DNA of 43,372 bases from a virus: IMG/VR virus record IMGVR_UViG_3300025648_000042, positions 1-43,372 of that record. One strand, written 5' to 3'. The stretch's first letter is position 1. Each line of letters begins with the position of its first letter. A program made the position numbers and the translations under genes. Below, one piece after another: positions 1 through 43,372 of this stretch. The notes under the pieces were generated by a model. The model saw only the letters and a list, made by a program, of their open reading frames with translations. It ran no database searches and had not been told where the DNA came from.

Positions 1-324
1 GAGGACCGCCCTCGTCTCGCCATCGAAGCGGCGGAACGCTGGCTTGCGGAGCCGACCGAGGAGAATCGCGCTGCTGCCGACGCTGCTGCCGACGCTGCCC
101 GCGCTGCTGCCGACGCTGCCTGGGATGCTGCCCGCGCTGCCTGGGATGCTGCCCGCGCTGCTGCCGACGCTGCTGCCCGCGCTGCTGCCCGCGCTGCTGC
201 CGACGCTGCCTGGGATGCTGCCCGCGCTGCTGCCGACGCTGCTGCCGACGCTATCCAGGCTGATATCATCCGCGAGATGGTGAGCGCTGAGTGGGTTATG
301 GACCAAATGTTCAATGTTAAATAG
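1..324 (+). CDS. Alanine-rich repeat protein, 5'-truncated by window edge
   Basis: The frame is open from base 1 to the TAG at 322-324 with no in-frame start before the repeat, so the gene begins outside the window. The visible N-terminal part (DRPRLAIEAAERWLAEPTEE) resembles the conserved start seen in alanine-rich proteins often annotated as putative immunity (Imm-5-like) proteins. It is followed by about 60 residues built only of AAADAA, ARAA and AWDAA units, which should form a long alanine-rich helix. The tail (QADIIREMVSAEWV) is non-repetitive. A diverged paralogue lies inverted at the opposite end of the window (43018-43371). Function is unknown; the immunity label is only a family resemblance. 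The next gene's ribosome binding site overlaps this gene's stop. Confidence 0.75.
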   Translation, partial: EDRPRLAIEAAERWLAEPTEENRAAADAAADAARAAADAAWDAARAAWDAARAAADAAARAAARAAADAAWDAARAAADAAADAIQADIIREMVSAEWVMDQMFNVK

Positions 325-338
325 GAGTGATATACATC

Positions 339-863
339 ATGCCCATCACCGTTACCATCCACGCCGAGTCATTTTCGGAGCTTTTCACCCTTATCCGCGA
401 CATCCCTGTGGGTAATGTGGTCGATACCGCTACGCAGCATGTCCCATCAGTACAGCAGGTTGGGCGTGGTGTGCGACACACGGAAGGGAATGATTCTTCC
501 CTGCAAGTTGTCAGTTCGACTGACGTACTTAAGGCAGAGTATGAGGTTGACGCCGAGGGAACACCTTGGAATGCTGAAATTCATTCTAGCAGCAAGGCGA
601 AAACCGAGGCCGGTGTCTGGCGCAAGCGTCGCGGCGGCGGGGAAGTTCAGATGCCGCACACCGCTGCTGCCGCTGTCGTCAATACCGTTGCGCCGACTTA
701 TGCCGACATTGCGGCGTTGTGCAGTCAGAAGATGACCACGGGGGCTCTCAACGGTGCTGTACTCGGTACGCTTCAGATGGAATTCGGCATCGACAACATG
801 ACCATGCTAATCGGTAAACCGGAACTGATTCCCGCATTCCACGCTCGTATCGCGGCTCTCTAA
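339..863 (+). CDS. Phage protein of unknown function, first gene of replication module
   Basis: 174 residues. The ATG at 339 is preferred over the in-frame GTG at 327 because AGGAG at 323-327 is well placed before it. The middle contains GTPWNAEIHSSSKAKTEAG followed by a basic WRKRRGG stretch. This resembles a short motif (G-x-PWD/N-x-x-IH-x-S-x-K-TK...W+.+RG) that I recall from hypothetical proteins of many phages, where it sits near the C-terminus. The basic patch could contact nucleic acid. The gene ends one base before the DUF2800 nuclease gene, so the two are probably co-transcribed and a role in replication or recombination is plausible. No enzymatic motif is visible. Confidence 0.7.
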   Translation: MPITVTIHAESFSELFTLIRDIPVGNVVDTATQHVPSVQQVGRGVRHTEGNDSSLQVVSSTDVLKAEYEVDAEGTPWNAEIHSSSKAKTEAGVWRKRRGGGEVQMPHTAAAAVVNTVAPTYADIAALCSQKMTTGALNGAVLGTLQMEFGIDNMTMLIGKPELIPAFHARIAAL

Positions 864-864
864 G

Positions 865-1965
865 ATGATTATTCGACCTTCGTCGAGTAGCCGCATGGTG
901 AAGTGCGCCGGGTCACTGAGGATGGAGCGCAACGCTCCTCCTCGCCCCGAGAGCGATGATGCCAAGGAAGGAACCGCCGCGCATTGGCTTGCTGAAATGG
1001 TGCTGACCAATCAAGCACCGGACACCGTTTCCCTTGTGGATCGGTTCGCACCCAACGGGGTTTGCGTTACAGCCGAGATGGCTGACTATGTGGACATCTA
1101 CATTAACCACATTCGCAGTCGTAATCTGCCTGTACAGCATGTTGAGTTTGGTATTGAGTACAATCTTGCCCCGGATATCGACGTACAGGGCACCTCCGAT
1201 TCGGCTGGTGTGGGCAATAATACCCTGTACGTCGATGATCTTAAATTTGGGTACAGATTGGTTGATCCGGTTGATAATTGGCAATTGTCCGCCTACGCAA
1301 TCGGAGCGATGATCAAGCTTCGCCCTGATCCGCGACCGACCACGGTGGTCATGACAATCGTCCAGCCACGCCCCTATCATCCAGGCGGATCAATCCGCTC
1401 TTGGACGATTACGTTTGACGAATTAAACGCGCGTTTCGATATGTTACAGGCGGCAGCAATTGCCGCTAATGACCCGAATGCGCCGATGACGACAGGGGAC
1501 CACTGCCGCTATTGTGGTGCCTTCAACGAATGTCCAGCCGCGCAAGCGGCAGGCATGAACGCCGTCGATATGGTTATGACCGGAAGCAACGATGTATTGT
1601 CGCCTCTCGGTCTGAGTATGGAGCTTTCCAATCTGGCGCGAGCCAGAGCGGTACTTGATGCTCGTATCGCCGGTTTGGAAGAGGTTGCCAAGGAACAAAT
1701 CAGAACGGGAACGATTATCCCCGGATGGGGTGTTCAACGTCAACTTGGTAACTCACGTTGGCTCACGGGTGCTGATATTGCATTGCTTGAAATGATGGCT
1801 GGCATATCACTCACCGAGCCGAAGCTAGTTACTCCCGCCGCCGCTAAACGCAAAGGTGTGAGTGAGGAAGTGATCAAGGCGTTCACCGAGCGTCCTGATA
1901 ACGGGTTCAAACTTGTACAGGTCAACACTGACCGTCACGCTAAGGAGTTATTTGGAAATGACTAA
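865..1965 (+). CDS. DUF2800 family protein, Cas4/RecB-like PD-(D/E)XK nuclease
   Basis: 366 residues. The family is related to the RecB/Cas4 nuclease fold. Visible features: EGTAAH at residues 35-40, a GTSD motif ending at Asp112, the DDLK core at 124-127 (the D...D-x-K catalytic signature), and Q140...Y144 as in the RecB QhxxY motif. One cysteine near the N-terminus (Cys14 in VKCAGS) and a late cluster (Cys214, Cys217, Cys223) match the split four-cysteine Fe-S arrangement of Cas4/AddB-type nucleases. The likely role is DNA end processing in replication or recombination. It starts one base after the preceding stop and its 3' end overlaps the DUF2815 gene by 8 bases. DUF2800 beside DUF2815 and a polymerase is a recurrent phage arrangement. 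Confidence 0.88.
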   Translation: MIIRPSSSSRMVKCAGSLRMERNAPPRPESDDAKEGTAAHWLAEMVLTNQAPDTVSLVDRFAPNGVCVTAEMADYVDIYINHIRSRNLPVQHVEFGIEYNLAPDIDVQGTSDSAGVGNNTLYVDDLKFGYRLVDPVDNWQLSAYAIGAMIKLRPDPRPTTVVMTIVQPRPYHPGGSIRSWTITFDELNARFDMLQAAAIAANDPNAPMTTGDHCRYCGAFNECPAAQAAGMNAVDMVMTGSNDVLSPLGLSMELSNLARARAVLDARIAGLEEVAKEQIRTGTIIPGWGVQRQLGNSRWLTGADIALLEMMAGISLTEPKLVTPAAAKRKGVSEEVIKAFTERPDNGFKLVQVNTDRHAKELFGND

Positions 1966-2860
1966 TGTAACAACCCCGGTTGGTCGTATTGTGTGGGGCA
2001 ATCCTTTGATCGCGAAGCAGCGCCGCGACGACAACAATAAACCCAAGGTCAAGGCGGATGGATCACCCGACATGGTCTATTCGTTCGGTATCGCCATCAC
2101 CAAGGCTGATGCCGGCCCGATTTTTCAGGCGATGCAGGTCGAAGCGCAGGGCATTTATCCGAGCGGGGGTATTCCGGCGGACTTCGCTTGGAAGTATCAG
2201 GACGGCGACGGCCTGGATAAAAAGGGGAAGCCTTTCGCCCAGCGCACCGGTTATGCCGGTTGCGTTGTGATCGCCGTGGAAAGTAATTTTCCGATTAAGA
2301 CGGTAAAATACGTCAATGGGTCATATTCCGACATGATCGAAGGCGTGAAGACTGGCGACTATGTCATGGTCAACATAGATATCGTCGGCCACGGTGTGAA
2401 ACCGACCGTGCGCATGTCGAAGCCGGGTCTCTACATCAACCCCAAGATGGTCCGTTTTGTCGGGTTTGGTGACGAGATCAGCAACGCCCCCAATGCTGAG
2501 GACGTGTTCGGCTCCGGTGAAGTCGTCCTGCCGCCCGGTGCCAGCGCTATCCCCACGGTGACGAGCGGTATGCCCGGTGCACCCACGGTGACGAGCGGTA
2601 TGCCCGGTGCACCCACGGTGACGAGCGGTATGCCCGGTATGCCCACGGTGACGAGCGGTATGCCCGGTGCACCCACGGTGACGAGCGGTATGCCCGGTAT
2701 GCCCGGCGTGGGGCCTACTGGTGCCGCGCCGCAGACGTTGCCTGCGGGCATGCCCGGTGCACCCGCTGGAATGCCCGGTATGACGACTGCGTCCCCTGGT
2801 AACATGCCCGGTGTCGCCCCTGCGTATGATTTCGTCACCAATGCCGGCATGCCGCGCTGA
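1958..2860 (+). CDS. DUF2815 family ssDNA-binding-like protein with repetitive C-terminal tail
   Basis: 300 residues from the ATG at 1958, which has AAGGAG at 1942-1947 and overlaps the DUF2800 gene. Residues 1 to about 185 (starting MTNVTTPVGRIVWGNPLIAK) match DUF2815, a phage family thought to be an OB-fold single-strand-binding protein like T7 gp2.5. It would bind ssDNA made by the nuclease and polymerase encoded alongside. The last 100 or so residues are unusual: five perfect 10-residue units (PTVTSGMPG plus A or M) followed by more GMPG-type repeats, which look flexible and collagen-like. Single-strand-binding proteins usually end in an acidic tail; this one ends NAGMPR and is not acidic, so the repeat tail probably has another role. 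Confidence 0.85.
   Translation: MTNVTTPVGRIVWGNPLIAKQRRDDNNKPKVKADGSPDMVYSFGIAITKADAGPIFQAMQVEAQGIYPSGGIPADFAWKYQDGDGLDKKGKPFAQRTGYAGCVVIAVESNFPIKTVKYVNGSYSDMIEGVKTGDYVMVNIDIVGHGVKPTVRMSKPGLYINPKMVRFVGFGDEISNAPNAEDVFGSGEVVLPPGASAIPTVTSGMPGAPTVTSGMPGAPTVTSGMPGMPTVTSGMPGAPTVTSGMPGMPGVGPTGAAPQTLPAGMPGAPAGMPGMTTASPGNMPGVAPAYDFVTNAGMPR
2551..2700 (+). repeat. Five tandem 30-bp repeats inside the DUF2815 gene
   Basis: Five consecutive 30-base units with core CACGGTGACGAGCGGTATGC start at 2551, 2581, 2611, 2641 and 2671. They differ only at the last two to three bases and the unit junctions. The period is a multiple of three, so each adds ten residues without breaking the frame. Copy number could change by slippage or recombination between phages. 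Confidence 0.95.
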
Positions 2861-3108
2861 TGGACGTCGAAGCCATCGGCGCAAATAGCGCCGCCACTCT
2901 CAAGGGTCTGATCGAAGCTTGGGAGAAGTTGGAAGAAGAGAAACAGGACGTTGCGGAGGGACAGAAAAACGTCATGTCTCGTATTAAGGGTGCCGGATTC
3001 GACGTGAAGGTGGTTCGTAAGATTATCGCACTTCGTAAGATGGACCCTGACGAACGCGATGAAATGATGCAGATTATGGATCTGTATCGGTCTGCGCTCG
3101 GGATGTAA
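2860..3108 (+). CDS. GapR-like (DUF2312) nucleoid-associated protein
   Basis: 82 residues, start ATG sharing one base with the preceding stop (TGATG). The sequence follows the DUF2312/GapR pattern: an N-terminal coiled helix (LIEAWEKLEEEKQDVAEGQK), then GFDVKVVRKIIALRKMDPDE and a final helix LYRSALG. Cellular GapR of alphaproteobacteria is a small basic protein that encircles overtwisted DNA and helps topoisomerases ahead of replication forks. A phage copy beside the replication genes may do the same for phage DNA. It is the last gene before a terminator. Presence of this family supports an alphaproteobacterial host. Confidence 0.88.
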   Translation: MDVEAIGANSAATLKGLIEAWEKLEEEKQDVAEGQKNVMSRIKGAGFDVKVVRKIIALRKMDPDERDEMMQIMDLYRSALGM

Positions 3109-3112
3109 CTGG

Positions 3113-3145
3113 TAGGGGCGGGCACAGCAGCCCGCCCCTATTCTT
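3113..3145 (+). terminator. Rho-independent-type terminator after the GapR-like gene
   Basis: An 11-bp perfect stem (TAGGGGCGGGC at 3113-3123 with its complement at 3130-3140), a 6-base loop and a short T-rich tail (TTCTT, 3141-3145). It lies 5 bases after the GapR-like stop and before the next gene's ribosome binding site. The weak T-tract suggests partial termination, lowering polymerase expression relative to the binding proteins. Confidence 0.8.
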
Positions 3146-3163
3146 AACAATAAAGGGATAATC

Positions 3164-3391
3164 ATGCTCACACGGAATGAACTCCTCGACATTGAACTAC
3201 GCAATCGCGACAACACCGATGTGGTCCGCCTCGTTGATGCTATCCGCAATGGTGATTTTGACGACGTATTCCGTGTTGCTGTTACCGAATGCGTCGAAGA
3301 TATGTGCGCAGCCGAATACCAGCACGAGGACGATGGTAATTATCTGTGCGATGACCGCAATTGGCAGAAGCTGGTGGCGCTATGCCTGTAG
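3164..3391 (+). CDS. Small acidic protein upstream of the DNA polymerase
   Basis: 75 residues, ATG at 3164 preceded by AAAGGGA. It is rich in Asp and Glu (DNTDVVRLVDAIRNGDFDDVF, ECVEDMCAAEYQHEDDG) with three cysteines. I do not recognise a family. It follows a terminator hairpin, and its last 10 bases overlap the start of the polymerase gene, so the two are translationally coupled. Small acidic phage proteins can be DNA mimics or polymerase accessory factors, but nothing in the sequence decides this. Confidence 0.65.
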   Translation: MLTRNELLDIELRNRDNTDVVRLVDAIRNGDFDDVFRVAVTECVEDMCAAEYQHEDDGNYLCDDRNWQKLVALCL

Positions 3392-5469
3392 TCTATGATT
3401 GTGAAACGTTTCCCAATTGTTTCACACTGTCGGCCATGGGCGCTGATGATGACACCCGAGCGGTATTTGAAATCAGTCCCAGGCGCGATGACCGAGAGGC
3501 TATGTTTAACTGGCTTAGCTTTCTGCGAACCAATCGAATCGAGATGATCGGCTTTAACAATATCGGGTTTGATTATCCGATTATCCACGCCATGATGAAT
3601 AACCCAGGGGGTGCCACGGCTGATTTCGCCTATCGTAAATGCATTAAAATTATCTCGGGTCAAAATGAGAATCGTTTCGGTACAATCATCTGGCCTCGGG
3701 ATAGGTATATTCCACAGATTGATCTATTCAAGATTCATCATTTCGACAACAAGGCGCGGTCCACGGGGTTGAAGGCGCTGGAATTCTCCATGCGTTCCGA
3801 CAGCGTGGAAGACCTCCCGTTTCCTGTCGGCACCATGCTTGACGGTGATCAGATTGACACTCTGATTCATTACAACATGCACGATGTAGAGGAGACGAAG
3901 AAGTTTTATCACAAAAGCCGTGAGATGATTGAATTTCGACGTTATCTGTCAGACAAGTATGACCGCGACTTTATGAATCATAATGATACCAAGATCGGCA
4001 AAGACTACTTCATTATGCGATTGGGTGATGACGTTTGTTATCATCCCGGAAGCCGAACCCCGCGCCAGACACTCCGCCCGGTAATTAATCTCGCCGATGT
4101 GATATTTTCTTACGTTCACTTCAACCACCCGGAGTTTAATCGCATCCTCACATGGTTCAGGCAGCAGGAAATCACCGAGACCAAGGGTGTGTTTAAGGAT
4201 GTGAGTTGCACCGTTGCCGGATTTACCTTCGATTTCGGTACAGGCGGCATTCATGGGTCACTCACAAATACCATCGTCACTGAGGATGACTATCACGCCA
4301 TTATCGATGCTGACGTGACCAGTATGTACCCCAGCCTAGCTATCGTTAATGGTCAGTATCCGAAGCATCTCGGCGAACGTTTCTGCGAAATTTACGCGGA
4401 TGTCAAAGCGCAGCGGGTTGGTTTCGCCAAAGGCACACCCGAGAACGCCATGCTTAAGCTTGCACTCAATGGGGTGTACGGTGACAGCAATAATAAATAC
4501 AGTCCGTTCTACGATCCACAATACACGATGGCAATCACGGTCAATGGGCAATTGAGTCTATGTATGTTGGCGGAACGGTTGCTTATGGTTCCGGGCATCA
4601 TGTTACTGCAAATCAACACGGACGGTTTGACGTGTAAAATCCCAAAATGGGCAGTGGACGATTACTGGACTATTTGCAAGGCGTGGGAAATTGAAACCAA
4701 GCTTGATCTTGAATATGCTCATTACAGCAAGATGTGCATTGCTGACGTAAATTCATACATCGCCGTGACCGACAAGGGCAAGGTGAAGCGCAAGGGACGG
4801 TATGAATATGTCCGCGCTTGGCATCAGGACGCCAGTGCTTTGGTCATAGCCAAAGCAGCCGAATCCGCGCTTGTGCACGGCGTGGACGTTGCGCAATTTG
4901 TGACTGAGCATACCGATCCGTTTGATTTCATGTTGCGAGCTAAGGCACCGGGCGCGGCATATCTAACCCTCAACACCTATGAAGGCGGCTCGCTTGAGCA
5001 ACGATGGATTAATTCGGTAACGGGCGAAACCCGGTGTGGCATTCCCGAAACCAAGAATGACGCCACCTATCTCGCCAACGTCGATAAATACGACCGAAGC
5101 AATTGGTCACGGATTAACAACGTCGCCACGGAAAACAAGACGGCCAAGACGGTGCGCTATTACATCGCAATTCAGGGCGAGGACTTAGTCAAAGTCAGCC
5201 CGCCGGTTGAAGGTTGCGTTGCCGGGCACTACAAGCGAGCTAACGGTGCGTCTAAAGCAGCATATGATGCTTGGGACAACACCGTGTGGAACGCTGAATT
5301 GCATACTCGCAACCAATCTCGACACGAAACGCGCCGCACTAGCATTGAAGCTGGATGGAACGTGGCGCTATGCAATAATGCATCGTCATTCAATTGGGCT
5401 AATCTGAACCGCGAATATTACATTGAGGCAGCTAAAAAACTGGTGAATAATTTAACCAAATTGGTATGA
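3382..5469 (+). CDS. Family B DNA polymerase with 3'-5' exonuclease
   Basis: 695 residues from the ATG at 3382; a TTG 21 bases upstream is possible but has no better ribosome binding site. Exonuclease motifs: ExoI at Asp6-x-Glu8 (VYDCET), ExoII around Asn60/Asp64 (FNNIGFD), ExoIII Tyr164...Asp168 (YNMHD). Polymerase motifs: A at Asp311 (DVTSMYPS), B Lys359...Asn363...Tyr366-Gly (KLALNGVYG), C at 411-415 (INTDG). Motif C has Asn in place of the first Asp of the usual DTD. Only about 50 residues separate motifs A and B, so the TPR2 insertion of protein-primed polymerases such as that of phi29 is absent. It should replicate phage DNA together with the DUF2815 binding protein; no helicase or primase is visible in the window. 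Confidence 0.92.
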   Translation: MPVVYDCETFPNCFTLSAMGADDDTRAVFEISPRRDDREAMFNWLSFLRTNRIEMIGFNNIGFDYPIIHAMMNNPGGATADFAYRKCIKIISGQNENRFGTIIWPRDRYIPQIDLFKIHHFDNKARSTGLKALEFSMRSDSVEDLPFPVGTMLDGDQIDTLIHYNMHDVEETKKFYHKSREMIEFRRYLSDKYDRDFMNHNDTKIGKDYFIMRLGDDVCYHPGSRTPRQTLRPVINLADVIFSYVHFNHPEFNRILTWFRQQEITETKGVFKDVSCTVAGFTFDFGTGGIHGSLTNTIVTEDDYHAIIDADVTSMYPSLAIVNGQYPKHLGERFCEIYADVKAQRVGFAKGTPENAMLKLALNGVYGDSNNKYSPFYDPQYTMAITVNGQLSLCMLAERLLMVPGIMLLQINTDGLTCKIPKWAVDDYWTICKAWEIETKLDLEYAHYSKMCIADVNSYIAVTDKGKVKRKGRYEYVRAWHQDASALVIAKAAESALVHGVDVAQFVTEHTDPFDFMLRAKAPGAAYLTLNTYEGGSLEQRWINSVTGETRCGIPETKNDATYLANVDKYDRSNWSRINNVATENKTAKTVRYYIAIQGEDLVKVSPPVEGCVAGHYKRANGASKAAYDAWDNTVWNAELHTRNQSRHETRRTSIEAGWNVALCNNASSFNWANLNREYYIEAAKKLVNNLTKLV

Positions 5470-5494
5470 TGCAAGCGGGCTATCCCCCAGCCCC

Positions 5495-5535
5495 GCCCCA
5501 GGATTGAGCTTTATGCTCTCCTGGGGCATCATTTT
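5495..5535 (+). terminator. Hairpin terminator after the DNA polymerase
   Basis: GCCCCAGGA at 5495-5503 pairs perfectly with 5519-5527. An inner GAGC/GCTC helix (5506-5509 with 5515-5518) sits across a two-base bulge with a 5-base loop. ATCATTTT follows. It lies between the polymerase stop and a small membrane peptide gene, so it separates replication genes from the accessory cluster. Confidence 0.75.
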
Positions 5536-5550
5536 GAGGAAGGTGATACA

Positions 5551-5643
5551 ATGAGATATGTTTTTGTGATCGCTGTAATCGCCGCATGCGGCTTTTTGAT
5601 CGGGCAAGCTATTGCTGGTGTTATCACCGTAGTGATTCACTAA
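5551..5643 (+). CDS. 30-residue single-pass membrane peptide
   Basis: ATG at 5551 with AGGAAGG at 5537-5543 encodes 30 residues ending at TAA 5641-5643. The peptide is almost entirely hydrophobic (MRYVFVIAVIAACGFLIGQA then IAGVITVVIH), one membrane span with a short positively charged N-terminus. The strong ribosome binding site, the position just after a terminator and the next start two bases past its stop support a real gene. Function unknown; small phage membrane peptides often act on host envelope or superinfection, which is only a suggestion. Confidence 0.6.
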   Translation: MRYVFVIAVIAACGFLIGQAIAGVITVVIH

Positions 5644-5645
5644 TC

Positions 5646-5879
5646 ATGGCTGATGAAGTGGATGACGCCAGCGAGCGTGAGGAATTCCACCGGCAAGCTG
5701 CCATTGCCTTGACTATCCGTCAGAGGCTCGCCACGGGGGATGGGGTATGTCGCATTTGTGGTGATGCCGTCGAATCGGATCGGCTGGCTGTGCTACCTAA
5801 CGCACAACATTGTAGCGAATGCGCGACGGCTGTTGAAAATGACCGAGCTAAAGCGTCACGGCTTGGATTATATCGTTGA
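5646..5879 (+). CDS. DksA/TraR-like C4 zinc-finger protein
   Basis: 77 residues from the ATG at 5646, two bases after the preceding stop. The C-terminal half carries CRIC and CSEC separated by 17 residues, the four-cysteine zinc finger of the DksA/TraR family, after a helical acidic N-terminus (MADEVDDASEREEFHRQAA). TraR-like phage and plasmid proteins bind the secondary channel of RNA polymerase and shift promoter use without ppGpp. The length matches TraR (about 73 residues) rather than DksA. It probably adjusts host transcription during infection. A longer upstream start in the same frame would overlap the membrane peptide gene and is less likely. Confidence 0.82.
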   Translation: MADEVDDASEREEFHRQAAIALTIRQRLATGDGVCRICGDAVESDRLAVLPNAQHCSECATAVENDRAKASRLGLYR

Positions 5880-5937
5880 CACGAGTAATCCGACGTGGCT
5901 TAATTGCGAGGTAAGCATATCGGGAGATTGAATAATT

Positions 5938-6144
5938 ATGACGCTCTACACCCTGGTGATTTACGCCTGCCTCGGCGGGATTTCTGACGATCCGGGTAAG
6001 TGTCGCTCGATTGAACTAGACCCGCAACCAATCAAGGTTTGCGACGCCATGAAGCGCCTCGCCATCGCCAGCTTGGAAGAGGACGATTATTCCGTCTTCG
6101 CCGTCTGCGCACCGACAGCCGAAAAGCGGGAGGCCCGGAAATGA
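5938..6144 (+). CDS. Small cysteine-containing protein of unknown function
   Basis: 68 residues, ATG at 5938, GGGAGATTG upstream. It begins with a short hydrophobic stretch (LYTLVIYACLGGI) that is not long or clean enough to call a signal peptide with confidence, and contains four cysteines. Its stop overlaps the start of the next gene (ATGA). I do not recognise a family. The four cysteines and the hydrophobic start would fit a small exported protein, but this is a guess. Confidence 0.6.
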   Translation: MTLYTLVIYACLGGISDDPGKCRSIELDPQPIKVCDAMKRLAIASLEEDDYSVFAVCAPTAEKREARK

Positions 6145-6362
6145 GCCGTCATTGCTATCCCTGGAGCGCCGACGACGACCAATGGCTCTACGCGCTGTGG
6201 GTCCACTCTAACCACAAGGCGCAAGTCGTGGCTGCCATCCTCGGGCGCTCGCCGGCCAGCGTCGGTATCCGGGCTTCCGGTAAGGGCTGGCGGCATGGGC
6301 ATTGCTCGAAATCTGGGCAGCTTCGGCCTGATGTCACCTCGGTTCGACCGCTAAAAATATGA
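6141..6362 (+). CDS. Myb/SANT- or GcrA-like helix-turn-helix protein
   Basis: 73 residues; ATG overlaps the preceding TGA. WSADDDQWLYALW, then VVAAILGRSPASVGIRASGKGW, matches the Myb/SANT-like HTH: tryptophan at the start, an acidic Asp-Asp pair, a Leu-Gly-Arg-Ser turn and a recognition helix. The same pattern opens GcrA-type cell-cycle regulators of alphaproteobacteria. It probably binds DNA and could regulate phage genes or interfere with host GcrA targets. The gene ends seven bases before the next start. Confidence 0.72.
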   Translation: MSRHCYPWSADDDQWLYALWVHSNHKAQVVAAILGRSPASVGIRASGKGWRHGHCSKSGQLRPDVTSVRPLKI

Positions 6363-6453
6363 GGAAATCATGACCCATTGCCCCATGGCCCCAAAATTCC
6401 GTTCGATGGAAGCCCGCATTGCCGCGCTCGAGGGCGAGAAAACTAAACCTGTC
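6361..6453 (+). repeat. Duplicated gene-start cassette, copy 1
   Basis: About 93 bases starting at GAGGAAATCATGACCCA and covering the ribosome binding site, start codon and first 28 codons. The same segment recurs at 7983-8075 (offset 1622) with about four substitutions. The shorter element TGAGGAAATCATGA also precedes the gene at 7524. Confidence 0.9.
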
Positions 6454-7029
6454 GCTGCGCAAAAGCCGGTGCGGCGGGAGGGTTACATCAACGTGTACGC
6501 GCCGAGGCCGAACGGACGACCCCGTACTAGTGACGCATATCTCTCTCGCGCGGAGGCCGATAAGAGAGCTACCAGCGATAGAGAATCGGTGGTGCACATC
6601 ACCTGGAACAGCGATGGCAGCCTGGAGGGGGATGGCGAGAAAGACGCCTGCGACGAGTGGAAATTCCAATGCGAACAATGGGCGGCGAGGGCATCCGAGT
6701 GGGCCATTGAGGGGGAAAACATCAAGTCTGAGCGAGACGCGTGGAAAGCAATGGCGGATAAGCTATGCGAGCGTTTCGGGGTTAGCTCCGCCGACAAACC
6801 TGCTTGGGCGTTCAGCAACATCACCTTTGCTATCGAGTCGGGGATCGAAGCCGACCGCGACGCGTGGAAAGCACAGTGTGAGAAATGGGCGGCGAAAGCA
6901 TCCGCCACCAGCGAGAGCCACGAGGCGATGGGAGATAAATGCTGCGACACCTGTCGCGTCTGCGCACCTTCTCGGGGTGATCCGCGGTCGTGCGCCGATT
7001 GTCGTGGATTTAGCGGGTGGGCGTCATGA
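6370..7029 (+). CDS. Coiled-coil protein with C-terminal cysteine cluster
   Basis: 219 residues, ATG at 6370 after GAGGAAATC. The N-terminal segment (APKFRSMEARIAALEGEK) is helical and shared with the gene at 7992. The middle has two similar helical units, each with an (E/D)RDAWKA motif followed by Trp-Ala-rich helix (SERDAWKAMADKL; DRDAWKAQCEKWAAKAS), so an internal duplication is likely. The end holds CCDTCRVC and CADC, six cysteines that could form a zinc site. No family is recognised. The gene overlaps the next by four bases (ATGA). It belongs to the fast-changing accessory cluster. Confidence 0.65.
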   Translation: MTHCPMAPKFRSMEARIAALEGEKTKPVAAQKPVRREGYINVYAPRPNGRPRTSDAYLSRAEADKRATSDRESVVHITWNSDGSLEGDGEKDACDEWKFQCEQWAARASEWAIEGENIKSERDAWKAMADKLCERFGVSSADKPAWAFSNITFAIESGIEADRDAWKAQCEKWAAKASATSESHEAMGDKCCDTCRVCAPSRGDPRSCADCRGFSGWAS

Positions 7030-7481
7030 GCAAACTTACCGAGCTGCGCGACATGCTGGCGAAGGCTACCGGTCCGAGCCGTGAGATTGACGCGGCCATC
7101 ATGGCGATGATCTACACCCGCGATGATCGGAAAATCGGGACGCAAGAGAATGATGGTACGGGGTGGAAGAATTGCACTGACAATGTGTGGGTTGATCCCG
7201 TCACCGACCAGTGGGTGAGTACTGCCGCCTACCACTATACATCCTCCATTGACGCAGCCCTCGCGAGGGCAGCTCGGCTGTTGCCGGGGCGAAATTGGCG
7301 CATCGAGCGCATCGGCCCCCAGCACCACCACGGGCTGCTCTGCTCTACGAGTACCGCGGCTTCGTCGCCCCCGGAGATCACCCCCATGCCACCACCATCG
7401 CAGCGGCAAGGGATTGTGTCTCGCCGAGCGCCGGTATTGAGACGCAACCGGATTTGGCACTCGATGAGGCCGGCAAAGTGA
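7026..7481 (+). CDS. Phage ABA-sandwich domain protein, apparently frameshifted
   Basis: The uninterrupted frame gives 151 residues from the ATG at 7026, overlapping the preceding TGA. The first 95 residues fit the phage ABA-sandwich family: ELRDMLAKATGPSREIDAAI, then YTSSIDAALARAARLLPGRN and WRIERIG. After that the frame turns into Pro/Ser/His-rich sequence. In the frame one base back, 7329-7492 encodes the expected continuation (ALLYEYRGFVAPGDHPHATT, then IAAARDCVS) and stops at 7492. The change lies near a C5 run at 7316-7320. A one-base deletion, a base-calling error, or programmed -1 slippage would each explain it; the intact product would run 7026-7492. Function of the family is unknown. 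Confidence 0.65.
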   Translation: MSKLTELRDMLAKATGPSREIDAAIMAMIYTRDDRKIGTQENDGTGWKNCTDNVWVDPVTDQWVSTAAYHYTSSIDAALARAARLLPGRNWRIERIGPQHHHGLLCSTSTAASSPPEITPMPPPSQRQGIVSRRAPVLRRNRIWHSMRPAK

Positions 7482-7523
7482 CACGGATTTAACCGGGCTA
7501 ACCGACAAAAATGTGAGGAAATC

Positions 7524-7871
7524 ATGATGCAGTGTGGAAATTGCGGACAAGCTCTCGACCCTCGCGAAGTCGGAATCCGCCACTTTGGCGCATACCTTGC
7601 TCATGCCGAGGGTCGCTGTATCCAGTTGCTGCAATTTCGTATCTCGGAGCAGGCTCGGGAAATCATCGATTTCAAGGCTGGCTGGCAGCCCATCGAAACG
7701 GCGCCGAAGGATGGGACGAAGTTGCTCCTCTGGGACGGAGGAGACATGGTCGTTGGGCATTGGGACGCCCCACGCCGTGGTGGTGTCTGGGTCGATACCA
7801 TCCAGGCTTTCACCATCAGCGCCACCCATTGGGCGGCCCTCCCGGCACCTCCGAGAACGCCAGTGTCATAA
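7524..7871 (+). CDS. DUF551-like protein with N-terminal zinc knuckle
   Basis: 115 residues, starting at either of two adjacent ATGs (7524, 7527) after GTGAGGAAATC. MQCGNCGQAL is a CxxC half-site as in zinc ribbons. From about residue 53, GWQPIETAPKDGTKLLLWDG, then GHWD and ATHWAALPAPP, matches the DUF551-type domain found in many phages, which ends in THWMPLPxPP. The function of DUF551 is not established. It lies alone between two short non-coding gaps. The following gap (7872-7991, 120 bases) shows no convincing gene or hairpin. Confidence 0.75.
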   Translation: MMQCGNCGQALDPREVGIRHFGAYLAHAEGRCIQLLQFRISEQAREIIDFKAGWQPIETAPKDGTKLLLWDGGDMVVGHWDAPRRGGVWVDTIQAFTISATHWAALPAPPRTPVS

Positions 7872-7982
7872 CGATGCGTGACCAGTCCGAGAGGGTAGCG
7901 GACAGCCAATTCGCCCGATAGGGCTATAAGAGGAGGGAATAGCGACGAGCGTCGCAGTTCGCACATACGTTGAACTCATTGG

Positions 7983-8075
7983 GAGGAAATCATGACCCAC
8001 TGCCCCCTAGCCCCAAAATTCCGTTCGATGGAAGCCCGCATTGCCGCGCTCGAGGGTGAGAAAACTAAACCTGTC
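7983..8075 (+). repeat. Duplicated gene-start cassette, copy 2
   Basis: Near-identical copy of 6361-6453, same strand. A second short identity, GCCACGAGGCGATGG at 8104-8118, matches 6917-6931 near the other end of the copy-1 gene. The region therefore looks like a copy of the 6370 gene from which about 430 bases of middle were deleted, now joined to an unrelated downstream reading frame. Confidence 0.88.
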
Positions 8076-8438
8076 CAAGCCGACAATCCTCCCCCATCAG
8101 TGCGCCACGAGGCGATGGCGGATAACATAAGAGGAGGAATTATGGAAGACATTACGACCATTCTCCGCATGACCACTGAGCGCATGGCGCATCAGCCCAT
8201 TGCCGACATGGAACTGTGGAACGAACACTCTAATGCTGTCCTCCAGGCTGCCAGAGACATTGATAAGCTTCGTGCTGCCCTGGAGAAAATTTGCGATAGC
8301 GACCCCAGCGTCATTGACCCGTTTTGCACCGCCAGGGAGGCGCTCGGCATCAGCAAGACGGCGCTGTACAACTATTGTCCTGGTGGCCGGGCTGGGCTGG
8401 CTGTGCGGGACGCTGCGAAGAAGGAGTTGATAGAATGA
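7992..8438 (+). CDS. Chimeric accessory protein with a strong internal start at 8142
   Basis: The open frame from 7992 gives 148 residues. Residues 1-28 copy the N-terminus of the 6370 protein. The rest starts afresh at an in-frame ATG at 8142, preceded by AGAGGAGGAATT, the best ribosome binding site in the cluster. The 98-residue product from 8142 (MEDITTILRMTTERMAHQ...) is probably the original gene: a helical N-terminus and ILELH-free C-terminal segment with GISKTALYNYC. I recognise no family. Either both products are made or the upstream part is residue of a duplication. The stop overlaps the next start (ATGA). Confidence 0.6.
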   Translation: MTHCPLAPKFRSMEARIAALEGEKTKPVQADNPPPSVRHEAMADNIRGGIMEDITTILRMTTERMAHQPIADMELWNEHSNAVLQAARDIDKLRAALEKICDSDPSVIDPFCTAREALGISKTALYNYCPGGRAGLAVRDAAKKELIE

Positions 8439-8599
8439 AAAAGGTTAAGGTGACGCTCTTGCTAGATGATGGCTCGTGGGGCCTTCTGACCGCCAGGGAG
8501 GATGGATACCCGCTTGACCATATAAAGGAGGTGCTGTTGGAAGACCCACGGTTTGCAATCGAAAGCGCCGAGGTCATTGCGTGCGAGGAGTACCCATAA
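8435..8599 (+). CDS. Small protein of unknown function
   Basis: 54 residues from the ATG at 8435, four-base overlap with the preceding gene and AAGGAG eleven bases upstream. The sequence (MKKVKVTLLLDDGSWGLLTA...) suggests a small beta-rich fold followed by helix DHIKEVLLEDP. No family recognised. It overlaps the next start by one base (TAATG), so it is translationally coupled to the Ea22-like gene. Confidence 0.6.
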   Translation: MKKVKVTLLLDDGSWGLLTAREDGYPLDHIKEVLLEDPRFAIESAEVIACEEYP

Positions 8600-9273
8600 T
8601 GATCGATTCCGCCAAACTGCGCCAACTGGCCGATGCTGCTACCGGCGGGAACTGGTATGACGACTCCGAGATGTATAAGAACCTACGTCAGCTCGGTGTC
8701 TTCGCAGGCAATGCCGATACGGACGCAGCCTTCATCGCCGCCACATCGCCCACCGCCGTTCTGGCTCTATTGGACGAAGTAGCTCGTCTACAGGAGGACA
8801 GTGACGCCCGAGACTTTTATCAGGACGAGGCAGTAAGGCTTTGCTCCGAGCGTGATGATGCATACGCTAGGATCGCGGAACTAGAGGCCAGCAACCGCGC
8901 ATGCGTGAGCACCGTGGCCGAATGGGGCGCGAGGGCTGGGGCGTTGCGGGCAGAGGTAGATCGGTTGAAGCAGCACGTCAAATCTCAGATGGACATAAAC
9001 GGCAGGCTGATCGGTATCACCAACAAGCACAGCGCCTTGGCCCGAAGCGCCGAGGATGACAAGGAGGGCATCAGGGACGCCATCGCTGTTTTGACGGACG
9101 AGAATGAACAACTGCGGTTAGAGCGCGACGAGGCACGCGAGGCCGTCAATCGGCTGGCGGGGGCGCTGGAGGATGTATCAGAGCATCGCGGTTGGGATGA
9201 CCATGACATGACGGTATGTGCAAGGAGCGCCCTGGCCGATCCTGTGGTTCATGTGATCCTCAAACCCCGGTGA
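8599..9273 (+). CDS. Ead/Ea22-like phage protein
   Basis: 224 residues, ATG at 8599 coupled to the previous stop (TAATG) with GAGGAG upstream. The N-terminus (KLRQLADAATGGNWYDD, then DAAFIAATSPTAVLALLDEV) is the conserved start of Ead/Ea22-like proteins, encoded in accessory regions of lambdoid and other phages. A long coiled coil follows (about residues 55-200), ending in a short segment with a conserved-looking RSALADP. Ea22 of lambda influences the choice between lysis and lysogeny, but how is unclear and cannot be transferred here. It is the last + strand gene. Confidence 0.78.
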   Translation: MIDSAKLRQLADAATGGNWYDDSEMYKNLRQLGVFAGNADTDAAFIAATSPTAVLALLDEVARLQEDSDARDFYQDEAVRLCSERDDAYARIAELEASNRACVSTVAEWGARAGALRAEVDRLKQHVKSQMDINGRLIGITNKHSALARSAEDDKEGIRDAIAVLTDENEQLRLERDEAREAVNRLAGALEDVSEHRGWDDHDMTVCARSALADPVVHVILKPR

Positions 9274-9335
9274 CAGCGGCACAGCGCGCCCGCATCTCGA
9301 CCGACCGGGCGGACAAGCGTGACGAGCGAACGGGT

Positions 9336-9365
9336 TGGCCGGAGCTTAGCGGCTCCGGCCATTTT
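9336..9365 (+). terminator. Strong terminator between the two convergent arms
   Basis: A perfect 10-bp stem (TGGCCGGAGC at 9336-9345 with 9352-9361), 6-base loop and TTTT at 9362-9365. It follows the last + strand gene and lies just past the end of the - strand operon. A T-tract exists only on the + side, so it works best for rightward transcripts, but the hairpin may also slow leftward ones. Confidence 0.88.
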
Positions 9366-9370
9366 ACATA

Positions 9371-9634
9371 CTAGACGACGCGCTTCAACCACGCTTCGGC
9401 TTCGGCGATCAGGCCGCTCGTGCTGGATTCCACCTCTTTACACTTCTCGTCAGCCCAAGTGATGGCAGCACGATACTCAGCGACGACCACACCCAGCACG
9501 CCGGTAGCCGAAGCAAGCTCGGTAACAGCGGCGGCATGACGCGCCTTAGCGGCATCTACATCATTGGCGATGGCGTCTAGGGGGCGCGGCGGAATGACCA
9601 CGGGGGCGGGGGCGTCATTGGGTTCGTCGGACAT
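9371..9634 (-). CDS. Small helical protein, last gene of the - strand operon
   Basis: 87 residues from the ATG at 9634 (AAGGAG well placed upstream); the longer frame upstream only overlaps the spanin genes. N-terminus is proline-rich (MSDEPNDAPAPVVIPPRPLD), then an alanine-rich coiled helix (DAAKARHAAAVTELASATG) and an amphipathic end. No family recognised. It lies directly after the spanin genes and is probably expressed late with them. Similar short proline/helix proteins are common at the ends of phage lysis regions without a known role. Confidence 0.65.
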   Translation of the reverse strand: MSDEPNDAPAPVVIPPRPLDAIANDVDAAKARHAAAVTELASATGVLGVVVAEYRAAITWADEKCKEVESSTSGLIAEAEAWLKRVV

Positions 9635-9666
9635 GTGTAGTAGCTCCTTAAAGAATTGAAAGAGGG

Positions 9667-10128
9667 TCAATGCGACACCTGCGGGCTCACTGCCCAGGTG
9701 TGGGCATCTTCTGCGTAGCTGGCTGCGGCGAAGCACCGGGTTGCGATTGCAACCAGTTCCTGAAATCCGCCTGCAACTGGCTGGACGATGGGGGACTTTC
9801 CTTGAGGAACGGCGGCGGGTCGCACTTGGTCACAACGACCGGGGCCAGGGTTGGCCCGCAGGCGGTCAAGCTCATCAGCGGTGCGCTGCAACTCAGTGCC
9901 AACAGCAGTAATTTCTTGGGAATGCACCGCATGGGTCGTCTCCAGCGTGGTGTTGAGATTGGCGATGGCGATATCATGGGATGCCTTGGCCTGGGTCATC
10001 TCGCCATTCATCGTGGCGATCTGGGTCTTGTAGTCGGCGATGGTCGCCCGTTCCCACATGCCCCAGGTCAGGAGCAACAAGCACGCCACTACGGCGGCAC
10101 CGATTGCATAGAGATTGATGCTCGGCAT
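9667..10128 (-). CDS. Inner-membrane spanin (Rz-like)
   Basis: 153 residues from the ATG at 10128, two bases after the preceding stop. One N-terminal membrane span (LYAIGAAVVACLLLLTWGMW) followed by a periplasmic coiled coil (about residues 25-95: ADYKTQIATMNGEMTQAKAS...) is the i-spanin layout. A lipoprotein gene with an o-spanin pattern is embedded in another frame inside it, which is the classical Rz/Rz1 arrangement. With the o-spanin it would fuse inner and outer membranes at the last step of lysis, which indicates a Gram-negative host. Confidence 0.85.
   Translation of the reverse strand: MPSINLYAIGAAVVACLLLLTWGMWERATIADYKTQIATMNGEMTQAKASHDIAIANLNTTLETTHAVHSQEITAVGTELQRTADELDRLRANPGPGRCDQVRPAAVPQGKSPIVQPVAGGFQELVAIATRCFAAASYAEDAHTWAVSPQVSH
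9687..9932 (-). CDS. Outer-membrane lipoprotein spanin (Rz1-like), embedded
   Basis: 81 residues from the ATG at 9932, entirely inside the i-spanin gene in a different frame. The signal peptide (MRCIPKKLLLLALSCSAPLM) ends in a lipobox LTAC, so the mature protein would start at the lipidated cysteine. The mature part is proline/serine/glutamine-rich (CDPPPFLKESPPSSS...), as in Rz1. It would sit in the outer membrane facing the periplasm and pair with the i-spanin coiled coil. An earlier in-frame start at 9977 would spoil the signal peptide. Confidence 0.85.
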   Translation of the reverse strand: MRCIPKKLLLLALSCSAPLMSLTACGPTLAPVVVTKCDPPPFLKESPPSSSQLQADFRNWLQSQPGASPQPATQKMPTPGQ

Positions 10129-10129
10129 T

Positions 10130-10354
10130 TCAGTTCCCCTCGGGCGGCGTTGCCCCGAAATAGTATCCGACCACACTCCCCGCGTGGCCGTTGATCCCCG
10201 TGACCACCGCCGTGATGATCGACGCCACAATACCAGCTTCGGGGCCGGGGAGAGTAGCCCAATTAATACAGATGACGAGCGCGAGCGCGGAGGCGTCGAG
10301 GACCGCCAGCATGACCAGGATGATCACACCGATGGCAAGCTTGTGCTCGTGCAT
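10130..10354 (-). CDS. Small membrane protein, holin candidate
   Basis: 74 residues from the ATG at 10354; a GTG at 10369 overlapping the lysozyme stop would add five residues (MRSLS). Two membrane spans are visible: KLAIGVIILVMLAVLDASAL running into ALVICI, and GIVASIITAVVTGI near the C-terminus, with a short polar C-terminal tail. Size, topology and its place between the lysozyme and the spanins fit a class II-type holin that releases the lysozyme across the inner membrane. Several other membrane proteins in this arm are also holin or antiholin candidates. Confidence 0.65.
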   Translation of the reverse strand: MHEHKLAIGVIILVMLAVLDASALALVICINWATLPGPEAGIVASIITAVVTGINGHAGSVVGYYFGATPPEGN

Positions 10355-10361
10355 GGAGAGG

Positions 10362-10808
10362 CTACGCACTGAACAGCTCCGCTTCCGCCGCTCGCCGCGC
10401 CGTCAGTCCCGGTAGCACTCGCCCTGCGGCATGATTCCACTTGCCGAACTCACCCGCCGCCGCATCGAACTCCCCCGCCTTGACGTGGGTCAGCAGCGTG
10501 CTTGTGGCGAAATTTCCGCCGCCGACATTGTAGACGAAGCTGATCAGTGCGCCGTATTGGTTATCGGTCAAACCAACTGCCCCAGTGAAGCGCAAGACCG
10601 TATCACCCGCCTTCTGAAGATCCGCAACGAGCCATTCTTCGGCGTCGTCCTGGGTGATCGTCAGGCCCTTGAAGATGTTGGGACCGGTGCAGCCATAGCC
10701 GATGGTCCACGGTGCACCGCCAGTGCCAGGGTCGGGATAAGCCAACAGCTCGCAACCCTCGAATGACTTCACCAAGTCAACGGCGCATTGTGGGACAGGG
10801 CGGCTCAT
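10362..10808 (-). CDS. Phage lysozyme (T4-type, glycoside hydrolase family 24)
   Basis: 148 residues from the ATG at 10808; a GTG at 10826 would add six residues. The catalytic triad pattern of GH24 is present: Glu17 in KSFEGCELLAYPDP, Asp26, and Thr35 in GGAPWTIGYG. The later QYGALISFVYNVG and LPGLTARRAAE segments are also typical. It cleaves the MurNAc-GlcNAc bonds of peptidoglycan. There is no signal peptide, so it needs a holin for export; candidates lie on both sides. The 87 bases upstream (10809-10895) hold no clear gene. Confidence 0.92.
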   Translation of the reverse strand: MSRPVPQCAVDLVKSFEGCELLAYPDPGTGGAPWTIGYGCTGPNIFKGLTITQDDAEEWLVADLQKAGDTVLRFTGAVGLTDNQYGALISFVYNVGGGNFATSTLLTHVKAGEFDAAAGEFGKWNHAAGRVLPGLTARRAAEAELFSA

Positions 10809-10895
10809 CGCACGACACCCCAGCACAAAAGGTAAAGACGCTTCCAGGTAGCGTAGCAGCGCGCTATCTGGATGTGGATAGGGATCAGCGGCACT

Positions 10896-10982
10896 CTAAC
10901 CATGAGGGTCCTCATTGATATAAGCACAAGCCACGACATAGATGGCAATCAGGACGATGGCGTGGCACCCGATGGAAATCAT
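10896..10982 (-). CDS. 28-residue membrane peptide
   Basis: ATG at 10982 overlaps the stop of the gene before it (ATGA), and the frame ends at 10896. The peptide MISIGCHAIVLIAIYVVACA followed by YINEDPHG is one membrane span with a short acidic tail. Position in the lysis region and tight coupling support it; it is too short for a family call. It may be a lysis modulator such as an antiholin, which is inference only. Confidence 0.5.
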   Translation of the reverse strand: MISIGCHAIVLIAIYVVACAYINEDPHG

Positions 10983-11134
10983 TTGCGATTCTCCAACGCA
11001 TGAGTTCGCCCCATCAGTTTCCGAATGACTTCGTCTTGTAGCACCAGTTCCTTGCGCAGGCATGCGTGGGCATCGATAAGGCATCGCACGTCAACGCGCA
11101 ACTCTTTCAGCTCCTGCGTCAATGACTCGCTCAT
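10979..11134 (-). CDS. 51-residue coiled-coil protein
   Basis: ATG at 11134 overlaps the stop of the solute-binding-like gene (ATGA); the frame ends at 10979 and overlaps the next start in the same way. The sequence (MSESLTQELKELRVDVRCLI...) has leucine/valine heptads over most of its length. The chain of four-base overlaps on both sides is good evidence that this tiny gene is real. Small coiled-coil proteins are frequent in phage lysis regions. No family is recognised. Confidence 0.6.
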   Translation of the reverse strand: MSESLTQELKELRVDVRCLIDAHACLRKELVLQDEVIRKLMGRTHALENRK

Positions 11135-11913
11135 TTACTCACCTCCCGTTCCTGCCGACATGCTCCCGCTGCGACGTTAAATTTATCCAGAAAGCTTGGG
11201 TGGGTGTTCAAGAATGCATGAGAGAAATACGCCCCGTAAAGCTGATCCGAGGCGGGTTCGAGATGATAGATTCGCGTGTCAAACTCGAAATTGGGGCTAC
11301 CCACCGTGGCAGCGAGGGGTTCGTCCTCATACCCATTAACTCGTGACGCCCATTGTAGAATCAGTACATCCATGTAAATCCAGTCTACGTCCCAATCATG
11401 CAACGCCTTCACCAGTTGTGGGTTATCCGACGCTATCAGTGTAAAATGATAGGGACTAGCCTCAATGGTCTTTTGAATACCAGAGCCGGCCTTGACACCC
11501 CATCGCATATCCAGGTCACGATGGTCGCTGTCGTGATCCCTGCGGCGAACATAGTAAGCTCGACTCACATCGAGCGCGGTGGTCCAGGTGGCCCATTGAC
11601 TACGAGGGACGGTAAATAATGCTCCGAAGAACCCGTCAAACTTACCGTCTTTAGTATCCTGTTGCGCCTGTTCCCACTGTGACCCATTGACGATAGTTAG
11701 ATTGTAGTCCTGCCCCAGGCCATTCAAAGCGCAGCGCATAGTTTCGACGCTGGTGCCGCCGATGCTGCCATCGGGGTTAATCAGTTGGTAGGGCGGATAA
11801 ACCTGAGTGACGAGACGCAATGGTTCCGCTTCATGGAACAACGCCCAACCGACTGCTGCCACGGTTGAAAAAGCCGCAATCGACGTCGCTATGACCTTCG
11901 GGAAAGGGCGCAT
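11131..11913 (-). CDS. Periplasmic solute-binding-protein-like (SBP family 3) protein
   Basis: 260 residues. An N-terminal hydrophobic segment (VIATSIAAFSTVAAVGWALF) is a signal peptide or anchor without a lipobox. The next 100 residues match the start of family 3 substrate-binding proteins: PLRLVTQVYPPYQLINPDG, a G-x-SVET helix, then DGKFDGFFGALFTVPRSQWA. The second lobe is present (RWGVKAGSGIQKTIEAS..., DWIYMDVLILQWAS). Such proteins normally capture amino acids or signals in the periplasm for ABC transporters or sensor kinases. Here no transporter gene accompanies it, and it is locked into the lysis operon by overlaps at both ends. A phage role could be ligand sensing for lysis timing, blocking a host receptor, or a nutrient function; the sequence does not decide. 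Confidence 0.8.
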   Translation of the reverse strand: MRPFPKVIATSIAAFSTVAAVGWALFHEAEPLRLVTQVYPPYQLINPDGSIGGTSVETMRCALNGLGQDYNLTIVNGSQWEQAQQDTKDGKFDGFFGALFTVPRSQWATWTTALDVSRAYYVRRRDHDSDHRDLDMRWGVKAGSGIQKTIEASPYHFTLIASDNPQLVKALHDWDVDWIYMDVLILQWASRVNGYEDEPLAATVGSPNFEFDTRIYHLEPASDQLYGAYFSHAFLNTHPSFLDKFNVAAGACRQEREVSK

Positions 11914-12275
11914 CAGTGAATTTCCCCCGCAGCACGAAGCCGGTCATATTCTTGACGACAGAAAAGGTACCACCGCAACCGCCCGTCAAGACTTCGGTTC
12001 ACATACCGCCCGATGCCCCATACTACCGCAATCAATGCTATCTTAAGACGGATGCCTTGGCACGATACTGACCCACTCGACGACGCCACGAACTGCGTCA
12101 CAATGCATAGCACCGAAAAGAATAGAACCGATCCCGTTTCGTGGATTTCGCGCGCCGTCGCCAGTTCCGAGTGATGCCACAGCAACCAACTGGCTTGCAT
12201 GGCTATCTGACCATACTGGTAAATGACTATCGCCGAGCAAACCCACATCGCCAGCATGTCAAAGTCCATGCTCAT
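11913..12275 (-). CDS. Multi-pass membrane protein in the lysis region
   Basis: 120 residues from the ATG at 12275, overlapping the preceding stop (ATGA). Three hydrophobic segments are visible: about 6-32 (LAMWVCSAIVIYQYGQIAMQ...), 48-66 (SVLFFSVLCIVTQFVA) and 75-90 (RLKIALIAVVWGIGRYV), followed by a basic C-terminal tail (RLRWYLFCRQEYDRLRAA). It shares one base with the solute-binding-like gene, so the two are coupled and could work together at the inner membrane. It could be a holin-type protein, but three spans plus a long basic tail are not diagnostic. Confidence 0.68.
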   Translation of the reverse strand: MSMDFDMLAMWVCSAIVIYQYGQIAMQASWLLWHHSELATAREIHETGSVLFFSVLCIVTQFVASSSGSVSCQGIRLKIALIAVVWGIGRYVNRSLDGRLRWYLFCRQEYDRLRAAGEIH

Positions 12276-12691
12276 GACCGTTCCCCCGATGGGAGATAAG
12301 GCCGACCGTCTCGCCCCGTCTTGTGCAAGCATGCGGCTTCGAGTCGTCGGGTCATTTCGGCATTTTCACCTTTCAGCTTCTCGTAGCTGGTGGTGATCTT
12401 TGCGAGCAACCCCTTAGCTTCTTCGTACCCGGCAACCTTGTGGGTGAGGTCTGCGACTTTGGTTTCCAATGACCCAATATGAGTAGCTTGGTCTGTGATA
12501 ATCTTGTTGAGGCGGGTATTTTCCTCTTCGAGTTTCACCATGCGGGAGAACATGTGGGACTGGTATTCGGTCCCGAGCTTCTGACCGTCAGCACCGGCCT
12601 TGGTGGAAGCGATTAGCCCATAGAGTTTTGTGAAGGCGGCAAGCATCGCCGTCCCACCAATTCCCCCAATGCCAATTGCCTGCCAGTCCAC
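12272..12691 (-). CDS. Membrane-anchored coiled-coil protein
   Basis: 139 residues with a GTG start at 12691, one base after the preceding stop. A glycine/alanine-rich N-terminal span (IGIGGIGGTAMLAAFTKLYG) is followed by a long coiled coil (about 45-120: KLEEENTRLNKIITDQATHI..., LETKVADLTHKV). The layout is like an i-spanin or a membrane-tethered scaffold, but a complete Rz/Rz1 pair already exists at the operon end. Its relation to lysis is inferred only from position. Confidence 0.65.
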   Translation of the reverse strand: MDWQAIGIGGIGGTAMLAAFTKLYGLIASTKAGADGQKLGTEYQSHMFSRMVKLEEENTRLNKIITDQATHIGSLETKVADLTHKVAGYEEAKGLLAKITTSYEKLKGENAEMTRRLEAACLHKTGRDGRPYLPSGERS

Positions 12692-12692
12692 C

Positions 12693-12959
12693 CTAACACT
12701 CCGATTCCGGGAACAGCTTGAGCAATTCGCCCATGCGCTTATTCAATTGCTCGGCTATGGCGAGATGTTCCGCCATCCCATTTTCATCGTGCGCGAGATG
12801 CCGTGTAAACGCCTCGACCACAGTATCAAATTTCATCGCCCTGGTACGACCGTTATCCTCAATGCGCTCAAGCCGGTCGTTAATAGCTGTCCAATTTATC
12901 ACACAAACTTGGGTCATTTCTGGCTTTGGGCACACCCGCTGCCAGAATCGAGACCACAT
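12693..12959 (-). CDS. Small soluble helical protein
   Basis: 88 residues from the ATG at 12959, directly after the preceding stop; an internal ATG at 12917 is possible. The sequence is mostly helical (NDRLERIEDNGRTRAMKFD, AIAEQLNKRMGELLKLF) with no membrane span or known motif. It lies between two membrane-protein genes in the lysis region and ends one base before the next GTG start. Confidence 0.6.
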   Translation of the reverse strand: MWSRFWQRVCPKPEMTQVCVINWTAINDRLERIEDNGRTRAMKFDTVVEAFTRHLAHDENGMAEHLAIAEQLNKRMGELLKLFPESEC

Positions 12960-12962
12960 CTG

Positions 12963-13421
12963 TCACCATCCCCGAAGGAGAGGTGCCATTCCAAAAGCAG
13001 CGCCCGTGCAAAATCCCAGGACTTCCTCAAACATCATATGCGGATCAGCAGGGTCGGTCGCGCTCTTGGCCCATTTGAGAACGAGGAAGACCGGCGGCAT
13101 GAACAGCAACGCTTCCCAGCAACCCGTGATGCCGAATAGCACCGGGAACACGAGGCAATAGCGCGCCGCGCCGAGCCACAGATTTGAGAATACTTGTCCC
13201 AACGTTGCGTTGATATAGAAGACGGCAGTAAGTGCGACGGCTAGCCCCGTGCCCATCCACCAGTCGGGGGCGTAAACGTAGAACGCCGGAACGCAGCAGA
13301 TGGCATAAAGCGCCATGGCTTCCCATCGCTTGGTGCCGGGAGCGCCGCCCTGGATGTGCCGCCCGTAGCCGCCAGCGATGCCGCACGCGATGGTTACGGC
13401 AACGATGATTGAAGGATTCAT
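12963..13421 (-). CDS. Polytopic membrane protein of unknown function
   Basis: 152 residues from the ATG at 13421; a GTG at 13427 overlapping the preceding stop would add two residues. At least four hydrophobic segments are visible, including SIIVAVTIACGIAGGYG, ALYAICCVPAFYVYAP, TGLAVALTAVFYINA, CLVFPVLFGITGCW and ALLFMPPVFLVL. Four membrane-associated genes cluster here upstream of the lysozyme. It is larger than a typical holin, and I do not recognise a family. It may alter the host membrane late in infection. Confidence 0.65.
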   Translation of the reverse strand: MNPSIIVAVTIACGIAGGYGRHIQGGAPGTKRWEAMALYAICCVPAFYVYAPDWWMGTGLAVALTAVFYINATLGQVFSNLWLGAARYCLVFPVLFGITGCWEALLFMPPVFLVLKWAKSATDPADPHMMFEEVLGFCTGAAFGMAPLLRGW

Positions 13422-13423
13422 GG

Positions 13424-13708
13424 TCACAATATCCCCGTTGGCAGAACAAGAAACACGGACTCGGCGACTTGAGCATTAGCACCCGTGCCAACCCAGCGCT
13501 GAGTATATGTCCCCGACACCGTGGCTGTAAATGATGCTGAGTATTGGCCTACGGTCACAGGAATGACAGTGGGATGTGCTATAGTTCCGTCAGGGACTTG
13601 CACCTCAAGAGATACCATGGTCGGATCAACCAGCACACCGGATGTTGGTGAGGTGAATGCGGCAGACAGCGTAATGGAACTGCCCGGATAATATTGGGAG
13701 GTTATCAT
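13424..13708 (-). CDS. Small Ig-like/beta-sandwich structural protein
   Basis: 94 residues, ATG at 13708 sharing one base with the preceding stop (TAATG). The sequence (PGSSITLSAAFTSPTSGVLV, then VGQYSASFTATVSGTYTQRW) reads as alternating beta strands. It resembles small phage proteins with an Ig-like fold in which a Y-x-x-x-F-T-x-x-x-x-G-x-Y-x-x-R-W pattern recurs. It is probably a surface or fibre-associated structural protein. It marks the boundary between fibre genes and the lysis region. Confidence 0.65.
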   Translation of the reverse strand: MITSQYYPGSSITLSAAFTSPTSGVLVDPTMVSLEVQVPDGTIAHPTVIPVTVGQYSASFTATVSGTYTQRWVGTGANAQVAESVFLVLPTGIL

Positions 13709-14517
13709 TAGGCCACATCCAGCGTCAAAATCGTTGAAGGTTGATCGTCAATTTCAAGCCAGATAGTCGGCTGATTTGACAATACCACATCAGTTGATGG
13801 CATGTCAGATACATAAATTTGCGATGTACTTGCCTGGAACCCGTAACCGGAGCCATTAGCGCGTCCAGATGCTTGTGTGCAATGCCCGGTATCAGGTGCC
13901 ACGAAGGCAATGACCTGCCCCGAAGCAATACCGCGAGCCTGGGTGGCGCTTCCTGCCGCACCATGTGCGGCATTGCCGGCACCGCGAGCCTGTCCGCGCG
14001 ATTGAGCGCAGTTGCCGGTGTCGGGTGCCACGAAGGCAATAACCTGCCCCGATACGATACCGTGAGCCTGAGTGGCGTGCGATATGATACCGACCGATCC
14101 GACGCCGATACCGTGAGCCTGTCCGGCGCTTTGCGTTGCCGCACCATGCGCCGTAGCGTTGATTGCAATGACGCTGGCAGCTTGACTCGGTGCTTGTGTG
14201 CAGTGCCCGGTATCAGGTGCTACAAATGCCGACGATGCGCCGTGAGCGATACCGTGCGCCTGGGTGGCGCTACCGGCAGCCCCGGAACTGCCTCGATTCT
14301 TACCCGATGCGACACCAACGACTTGAATACTGCCGCCACTGGAGTTTATGGACGAAGACGCAGCGCCAGCGGCGATGCTGGCGGATTGGGTGCTGTTTCC
14401 CGCCTCACTGCCCTTCGCCGACCCAAGACCGAACGCAGCCGCCACGGCCTGGACGCATTGTCCAATAGCCGTGGCAACCGAGGATCGTTCGTAAAGTGAG
14501 CGAAGGGCGAGAAGCAT
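13708..14517 (-). CDS. Repetitive Q-A-x-G protein, probable surface/fibre protein
   Basis: 269 residues. Residues 20 to about 215 consist of imperfect repeats centred on a TQAxGxAxG motif: STQSASIAAG, ATQAHGIAHG, HATQAHGIVSG, SATQARGIASG, HCTQASGRANG and others. Three units also contain AFVAPDTGHCTQ or the close variant AFVAPDTGNCAQ, and two units share GQVIAFVAPDTG exactly. The corresponding DNA repeats are visible at about 13877-13950, 14008-14080 and 14199-14272. Regular Gly/Ala spacing suggests a solenoid or beta-helix-like stack. The C-terminal 50 residues are non-repetitive (SQIYVSDMPSTDVVLSNQPT). Its place after the fibre genes suggests a virion surface protein. No family recognised. 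Confidence 0.72.
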   Translation of the reverse strand: MLLALRSLYERSSVATAIGQCVQAVAAAFGLGSAKGSEAGNSTQSASIAAGAASSSINSSGGSIQVVGVASGKNRGSSGAAGSATQAHGIAHGASSAFVAPDTGHCTQAPSQAASVIAINATAHGAATQSAGQAHGIGVGSVGIISHATQAHGIVSGQVIAFVAPDTGNCAQSRGQARGAGNAAHGAAGSATQARGIASGQVIAFVAPDTGHCTQASGRANGSGYGFQASTSQIYVSDMPSTDVVLSNQPTIWLEIDDQPSTILTLDVA

Positions 14518-14526
14518 CTTTACACT

Positions 14527-15168
14527 TTACACAGGCACTTCTTCCCACTGCCAACTCGCAATGTGCGCAGACGCAGCGAGGACCGCCGAGGTCCAGAATA
14601 CCGCGAAACCACCGGGCGGCAGGATAATGGAGCCTTCCAGGTCGAAGATACCGCTGTTGGTGTTGGACACGGTGACAGCGCCCTGATCCAACTGACCCAG
14701 AACAACGTCAACAGTCGGCGCGACCGGCAGCGTGATGGCGGCGGAGCAATAAAGCTGGCCCTGCGGCTGGAAACCGGAACCCAGCTTTTTGGACTTGGGA
14801 GCCAGCGAGGTCAGAGTGCCCGACAACGCGGTGGTGGACTGACCGGTGGCGAGACCAAACACCAGCGGAGCGGCAGGGGCCACAACGAAACCGACACCAA
14901 ACTTCTCAATCACCAGATTGACAGACGAACCATTGGGATTCGCCAGCACTGACGTACCAGTGATGGAGGTGCTGAGACCAGCGATGGTAGCCGTGGCAAG
15001 CACCGCCTGCATTGCACCGCCGAAGCGAGCGCCACGATAAGCACCCTCGTAGTAACGACCATGCAACTCAGATACGATCAAGTCGTTCAAGTTACCCTGA
15101 CGCAGGATGGGATTAGACCCAGAAGCGGACGAAGCGGCGGGAGCGCCGACCTGACCATTGATAAGCAT
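14527..15168 (-). CDS. Structural protein of unknown function, fibre region
   Basis: 213 residues, ATG at 15168 with TTGAGGAGA upstream. The protein is Ala/Ser/Thr/Gly-rich with alternating beta segments (SVNLVIEKFGVGFVVAPAA, FDLEGSIILPPGGFAVFWTS), typical of a jelly-roll-like virion protein. The segment NLNDLIVSELHGRYYEGAYRG near the N-terminus is distinctive. I recall similar proteins of unknown function near phage fibre genes. The IILPPGGF-x-x-FW signature fits a decoration or fibre-tip fold. No enzymatic motif. Confidence 0.68.
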   Translation of the reverse strand: MLINGQVGAPAASSASGSNPILRQGNLNDLIVSELHGRYYEGAYRGARFGGAMQAVLATATIAGLSTSITGTSVLANPNGSSVNLVIEKFGVGFVVAPAAPLVFGLATGQSTTALSGTLTSLAPKSKKLGSGFQPQGQLYCSAAITLPVAPTVDVVLGQLDQGAVTVSNTNSGIFDLEGSIILPPGGFAVFWTSAVLAASAHIASWQWEEVPV

Positions 15169-15194
15169 CGTGTACTCTCCTCAAGAATCGGTGT

Positions 15195-15575
15195 TTACTT
15201 CACCAGTTGTAACCGAAGCGCTGCTTTCTGAGCAAGTCGCTGCTGCTGAATTTGCGGGAGCTTGGTGACATCAAACGCTAACCCTGTAATCAGGTCTTCA
15301 AGACCGCGCGGAATGTAAGTGTCCAGCACGGCGATTTGCGCCAAGATGGGGGCGTTAAGCTCGGCAGTGTTGAAGGGCCGCGTTTCCCAGACCCACTGGT
15401 TCGCATCGTCCACATGCCAGCCGGTGACCACGGTGCCCGAAGGCTCGGCGGGGCGGTCAACGTGGGTCAGGCCGAGGGACGCCTTGTCCCAGTTTCCGGG
15501 GTATTGGGTGCCATCTGCGGTGGTGTATGCGTCGTCGTCTCCGAAGACCTTGCGATTCGCGTCAATCCAGGGCAT
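15195..15575 (-). CDS. Probable tail-fibre assembly protein / fibre accessory
   Basis: 126 residues from the ATG at 15575 (GAGGAGG upstream). The first half (WIDANRKVFGDDDAYTTADG, then YPGNWDKASLGLTHV) resembles short proteins near phage fibre genes in which an asparagine/tryptophan-containing template is followed by a helical tail (TAELNAPILAQIAVLDTYIP...). The gene at 19722 has the same general layout (D...Y.T..GT.Y...FPKS...GL). Each lies directly downstream of or beside a glycine-rich adhesin gene, which suggests two adhesin-plus-helper modules. The chaperone role is inferred. Confidence 0.58.
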   Translation of the reverse strand: MPWIDANRKVFGDDDAYTTADGTQYPGNWDKASLGLTHVDRPAEPSGTVVTGWHVDDANQWVWETRPFNTAELNAPILAQIAVLDTYIPRGLEDLITGLAFDVTKLPQIQQQRLAQKAALRLQLVK

Positions 15576-15586
15576 CAAATGCCTCC

Positions 15587-16585
15587 TCAGTTCGTATAAA
15601 TAATAATGATACAACCTTGTGCACCAGCGCCGGATGATAATCCATTACCGTCACCGCCGCCGCCGCCGCCGTAGATGCCTCCGTTGCCGCCAGTTCCAGC
15701 CGACCCGCTACCTCCGCCAGCGCCACCACCGCCGCCAGGACCTGCTGTGCCCCCGGCAGTAATAGTATAATCCGCACCAGGACCTCCCGCGCCTGCATTT
15801 AATCCCGCGCTGTCACCGCCACCTCCCCCGCCACCGAGTGCCCCCGCAACATAACGAGCGCCACCGCCAGCGCCAGCCGAGTTATTACCGCCAGCACCAC
15901 CGGTACTTGTCGTGGCGACCGATCCAGCAAATCCGCCAGTACCCGACCCACCGCCGCCCGAGCCACCGCCCCCGGAGCCCGCCTCGCCACCACTCGCCAA
16001 AACAGCCCCTGCCCCGCCCGCGCCACCTATCCCATTTGGCCCGCCAGCCCCACCACCACCGCCGCCGCCATTCGATACCGACGGATTTTGGCCAATACCA
16101 CCTGCACCACCGGAATAGACTGTTGATCCACACGACGAGGCCGAAGAACCACCTGCACCGCCCACACCTGCGGTATTGTCCCCACCGCTGCCACCCTTAG
16201 CGCCGACTTGATTAGCTGTTCCGCTGGCCGGCATCGACGCCGCATTGAACCATGTGTCACCACCAGCCTGCCCGCTGAGATTTGACCCAGACCGCGCCGC
16301 GCCACCGGCCCCAATCTGGTAAGAGACTGATCCTCCAGGAGACAGGGACACGTTTGTTCTCAGCGCAAATGCACCGCCACCTCCGCCCGCGTTGAACCCA
16401 CCGCCGCTCGGAGAAAACGCCCCACTCCCGCCCGCGCCGATACAGATGACGGTGTTGTTCGAGGAGTTGAAGTCGGTCGGCACCGTCCAGCTTTGCAAAC
16501 TGCCAGTCGGGGACGACAAGAGGATGACTTTCGTGCCGGGAGGAAAGCCGCCGGCGAGAAGCCCTAGGGAAGCGCCTACGATCAT
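15587..16585 (-). CDS. Glycine-rich adhesin-like tail fibre tip protein
   Basis: 332 residues, start sharing one base with the preceding stop (TAATG). About 55 N-terminal residues (GTKVILLSSPTGSLQSWTVP...) precede roughly 270 residues dominated by glycine runs (GGGGGGGAGGPNGIGGAGGA and similar), ending IIIIYTN. This resembles glycine-rich phage adhesins such as T-even gp38, where polyglycine helices pack side by side and present receptor-binding loops. It should determine host recognition. The last strand IIIIYTN matches the RVVVIW ending of the second glycine-rich gene at 20208. Confidence 0.75.
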   Translation of the reverse strand: MIVGASLGLLAGGFPPGTKVILLSSPTGSLQSWTVPTDFNSSNNTVICIGAGGSGAFSPSGGGFNAGGGGGAFALRTNVSLSPGGSVSYQIGAGGAARSGSNLSGQAGGDTWFNAASMPASGTANQVGAKGGSGGDNTAGVGGAGGSSASSCGSTVYSGGAGGIGQNPSVSNGGGGGGGAGGPNGIGGAGGAGAVLASGGEAGSGGGGSGGGGSGTGGFAGSVATTSTGGAGGNNSAGAGGGARYVAGALGGGGGGGDSAGLNAGAGGPGADYTITAGGTAGPGGGGGAGGGSGSAGTGGNGGIYGGGGGGDGNGLSSGAGAQGCIIIIYTN

Positions 16586-16983
16586 TACGCCACCCCCGCT
16601 TTCTGGAGCGTGTACCAGATGTGCGTCGTGTCCACGACGTAGTAGGACAGCACGTTCACCGCCCCGGCAGTGGTGGATACCGTGGCTGCGGAGGCCGAAC
16701 TCGCGTTCACCCAGTACCCCCCGTAGGCCAGGGTCGAGGGTGTCGCGTTCTGCGTGATGGTGATCTGCCCCGACTGCCCCGCGACCATGTTGGTCGGGTT
16801 GGACAGCGTCTGCCCCGTCGTCGCCTGCAATGTCAGCGTGAAGTCGTTCGCGAGGGCGAGGTTCACCGCCACGGCATTGGCGGCGACCGACAAGGTGGCC
16901 GGCACGCCGATCTGCGCAGCGGTGAAGGAGTTCACAGCACTCAGCATCTTTGCTAGCAACGTTGCTGCTGGAAGAGTTGTCAT
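16585..16983 (-). CDS. Small beta-rich fibre-region protein
   Basis: 132 residues, ATG at 16983 with GTGAGGATTT upstream. The N-terminus is helical (LPAATLLAKMLSAVNSFTAA), the rest is Thr/Ala/Ser-rich beta sequence (DFTLTLQATTGQTLSNP, then GQSGQITITQN) and ends YYVVDTTHIWYTLQK. The pattern SGQITITQN...LAYGGYW is common at C-terminal ends of phage fibre proteins, where it precedes IWYTL. So this gene is probably a trimeric fibre tip or a split-off fibre domain. Coupled to the adhesin gene. Confidence 0.65.
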   Translation of the reverse strand: MTTLPAATLLAKMLSAVNSFTAAQIGVPATLSVAANAVAVNLALANDFTLTLQATTGQTLSNPTNMVAGQSGQITITQNATPSTLAYGGYWVNASSASAATVSTTAGAVNVLSYYVVDTTHIWYTLQKAGVA

Positions 16984-16993
16984 TTACAAATCC

Positions 16994-17566
16994 TCACCAT
17001 TTACATTGAATTGCAGTAATACCAATCGGGATGACTGATGTGAATGTCACGATTGTCCCGGATAAAGTCCAGTCTATCGTTGGACTTTGAAAAATACCGT
17101 CCATGTATATACTGAGTGCAGCCTGGGACGCAGGTGCTGATGTTAGCGTTAATGTGTATCCGCTAGGCGACAGGAATGTCTGAACCTGTATTGGCCGACC
17201 TGTCAGCATATTAAACGCGGACGCACTCCATTGACATGAAACGACAGATACACCCATTGGGATGGGTGAAATGAATGTTATGTTGGCACCAGATAGAGTC
17301 CAATCTATAGTTGAGCTTTGAAAAATACCATCCATGTACACATTAAGTGCAGCAGTTGATCCGGGTTGATTATTCAAAGTCAATGTAGTGGTAGTACCCG
17401 GAATAAATGAGCTACCAGACTGAAAAATCTGTGTCTGAATCTGTGCGCCAGACAATTGATTAACGTTAACCGCCCCATAATTTCCATTTGGCTGCTGTAC
17501 CGCAATATATTCCTGCCCCGTGAGCGTGACGGGATTAGCGGCATAGAGTTGCTGGAATGTCGGCAT
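16994..17566 (-). CDS. Structural protein with two tandem beta domains
   Basis: 190 residues from the ATG at 17566, sharing one base with the preceding stop; the longer frame to 17581 is not needed. After a 50-residue N-terminus (MPTFQQLYAANPVTLTGQEY) come two homologous domains of about 65 residues, recognisable by YMDGIFQSSTIDWTLSGANI and YMDGIFQSPTIDWTLSGTIV. The VyxdGxxQxxxxDwtlsG motif is frequent in phage fibre and neck-whisker-like proteins. The duplication is recent enough to be obvious in protein sequence. Likely part of a side fibre or tail-tip complex. Confidence 0.7.
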   Translation of the reverse strand: MPTFQQLYAANPVTLTGQEYIAVQQPNGNYGAVNVNQLSGAQIQTQIFQSGSSFIPGTTTTLTLNNQPGSTAALNVYMDGIFQSSTIDWTLSGANITFISPIPMGVSVVSCQWSASAFNMLTGRPIQVQTFLSPSGYTLTLTSAPASQAALSIYMDGIFQSPTIDWTLSGTIVTFTSVIPIGITAIQCKW

Positions 17567-19128
17567 CAGTTGGCACCCCACGTCAAATCATCGCGCAACG
17601 TCGTTTCGTCGTCGGTCGTCTGCGGTGGCTGATACGTGGTGGTGAGGGTGCTGGATGCGAGGATACCGGGAAGCTCGCGCAAGAACAGACCGTTAACGCG
17701 CTCTTGGAACAGTATTTTAGTAAGCAAATCAACAATAGCCTCTTGCGCCACGGTGGCAGTATTTTGCTGCACCAGCACCGGCTGTGCGGCGGCATCCGTG
17801 GAACCCACCACAACATGAGCGCCGCGCGTATCCGTGAGCATGCGCCGCGTCAACCCGCTCGAATCAACGCCGCCGATGCCCAAAGGATTAGCCGTAGGAG
17901 CGGTGCCGGGCGCGATATTACCGCCGACCGCTTGCATACCACCAACACCCGCCGTAACCGTGTTGGTTCCGGCAATTTGCGATACGTTGGCGGCAAGTGG
18001 GGTGACATATTCACCATTCCAGACGGCAGAACGAAGATAAGCCACACCGGACCCCGCCGTAGTCAGTACGATACGCACATAGCGCGCCATAGCGGGGAAA
18101 CTGAACGCGCCGTTAGCTGTGACAGCGGTCACATAAGCGGCTGCGAGTACACGGTTGACACCACTCAGGGCGAACCACGTTGCACCATCATCCGAACATG
18201 TGACGTTGCCGGCCAACCCCGTGGATTGAATATTGATTGTCTGATAGCCGGTAGTATCGATGATAAACGCGGCACCTATAGCGCCCTGCAACGGAATGGA
18301 AGCTGGTGCATCGGATTGCACCGCCGCACCCTTGACATCAACGAGCGGCGGATTCTGCACTCGTACAGTCAGCCCCAGGCCGGACGTGCTGTCCATCGCC
18401 GCTTCAAGCAAATTAACACCAGCGAAGTCGCCAGACGGATCACCCGTGATCGCGGCGAATACCGGAACATCGGCGGTAGATGTGACGTTTAGCGGCTGCC
18501 CTGGTGTTCCGGTATCAACAGAAAATGACCCACCACCATCTGTGACCGGCAACCCGGCGGAAGGCACCGGCATCCCGCCGATTTCATTGATTGCGATAGG
18601 CTTGTTGCCAAGCTGAGTCGTGCTGTCAATGGTGCCATAATAGGTGTTGATGTTTAGAGCCGTTGTAGTCGTTGCGCTGGTATTGGTAACAACCACGTTG
18701 GCATAATTACCATTCAACACCAGAGACCGCGAGAAATCTCCCGACGTGAAGTAAGTCCAACTTGAAATGATAGTTGACGGATCGATGGCAATATATTGGT
18801 TAATAGTCACAGAAAGCGACTGATCACTATCGATGATCAGCGACAATCCAGTCTGTGACAGCACGCTTTCAATCACACCGGTAAATGTCGCGCCTGCCGC
18901 AAGTTGTGCTGTGCTAGTGTTACCGGTGCCCGCTTGAAAATTGACACTATTCTGGCTAACGGGCATATACCCATCGCCTTGAATATTGACTGTGTTCGCA
19001 GCCGTGGTGGGATCACCAATGACGACCGATTGTCGGTAGAGCGTCAATGAACCTGACGTGATGGCGAAGGCATCGATATCCTTGCCACCACCGTCCGGCG
19101 CTACCTGTACAAAGCTTTCGGTCGCCAT
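17566..19128 (-). CDS. Large tail-associated structural protein
   Basis: 520 residues, ATG at 19128 preceded by GGATAATTTCCA. The opening (VQVAPDGGGKDIDAFAITSG) resembles phage proteins that begin with a V-x-PDGxGK-xxD motif. The rest is a Thr/Ser/Ala/Gly-rich beta protein with no transmembrane or enzymatic motif, and ends in a helical and polar segment (EAIVDLLTKILFQERVNGLF). Size and place among fibre genes suggest a fibre shaft or decorating protein. I cannot name a family with confidence. Confidence 0.68.
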   Translation of the reverse strand: MATESFVQVAPDGGGKDIDAFAITSGSLTLYRQSVVIGDPTTAANTVNIQGDGYMPVSQNSVNFQAGTGNTSTAQLAAGATFTGVIESVLSQTGLSLIIDSDQSLSVTINQYIAIDPSTIISSWTYFTSGDFSRSLVLNGNYANVVVTNTSATTTTALNINTYYGTIDSTTQLGNKPIAINEIGGMPVPSAGLPVTDGGGSFSVDTGTPGQPLNVTSTADVPVFAAITGDPSGDFAGVNLLEAAMDSTSGLGLTVRVQNPPLVDVKGAAVQSDAPASIPLQGAIGAAFIIDTTGYQTINIQSTGLAGNVTCSDDGATWFALSGVNRVLAAAYVTAVTANGAFSFPAMARYVRIVLTTAGSGVAYLRSAVWNGEYVTPLAANVSQIAGTNTVTAGVGGMQAVGGNIAPGTAPTANPLGIGGVDSSGLTRRMLTDTRGAHVVVGSTDAAAQPVLVQQNTATVAQEAIVDLLTKILFQERVNGLFLRELPGILASSTLTTTYQPPQTTDDETTLRDDLTWGAN

Positions 19129-19140
19129 TGGAAATTATCC

Positions 19141-19707
19141 TTAGACGCTGGGAATATTGTAGGTGAACGAGGACACGGTGATGGACATACCCGCCGCGAC
19201 ACTAGCGACGCTGAGATTGATGCCATCGGATACCGCCGCACCCAGATAATTCCAAGTCACCGACCCATCAGTGATACCAGTGCCGGTGCCGGTGGGACCA
19301 CCTGATGCCGCCGTGGTGCCTGCCACAGTGCAAACATACGAGTTGGCACCATTGGTGACAACAGCGCCGAGCGCCGTGACGGTCAGCGCCACCCAGGCCG
19401 TTCCACCCACACCAACGTCGCAATCCAGCACACCCGTGCCACCCGAGGAGCTGAATCGCGCCCAACCCGGAGTGCCGGCAGCCACAGCGCCGTCAGTCAA
19501 CGGAACGCCTCCGAGAGTGCCCGTGCCTGACGACCACGTCATCGCAGTGGCGGCGAGCGGGAAGGTCACAAGCAACGTACCGCTTGCGCCAGTCTCGGGC
19601 GATGCCGGGCGAGTACCGGTGTAAATTTTCAGAAAGCCGCTGTTGAGCAGCGCCGATAGAGCGGCACCCTCAGCGTTTGCGGCGGCAATGGAAATAGCGT
19701 TGGCCAT
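19141..19707 (-). CDS. Phage structural protein, fibre cluster
   Basis: 188 residues, ATG at 19707 with GGAGA upstream. The N-terminus (LSALLNSGFLKIYTGTRPA) is a recognisable signature of small structural proteins in phages and prophages, followed by a carbohydrate-module-like beta sandwich with a long Gly/Thr-rich middle insert (about 95-150). The end GINLSVASVAAGMSITVSSF restores the domain core. Probably a virion surface or fibre protein. The inserted part (VWVALTVTALGAVVTNGAN-like) looks like a short repeat domain placed inside the fold. Confidence 0.65.
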   Translation of the reverse strand: MANAISIAAANAEGAALSALLNSGFLKIYTGTRPASPETGASGTLLVTFPLAATAMTWSSGTGTLGGVPLTDGAVAAGTPGWARFSSSGGTGVLDCDVGVGGTAWVALTVTALGAVVTNGANSYVCTVAGTTAASGGPTGTGTGITDGSVTWNYLGAAVSDGINLSVASVAAGMSITVSSFTYNIPSV

Positions 19708-19721
19708 GGGGAAAGTCTCCG

Positions 19722-20198
19722 TTAGGTGCCGGCAGGGTAGGACGGCATCACGGGCAACGGCCCGGCATTACGCCCAGAAATAATATCACGCAGAGTAGTG
19801 CGGTAGGTTTGCCACGCGGCAGGAAGTGCCACACCGGCCTCGTAGCAGCGCAACACGGTTGTGTCGGCAGCCTTCATAGCTGTGGTAGCGGTCATTTTCA
19901 TCCTCATCGCGTCAACAGCGGATTGCTCGGCGGCGGTCATCTCCGGGCGAGCCTGTGTGGCCCAGACGACATTACCCGTTTTGGGATTGACGCTGCTGAC
20001 AAGAGACGTTACTCCCCCGCGCGCTTCGCCGGTCACGGTATAACCCGTTGGGTCAGTGGACGGTTCGGGTGTTTCAATGACTTGTTTCAAGCCGCTGATA
20101 TTGCTCTTGGGGAAACCGGACAAATAGGTGGTTCCCTCCGAATCAGTATATGAGTCCAGGTCATTCACAACAGTGCCGGCAGTGTCTACCCAACGCAT
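19722..20198 (-). CDS. Tail-fibre assembly-like protein
   Basis: 158 residues, ATG at 20198 after GGAGAATGTT. The first 30 residues (WVDTAGTVVNDLDSYTDSEG, then TTYLSGFPKS) and the C-terminal helical half (RPEMTAAEQSAVDAMRMKMT..., ALPAAWQTYRTTLRDII) fit small fibre-assembly or fibre-attached proteins; the segment LPAAWQTYRTxLRdI is a typical ending of that group. It follows the second glycine-rich adhesin gene in transcription order and so parallels the 15195/15587 pair. Confidence 0.65.
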   Translation of the reverse strand: MRWVDTAGTVVNDLDSYTDSEGTTYLSGFPKSNISGLKQVIETPEPSTDPTGYTVTGEARGGVTSLVSSVNPKTGNVVWATQARPEMTAAEQSAVDAMRMKMTATTAMKAADTTVLRCYEAGVALPAAWQTYRTTLRDIISGRNAGPLPVMPSYPAGT

Positions 20199-20207
20199 AA
20201 CATTCTC

Positions 20208-21080
20208 CTACCAAATCACGACGACACGACCATTACCGCCCGCGAATATCGGATCGGTATAAGCGTAAATTCCATCATTTCTAGACTGACCACCAAGCGC
20301 GATGGGCGATACATAGTAGGGACTGCTTGTCATTGGCACTGCTGCCAATGGGGGTCCCGTCAGTAGGTCCACAGATTGCGCGGTCACGGCGCTCGTTAGA
20401 AGATCGATATATGATGATCCGCCCCCCGCACCACCACCTTCCGCCGATGATGTGGCACCGCCACCGTACCATCCAGAGCCGCCACCGTTGCCGCCCTGCA
20501 CAAGCTGATAGGCATTAGAACTACCTCCGTAATAATGCCCACCGGGATCACCACCAGCGCCACCAACCGTCTGAGTCCCACCATTGGCCGTTCCGCCCAG
20601 ACCACTCACCCGAGCGTCTTGTCCCGCAGGATAGCCGCCATTAGCGCCAGCGCCCGACCCGTAAGCCGTATTGTAAGCTCCAGCACCACCAGCGCCCGCA
20701 GTGCATAATTCAGTTGAACCACGTCGAACGGCGGAACGACCACCACCACCCCAGCTGTAACTCGACGAATATCCGCCGCCGCCGTAAGAAGCATTGTCGG
20801 CACCAGCGAGAGTGAACTTCCCACCCTGACCCACGATGATCGTCAGTGTTTCACCAGGGGTTACGGCGATCCACCCCTCGACATATGCACCATTTCCGCC
20901 CGACCGTTGGCCGTTGTTCACGTAGGGATAGCCCGGAGCATTCCATCCGCCGCCACCAGCACCCCACATGACGACTTTGATCTTGTAAACCATTGCAGGC
21001 ACGACGAAAGTTTGATCTGCAATGATGCAGTCAAAAATCATATGTCCGTGCGCTGGGTTACCGGGGCAACGGTTTAGCAT
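20208..21080 (-). CDS. Second glycine-rich adhesin-like protein
   Basis: 290 residues. The start at 21080 is used because nothing better is marked; internal ATGs at residues 14 and 30 are alternatives with the typical opening TFVVPAMVYKIKVVMWGAGG. That pattern (FtvP...ikv...WGAGGGG) begins glycine-rich domains like those of phage adhesins and of the ALK/LTK receptors. The core is glycine-rich with many Tyr/Ser/Asn residues that may form exposed loops, and it ends NGRVVVIW. Compared with the 15587 gene it is richer in aromatic residues, so the two could recognise different receptors. Confidence 0.72.
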   Translation of the reverse strand: MLNRCPGNPAHGHMIFDCIIADQTFVVPAMVYKIKVVMWGAGGGGWNAPGYPYVNNGQRSGGNGAYVEGWIAVTPGETLTIIVGQGGKFTLAGADNASYGGGGYSSSYSWGGGGRSAVRRGSTELCTAGAGGAGAYNTAYGSGAGANGGYPAGQDARVSGLGGTANGGTQTVGGAGGDPGGHYYGGSSNAYQLVQGGNGGGSGWYGGGATSSAEGGGAGGGSSYIDLLTSAVTAQSVDLLTGPPLAAVPMTSSPYYVSPIALGGQSRNDGIYAYTDPIFAGGNGRVVVIW

Positions 21081-21083
21081 AAC

Positions 21084-22343
21084 CTATAACCCACAATTAA
21101 ATGCGCTACCGACCAGTTCCATATTGGAACCATTGGAACGGAAACACAGATGATCGACAGCGTTATTGGCCGTACTCAATACCACACCGGACACGCCCTT
21201 GTACGCGCTATTGAATGCGATGGAATCAGGACCACCAGACGAAGGCTGCACCAGACGCAGGGTATAATATCCACCTGCGACTTGGTTGCTCGGAACAGCA
21301 AGCGTTGGACTTCCGGCAAGCACCAACTGTGCCGTTTGACCGGGGTTCAAATCCCAATTGACCGTAGACCCGTAAGTGAGCGAAACGACATTACCCGTTT
21401 GCTGTCCCGGCCACACATTGTATGCGTTGAATACCACGGGGTTCAGTAGAGTCATCTGACTCCCATTGTATCGCATGACAACGATGTTTCCCGCGACCCA
21501 CTCACCACCCGTCAATGCGACATTGCCGTTTTGAGTTTCCTTGTAGACATTGACCGCGCCGATACCGGAGATGTTAACCGTCATGCTTCCGGTGTTGGTG
21601 TAGCTGGCAATGCCGACATATTCCACACTGCCGGTTGTGTAGGTGGAAATGGACGGCGACGGTGTGAAAGTCTGCACATTGGCTGTGCCACCCGAACTAC
21701 CCAGATAGACCTGTGCCCCCGTGGAAGTCACCGAAGCGAGGCCGCTTGATACCTGCGCGTTGGTGCCATCGTAAGTGAAGGTGGCGATGGTGCCGGCTGC
21801 CAACGAGCCGATAGCGGGAGCGCCGCCACCAGGGGTAATGACGTTGAGATTGCCAACGCCATTGACGTTGATAACCACAGTGGCGGACGTGTTGGTGTTG
21901 GCGAGCTTGATCCGCATCGGCAGACCAGCAACATAGGCCGTCAAAGTGGGAGACAGCGCTGCTGTGATGGTGTTAACCGTGGAACTGGTGTCGGCAACGT
22001 AATTGCCCGCTTGCGCCTGGGTGTCGGGAGCCTGCGCCATAGCCGCCAGCGCCGCCGCCGTAATCCAGTTAGATGCATGATCGCCGGACAACCACGACAG
22101 CGCCGTGGTGCCCTCCTGCCCGCGTACCATGGTGATAACGTCACCCGTCACATTGGTGACGTGCACGATTTCATTGAGTAGCCCGGTTGCGGCATCAACA
22201 AAGGTCATGCAGAAATATTGACCAGCGGTGGGAGCCGGGAACAACGCACCAGCGCCGGTCTGCAAAGCGGCAGTCGTCGCTACGTTGGTGATGGCACCCG
22301 CCAGTGTAGTGGTAGCGTTATTTGCGAAAAGAATACGAGACAT
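21084..22343 (-). CDS. Tail fibre protein
   Basis: 419 residues, ATG at 22343 with GGAGAGCTAAGGC upstream. The N-terminal 100 residues (SRILFANNATTTLAGAITNV, then MVRGQEGTTALSWLSGD) match the conserved virion-attachment part of many myovirus tail fibres. A Thr/Asn/Gly-rich shaft follows, and the C-terminus (LTYGSTVNWDLNPGQTAQ..., YYTLRLVQPSSGG) looks like a fibre-tip domain. It comes right after the tail protein I-like gene, the usual place for the main fibre. Confidence 0.82.
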   Translation of the reverse strand: MSRILFANNATTTLAGAITNVATTAALQTGAGALFPAPTAGQYFCMTFVDAATGLLNEIVHVTNVTGDVITMVRGQEGTTALSWLSGDHASNWITAAALAAMAQAPDTQAQAGNYVADTSSTVNTITAALSPTLTAYVAGLPMRIKLANTNTSATVVINVNGVGNLNVITPGGGAPAIGSLAAGTIATFTYDGTNAQVSSGLASVTSTGAQVYLGSSGGTANVQTFTPSPSISTYTTGSVEYVGIASYTNTGSMTVNISGIGAVNVYKETQNGNVALTGGEWVAGNIVVMRYNGSQMTLLNPVVFNAYNVWPGQQTGNVVSLTYGSTVNWDLNPGQTAQLVLAGSPTLAVPSNQVAGGYYTLRLVQPSSGGPDSIAFNSAYKGVSGVVLSTANNAVDHLCFRSNGSNMELVGSAFNCGL

Positions 22344-22357
22344 GCCTTAGCTCTCCG

Positions 22358-23056
22358 TCAAACTGAAACGCTATATGTGAACTGGAATGGAAGCTCCAGT
22401 ATGCCGTTGTCCACAGCGGTCTTGAAGGTCTTCGCCATTGGTATGGGTGGATAAGCGAAATAGGTCGAAGCTGTATCGTTGAGCGTCTGGGTATTACAGC
22501 ATGCGGTATTCAACCCGCCGAGTACACTACGCACACCAGACTGAATCGTTATGTTGACCTGGGGCGCAATGCCGAACTCTACACTAATTCGGTACGTCTG
22601 GTCTATTCCCGGATCAGTGCCGTTATAGCCGTAGAGAAAACGTGCAATACGCCGCTTTAGCCACCGAATGTTTAAAACCTTACCGTCTTCCTTATAGAAA
22701 TGCCACGTAATGACGCGCTTGAAAACATCATCATTGGCGAGGGCATAATTTGTTGGCTGAATTACCACGGCTTGATTGAGAGCCGGACCCATATTCGGCC
22801 CATAAGTGTTCAGCGGGCCTTCGTGAACCGTAACACCCGACACCAGCGTGGGACGCCCGATACCGTACAGCCCTTGCGCCACCCAATCCAGCAACGGGCC
22901 TGCAATGGGTGTGCCGGTGTAGATCGGCAGGCCGATGGTGTTGAACCAATTAATAATCTGCTGCGACTGATCATTGTAGGCATCTACGAACGCCTGCAAA
23001 TCATCGTCATTATTATACTGAAGATATAGATAACTCGGGATAGTTTGAGTGATCAT
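22358..23056 (-). CDS. Baseplate protein, tail protein I-like (DUF2612-like)
   Basis: 232 residues, ATG overlapping the preceding stop by four bases. The first part (NDDDLQAFVDAYNDQSQQII, then PLLDWVAQGLYGIGRPTL) matches proteins that follow baseplate J in myoviruses and anchor the tail fibres to the wedge; DFVANGLYGI...RP is their usual signature. A segment near residues 125-145 (KVLNIRWLKRRIARFLYG) is also conserved. It links gene J to the fibre gene next in line. Confidence 0.8.
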   Translation of the reverse strand: MITQTIPSYLYLQYNNDDDLQAFVDAYNDQSQQIINWFNTIGLPIYTGTPIAGPLLDWVAQGLYGIGRPTLVSGVTVHEGPLNTYGPNMGPALNQAVVIQPTNYALANDDVFKRVITWHFYKEDGKVLNIRWLKRRIARFLYGYNGTDPGIDQTYRISVEFGIAPQVNITIQSGVRSVLGGLNTACCNTQTLNDTASTYFAYPPIPMAKTFKTAVDNGILELPFQFTYSVSV

Positions 23057-24471
23057 CCCTGCGTCACCGTGACAGAGCCGGCGGCAGCCTGGAAATAGCT
23101 CTCCGGGTCACCAGCGATAATACCAGTTCCCGAGGATGGTGACACGCCAATCCCATTGATATCCACGGTGAATACCATGCGAGTCAACAGCGCGGGCGGG
23201 ATCAAGCTGGCAATGGCGTTCTGAAACGTCACTTGAAGTTCAAATAAATTCATCGGAGCGCCAACGGGAATCGCGTTGACATAGGCGATCAGCGCCGCCG
23301 CGCCGAGCTGCGTCACCGCCGCTTGCTGTGTAAAGCTGGATACTGACGTGTTCCATGTCACCGTCATCGTCACCGATTGCTGCGGCGGATTGACGAAAGG
23401 AATCGTGTATGTGTCGGGCGTATCGATGATTGTGGCGGACAGATTGCGCGGGTTGGGGGTCACCACACCGCCACTAATATACGTGGCAAATGAACTGGTA
23501 TTCACACCGACACTAAACGTCTTCTGATCGATCACGGCGATGGTGTATGAACCATTCCAAGCCGATACGGTCGAACCCGCCACGGTGATAACTGCCCCCG
23601 TGGTTAAACCGTGATTCAGAGTCGTCGTGACCACGCCGGGATTAGCCTTGGTGAATCCCGAAATGCTCATCACCGAGCCCGTCAGCACCGACACATCGAA
23701 CAGCGCTGAATAGATGGCATATGCCACCTGATAGGGATCACCACCACCGCAAATCACTTCCCAGCCGGGCGACTGCTGCCGCACTGATACAAGCCGTGAC
23801 TGGACGCCCGGAACAGCATTGAGGAGGGTCTTTAGATATGTCGCCATGCCTTGCGACGCAGCGAGGCCGGCTTGCACGACAGCCGCGCGGTATTGAGCGT
23901 CAGTCTCGGGGGCGCTTGACGGCAAACCCGCCGCCGGATTGGTTACCGACAGCGTGATGGCTGTAGGCACCGACGTGATTAGCTGAGTGACCGAGTTCAC
24001 GGGAACAGCCCATGTGCCGGATTTAGTCGCAACACAATATAGAGGTAGGGTGACGTTGCCCGTACCGATCACACCACCGTCTTGCACGACGTATTGATAT
24101 GTACCATCCGAGACGGTAAAGCCTACGGGAATGCCGAAACCAGCCGGGCCGGTGAAAACGACATAGACTGAGGTATTCGATGCCGCACCGCGCGACACGC
24201 CGTAAACGGTGCCAAGCTGGTTAAGCAGGAATGGATTGGCGGCAACAGGTGAGACCGAGTTGACGAGGTCAACCATGGCCTGATTACTCAGCGAAATGGC
24301 TGCTACATCGGTGCTGCTGATGTCTTCAATCAACGATCCGGGCAGATTGGCCGTATAGCCGGGATTGGTAGCGGCCACTGTGGTCAACAACGTGTTCAGA
24401 ATATCGGTCGGCGCGGTCGGCTGCGGACCTGCACTCGTCATAACCAAGGGGAAGTTAATGCTGGTGGTCAT
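23053..24471 (-). CDS. Baseplate J-like protein (gp47/JayE type)
   Basis: 472 residues, start overlapping the gp25-like stop by four bases. The N-terminus (LNTLLTTVAATNPGYTANLP, then DISSTDVAAISLSNQA...) and the DAQYRAAV motif at 191-198 are typical of the baseplate J/gp47 family, which forms the wedge ring of contractile tails. An extra Ig-like unit of about 75 residues (268-342; LNHGLTTGAVITVAGST, WNGSYTIAVIDQKTFSV) interrupts the family domain. The same kind of unit occurs in the sheath gene. Confidence 0.9.
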   Translation of the reverse strand: MTTSINFPLVMTSAGPQPTAPTDILNTLLTTVAATNPGYTANLPGSLIEDISSTDVAAISLSNQAMVDLVNSVSPVAANPFLLNQLGTVYGVSRGAASNTSVYVVFTGPAGFGIPVGFTVSDGTYQYVVQDGGVIGTGNVTLPLYCVATKSGTWAVPVNSVTQLITSVPTAITLSVTNPAAGLPSSAPETDAQYRAAVVQAGLAASQGMATYLKTLLNAVPGVQSRLVSVRQQSPGWEVICGGGDPYQVAYAIYSALFDVSVLTGSVMSISGFTKANPGVVTTTLNHGLTTGAVITVAGSTVSAWNGSYTIAVIDQKTFSVGVNTSSFATYISGGVVTPNPRNLSATIIDTPDTYTIPFVNPPQQSVTMTVTWNTSVSSFTQQAAVTQLGAAALIAYVNAIPVGAPMNLFELQVTFQNAIASLIPPALLTRMVFTVDINGIGVSPSSGTGIIAGDPESYFQAAAGSVTVTQG

Positions 24472-24815
24472 GCCGGGATATCCGCCGCAACTTTGACGCC
24501 TTGATTGGTCGTCGCGTTAATTCTGTACACTGGCTTGTCTTGGTTCGGCACTTTTGACAATAGTAGGCTTGCGAAGTGTGGTGCAAACTGCTGCTGCGTT
24601 AGCGTCACATAATAGTCGGGATAGATTTGCTGCACAATGGACGGATGCGCCGGAATACCCCAATTGGCCCAGAATGGCGATTCGCCCAAATTGAGCTTGA
24701 GACATTGAATGAGCGTCGTCACCCACACATAGTCATTGAAGCCGGCTGCGTCGGTTGTGACTTCGACCCAAGTCGTCTTGCCGTACTCGTCTGTGATCCG
24801 TCCGTAGGTTCTCAT
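24468..24815 (-). CDS. Baseplate wedge protein, gp25-like
   Basis: 115 residues, ATG at 24815 with TTAGGGGGATT upstream. WANWGIPAHPSIVQQIYPDY with an N-terminal strand pair (GRITDEYGKTTWVEVTTD) matches the small baseplate proteins between spike and J in myoviruses. In T4 this position holds gp25, which nucleates the baseplate and starts sheath polymerisation. Order spike-gp25-J is conserved here with the usual overlap. Alternative: a related but separate family of similar size. Confidence 0.8.
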   Translation of the reverse strand: MRTYGRITDEYGKTTWVEVTTDAAGFNDYVWVTTLIQCLKLNLGESPFWANWGIPAHPSIVQQIYPDYYVTLTQQQFAPHFASLLLSKVPNQDKPVYRINATTNQGVKVAADIPA

Positions 24816-24824
24816 TTAATCCCC

Positions 24825-25457
24825 CTAAGGAGCAGGCAGGCCGGGAGGCGTCCAAGCATGGGTGTTGGTAGTCACGATGGCACCCGTGGTGTAATTGTCC
24901 ACGGTGAAATTAGTGCCACCAGTATATGTCACACGTTGCCCGTAGCCGTTAACATCCCACGAATATGACTTAAGACCGCGCACAACGCAATTCCCAGCGC
25001 TATCCACGGTGATAGAAGCTTTGTTTGCCGTATCGCGCATGATGCCACCATCGGGGCCATATATCACCACAGCATTGGGATTTTCCGAGGTTGACCATTG
25101 TGTGCTGGCGACGGGGAAGAAGATTAGCGACGACAGATTGCCCGGAATAGCCATGGTAGCGACACCACCGCCAAGCCCACTAATGCCACCCAGATAAACG
25201 TCAATGGGTAGCACCACACCCTTGTCGCCCACTTGGGTCGGATAGCGGATATACTCAGGTCCAAACATGGGCACCGTCACCTGTGGCAATGACTGGACGC
25301 TATTCACCTCAAACTTAACCGTCACGATGCTGCCCATGACAGCCACCACAGAGCAAGGCAATGCGCGACCAAGTTGACTGATGGCAGCCCGCGCAGCCGT
25401 CTCGGCGATCTGGTTGAGCGAGCGAGCGAGAGGAAGCTTTTGACTGTTGTCACCCAT
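24825..25457 (-). CDS. Baseplate central spike protein (gpV/Gp138-like)
   Basis: 210 residues, ATG at 25457. The N-terminal half (LPCSVVAVMGSIVTVKFEVN, then VTVPMFGPEYIRYPTQVGDK) is an OB-fold-like spike domain as in Gp138/gpV: P-x-x-V-x-x-V...VTV...P...G-D-x-G. The C-terminal half (about 130-210) is a beta-stranded needle (ASITVDSAGNCVVRG...). It forms the tip that pierces the host outer membrane. It sits between hub and gp25, as expected. Confidence 0.83.
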   Translation of the reverse strand: MGDNSQKLPLARSLNQIAETAARAAISQLGRALPCSVVAVMGSIVTVKFEVNSVQSLPQVTVPMFGPEYIRYPTQVGDKGVVLPIDVYLGGISGLGGGVATMAIPGNLSSLIFFPVASTQWSTSENPNAVVIYGPDGGIMRDTANKASITVDSAGNCVVRGLKSYSWDVNGYGQRVTYTGGTNFTVDNYTTGAIVTTNTHAWTPPGLPAP

Positions 25458-25459
25458 CG

Positions 25460-26560
25460 CTACACCTTACCAAGTGACGTTGACGCATTAATGACCGTAA
25501 CCCAACTTGCGGCGTCGGCCTGCCTAAAGTTACCGATGTGGTGGATCAGCGTCACTCTAAATTTTCCCTGGAATGCCGTCTTATAATCATTGCTGTTGGC
25601 AACAAGCCCGATGGTGGATTGTTGAGTCACCGTGGCAAGTGCGCCCTTGGGCATCAGAATGTAATCATTGATGCCGATATCGGCTCGCATGACACATTTG
25701 ATCTGGATCACTCCCGAACTTATCCATGTGGGTTGACCAATCAAATCCTGAAATTGGACCTGAATTGGATTATCGTATGATCCCATCTCAGAGCGTGACG
25801 CGGGATTGTGGTTATCGAAAACGTGGATGGTGTTTTGATCGATAGTAATATCAACACCGTCATACCCTTCCGTCAGATATCCCGCTGTCTTCTGTTTCAA
25901 CCACGATGCAAACTCATACAGCGAGTTCTTCACGTCAGGCTCATCGCGTGTTTGCACTAAGTCAGAACTGATATCTATCTTCTGATCTAAACCGGGGAAT
26001 GCTGTCTTAAGTGTGGTTGATAACGCATCGGAAAGCGGCTGTCCGGCCTTCCAATCCAGCGACATGTTTATGGGTGCAGCGGGAGAACCAACAGGATAGG
26101 GTGATGATGTTACAAACAAATCAAGCGTCTGATCCACACCGACCCAGTTGCCGAACGCTTGATTGATGTAGCCCTTCAACACCGGCCCAGCTTGAAGCGG
26201 ATTCGCCAGCGGTAGGCCCTTCATCATGCCGACTGAAAGCAGGATTTCATTACCCACAAGACTGGCGCTTTGAGAAATGTCTTGCAATCCGACACCCCAG
26301 ACACGAATCCAAGCTGATTCGATGGGCATGGCATAGACGCCCTCAAAAAAATCAAGCTCAATATTGAGTGCATTAGGGTTTGTGTTGCCGTCCGGCAAAA
26401 GGCTTGTGTAGAAGAACGGATTGCCTGTAGCCGGATTGACCACGGGTTGACCTGCGTTGGGGCTGGGGATGGTGTTTCCCGTGCCGGGCTCGGTCGCTAT
26501 GCCGCCGTAAGCATCCAGCTTTAACGACGGCTGAGTGATCATAATATTGTAGTATCTCAT
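25460..26560 (-). CDS. Baseplate hub protein
   Basis: 366 residues, ATG overlapping the preceding stop (ATGA); an ATG six codons later is possible. Features of the gp27/gpD-like hub are its size, the place between plug and spike, LNIELDFFEGVYAMPIESAW, and a region DGVDITIDQNTIHVFDNHNP followed by FQDLIGQPTWIS, which recurs in hub proteins of DUF3383-type phages. It should form the trimeric base on which the spike sits. Confidence rests on order plus partial similarity. Confidence 0.75.
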   Translation of the reverse strand: MRYYNIMITQPSLKLDAYGGIATEPGTGNTIPSPNAGQPVVNPATGNPFFYTSLLPDGNTNPNALNIELDFFEGVYAMPIESAWIRVWGVGLQDISQSASLVGNEILLSVGMMKGLPLANPLQAGPVLKGYINQAFGNWVGVDQTLDLFVTSSPYPVGSPAAPINMSLDWKAGQPLSDALSTTLKTAFPGLDQKIDISSDLVQTRDEPDVKNSLYEFASWLKQKTAGYLTEGYDGVDITIDQNTIHVFDNHNPASRSEMGSYDNPIQVQFQDLIGQPTWISSGVIQIKCVMRADIGINDYILMPKGALATVTQQSTIGLVANSNDYKTAFQGKFRVTLIHHIGNFRQADAASWVTVINASTSLGKV

Positions 26561-26835
26561 GGTGTCACTTCAAACTGAGATGTACTATCACGATAGACCA
26601 AAGTTGAAGTTGTGAAGTATCCCGCCACGAGGTTAAAATCGGTTCCCTGCGGACTGGCAATGAGAGGTGTGGACACCACTAGACCACCAGATAACGAATA
26701 CACATTGATATACCAGCGCTGCCCGAACATATTCCATGTGGTCGTAACACTATACTGCTGCTTATCCAATGTCGGTAGAAATTGGAACGGCGGGGACTGG
26801 TTAGCTGCGGGAGTAAACGCGGTGTAAGTGGTCAT
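26557..26835 (-). CDS. Baseplate plug-like protein (Pam3 gp18 type)
   Basis: 92 residues, ATGA overlaps on both ends. The core, FQFLPTLDKQQYSVTTTWNM then GQRWYINVYSLSGGLVVSTP, matches the small beta-sandwich baseplate plug family (cyanophage Pam3 gp18-like; WN...RWY.x.y...G). This protein seals the tail tube at the hub. Position between Dit-like and hub genes agrees. Confidence 0.8.
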   Translation of the reverse strand: MTTYTAFTPAANQSPPFQFLPTLDKQQYSVTTTWNMFGQRWYINVYSLSGGLVVSTPLIASPQGTDFNLVAGYFTTSTLVYRDSTSQFEVTP

Positions 26836-27551
26836 GCGATAGCACTACCAGAGGCGGAAGGGTTGAAGTCGCCAGTCGGCGTCATGACATTGGTGGGGGA
26901 CGTACCACCCACACTCTGCGCCCCAGAGCCGGACCACGATGGCACACCGTCAATCTGCGACCCACTCGATATTTTATTCATGAGCGAGCATAGCGCACCC
27001 GCCGCTTGATTTTGCGTCACCAGCGGCTTTTCAAAATCAAACTGCCAAGTCACCTGGGGCTGCTTCGTCTCACCCGATGAAATGTCGTGCAAGCTCTTTA
27101 AGATGCAACTCGTGTACATGAATGACGGGGTTAGTACCGTGTACAGTCCACCTTGCGCGTTGTGCCGCGCCAAGGTGTATTGCAGTAGCGTCATGGTGGC
27201 GCTCTTGGCGAGTAAGCCGAACGAACCGCGAGCCGGGCATGTCATCGATAGAGAAAAATGCAGCGGCTGAGAGATGGTGGCGTTACCCGCAACGGCTTGA
27301 TTGGCGAATGGATAATGTGCGATTTCCTGTTCGATCAGCGTCGCGCCGGCCAACGGCGCGAAGTTGGCGAAATACTCATCCAGATTGACATCTAGACTTC
27401 CCTGGAGCAAATCCTTTACGAAATTCGCCGCCTCGGTGATTACGATGATAGGCAGAATGCCGCCGACACCCTCGGCAATACCGCCAGTCAGGATGATAGG
27501 GGATAGCTGATAGGCCAGTTTAAACGCGACAGAGCTAATGGAATTGCTCAT
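26832..27551 (-). CDS. Tail/baseplate protein, Dit-like N-terminal type
   Basis: 239 residues, ATG sharing one base with the tape measure stop (TAATG). It has a hydrophobic, beta-rich N-terminus (FKLAYQLSPIILTGGIAEGV) and a conserved-looking middle (FSLSMTCPARGSFGLLAKSA, then MYTSCILKSLHDISSGETKQ, PQVTWQFDFEKPLVT). In DUF3383-type myoviruses the gene after the tape measure is a baseplate protein with a Dit-like N-terminal fold; the WQFDFEKPL segment fits this. Proline/serine-rich C-terminus. Confidence 0.72.
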   Translation of the reverse strand: MSNSISSVAFKLAYQLSPIILTGGIAEGVGGILPIIVITEAANFVKDLLQGSLDVNLDEYFANFAPLAGATLIEQEIAHYPFANQAVAGNATISQPLHFSLSMTCPARGSFGLLAKSATMTLLQYTLARHNAQGGLYTVLTPSFMYTSCILKSLHDISSGETKQPQVTWQFDFEKPLVTQNQAAGALCSLMNKISSGSQIDGVPSWSGSGAQSVGGTSPTNVMTPTGDFNPSASGSAIA

Positions 27552-29293
27552 TACTTCACCGCCGCTGTCGTACCGGGGGTAGCCGATGCCGCAGATACGT
27601 TAGGATTGTAGCCGGGAGGCGTGGTGACCCGGATATTAACGGTCGGGTTCTGCTTGATGGCATTGATTAGATACTGCTGAGTTTCGGGGTTAAGCTTAGT
27701 AATGTCATGATTATTTTTATGGAACGCTTTAGCAGCACCTTCGCCACCATTATATGCGACAAGTACCTCAGCCACATCGCCTTTAAATTCTTTTTCATAT
27801 TTGGCAAGCAATGACGCCGCGACATGCGCGTTATACGCTTTATCTTTCAAACGCTCCGGGTCAAACCCATTGCTTAGCGCCGTGTCTTTTGTGATCTGGT
27901 AGTGACCCACAACTTGAGTCAGGTGACGGTTAGCACCTTTGCCTGCCCATACATCTCGCTCAACACCATCCATCACATGAGTGCGGTCCTCTAGATTGCC
28001 AATGACGCGCAATAAGTGATTACCCTTGGCGTTAGCGGCTTTTTCATCAGGGGTGTCTTCACCTTTAAACATGCGCTTGATGAAATCAGCGTTTTTACTC
28101 CGTTGATTGGCGGCATCCTCGGGATTCAGTCCCATCGCCTTATCGACGGTTCCACCCGGATCAGCAATGCCCTTGATAATCTCTACAAATGTATGGAACG
28201 GGGGCAACAGGTCTTTCAGGTCGTGAGCAAACGCGATGATGCTATCGGTAAATTCAAGCACACCTTTCTTGAAGCTTTCCTTGCCTATCTCTGTTCCGAG
28301 CTTCCCCAGGTCCTTGCTTATATCGTCAATCCATTTACCGAGTGCCGGACCTTTCAGCACCGAACTCATCAACTCAACAAAAGCCCCGGATAGCTTGGTG
28401 AGGTTAGGTGCGAGAGGTGAGAGGATGCTCACGAAAGTCTGTTCGATTTGCTCGCCGGCAGCATGAAGTTTTTCGGCAAAGTCGGACCAAGCACCTTGCG
28501 TTTTGGCGTCCTGATCAAATCGCGGCTGATCACTGTGGTAATCGCGATTGCGCCTAGCCATTTCCTCGGCTGATAGATTGCGCATACTAAAGTCTTCGAC
28601 AGAGAGTCCGGTGCTACCAAGACCGTATCGATTAATCATGGTGCTATCGTTGCTGCCATTTTCAGTGAGCGCAAGCCGACGACCACCCTCCGCGATAAGC
28701 ACGGCAAGCTCATCAGAGCTTGACCGTCTAATCTGATCTGGGGTGATACCTAGACGACCAAGTGCACCCGCTGTTTCGGGATCACCACGCTTTGCGTTTG
28801 CCGCAGCCTGGAGAACTCCTTCCGAATTATGCAGAATGGGGCTGTAGTGGGTCATGAAGGACTTCTGACCACCGTATGACGCACCTAGACCCATGGCGGA
28901 CTTACGAGCGCTTCCCACACCTTCCGCTAGCCTATCTAACCCGAATAGCCCCAGTCCACCAGCCAGCACACCGAACGTGGTTGCGGATGATGCCCAACGC
29001 AGTAGTGACGCGGTGCCGGATGCGAGATTGGTGGCAATCTTGGCTGTGCGCTTCTCCATAGTGTCGTAATCGCGATTGGCTGAATCATTGATTAGATTGG
29101 CTCGTTCCTGCAACCCAACCAAGGTCTTCATGAAGTAGACTTGACGCTCCAGAAAACCCATCTTCTCGACGTTGGCTTTCTTCTCAGCGTCAGCAACGTT
29201 TTTAATCTGCTTCGTATATTCGTCAAACTTGCTCTTGAACGCATTGAAGGCGTCGTCCACCACATCAATCTCAATGACGGAACGAATTGCCAC
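27551..29293 (-). CDS. Tape measure protein with C-terminal lytic transglycosylase-like domain
   Basis: 580 residues with a GTG start at 29293 (GGAGG upstream). N-terminal coiled coil (about 10-70), a hydrophobic stretch (TTFGVLAGGLGLFGLDRLAE), long helical middle, and a transglycosylase-like region near 425-540: GNLEDRTHVMDG (possible catalytic Glu), VVGHYQITKDTALSNGFDPE, then GDVAEVLVAYNGGEGAAKAF. These match the Q-I and A-Y-N-G-G/A-G motifs of SLT domains. The protein would set tail length and cut peptidoglycan on entry. 580 residues is short for a tape measure, implying a short contractile tail. Confidence 0.85.
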   Translation of the reverse strand: MAIRSVIEIDVVDDAFNAFKSKFDEYTKQIKNVADAEKKANVEKMGFLERQVYFMKTLVGLQERANLINDSANRDYDTMEKRTAKIATNLASGTASLLRWASSATTFGVLAGGLGLFGLDRLAEGVGSARKSAMGLGASYGGQKSFMTHYSPILHNSEGVLQAAANAKRGDPETAGALGRLGITPDQIRRSSSDELAVLIAEGGRRLALTENGSNDSTMINRYGLGSTGLSVEDFSMRNLSAEEMARRNRDYHSDQPRFDQDAKTQGAWSDFAEKLHAAGEQIEQTFVSILSPLAPNLTKLSGAFVELMSSVLKGPALGKWIDDISKDLGKLGTEIGKESFKKGVLEFTDSIIAFAHDLKDLLPPFHTFVEIIKGIADPGGTVDKAMGLNPEDAANQRSKNADFIKRMFKGEDTPDEKAANAKGNHLLRVIGNLEDRTHVMDGVERDVWAGKGANRHLTQVVGHYQITKDTALSNGFDPERLKDKAYNAHVAASLLAKYEKEFKGDVAEVLVAYNGGEGAAKAFHKNNHDITKLNPETQQYLINAIKQNPTVNIRVTTPPGYNPNVSAASATPGTTAAVK

Positions 29294-29294
29294 G

Positions 29295-29992
29295 CTAAAG
29301 ACCTCCGCTTGACCTGATTAAATACCGTTGGCGAAACTCATGGGGACAGACCCATGTGGTTGCACCCCAACTACGCATTACCTCCTCAAACCCTTCGCCG
29401 GCAGCCCAATCTAGGACGGAAGCGACGACGTGGTCTGAGTCTCGCCAGTATTCCCTACCTCGGTCGAGGTCGTCAAGGAAGCGGCGAATTCCGTACAATT
29501 GAATGACGTGGTTGACCCGCCCCACAGTTTCGATGCGCCACTCAGAATCCCCGTCAGGTCTGATTTCTTGTGCATCGCACAGGCCACAGTAAAAAAAGCC
29601 AGCGCATTATCCACCTCGGCAACATCATCCTCATTGATCTGACCGGCCTTGATCGCTTCAACGAAGGGCATCGTCACCCAACCACCTTGCGGTGCGGGGA
29701 GAACCACGTTGGTGAGACGGCGAATCTCATCCATCAAACCACGTTCCACACCGGTTGGACCGTCCCACACGCCCAAATCCATAGCCGTGCTTTTCAGCAG
29801 CAGCGCCGCCACACGGGGACCGGAATAGACCGTATACCCACCGCTGTAAATCTCCGCGAAAGTCCGAGCGATGATCTTAAAGTACCGCTCGAACACTTCA
29901 CGCGAAATCGGGGTTGAATGTACGTAAGTGACGCTCCCATCCGAATTATCAACGGGGATCACCAGATTAAGCTTCCTGTCGATGCCTGCCAT
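29295..29992 (-). CDS. Tail assembly chaperone, -1 frameshift fusion product
   Basis: Reading zero frame to Phe134 and then slipping back one base at the T7 run gives a 232-residue product ending at 29295. The extension of 98 residues has no stop and continues through EWRIETVGRVNHVIQLYGIR, FLDDLDRGREYW, and a helical end (DWAAGEGFEEVMRSWG). Its final part has no start of its own with a good ribosome binding site. This is the lambda G-GT strategy: a minority fusion protein bridges tape measure and tube. The coding region is joined, not continuous: 29591-29992 then 29295-29591 (base 29591 read twice). Confidence 0.82.
29411..29992 (-). CDS. Tail assembly chaperone, short (zero-frame) product
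   Basis: 193 residues, ATG at 29992 with GGCAGGACT upstream. It lies between tail tube and tape measure, the invariant place of tail assembly chaperones (lambda G/T, T4-like equivalents). The protein has a beta-rich N-terminus (RKLNLVIPVDNSDGSVTYVH), a helical core and a low-complexity Ser/Thr C-terminus (TEFAASLTTSTEVGNTGETQ) that overlaps the second frame. A T7 slippery run at codons 132-134 allows a -1 shift to give a longer product. It should coat the tape measure before tube assembly. Confidence 0.85.
   Translation of the reverse strand: MAGIDRKLNLVIPVDNSDGSVTYVHSTPISREVFERYFKIIARTFAEIYSGGYTVYSGPRVAALLLKSTAMDLGVWDGPTGVERGLMDEIRRLTNVVLPAPQGGWVTMPFVEAIKAGQINEDDVAEVDNALAFFTVACAMHKKSDLTGILSGASKLWGGSTTSFNCTEFAASLTTSTEVGNTGETQTTSSLPS
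29591..29597 (-). promoter_or_regulatory. Programmed -1 frameshift slippery site (TTTTTTT)
   Basis: On the - strand the zero frame reads GCT TTT TTT ACT. The heptamer T-TTT-TTT therefore has the exact X-XXY-YYZ phasing for tandem -1 slippage. The -1 frame is open from here to 29295, and the zero frame is open to 29411. Confidence 0.85.
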
Positions 29993-30009
29993 AGTCCTGC
30001 CTACCTATA

Positions 30010-30447
30010 TCAGCCCCACAACTGCGAATTAATCTCGTAATAACCTTTCAGCGACACCACGAAGCCCGCGTCCTTACCGTTGATCCGCAGCGCGCCGACA
30101 CTCTCAATGGCGCAATTGGTGATCGGATAGGTCGAAAGCGTGGTGCTGTCAGTATAGACGGTCAGATTACCCACAATGGCGTTGCTTTCCATGCGCTGCT
30201 TAAATGAGTCGGCAAGACCCTGAGTGCGCAGCAAGTGCAGCGTGATGTTGGCGCGCTGGTAGGGCTCCGGGCTGGTGACAGCGCCAGTCATAGTGTTCAG
30301 GAAGGTGGTAGTCTCACCTTCCAAGCTCAAGCCGATGCCCTCCTCGCCGAGGAAAGAAGCGGTGACGTTAAGCTCGGGACTATCGACGAATGCCACGGAG
30401 CCAATGAGCCGATTAAGGGTTCCCTGGGGAGTGAGGGGAGCGGGCAT
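30010..30447 (-). CDS. Tail tube protein (DUF3277-like)
   Basis: 145 residues, ATG at 30447 after AAGGAGTAACTTG. It follows the sheath gene and precedes the chaperones, the fixed place of the tube protein. The sequence (GTLNRLIGSVAFVDSPELNV, ..., TNCAIESVGALRINGKDAGF VVSLKGYYE) matches the DUF3277-type tube of phages with a DUF3383 sheath. Rings of this protein stack into the inner tail tube. Confidence 0.85.
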   Translation of the reverse strand: MPAPLTPQGTLNRLIGSVAFVDSPELNVTASFLGEEGIGLSLEGETTTFLNTMTGAVTSPEPYQRANITLHLLRTQGLADSFKQRMESNAIVGNLTVYTDSTTLSTYPITNCAIESVGALRINGKDAGFVVSLKGYYEINSQLWG

Positions 30448-30460
30448 ATCAAGTTACTCC

Positions 30461-31843
30461 TTAGACGGCAACAAAGTCGGTGACATTGATGTTGAACACA
30501 ATGTTCGTAAACCCGCGATTAGGCGTGTAGACGGTCGAAAGACCAGCATACTTGCCGATCTTGTAATCTCCGGGGTTGCTTTGGCTGTACGGAATGAACG
30601 GCACCGCATTGACCACGGTGTAGCCATTGTACACGCCGTTTTCCAGGTTCTGACCCAGCACATCGCCGAGTATATTGGTGGATTTGGGCGGGAACAGCAC
30701 CAGACCGAATGCAACACCGGAATTCATCACCTTGACAGCAGTGGCCTGAAGCCGGTTGATACCGTCCTGATTGTAGTACAGCGGGTTGATAGGGTTGTTG
30801 CTGCCATTGATAACCGCATTGGCAACCGCCAAATCGATATTGATCTGCACCCAATCCACCGAATACCAATAGGTGAAGTCTCGCACGTCCATTGTGGTTC
30901 CCCACAGCAGCATCGCGTTGGAGATGCCACCCTCAGCGCCCGTGCCGATGATATTGACGCCAGCGGTCTTGAGCGAGGCGAACAGAGCGCCGTTGCCCTT
31001 CACCGGATAAGGCGTCACGCCATAGACGTAACTAAACGCGGTCGGCGTGACCTTGTTGGTATTGCTGGGATTGTAGTTGAGCGTCACCCAGAACGCCGAA
31101 GCATTGCTGAATTCCAACGAGCCCGCGACACCCGGAGCTTCGATCATCACGAAGGCGCACTTCATCAGCGCCGTGTAGCTGGTGTACGTACCCACCGTAC
31201 TGGTGATGTAGAAGTAGGTCTTAGCCGTAGTGCTTTCAAACGACGCCAGCAGCGACAGGAAGCTGGAGTTAGCGTCCCAAGTGCGCGGCACGAGGTAGCT
31301 GTAGAAGATGCCGGGATTAGCGGTGAGCCACGTAGTCAGCGCCGCAGCGCCATCCGTGGCATTGCCCGCGCCAAGCTCCAGCACGTAGACGGCCTGCTGC
31401 GACCCCTGCGCAAAGAACGTGGTCGCCATCGCCAACAGCTCGTTGACATCTTCCGGGGTATACTTGCCCTGAACCGTCGCGGTGCCGGGATTGCTCACCA
31501 GCGGATAGGTGAAGGTGCTTGCGCCAGTAATGGTGCAGGTGAAGGTGCCATTGTAACCAGCCGGCGTCACACCGGAGATGGTCAGCGGCAGCGTGTCAGC
31601 CGTGGTGAAACCATGCGGCGCGGTCGTGGTGACCGTGACGACGCTGGAGCCCCACGCCATGGACGTGATGGACAACGCACCCGTGAGGATCGAAGTCAGG
31701 TCCTGCAACTGCGTCAGCATGGTATAGCTGCCCGCCGCAGTGGTGGTGGCACCCTGCGAAATAAGGGCACCCATTTTCTGTAGCGTCGATGGGGTCGGCG
31801 CGACAGTCTGGCTTACGTTGACTGTGACGATAGTGTTTGCCAT
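30461..31843 (-). CDS. Tail sheath protein (DUF3383 family) with inserted Ig-like unit
   Basis: 460 residues, ATG at 31843. The family is shown by VNVSQTVAPTPSTLQKMGAL at the N-terminus and VVNAVPFIPYSQSNPGDYKI near the C-terminus. These are contractile-tail sheath proteins, so the virion is a myovirus. Residues 55-127 are extra: an Ig-like unit (HGFTTADTLPLTISGV, PAGYNGTFTCTITGASTFTY) of a kind found inserted in many phage structural proteins, probably exposed on the sheath surface. Similar units occur in the J and cement genes. Confidence 0.9.
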   Translation of the reverse strand: MANTIVTVNVSQTVAPTPSTLQKMGALISQGATTTAAGSYTMLTQLQDLTSILTGALSITSMAWGSSVVTVTTTAPHGFTTADTLPLTISGVTPAGYNGTFTCTITGASTFTYPLVSNPGTATVQGKYTPEDVNELLAMATTFFAQGSQQAVYVLELGAGNATDGAAALTTWLTANPGIFYSYLVPRTWDANSSFLSLLASFESTTAKTYFYITSTVGTYTSYTALMKCAFVMIEAPGVAGSLEFSNASAFWVTLNYNPSNTNKVTPTAFSYVYGVTPYPVKGNGALFASLKTAGVNIIGTGAEGGISNAMLLWGTTMDVRDFTYWYSVDWVQINIDLAVANAVINGSNNPINPLYYNQDGINRLQATAVKVMNSGVAFGLVLFPPKSTNILGDVLGQNLENGVYNGYTVVNAVPFIPYSQSNPGDYKIGKYAGLSTVYTPNRGFTNIVFNINVTDFVAV

Positions 31844-31872
31844 GTGAAATTACCTCGCGCCGACCAGATTGA

Positions 31873-32268
31873 TTACGAATAGCTAACGGCGATCTGGGGC
31901 GAACCCGCACCCGGAACCGCAGACACCACGATTCCCACAGCGACCGGGAAATCCAGGGTGATCACAGCGCCCGCAACGTTGGCGGTGGCGTTGTAAGCCA
32001 TGGTCCAAATCTCGTTGGCAGTGGTGGCCGTACCAGTGGTAGCGCAGTCGTTAATGGTAAACGCGCCGCTGCCCGAGCCGGGGGCAATGATCACGACCTT
32101 GGCGATACGCCCGGCAGTCGCCTTGACGACAGCGGCAGCAGTGATGTTCAACGAGGACTTGAGTCCGCCGTTGGTGCTAAGCAGATTGCCGCCCGAATCC
32201 AGGTTGAGGGTGGACTGAGCGCCTGCGGTGGTCTTAGCGACATTCTGCAAAAGGGCATTCTGGGGCAT
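31873..32268 (-). CDS. Small Ala/Thr-rich virion protein
   Basis: 131 residues, ATG at 32268 with GGAGAGTTTCC upstream. The N-terminus (KTTAGAQSTLNLDSGGNLLS) and core (TAGRIAKVVIIAPGSGSGAF) form a compact beta-rich protein like small decoration proteins of other phages (KATPGRLvkVsViaaGs.. motif). It lies between the neck terminator and the sheath, an unusual place for a capsid decoration protein, so a neck or tail-surface role is possible. Confidence 0.7.
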   Translation of the reverse strand: MPQNALLQNVAKTTAGAQSTLNLDSGGNLLSTNGGLKSSLNITAAAVVKATAGRIAKVVIIAPGSGSGAFTINDCATTGTATTANEIWTMAYNATANVAGAVITLDFPVAVGIVVSAVPGAGSPQIAVSYS

Positions 32269-32280
32269 TTGGAAACTCTC

Positions 32281-33249
32281 CTAGTATGGCGCTGTGGCCT
32301 GGGTGTAGGTGATCGGCGCGAGACTTATCAACTGTCTGGCTACGTCACGCACTCGCTCTTGCACGTAGTTAATCTCAAACGTAATGGTCTTCACTTGAGC
32401 CAGAGTGCCCAGCTCCACCTGAGGGTGCTTCTCGTCGCGCAATACCGGCATGTTCATAATGCCGATAGTACCGTAGTCCATTGTGAATTGATTTATACAG
32501 GCTACGAAGTCCTGTGCATCAGAATTTTTCAGCCCGTACATCGTGATATCCACGATTTCAAAACATAGCTGATTCTGCGCATAGCGCGAATTCAACGCCG
32601 GGAGAGCGCTCAAGCCCTTTGTGGACTCGGGTCGCACATGCACCGATGCGAACGGTGGTGCCAAATTAGCAGGCACCAGGAAAGAAGGATACATCATAAC
32701 CGTATTACTGAACGTCGGATAGACGGGATTGTAGGTATTCAGCGCGAGCCACAATGGCAAGCTATTGGATACCACGGTGTCACGACCATCGAACGTCGAT
32801 AGATCGTCAACCACCTGGGGAAGCATTTCAGACTGGATTGCCGTACCGCTGTAGTGGTGAAGATCGGCAATCCGGTAATACTTTCCCCGTGAGGAAAACG
32901 CAAATTTCACCCCATCAACCGTGGCGATGAATAGGGTTGTCGGCGCAACGTCATTGAGATTCTTCACCTCAATCTCGGACGTGAACACCACATTATTGCT
33001 GGTATAGGTTCGCGTTTCTTCCTGATGCAAATCGGTAGAGCGATGCAGTGAACCGGTTGCTACGAATGACGCGGCTTGATTGACGAGGTCACCTCTAATC
33101 CAAAAGATATAACCATCCAGCGGAAGCACCTTCTGCACATATTGAACAAAGGTCAATTGCTGTCCGAGACCCAGCACCTCTACACCAGCATCGAGTACGG
33201 CGGAGATTTGGGTGGCCTGGGTCGCTGCGGCTTCCGATGCTGATGCCAT
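32281..33249 (-). CDS. Neck/tail terminator-like protein
   Basis: 322 residues, ATG sharing one base with the previous stop (TAATG). The C-terminal third (EIVDITMYGLKNSDAQDFVA, then KTITFEINYVQERVRDVARQ) has the pattern of neck terminator (gp12-like) proteins. The N-terminal 150 residues are extra and beta-rich (EVLGLGQQLTFVQYVQKVLP, GYIFWIRG, TRTYTSNNVVFTSEIEVKN). It should close the tail tube at the head-proximal end. Size above the family average suggests a fused domain specific to this phage group. Confidence 0.68.
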   Translation of the reverse strand: MASASEAAATQATQISAVLDAGVEVLGLGQQLTFVQYVQKVLPLDGYIFWIRGDLVNQAASFVATGSLHRSTDLHQEETRTYTSNNVVFTSEIEVKNLNDVAPTTLFIATVDGVKFAFSSRGKYYRIADLHHYSGTAIQSEMLPQVVDDLSTFDGRDTVVSNSLPLWLALNTYNPVYPTFSNTVMMYPSFLVPANLAPPFASVHVRPESTKGLSALPALNSRYAQNQLCFEIVDITMYGLKNSDAQDFVACINQFTMDYGTIGIMNMPVLRDEKHPQVELGTLAQVKTITFEINYVQERVRDVARQLISLAPITYTQATAPY

Positions 33250-33680
33250 TATTTAATCTCACAGCGGAAGCTGTTCTCATAGATACCGCTGTCAACGAAT
33301 GACGGACCAGTGTTGGCGACTTTCTTACGGGTGCTGCTACCACCATTGCGACGCTTGATTGACGCCTGGGTGGGGACGCCGGGGATACCCATCGTTTCGA
33401 TTTCGCCCGTCATCAGAAACGTCTTGAACCGACCGACAATCGCAGCCTCAGCCTCAAACATCGGGCGAGGAGACGGTGGTGCGCCTTCCATGATCGCCTC
33501 AGCTTGCGCCGCGATTGCGCTTTCAAGATCGCTAGCAATATCCACCTTATGAGCATCATAGAAATGCTGCATCACGCCGTACTTGGCCTCAAGAATCAAC
33601 GCAACATCGCCCGTCATGACGACACCGGATGCATCGGTATTGGCGTAAGGCACGTCGTTGATGCCAAGGCATATTTTCAT
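33249..33680 (-). CDS. Neck/connector protein (gp10-like position)
   Basis: 143 residues from the ATG at 33680, which overlaps the preceding stop (TCATGA); the GTG at 33692 is less likely. It has a helical middle with a basic, glycine-rich C-terminal part (IKRRNGGSSTRKKVANTGPS then FVDSGIYENSFRCEI). The place between head-completion and terminator genes is that of HK97 gp10-like tail-completion proteins. Assignment is from order; the fold is not obvious from sequence. Confidence 0.62.
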   Translation of the reverse strand: MKICLGINDVPYANTDASGVVMTGDVALILEAKYGVMQHFYDAHKVDIASDLESAIAAQAEAIMEGAPPSPRPMFEAEAAIVGRFKTFLMTGEIETMGIPGVPTQASIKRRNGGSSTRKKVANTGPSFVDSGIYENSFRCEIK

Positions 33681-34123
33681 GACATACCCCACAGGGTGCC
33701 CATTTGTTGGGCAATGGCGAGATATTGCCGCCCATATGGCGTCTTGATATTTTGAAGGTCCGAGAAGGTCAACATCTCGAACGCTTTAGGAACGGTCAGG
33801 GATGAAGACGTGCCTTCATCGCTGGTGGAACTGACCACACCGGGCACGAACGATGTACAATGAAACGACTTACGGAGGTCTTGAAAGTAGGTCTGACCAG
33901 CCTGATCCGGGCACCAATTGATCAGGGTATCACCCCCTAGATTATAGACGGCCATGGTGTAGATCGTCGGGCTAGCCGCGTCGAGTGTGGTATTGACCCA
34001 CTCAAGCGCCACAGTGTAGGCATCGGTCAAGCTGGTGGAATTGTCCGGCACATAGACAGAGGAAATGCCCATCACGTTCCGAACGAACGCCAGAAAACCG
34101 GACTGTGATGGGCTGGTATCCAT
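33677..34123 (-). CDS. Putative head-completion/adaptor protein
   Basis: 148 residues, ATG at 34123. Helical N-terminal half (GFLAFVRNVMGISSVYVPDN, then SLTDAYTVALEWVNTTLDAA) with a conserved-looking INWCPDQ segment and a C-terminal helix (GRQYLAIAQQMGTLWGM). Gene order (major capsid - small genes - this - connector - terminator) places it as the head-tail adaptor, the role of DUF4054-type proteins in related phages. No direct family match is claimed. Confidence 0.62.
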   Translation of the reverse strand: MDTSPSQSGFLAFVRNVMGISSVYVPDNSTSLTDAYTVALEWVNTTLDAASPTIYTMAVYNLGGDTLINWCPDQAGQTYFQDLRKSFHCTSFVPGVVSSTSDEGTSSSLTVPKAFEMLTFSDLQNIKTPYGRQYLAIAQQMGTLWGMS

Positions 34124-34126
34124 GAT

Positions 34127-34660
34127 CTAACGCACCTTCGGGGGACGGCCACGGCGGGGAGCATCGTGAGCGCGTTCTTCATTCTTGGTGACGCGCACGC
34201 CCTCATTCATCGGGTCAGTGCTGCTATCGGCACCAGTGCCGCGCTTCTCTTCCTGCACCGACATTTCTAACATGTCGGGAGCCGGGCCGGTGTGGTCGTC
34301 ACCCAACGCGTTGTTCACGGCGACGGCGGCTTCCTTGCGAATCTCCCTGCCCTTGTGGATCAAGATTTCGCGATTGCGCTGAATTACCCGCGACATGAGG
34401 TCAATGGATACCGGCTTGTCCAGCGAGTAGACCAGTCCAGCATAGTGATGCTGCTTTCCGATGGTGTCGGCGCGAAAGAAGCCGTACGGGTCAAGCTGTT
34501 CGATAATCCCGTCAATCTGAATATCAGTGATATCCCGACCACCAAGGATAATCTGCTGCCCAATTTCGATAGTCTGCTGCTTCACGCCGATGGATTCGAT
34601 CAGCCGGTAATTCACACTCTGATTCTGCTGAGAGCAATTGGCAACGTAGAGTTTGGTCAT
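34127..34660 (-). CDS. Head-region protein with AT-hook-like C-terminus
   Basis: 177 residues, ATG overlapping the previous stop by four bases. The N-terminal 110 residues are ordered (TKLYVANCSQQNQSVNYRLI, then GRDITDIQIDGIIEQLDPYG). The C-terminal 60 are polar and disordered, ending in PRRGRPPKVR, a canonical AT-hook (RGRP core) that binds the minor groove of AT-rich DNA. A DNA-binding tail on a head-region protein could contact packaged DNA or the portal exit. N-terminal family unknown. Confidence 0.68.
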   Translation of the reverse strand: MTKLYVANCSQQNQSVNYRLIESIGVKQQTIEIGQQIILGGRDITDIQIDGIIEQLDPYGFFRADTIGKQHHYAGLVYSLDKPVSIDLMSRVIQRNREILIHKGREIRKEAAVAVNNALGDDHTGPAPDMLEMSVQEEKRGTGADSSTDPMNEGVRVTKNEERAHDAPRRGRPPKVR

Positions 34661-34866
34661 TTCATACCTTCCTTCCTGGGAGAAAAGCTATCGATGGTGT
34701 TGCCTCTGCTATCCAAAACAAAAGCTTTCACACCGATAGGATAGGACCGCTTGTCATCACCTTCACCTATCACGGCTAGTGCGTTGCCTGCATCATCGTG
34801 GGTAAATGAGCATGCGCTGGCTTCCACCAGTACATTACCCATTAGACCCACGATTTTGATCAGCAT
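34657..34866 (-). CDS. Small protein downstream of the major capsid gene
   Basis: 69 residues from the ATG at 34866 (AGGACC upstream); the longer frame to 34959 would overlap the capsid gene and is rejected. Sequence MLIKIVGLMGNVLVEASACS, then FTHDDAGNALAVIGEGDDK, suggests a small beta-rich protein. It lies just after the major capsid gene and overlaps the AT-hook gene by four bases. Function unknown; a minor capsid or connector role is possible from position. Confidence 0.62.
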   Translation of the reverse strand: MLIKIVGLMGNVLVEASACSFTHDDAGNALAVIGEGDDKRSYPIGVKAFVLDSRGNTIDSFSPRKEGMK

Positions 34867-34889
34867 AACAAGCGGTCCTATATTACAAT

Positions 34890-35912
34890 TTACTGATACT
34901 GGAGCGACAACACGGTAATCGCTTCGGGGCGGATAGCCCAACCCGAAGTGATGCGCCACTCACTCAGCACATCGGTAGCACCGCCCGGCAGCGGGGACAC
35001 GATTTCGCGCGGTGCGGCCATATCGGCATACATGAGGGTGCAAGCCTCAATGCCGGGAGCCAGCTTAGCGAATTCGTTGGTATTGATGCGCCCGCCATTG
35101 GGCTTCTCAACTTCCGGCATCACGACCAGAACCGCGTCGTTACCGCCAGCACCCTTGCCGATCAGCGTATCGTCGTAAGCCCAGACGATGGTGTCACCAT
35201 TCGCCATCAGCATTTCCTTGACCACACCGGCGGTCGAGGTGGAACCCGCGCCGGGGCGCTGGAACTGAACGACCTGAACGATACTCTGATACTCGAAGGC
35301 ACCTAGGGTGCGCTGCGGACCAAGAATAACGAACTTGCGACCAATACCAAGCTGGTTGGTACGGGTCTTGATCGCGCTGATCTGGGTCAGCAGGAACACG
35401 GCCATCTGACCGTTGTCATAGGTGACAACGGTGCTGTTGCCGTTGCTGTCACTCGGCAGGTTAACGGCGGTAGCACCAGCGGTATTCAACAGGCCCTCAC
35501 CGTTGGCGGGGTTGAAGCCGTACAGCAGGGCGGTACGAGCAAGCTGAAAGTGACCCTGACGCATACCGAGACGCTGCGCCTCGACAATGTTGACGCCCCA
35601 GCGGTTCATGGCGGCAGTGTCGTGATGGTCATACTCGGCACGGACCCGAAGCAGGTAGGTCGGGGTGCTGATCTGAGACATCGAAACACTGACGCTCGGA
35701 AGCTGGTTGTAAGCAGCCTGACCGGCAGACATCTTCGTGCGCACGTCGGCGCGCTTGATGTAAACATACAGGTCGCCTTCACTCAGGCGCACCAGCGGCT
35801 CGCCGGTCGCCAGAGTGTCGAAAGCACCGCTCGCCTGCGAATACGGAAGCAACAGCCCCGGCTCGATAAACGAGGGGTTAACGGTAACAAAGCTCGGGGC
35901 GTTGTTAGCCAT
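34890..35912 (-). CDS. Major capsid protein (DUF2184 family)
   Basis: 340 residues, ATG at 35912 with AAAGGAG upstream. The sequence fits DUF2184, the HK97-fold capsid family that accompanies DUF1073 portals and DUF2213 proteases: LYVYIKRADVRTKMSAGQAA in the N-arm region, YDHHDTAAMNRWGVNIVEAQ, and the C-terminal GATDVLSEWRITSGWAIRPE. It forms the capsid shell. No long delta-domain is present, so scaffolding is expected from a separate gene, for which the 36822 protein is the candidate. Confidence 0.9.
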   Translation of the reverse strand: MANNAPSFVTVNPSFIEPGLLLPYSQASGAFDTLATGEPLVRLSEGDLYVYIKRADVRTKMSAGQAAYNQLPSVSVSMSQISTPTYLLRVRAEYDHHDTAAMNRWGVNIVEAQRLGMRQGHFQLARTALLYGFNPANGEGLLNTAGATAVNLPSDSNGNSTVVTYDNGQMAVFLLTQISAIKTRTNQLGIGRKFVILGPQRTLGAFEYQSIVQVVQFQRPGAGSTSTAGVVKEMLMANGDTIVWAYDDTLIGKGAGGNDAVLVVMPEVEKPNGGRINTNEFAKLAPGIEACTLMYADMAAPREIVSPLPGGATDVLSEWRITSGWAIRPEAITVLSLQYQ

Positions 35913-35927
35913 GATCCCATTTCTCCT

Positions 35928-36818
35928 TTAGATAAGTACCACAGCGGCGCTGCCGTTGTAGTTCCAAGTGGCGAAGCCGGTGGTGGCATTGTAGTTGACG
36001 GTCATGCAATTACCAATCTTCACGTCGATAATCTGGACGTTCAGAGCGCCAGTACCTTCGTTCAGGATGATGGTGCCGGAAAGAGCGCCGGTAGCGATGG
36101 CACCCGAAGCGGCGGTCACCTGGAACGAGAAGTTTTGATTATCGGTAAAGGCAGTGATGATCTGGTTACCATTGACCAGACCAGCACCCGTACCGGTCAC
36201 GCCCGACACGTTGATGGCATCACCGACCGCACCCACGACGGTGGCGGCAGCGGCAACCACAACGAAGGTGTATACGCCGTTGCTGTAGCTGGAGGTGATG
36301 GAGGTCACCGACACAGTGGCGGTGCTGGCATCATACGGCTGCAAGCGCTGATTCTTGAAGTCCCAGCTAACCTGCTGCGCAATGCTGCCGGTTTCCAGTG
36401 ACACCAGCGACGGATCGATGGCGACGACCACACGGCTGGACGAACCTAACCGCACGTAGTTGACTGACTGATAAGAGCCAGCCATCGGAACCGGAGACTG
36501 CGGCGACGTGGTCATGCCGTAAGCCTGATTCAGCACCGAGAAGCCAACCAGACCGGTAGACGACGTGGTGGTGACGGAGGTGGCGCGACCAACGGAGTTA
36601 CCCAGAGCGGTATTGGCGCTGTTGCTGATCTGCTCGTAAATACCGACACCGCCCCACATGGGAATGGTCTCGGACGAGGACAGCACGCCGCCGGCAATGT
36701 AATTGCGAAGCGCCGGATCATCAAGCAAGGTGCCCTGAATATAGCCGTTCGACTCGGTGTTGAACGTGCCCGCCGCATTGGTGGTCACGCCCGGATTGAA
36801 AGCGAGAGTGGCAACCAT
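35928..36818 (-). CDS. Structural cement/decoration protein (Gp24-like) with inserted domain
   Basis: 296 residues, ATG at 36818. The N-terminal half (NGYIQGTLLDDPALRNYIAG, then SETIPMWGGVGIYEQI) matches the structural cement protein family found directly before DUF2184 capsid genes. Residues about 165-255 (YTFVVVAAAATVVGAVGDAI, then GTGAGLVNGNQIITAFTDNQ) look like an inserted beta-sandwich unit, after which the family core returns (VKIGNCMTVNYN). It should stabilise the capsid from outside. Confidence 0.83.
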   Translation of the reverse strand: MVATLAFNPGVTTNAAGTFNTESNGYIQGTLLDDPALRNYIAGGVLSSSETIPMWGGVGIYEQISNSANTALGNSVGRATSVTTTSSTGLVGFSVLNQAYGMTTSPQSPVPMAGSYQSVNYVRLGSSSRVVVAIDPSLVSLETGSIAQQVSWDFKNQRLQPYDASTATVSVTSITSSYSNGVYTFVVVAAAATVVGAVGDAINVSGVTGTGAGLVNGNQIITAFTDNQNFSFQVTAASGAIATGALSGTIILNEGTGALNVQIIDVKIGNCMTVNYNATTGFATWNYNGSAAVVLI

Positions 36819-36821
36819 AAC

Positions 36822-37583
36822 TTAGGCTCCCTGCTTGGTGTTGATGCCGGTCAGGAAGCGCTGGCTCGGCGAGAAGTCACGCATCCAGGAACGAGGTTGA
36901 CCAACGAACGAAGTGTGGCGACGGCCAGTTTCGTCAGTGGACAGAATAGCGCGCAACTGACCTTCGGGAACGTCCGAGGGGTTACGGGCGGCGGTCATGG
37001 CGTCGGAATAAATCTGACCCACGGCGATTTCCAGAGCCTCACCCGGAAGCTTGCCCAGATCGATACCATTCCAAGCGCTGGAGTGACGCTTAAGACCAGT
37101 CGCCAGACGACGGCGATAGTTGATCAAGTCCTCACCCTGGAGCGGACGGGGGGCACTGTCACCGAACGCTGCGTAAACCTTGTCGGCACCAGCCTGAGCG
37201 TCGGCCATGGCGGCATACTCAGCGTCGGTCACCTGACGGGGCAACATGCTTTCCACACGGGCGATACGATCCATGATCGCGGCGCTATCCTTGCGGGCAC
37301 GGTCCTTGCGCTCATCTTCTTCCTCGTCCTTCTTAGCGCGGTCAGCGGCAACACGCTTCGGCTCATCGATTTCATCATCGATGTCCATCTCAGCGTCCTT
37401 ACGCTCTTCTTCTTCCTCGTCGCGCTCGGCGTCCTTACGCTCCTCTTCGCTTTCCAGCGAATCGAGACGCTTGTGAAGCGAGTCGAGATGGGTCAGAAGC
37501 TTATCAAGCTTCTCCCCAGCTTCCGCGTCCTTGCGAGCGCGGTCTTCCTCAGCGGCATCATCCCGCTGTTCAACTTCGGCCAT
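36822..37583 (-). CDS. Scaffold-like head assembly protein, highly charged
   Basis: 253 residues, ATG at 37583 with GAGGAGATCAGAC upstream. Residues 1-110 are an extremely charged coiled coil with repeated RKD/ERKDAE units (KLDKLLTHLDSLHKRLDSLE is the heptad core). The second half (TDAEYAAMADAQAGADKVYA, then INYRRRLATGLKRHSSAW and GRRHTSFVGQPRSWMRDF) is a conserved domain seen in phage and prophage proteins placed between protease and capsid. It is the best scaffold candidate. The (I/L)DSLE-x-x-x-x-RKD motif recurs in the gene at 38711. Confidence 0.72.
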   Translation of the reverse strand: MAEVEQRDDAAEEDRARKDAEAGEKLDKLLTHLDSLHKRLDSLESEEERKDAERDEEEEERKDAEMDIDDEIDEPKRVAADRAKKDEEEDERKDRARKDSAAIMDRIARVESMLPRQVTDAEYAAMADAQAGADKVYAAFGDSAPRPLQGEDLINYRRRLATGLKRHSSAWNGIDLGKLPGEALEIAVGQIYSDAMTAARNPSDVPEGQLRAILSTDETGRRHTSFVGQPRSWMRDFSPSQRFLTGINTKQGA

Positions 37584-37648
37584 GTCTGATCTCCTCTAAC
37601 GTCTGCCGAAAATGACACTGACGGGATTTCCGCCTTTGTCTAAGATAC

Positions 37649-38710
37649 CTACACTTTTCCCACTTTACTTAACGCTGCGTCAAGTTGTGAATGGGTCGAG
37701 GACTTTTCCCAGAAAGAAACGGGCGCAACACTATCGCTTCTAATTTCTTCGCTGGTAACACCGACCGGATCACTTCCCTTATCCCACACTCCAACCGCAC
37801 ATACGGCTAAATGGTCGAGAAGTGAAGGCTTGCCTTCAATAAGCAGAGTTGAACCGTCTTCGAGCGTCATCTTGTCATTCACGCCCGAACCACGGAAGAC
37901 CACGGCGGGGGATGTGGACAATTGCTCGTCAGCCATCATTTGCGCGGCAGGCTGATCGTAAATCTTAGCGATGGCCCATACTTCGTCGCCCTTGATGTAT
38001 GGCATAAAGACGGTGCCGATAATTCGGTCGGCAAATTCCTTGGTCGTCAGCACGTCAGTCGGCGGATGCTCGATAATGACCGGAAGACCATTGCATCGCG
38101 CCAAGAATTCATCGTTGAGATAAATCTCGGGGTTGCGCATGACGAACTCATCCAGCGCTTGGCGGAACGCAACACCCGTCCCAGTAATGCGGATATCGAA
38201 CAGGCTGATATTTTCGTAGACTTGCGGGGAAGTGAGGCGACCAGCCACAATGGCGCGAGCAATTCCAAGCTCGTCCATGTCGAAGCGGTCCAGCGCAATT
38301 TGGCACCCAGGGTGAAGCGGCTGCGGCGGCTGGTCAATCGGTGCCCACGCGTAACCCACATGTTCCGATTCAAGCTCGGGAATGAATTGCTCGGCGACGG
38401 GTTGCAGGAAGGTGGTGAAGTCTACCGTTTCACCGATTGCGGCAGATCCAGGAAGGGGACTGTCGGCAGCCTCAGCAGCGTTGCCCATCCCTACATTCTG
38501 ACTGCGACACCAGAGCTTCCTAGCACCGTCAGGCAGGTGCCCAATTTCTTCAATCGTTTCACGCTCGGCGGTTTCTTCGGGCGTTTCGTCGCCATCAGTC
38601 TTACCGCCGGGGAAGCACCAGCATCCGGGATAATCGCCCCCAGCACCCCTCAGCAGAAACAGGGCGTGCTTGTTATTCGTGAAGAGGATGCCAGCCGCGT
38701 GGATGGTCAT
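37649..38710 (-). CDS. Nudix hydrolase domain fused to DUF2213 putative prohead protease
   Basis: 353 residues. The first 140 residues are a Nudix hydrolase with a complete Nudix box, Gly36-x5-Glu42-x7-Arg50-Glu51-x-x-Glu54-Glu55-x-Gly57 (GKTDGDETPEETAERETIEE). From about 165 the protein matches DUF2213 (NPEIYLNDEFLARCNGLPVI, an EHPP segment with a candidate catalytic His, and EQLSTSPAVVF with a candidate Ser), thought to be the head maturation protease of DUF1073/DUF2184 phages. The Nudix part could hydrolyse nucleotides such as oxidised or alarmone species. Two unrelated activities in one chain within the head operon is notable. The 65 bases after it contain no gene. Confidence 0.82.
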   Translation of the reverse strand: MTIHAAGILFTNNKHALFLLRGAGGDYPGCWCFPGGKTDGDETPEETAERETIEEIGHLPDGARKLWCRSQNVGMGNAAEAADSPLPGSAAIGETVDFTTFLQPVAEQFIPELESEHVGYAWAPIDQPPQPLHPGCQIALDRFDMDELGIARAIVAGRLTSPQVYENISLFDIRITGTGVAFRQALDEFVMRNPEIYLNDEFLARCNGLPVIIEHPPTDVLTTKEFADRIIGTVFMPYIKGDEVWAIAKIYDQPAAQMMADEQLSTSPAVVFRGSGVNDKMTLEDGSTLLIEGKPSLLDHLAVCAVGVWDKGSDPVGVTSEEIRSDSVAPVSFWEKSSTHSQLDAALSKVGKV

Positions 38711-39439
38711 TTAGTCAGCCAACACAATGTCTGTAATCTCACCACCACCTTTACGAGCCTCGGCTTTCTTCTTCGCGTCAGCATGGGTAAACGCAAGCAC
38801 AGTAAAGGTGAGCTTTGCTCCGTTAGGGTATACTCCCCGAATTTTCCACTTCCGTTCGGTCTCAGCAGTCGCATCCTTGCGGTCCCAACTCTTACCCTCG
38901 CGCCGGTCCAACTCTTCCTTGACCAGACGCTTGGTGCGCTCGTCCTGACCTTCACCCGGATTAGCGTGGCACTTCTTCAACCACGCTGTGGTCTGATTCT
39001 TGATAGCACGCTCAATGTCGGCGCTAGAAGCATCCTTGCGAGCCTTACTCTTCTCGGCGGCTTTAGCCTGCTCAAGTTCAATCTCAGCACTTCTCAGCGC
39101 CGGTTCAATCCCCCGCATATTCGATCCACCTCGGGCGAATTTACGGAGCGCATCATCATAACGACGTTGAGCTTCTTCGACACTATAAAGCTTATCCTTG
39201 CGAGCCTTACTCTTCTCCAGCGAGTCGATACGCTTGGTCACGCTGTCAACGCCAGTGCAGACCGCGTCAAGCTTTGCGTGCCATGATTTATCAGTCTGCG
39301 CGGGCTGTTCGGCCATGGCGTCGCCGCGAGACTTATTCTCCGCAATGGCAACGGCCTGCTTTTCGGGTTTTCCGGCGGCTCGTTCGGTAGCGATATTTTT
39401 GGAGATGGCTTCGCGCGAGGAACCGGAGACGAGCGGCAT
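38711..39439 (-). CDS. Head-region coiled-coil protein with RKD motifs
   Basis: 242 residues, ATG at 39439. The first 35 residues ([20 protein letters not shown] then [13 protein letters not shown]) are a small conserved module of phage proteins. Next comes [20 protein letters not shown] followed by [10 protein letters not shown], and two more RKD sites ([17 protein letters not shown]). The C-terminus ([34 protein letters not shown]) is a small alpha/beta domain. The modular build and shared heptads with the genes at 36822 and 40349 suggest head assembly partners or protease substrates. Confidence 0.68.
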
Positions 39440-39442
39440 GAC

Positions 39443-40252
39443 TTAACCTTTCACGATGGACGCGATCTTAGCGCGACCCTTTGCGGTGAGCATATTATCA
39501 GGCAAACGCTGAATTGACGAAATATAAGTTGCGAAGCACCGACAATATACGGCCTGACCGCATCCGTCAATTTCATCGTAATACGGATTATCGCCACGGG
39601 TGATCAATCCAGCCTTATGCGCCCAGCTTTCGCGAATGACGTAAACCTCTCCATCGCGGTCCTTGTGGTCCTCGCGATAATCATAGCCCGGCTGCCTGAA
39701 ATGCGAATGCCATATGACCGCTATGGCTCCGCTGTCGGTGGCTATGATTTCACTCATCGCGGCGGATAGCTTGTGCGACTGATCGATAGCAACGCGACGT
39801 TCTTCCATGGGCAAAGACCGCAATGCTTTACCCACCGTACGTTTCACGTCGCGCTTATCCACCGCCTCGGACCCACCGGCAGGGATAGACGACGCCCAAC
39901 CGGAGAAGCGTTGCAGCGTGGCGGCAACCATATTCTCGCGGTTCAATTTGATCAGATTGGCACTCATGTGAATGCGCCGATTCAATTCACCACGGAGGCG
40001 AGGATCAAGCCGCGACAGGGTAAAGCGCGTCACGTCGGGATGATATTTGAGAATGCCACCCTTGGCGATCATGCGCTGATAGACCGCACCCAGCGACGCG
40101 CCCAGCATCTCTTGGACCTTCCAAGATGGCGTGGCGGATTCCTCGGCAGCCACGCGTAGCCGTCCCATCCACACCTCAACCCGCTCTTCGCTGTCATACC
40201 CATGCTGCGCAAGATCGGCGATAGCGGCTGTCAGGATTTCGTAGAACGTCAT
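39443..40252 (-). CDS. MuF-like minor head protein (SPP1 gp7 type)
   Basis: 269 residues, ATG at 40252, directly abutting a 14-bp palindrome. The C-terminal half has the MuF/head morphogenesis signature: WHSHFRQPGYDYREDHKDRD then GEVYVIRESWAHKAG and the CGQAVYCRC cysteine cluster. The N-terminus is helical. MuF-like proteins bind the portal inside the head and may be ejected with DNA. Location after the portal and before the protease is standard. The Shine-Dalgarno candidate (AAGG) overlaps the palindrome, so translation could be regulated there. Confidence 0.85.
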   Translation of the reverse strand: MTFYEILTAAIADLAQHGYDSEERVEVWMGRLRVAAEESATPSWKVQEMLGASLGAVYQRMIAKGGILKYHPDVTRFTLSRLDPRLRGELNRRIHMSANLIKLNRENMVAATLQRFSGWASSIPAGGSEAVDKRDVKRTVGKALRSLPMEERRVAIDQSHKLSAAMSEIIATDSGAIAVIWHSHFRQPGYDYREDHKDRDGEVYVIRESWAHKAGLITRGDNPYYDEIDGCGQAVYCRCFATYISSIQRLPDNMLTAKGRAKIASIVKG

Positions 40253-40298
40253 GGTAACGCGTTACCTTATGCTGAGTGTGAGACGGTAACGCGTTACC
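40253..40298 (-). promoter_or_regulatory. Twin 14-bp palindromes at the MuF-like start codon
   Basis: GGTAACGCGTTACC occurs at 40253-40266 and again at 40285-40298, 32 bp apart centre to centre (about three helical turns), each a perfect palindrome. The proximal copy touches the ATG at 40252. As DNA this is a typical pair of operator half-arrays for a dimeric repressor (LacI-family operators have such CG-centred palindromes). As RNA, the two copies can pair into a 14-bp stem with an 18-base loop that hides the Shine-Dalgarno bases. Confidence 0.7.
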
Positions 40299-40348
40299 AA
40301 ATTAGGCAAGCTTTCGCGCATCCTCAAGGCTCTCAACGATCTTCCCAT

Positions 40349-40819
40349 TTACCGACCAGCCCCTCCCCCCACTTTTTTCATAGGGTGACCATGTTCGGTA
40401 ATCAGCGTCTCGCCTTCACGGGCATCCTTGCGCACCACCGAGTCAAACCCAGCGCGCCACGCCTTGCCCAGCACATGACCGGGCGGATGTGGGCAGTCGC
40501 TGCGGTCCTTACCGCCCTTGGCAAACGACTCACCGTCGCGCTTGGCCTTCTCCAGCGCATCGACTCGCTCGGCGACTTTGGTAACACCTTCGACGACTGA
40601 ATCCACACGGGAATGCCATTCGGTAGAATCACCCTTGCGAATGGCGAATGGTGTTGCGCCTTTCACGGCGGCACCGACTTGCGGCGTCACCTTGGCGACC
40701 GAAATACCAGCCTCGCGCGCCTTAATCTCAGCTTCCATTTTAGCGCGGGTCTCACCCGTCTCAGAGCCTACAGAAGCTTTCAGTTCCTTGAGGGTATATG
40801 ACGGGAATGCGCGGGCCAT
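40349..40819 (-). CDS. Head-region coiled-coil protein, C-terminus probably frameshifted
   Basis: 156 residues in the uninterrupted frame, ATG at 40819 with GGAGG upstream. N-terminus (PSYTLKELKASVGSETGETR) is a short conserved helix module; then WHSRVDSVVEGVTKVAERVD followed by ALEKAK as in the 38711 protein; then GHVLGKAWRAGFDSVVRKDA. The frame ends weakly (KKVGGGAGR). The frame one base back from a G6 run (40365-40370) continues as RGWSVNGKIVESLEDARKLA and stops at 40302, giving 172 residues. Either a one-base deletion/base-calling error or -1 slippage at G-GGG-GGA, which has correct phasing, explains this. Confidence 0.65.
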   Translation of the reverse strand: MARAFPSYTLKELKASVGSETGETRAKMEAEIKAREAGISVAKVTPQVGAAVKGATPFAIRKGDSTEWHSRVDSVVEGVTKVAERVDALEKAKRDGESFAKGGKDRSDCPHPPGHVLGKAWRAGFDSVVRKDAREGETLITEHGHPMKKVGGGAGR

Positions 40820-40825
40820 AATCCA

Positions 40826-41140
40826 TTACCTCCAAATCACATTGACGGTAGCGGTGCCGCTCACCAGGGTAAAGTATAGCCCCGTCTTGGCGTATACCGC
40901 GTTATTCAGAGACACGACCTGACCCGCCGTCAGAGTGCCGGTGTAAAGCGCCGTACCCGACCCTGCGGTGTTGTCCCACACGGTGACCACACCGGCAGAC
41001 GACGCGGTGCAGATGAAGCCGCCGAAGTAACCGGGCGTCGCTTTGATCGATCCGCTCGCACTGACCTGGGTATAATTGAACGCCGAATAAGAGGGCAACG
41101 CACCTGCGGGGTTGCTTTGGTCATTAGGATACGTGGTCAT
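40826..41140 (-). CDS. Small beta-rich head-region protein
   Basis: 104 residues, ATG at 41140, its first 17 bases overlapping the end of the small gene upstream. The sequence (ASGSIKATPGYFGGFICTAS, then GVVTVWDNTAGSGTALYTGT, YAKTGLYFTLVSGTATVNVI) is a typical small phage beta-sandwich: KATPG..GGi.ct....G.v.v.dn..gsG..l. This pattern is common in decoration-like proteins next to portals. A capsid decoration or portal accessory role is inferred. Confidence 0.72.
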   Translation of the reverse strand: MTTYPNDQSNPAGALPSYSAFNYTQVSASGSIKATPGYFGGFICTASSAGVVTVWDNTAGSGTALYTGTLTAGQVVSLNNAVYAKTGLYFTLVSGTATVNVIWR

Positions 41141-41297
41141 GCTGGGGCTTCCTTCGCCATTCGAGCTTGCTGTAAACGGATCGGACTTCGATTTGCTTCG
41201 TTCCGAGCAACACGTTGATATGTGGCATCATGGCGATACCGGGTGGCGCTTCGGTCCACTCGGTAGGCACTTTGATGTAATTGTCGTTCGCGGTCAT
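41124..41297 (-). CDS. 57-residue protein coupled to the portal gene
   Basis: ATG at 41297 overlaps the portal stop (ATGA) and the frame runs to TAA at 41124, overlapping the next gene. The product begins MTANDNYIKVPTEWTEAPPG and ends KLEWRRKPQHDHVS. It neatly fills the only gap between the portal and the next gene, and all genes around it are coupled in the same manner, so it is likely real although short. No family recognised. A competing frame on the same strand (41137-41388) overlaps the portal and is rejected. Confidence 0.6.
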   Translation of the reverse strand: MTANDNYIKVPTEWTEAPPGIAMMPHINVLLGTKQIEVRSVYSKLEWRRKPQHDHVS

Positions 41298-42721
41298 ACT
41301 TGCAATCTCCGTACATTGTCGGGGACGGCTTCCTCTCGCGGCTCTTGCTCAAGCGGCGGGGTATAGCTCTCCAGCGCATCAACATCAATATCGAGCGGCG
41401 TCGAAAATAACAGCTTCATCGCGTTCAAATTATCCTGCATCCAGCTCACAATCCGCACCTTATTTTCTGGGTCAAGCATGGGGGCTAGCACCTCAACGGT
41501 GCTGATCATTGCCTTGAGCTTTATGTCGTCGGATTTTGCCACTTCGCTGTCAGGCTCAACCAGCAGATTAGGCCATTCCGCCTTGAAGCTGTTGCTCCAT
41601 TTGATGAACGCGGTCTTATAATCCATCTTCCCGTATTGCTCGGGGAAATCGTTCTGAATCGTCTTATAGAAATCCTCATTCCAAGCGCGATGCATCACGA
41701 TTTTATCGAAGAAGGAGTAGAGCGGGTCCATCTCCTCACGCACGTCGTCAATATACCGGGCGATGTTTTTAGCGTCCTCAGCGCCCTCACCAAAGCCGCT
41801 CACCATCGTCTCATTTTCGAGTAGTTTGGCAGGCATATCGGCAGACGTGGCGATATTTTTCAAGATGTTGGTCCGAGCGATACCATACGCGCCTTCGAGA
41901 TTATGAAGGTCAAGCGTCTCAATGCTCTCCTCAGGCGTGATTTGCAGTACGTTGCCGGTTTGCGCTTCCTTGACGAATTGACGTTTCTGCGCGCCAATTT
42001 TACCCATGACGTTCGACACGATTGATCCGGTTTGCGCCACCTTAGCGATCAACACACCGGACTTCAGCGTTATAAGGTCGTCGGTAATCATGGTTTGCAG
42101 AAACGATTTCAGAGGATAAAGCGCTCGCTGATAAACCGAACGACCGACGTAGCCATATGCGCTACTCGTATATTCCAGATAAATCGGTTCTTCGTTGAGA
42201 ACGACCACGGTGCGCGAGCGATGATAGGTCTTCCCGCCGCTGCGAATCTCCGTGGTTTTCTGAAAATCAATAGCAGCGGTGTCTTGATTCAACACCAGCG
42301 ATCCAGCCGTGTTGAGCGGATCGAACGCATTGAAGCCAATCGTCGCGCTCGCCAGCTTGTCAAAGTCAAGCGGTTCGGTCGTATCAATACCGTCTTCAAC
42401 GATGGCGAGGGATGCCACGCCATAGGCGCGCGATAGCTTCATGACGTTGCGGATGTGTTTGGTGGCACCAATCGCCAGCCATTCTTTTTCAAAAGCTTCG
42501 ACCGCTCGGTCTTCGGGGGCATCCGGCACAGCGATCTTGCGTTTCTGAGATTGCGCCATTTTAACCGGCGCTTCAGCCATCTTCTGACCCAATGGATGAT
42601 AAGCTAGAATCGTTTTCGCTGTTTGGTAGCCAATATCGGACCCAGGCTGAATATCATCGACCATAAGCAGCGTTTGAAGCGCCGTCCCGATGCTAGAGCC
42701 GTTGATTGAAAATTCAGCCAT
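41294..42721 (-). CDS. Portal protein (DUF1073 family)
   Basis: 475 residues, ATG at 42721 with GGGAAGC upstream. The family is shown by a central region VVVLNEEPIYLEYTSSAYGY then GRSVYQRALYPLKSFLQTMI and the C-terminal LLENETMVSGFGEGAEDAKN with IARYIDDVREEMDPLYSFFD. Twelve copies form the ring at the capsid vertex through which DNA is packed and ejected. The terminase, which should neighbour it, is not present between this gene and the window end, so it must lie outside the window. Confidence 0.9.
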   Translation of the reverse strand: MAEFSINGSSIGTALQTLLMVDDIQPGSDIGYQTAKTILAYHPLGQKMAEAPVKMAQSQKRKIAVPDAPEDRAVEAFEKEWLAIGATKHIRNVMKLSRAYGVASLAIVEDGIDTTEPLDFDKLASATIGFNAFDPLNTAGSLVLNQDTAAIDFQKTTEIRSGGKTYHRSRTVVVLNEEPIYLEYTSSAYGYVGRSVYQRALYPLKSFLQTMITDDLITLKSGVLIAKVAQTGSIVSNVMGKIGAQKRQFVKEAQTGNVLQITPEESIETLDLHNLEGAYGIARTNILKNIATSADMPAKLLENETMVSGFGEGAEDAKNIARYIDDVREEMDPLYSFFDKIVMHRAWNEDFYKTIQNDFPEQYGKMDYKTAFIKWSNSFKAEWPNLLVEPDSEVAKSDDIKLKAMISTVEVLAPMLDPENKVRIVSWMQDNLNAMKLLFSTPLDIDVDALESYTPPLEQEPREEAVPDNVRRLQV

Positions 42722-42781
42722 TGCTTCCCGACAGTCTTAAATGGGCGATACTTTCCTTTTTAGCCGATACGGTAAGATATG

Positions 42782-43021
42782 TCACTCCTCAATCACGGGT
42801 TCGTCAGGCTCCTCAGGTGGCGGCGCTTCCATCGTAATAATGTGCTTCACCTGACCAAGCTCTATGACTTCCGGCAGCGTGGCAACCCGTTGCTCTCCGG
42901 TGTGATTCACATTGACGTATCCGGCGATGGCGGCGCACACCACGATAATAGCGACCAGCCCCCGCACCTCGGCGGATGTGACGAAAAGATATAGCACGAT
43001 GATGGATATGATTATGGTCAT
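42782..43021 (-). CDS. Small membrane protein upstream of the portal
   Basis: 79 residues, ATG overlapping the stop of the alanine-rich gene (ATGA). Two hydrophobic segments, MTIIISIIVLYLFVTSAEV and GLVAIIVVCAAIAGYVNV, then an acidic, proline-rich cytosolic or periplasmic tail (EAPPPEEPDEPVIEE). No family recognised. It could be a superinfection or lysis-related membrane protein. The coupling to the alanine-rich gene suggests the two act together. The 60 bases after it hold no gene. Confidence 0.65.
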   Translation of the reverse strand: MTIIISIIVLYLFVTSAEVRGLVAIIVVCAAIAGYVNVNHTGEQRVATLPEVIELGQVKHIITMEAPPPEEPDEPVIEE

Positions 43022-43371
43022 GATTTAAGCGCTCCTTCAACCCACTCAGCGCTCACCACCTCGCGGATGATATCCGCTTGGGCAGCGTCGGCAGCATCCC
43101 AGGCAGCAGCGCGGGCAGCGCGGGCAGCGTCGGCAGCAGCGTCGGCAGCAGCGTCGGCAGCATCCCAGGCAGCAGCGCGGGCAGCAGCGTGGGCAGCAGC
43201 GTCGGCAGCAGCGCGGACAGCAGCGCGGGCAGCATCCCAGGCAGCGTCGGCAGCAGCATCGGCAGCAGCGCGGGCAGCGTCGGCAGCAGCGCGATTCTCC
43301 TCGGTCGGCTCCGCAAGCCAGCGTTCCGCCGCTTCGATGGCGAGACGAGGGCGGTCCTCACTGGCAGGCAC
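43018..43371 (-). CDS. Alanine-rich repeat protein, second inverted copy
   Basis: 117 residues readable from a GTG at 43371, but this lies at the window edge, so the true start may be further out. The N-terminal SEDRPRLAIEAAERWLAEPT is identical to the left-end copy over the shared part; then about 75 residues of AAADAA, AWDAA and ARAA units in a different order, and a tail QADIIREVVSAEWVEGALKS that diverges from the left copy after SAEWV. Repeat shuffling by slippage or recombination is evident. Family resemblance is to alanine-rich putative immunity proteins; actual function unknown. Confidence 0.72.
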   Translation of the reverse strand: MPASEDRPRLAIEAAERWLAEPTEENRAAADAARAAADAAADAAWDAARAAVRAAADAAAHAAARAAAWDAADAAADAAADAARAARAAAWDAADAAQADIIREVVSAEWVEGALKS

Positions 43372-43372
43372 C

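Follow-up and report, generated by a model that had tools for sequence, protein, structure and literature searches.

Introduction

Certain small molecules, arbitrium peptides and quorum-sensing autoinducers among them, are known to serve phages as signals; to our knowledge, a phage receptor derived from a periplasmic binding protein has not been described. The amino-acid solute-binding proteins (SBPs) of ABC importers (HisJ, ArgT/LAO, GlnH and ArtJ; PF00497) adopt the type 2 two-lobed fold and bind their ligands through residues that include R77 and D161 of ArgT, which hold, respectively, the ligand carboxylate and amino group. Among phage membrane systems, RI of phage T4 is an anchored periplasmic antiholin that acts on the holin T, and class I holins are multi-transmembrane (multi-TM) proteins. 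The contractile (phage-tail-like) injection system of Streptomyces includes the membrane protein CisA, which is single-pass and N-in, contains an SBP-like periplasmic domain and has been proposed to function as a stress sensor (PMC12237407). CisA apart, no papers on phage-encoded SBPs or on SBPs linked to type VI secretion systems (T6SS) were found in the open-access literature searched.

Here we analyze a phage-encoded SBP that resembles the ABC-importer proteins in its predicted type 2 two-lobed fold, in the ligand positions equivalent to R77 and D161 and in a GlnH-like VKxG(S/T)G loop, but differs from them in the lack of ABC genes nearby, the probable N-terminal anchor, the cysteine pair C61/C252 and the coupling to genes for membrane and coiled-coil proteins. 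As with T4 RI and class I holins, the locus seems to combine an anchored periplasmic protein with a multi-TM neighbor in the vicinity of lysis genes, but RI is small and is not an SBP, and the lysis linkage of the phage cassette is not conserved between the two phages that carry it. CisA is a precedent for an anchored SBP-like sensor but differs in having a long N-terminal cytoplasmic region and in serving an injection system (PMC12237407).

A solute-binding protein gene in a contractile-tailed phage

The window, that is, the whole stretch of DNA analyzed here, corresponds to a 43,372-base IMG/VR record and belongs to a contractile-tailed phage, with sheath, baseplate and head genes that match PHROGs. 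The capsid protein of this phage shares 60% identity with its counterparts in Pantoea phage PdC23 and Klebsiella phage Chronis, and 80 IMG/VR loci carry a capsid protein of the same type at 71-81%. Near the portal gene, the window encodes a 156-aa protein with a ribosome-modulation-factor-like stretch (40349-40819, minus strand; PF04957, E 1.2e-5, slightly under the cut-off), and a head gene at 37649-38710 (minus strand) resembles nudix hydrolases and head maturation protease/portal families.

The gene at 11131-11913 (minus strand) encodes a 260-aa protein, for which the sequence-only reading had proposed a family 3 SBP pattern in both lobes. The match to the Pfam family SBP_bac_3 passes the cut-off marginally (26.8 bits compared with 26.4; E 4.9e-6) but is backed by a profile of 16 homologues that retrieves 3tql, an arginine-binding protein, with a match spanning both lobes (E 1.2e-9), along with other amino-acid SBPs. 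A tblastn search of plasmids with this protein leads to full-length bacterial SBPs, with the best match covering 96% of the protein (E 4e-14), and PHROGs include no family for it. The AlphaFold model produced with the homologue alignment has a mean pLDDT of 68.8, with lobe 1 mostly above 85 and lobe 2 at ∼40-55; the model produced without the alignment (pLDDT 38.7) is unusable. Comparison of the former model with the PDB yields 685 nearly full-length fold matches at E<=1e-3, with TM-scores of 0.43-0.54 and 11-18% sequence identity, the top ones being amino-acid SBPs and related receptors, whereas in BFVD, the sole strong matches are giant-virus proteins (amino-acid transporter/SBP). These searches confirm the proposed identity: by Pfam, profile and fold comparison, the protein is a family 3 SBP with the predicted type 2 two-lobed fold, although the second lobe is modelled poorly.

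The SBP gene is part of a cassette. The first gene of this cassette encodes an 88-aa protein (12693-12959, minus strand) and is followed by the gene for a 139-aa protein with one N-terminal TM segment and then a coiled coil (12272-12691, minus strand) and by the gene for a membrane protein of ∼120 aa (11913-12275, minus strand) with three hydrophobic segments and, according to the positive-inside rule, a probable N-out/C-in topology. For the latter gene, a start at 12275 is more likely than one at 12332 because the start codon then shares an ATGA with the stop codon of the preceding gene, 12272-12691. The overlaps that had been noted between the SBP gene and its neighbors are real, both being ATGA, with the membrane-protein gene at 11913 and, at 11134, with the gene for a 51-aa predicted coiled-coil protein (10979-11134, minus strand). 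Promoter-like and terminator-like sites in the window are little above shuffled sequence. Just upstream of the cassette, there is a gene for a 154-aa protein with about five hydrophobic segments and no family match (12963-13427, minus strand).

The same cassette in an unrelated phage

An alignment-based scan identified a second viral SBP, 47% identical to that of the window phage (E 4e-70), in IMGVR_UViG_3300006033_000878 (L120/L121), a 21 kb contig fragment. The two-sequence alignment was needed, as single-sequence scans of viral and genome contigs with the SBP yielded no relative. Neither a second alignment scan nor degenerate patterns based on the TAREI motif and on DGFFGAL revealed a third phage, and INPHARED contains no relative of the SBP or of the cassette membrane proteins; the cassette is known from two phages only.

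In the second phage, genes for a 91-aa protein, a 134-aa protein (TM segment and coiled coil) and a 126-aa membrane protein precede the SBP gene, in the same order and with the same build as in the window, and in both phages, most cassette genes overlap the next one; no counterpart of the 51-aa coiled-coil gene was found in this locus. When the proteins of the two phages were compared pairwise with 1000 shuffles, the SBP, membrane-protein and coiled-coil pairs scored above all shuffles, the similarity of the coiled-coil pair being inflated by composition, whereas the similarity of the 88-aa and 91-aa proteins is weak, with 6 of the 1000 shuffles scoring as high. The membrane proteins are 30% identical over 60 aa and both contain the TAREI motif, although that of the second phage has only two clear hydrophobic segments on the Kyte-Doolittle scale. 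Thus, the suspected link between the SBP and the adjacent membrane-protein gene is genuine, given that the same membrane-protein and coiled-coil genes precede a 47% identical SBP in a phage that is unrelated to the window phage.

The second phage is related to Achromobacter phages JWF and 2-1, Caulobacter phage Seuss and Xylophilus phage Lumi. Its cassette sits between the portal gene and the phrog_37797 gene, not beside lysis genes. In JWF, 2-1 and Lumi, nothing but a short junction (52 bp in Lumi, 78-79 bp in the two Achromobacter phages) separates the portal gene from the phrog_37797 gene, or the gene in the equivalent position, that follows it, and it is this junction that the cassette fills. 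Directly 3' of the SBP gene of the second phage (approximately 10707-10738 of L121), there is a perfect inverted repeat built on ATACTAGTAT, which may represent a terminator or mark where the inserted cassette ends.

Ligand pocket and N-terminal segment

Alignment with HisJ, ArgT and GlnH of Escherichia coli places R104 and D182 of the SBP, a pair common to both phage proteins, at the positions of R77 and D161 of ArgT/HisJ, and the loop VK(A/K)GSG of the phage SBPs corresponds to VKSGTG of GlnH. The ligand-binding cleft, singled out for checking by the sequence-only reading, thus keeps the Arg/Asp pair of amino-acid SBPs in both phages, and the pocket (R104, K141, S144-G145 and D182) is apparently intact and of the amino-acid type, judging from this alignment. 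The cysteines C61 and C252 are conserved in both phage SBPs and in all T6SS-linked relatives discussed below but are absent from HisJ, ArgT and GlnH; this conservation is consistent with a periplasmic disulfide. The segment around residues 202-220 is specific to the phage pair.

Both phage SBPs contain an N-terminal hydrophobic segment (residues 7-25 in the window and 23-41 in the second phage), in support of the earlier suggestion of a signal-like N-terminus and of an exported or membrane-anchored location. Neither shows a clear A-x-A motif immediately ahead of its mature domain, in which they differ from most of their relatives, so by-eye reading of the sequences, as opposed to a signal-peptide predictor, makes an N-terminal signal anchor likely for both; the segment of the window SBP could instead be cleaved (G-W-A).

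A portable accessory module

The cassette deviates in base composition from the structural genes compared: in the window, GC is 0.51-0.55 in the cassette genes versus 0.60-0.62; in the second phage, GC3 is 0.62-0.71 versus 0.79; and in both phages, both measures are below those of the structural genes. Insertion between genes that are adjacent in relatives, the other hallmark of ‘morons', is found in the second phage. Because the same gene order recurs in an unrelated phage, where it fills the junction between genes that adjoin in the relatives, the cassette is, as far as can be judged by sequence comparison, a portable accessory (‘moron'-type) insertion of phage late operons.

Among the relatives of the window phage itself, the picture is different. 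No family 3 SBP was detected in any of the 50 whole records with the capsid gene, whereas the control genomes were positive. In ten relatives, homology to the window ends at the tail fibre gene, so that the 9-21 kb region is private to the window phage and no empty site can be derived there. The expectation that related phages would carry the same gene beside the same membrane-protein gene therefore failed for the 50 capsid-sharing records but held in a different phage lineage. Absence from close relatives and GC below that of the structural genes could also point to a recent random capture of a host SBP gene that is functionless in the phage. This origin is, however, highly improbable: it is contradicted by the unrelated phage, in which a 47% identical SBP follows the same series of genes; among ∼1,150 sampled genomes, there is no cellular gene closer than ∼25-30% to the phage pair; and the pocket, the cysteine pair and the phage-specific segment are conserved. 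The presence of the SBP with the same neighbors in the second lineage excludes a one-off capture, and the cassette gives the impression of serving the phage for a purpose instead of having been picked up by accident.

Cellular relatives and type VI secretion clusters

The sequence similarities make a clear case for kinship of the phage SBPs with stand-alone cellular SBPs. In 13 of the 15 genome loci identified, a stand-alone SBP gene within a T6SS cluster has clpV on one side and the FHA gene on the other, in a scan that was biased because the query was itself a T6SS sequence. A repeat scan of 399 genomes of the phylum, in which the two phage SBPs served as queries, gave nine matches. The five strongest, namely, the centre genome and the four strongest new ones (E 1e-18 to 1e-22), again adjoined the T6SS FHA gene, whereas the four weaker matches did not. 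Such stand-alone SBPs beside the FHA gene, often directly after clpV, are found in Vibrio, Oceanospirillum, Marinobacterium, Marinomonas and Rhodobacteraceae (L105-L115, L117, L119, L155-L158 and L098-L101).

The T6SS-cluster SBPs share with the phage proteins the TQ-(Y/W)-PYQ and GFF...R signatures, both cysteines and the lack of ABC genes, but are only ∼25-28% identical to them, mostly have Tyr or Asn at the position of D182, and, unlike the phage SBPs, mostly possess a plausible cleavable signal peptide; their neighbors also differ, the phage SBP genes being flanked by phage genes instead of clpV and FHA, so that the T6SS position is seen in the cellular relatives only. Descent of the phage SBPs from the T6SS-linked ones was considered as these are the best cellular matches. 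In the phylogenetic tree, however, the 17 T6SS sequences form one group (94/94) and the phage pair falls outside as a separate lineage, with long branches, and we do not claim such descent.

These comparisons bear on the possibility that the gene is an auxiliary metabolic one, whose product would collect amino acids for uptake by an ABC importer of the infected host. The amino-acid-type fold and pocket would suit this role, and viral transport SBPs are known, the best BFVD matches being the giant-virus proteins mentioned above. Nevertheless, a contribution to nutrient uptake is improbable. Neither a permease gene nor an ATPase gene of an ABC importer lies near the phage SBP gene. The Walker A plus LSGG(Q/E/M/L/H) motif pair, a pattern that detects HisP and GlnQ, is missing in the 43,372-base window and in L121, as well as in the flanks searched of 29 cellular relatives, which are themselves stand-alone SBPs. 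Furthermore, the phage SBP travels with membrane-protein and coiled-coil genes whose products match no ABC subunit family in Pfam, and it is probably anchored rather than free. The nutrient-gene role that had been listed among the options is, accordingly, weak.

Lysis control, exclusion or sensing

In the window, the SBP gene is followed by the 51-aa gene, a small TM ORF, the phage lysozyme (endolysin) gene (10362-10826, minus strand), a 79-aa two-TM ORF (10130-10369, minus strand) and Rz/Rz1-like ORFs. The Rz-like ORF (9667-10230, minus strand) matches PHROGs weakly (E 0.04), and an Rz1-like lipoprotein ORF (9687-9977, minus strand) is nested within it in another frame, in the classical Rz/Rz1 arrangement. 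The position of the SBP gene upstream of the lysozyme and the identity of the latter (Pfam E 3.2e-40) are as originally described, but the lysozyme is probably not part of the SBP cassette.

This arrangement invites an explanation in terms of lysis timing, in which the multi-TM protein would be holin-like and the anchored SBP would act as a periplasmic antiholin, like T4 RI for the holin T, with the block released when a ligand appears or disappears. The cassette is located upstream of the lysozyme and Rz/Rz1 genes, in the same direction and with overlapping genes, and the membrane partner, with three hydrophobic segments and the probable N-out/C-in topology, resembles class I holins in this respect. 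The location of the cassette of the second phage between the portal and phrog_37797 genes, away from lysis genes, however, implies that the lysis adjacency in the window is not constant and may be incidental, and thereby weakens the proposal that the SBP gates lysis through the adjacent membrane protein. Besides, a different two-TM ORF is already present next to the lysozyme gene of the window, and the cassette membrane protein matches none of the PHROG lysis families. On balance, a lysis-timing regulator of this kind is unlikely.

Superinfection exclusion or an envelope decoy, whereby the SBP and its partners would block the DNA entry of a second phage or occupy a host receptor or permease, appears to be a rather poor bet as well. 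In its favor, the second phage carries the cassette as a small accessory insert in an otherwise conserved structural operon, missing from the relatives, in the usual style of morons, and the membrane and periplasmic location would be appropriate. On the other hand, a simple block would not need the retained pocket residues, exclusion genes are not usually expressed from late operons, and Pfam and PHROGs searches reveal no similarity to known exclusion proteins.

The interpretation we prefer, with a probability of roughly 0.45, is that the SBP is a late-expressed, membrane-anchored periplasmic receptor or sensor, with the adjacent membrane and coiled-coil proteins as its partners. It builds on what the sequences show, namely, the SBP family and fold, the hydrophobic segment, the gene order in two unrelated phages and the vacant slot in the relatives of one of these. 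Lysis control ranks below this receptor interpretation because the lysis linkage is not conserved, superinfection exclusion because of the retained pocket and late expression, and nutrient uptake because the transporter genes are missing.

Under the receptor interpretation, the cassette would build a small complex in the host inner membrane, where the N-terminal helix would hold the SBP, with the two-lobed domain in the periplasm. The pocket residues suggest that an amino-acid-like ligand would cause the SBP to close. Its membrane partners would be the two proteins whose genes overlap in translation with its own, namely, the multi-TM protein and the TM/coiled-coil protein, and these might carry its open or closed state to the cytoplasmic side. 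The cassette would then serve in sensing or reception and not in uptake, and its output would most plausibly be an adjustment of lysis timing or the exclusion of a second phage.

Implications

A more ambitious and, at present, rather doubtful possibility is that the cassette represents a new kind of phage receptor, a mobile module in which a Venus-flytrap protein, set in the inner membrane of the host, would sense amino acids and pass its state through dedicated membrane and coiled-coil partners so as to decide lysis timing or block other phages. On the cellular side, no description of T6SS-linked SBPs was found in the open-access literature searched, and the stand-alone SBPs beside the FHA gene hint at a part of type VI secretion that, within that literature, is undescribed. 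For phages, a cassette that is conserved and whose amino-acid pocket is apparently intact would make it possible to test directly whether they sense periplasmic nutrients or cell-wall amino acids.
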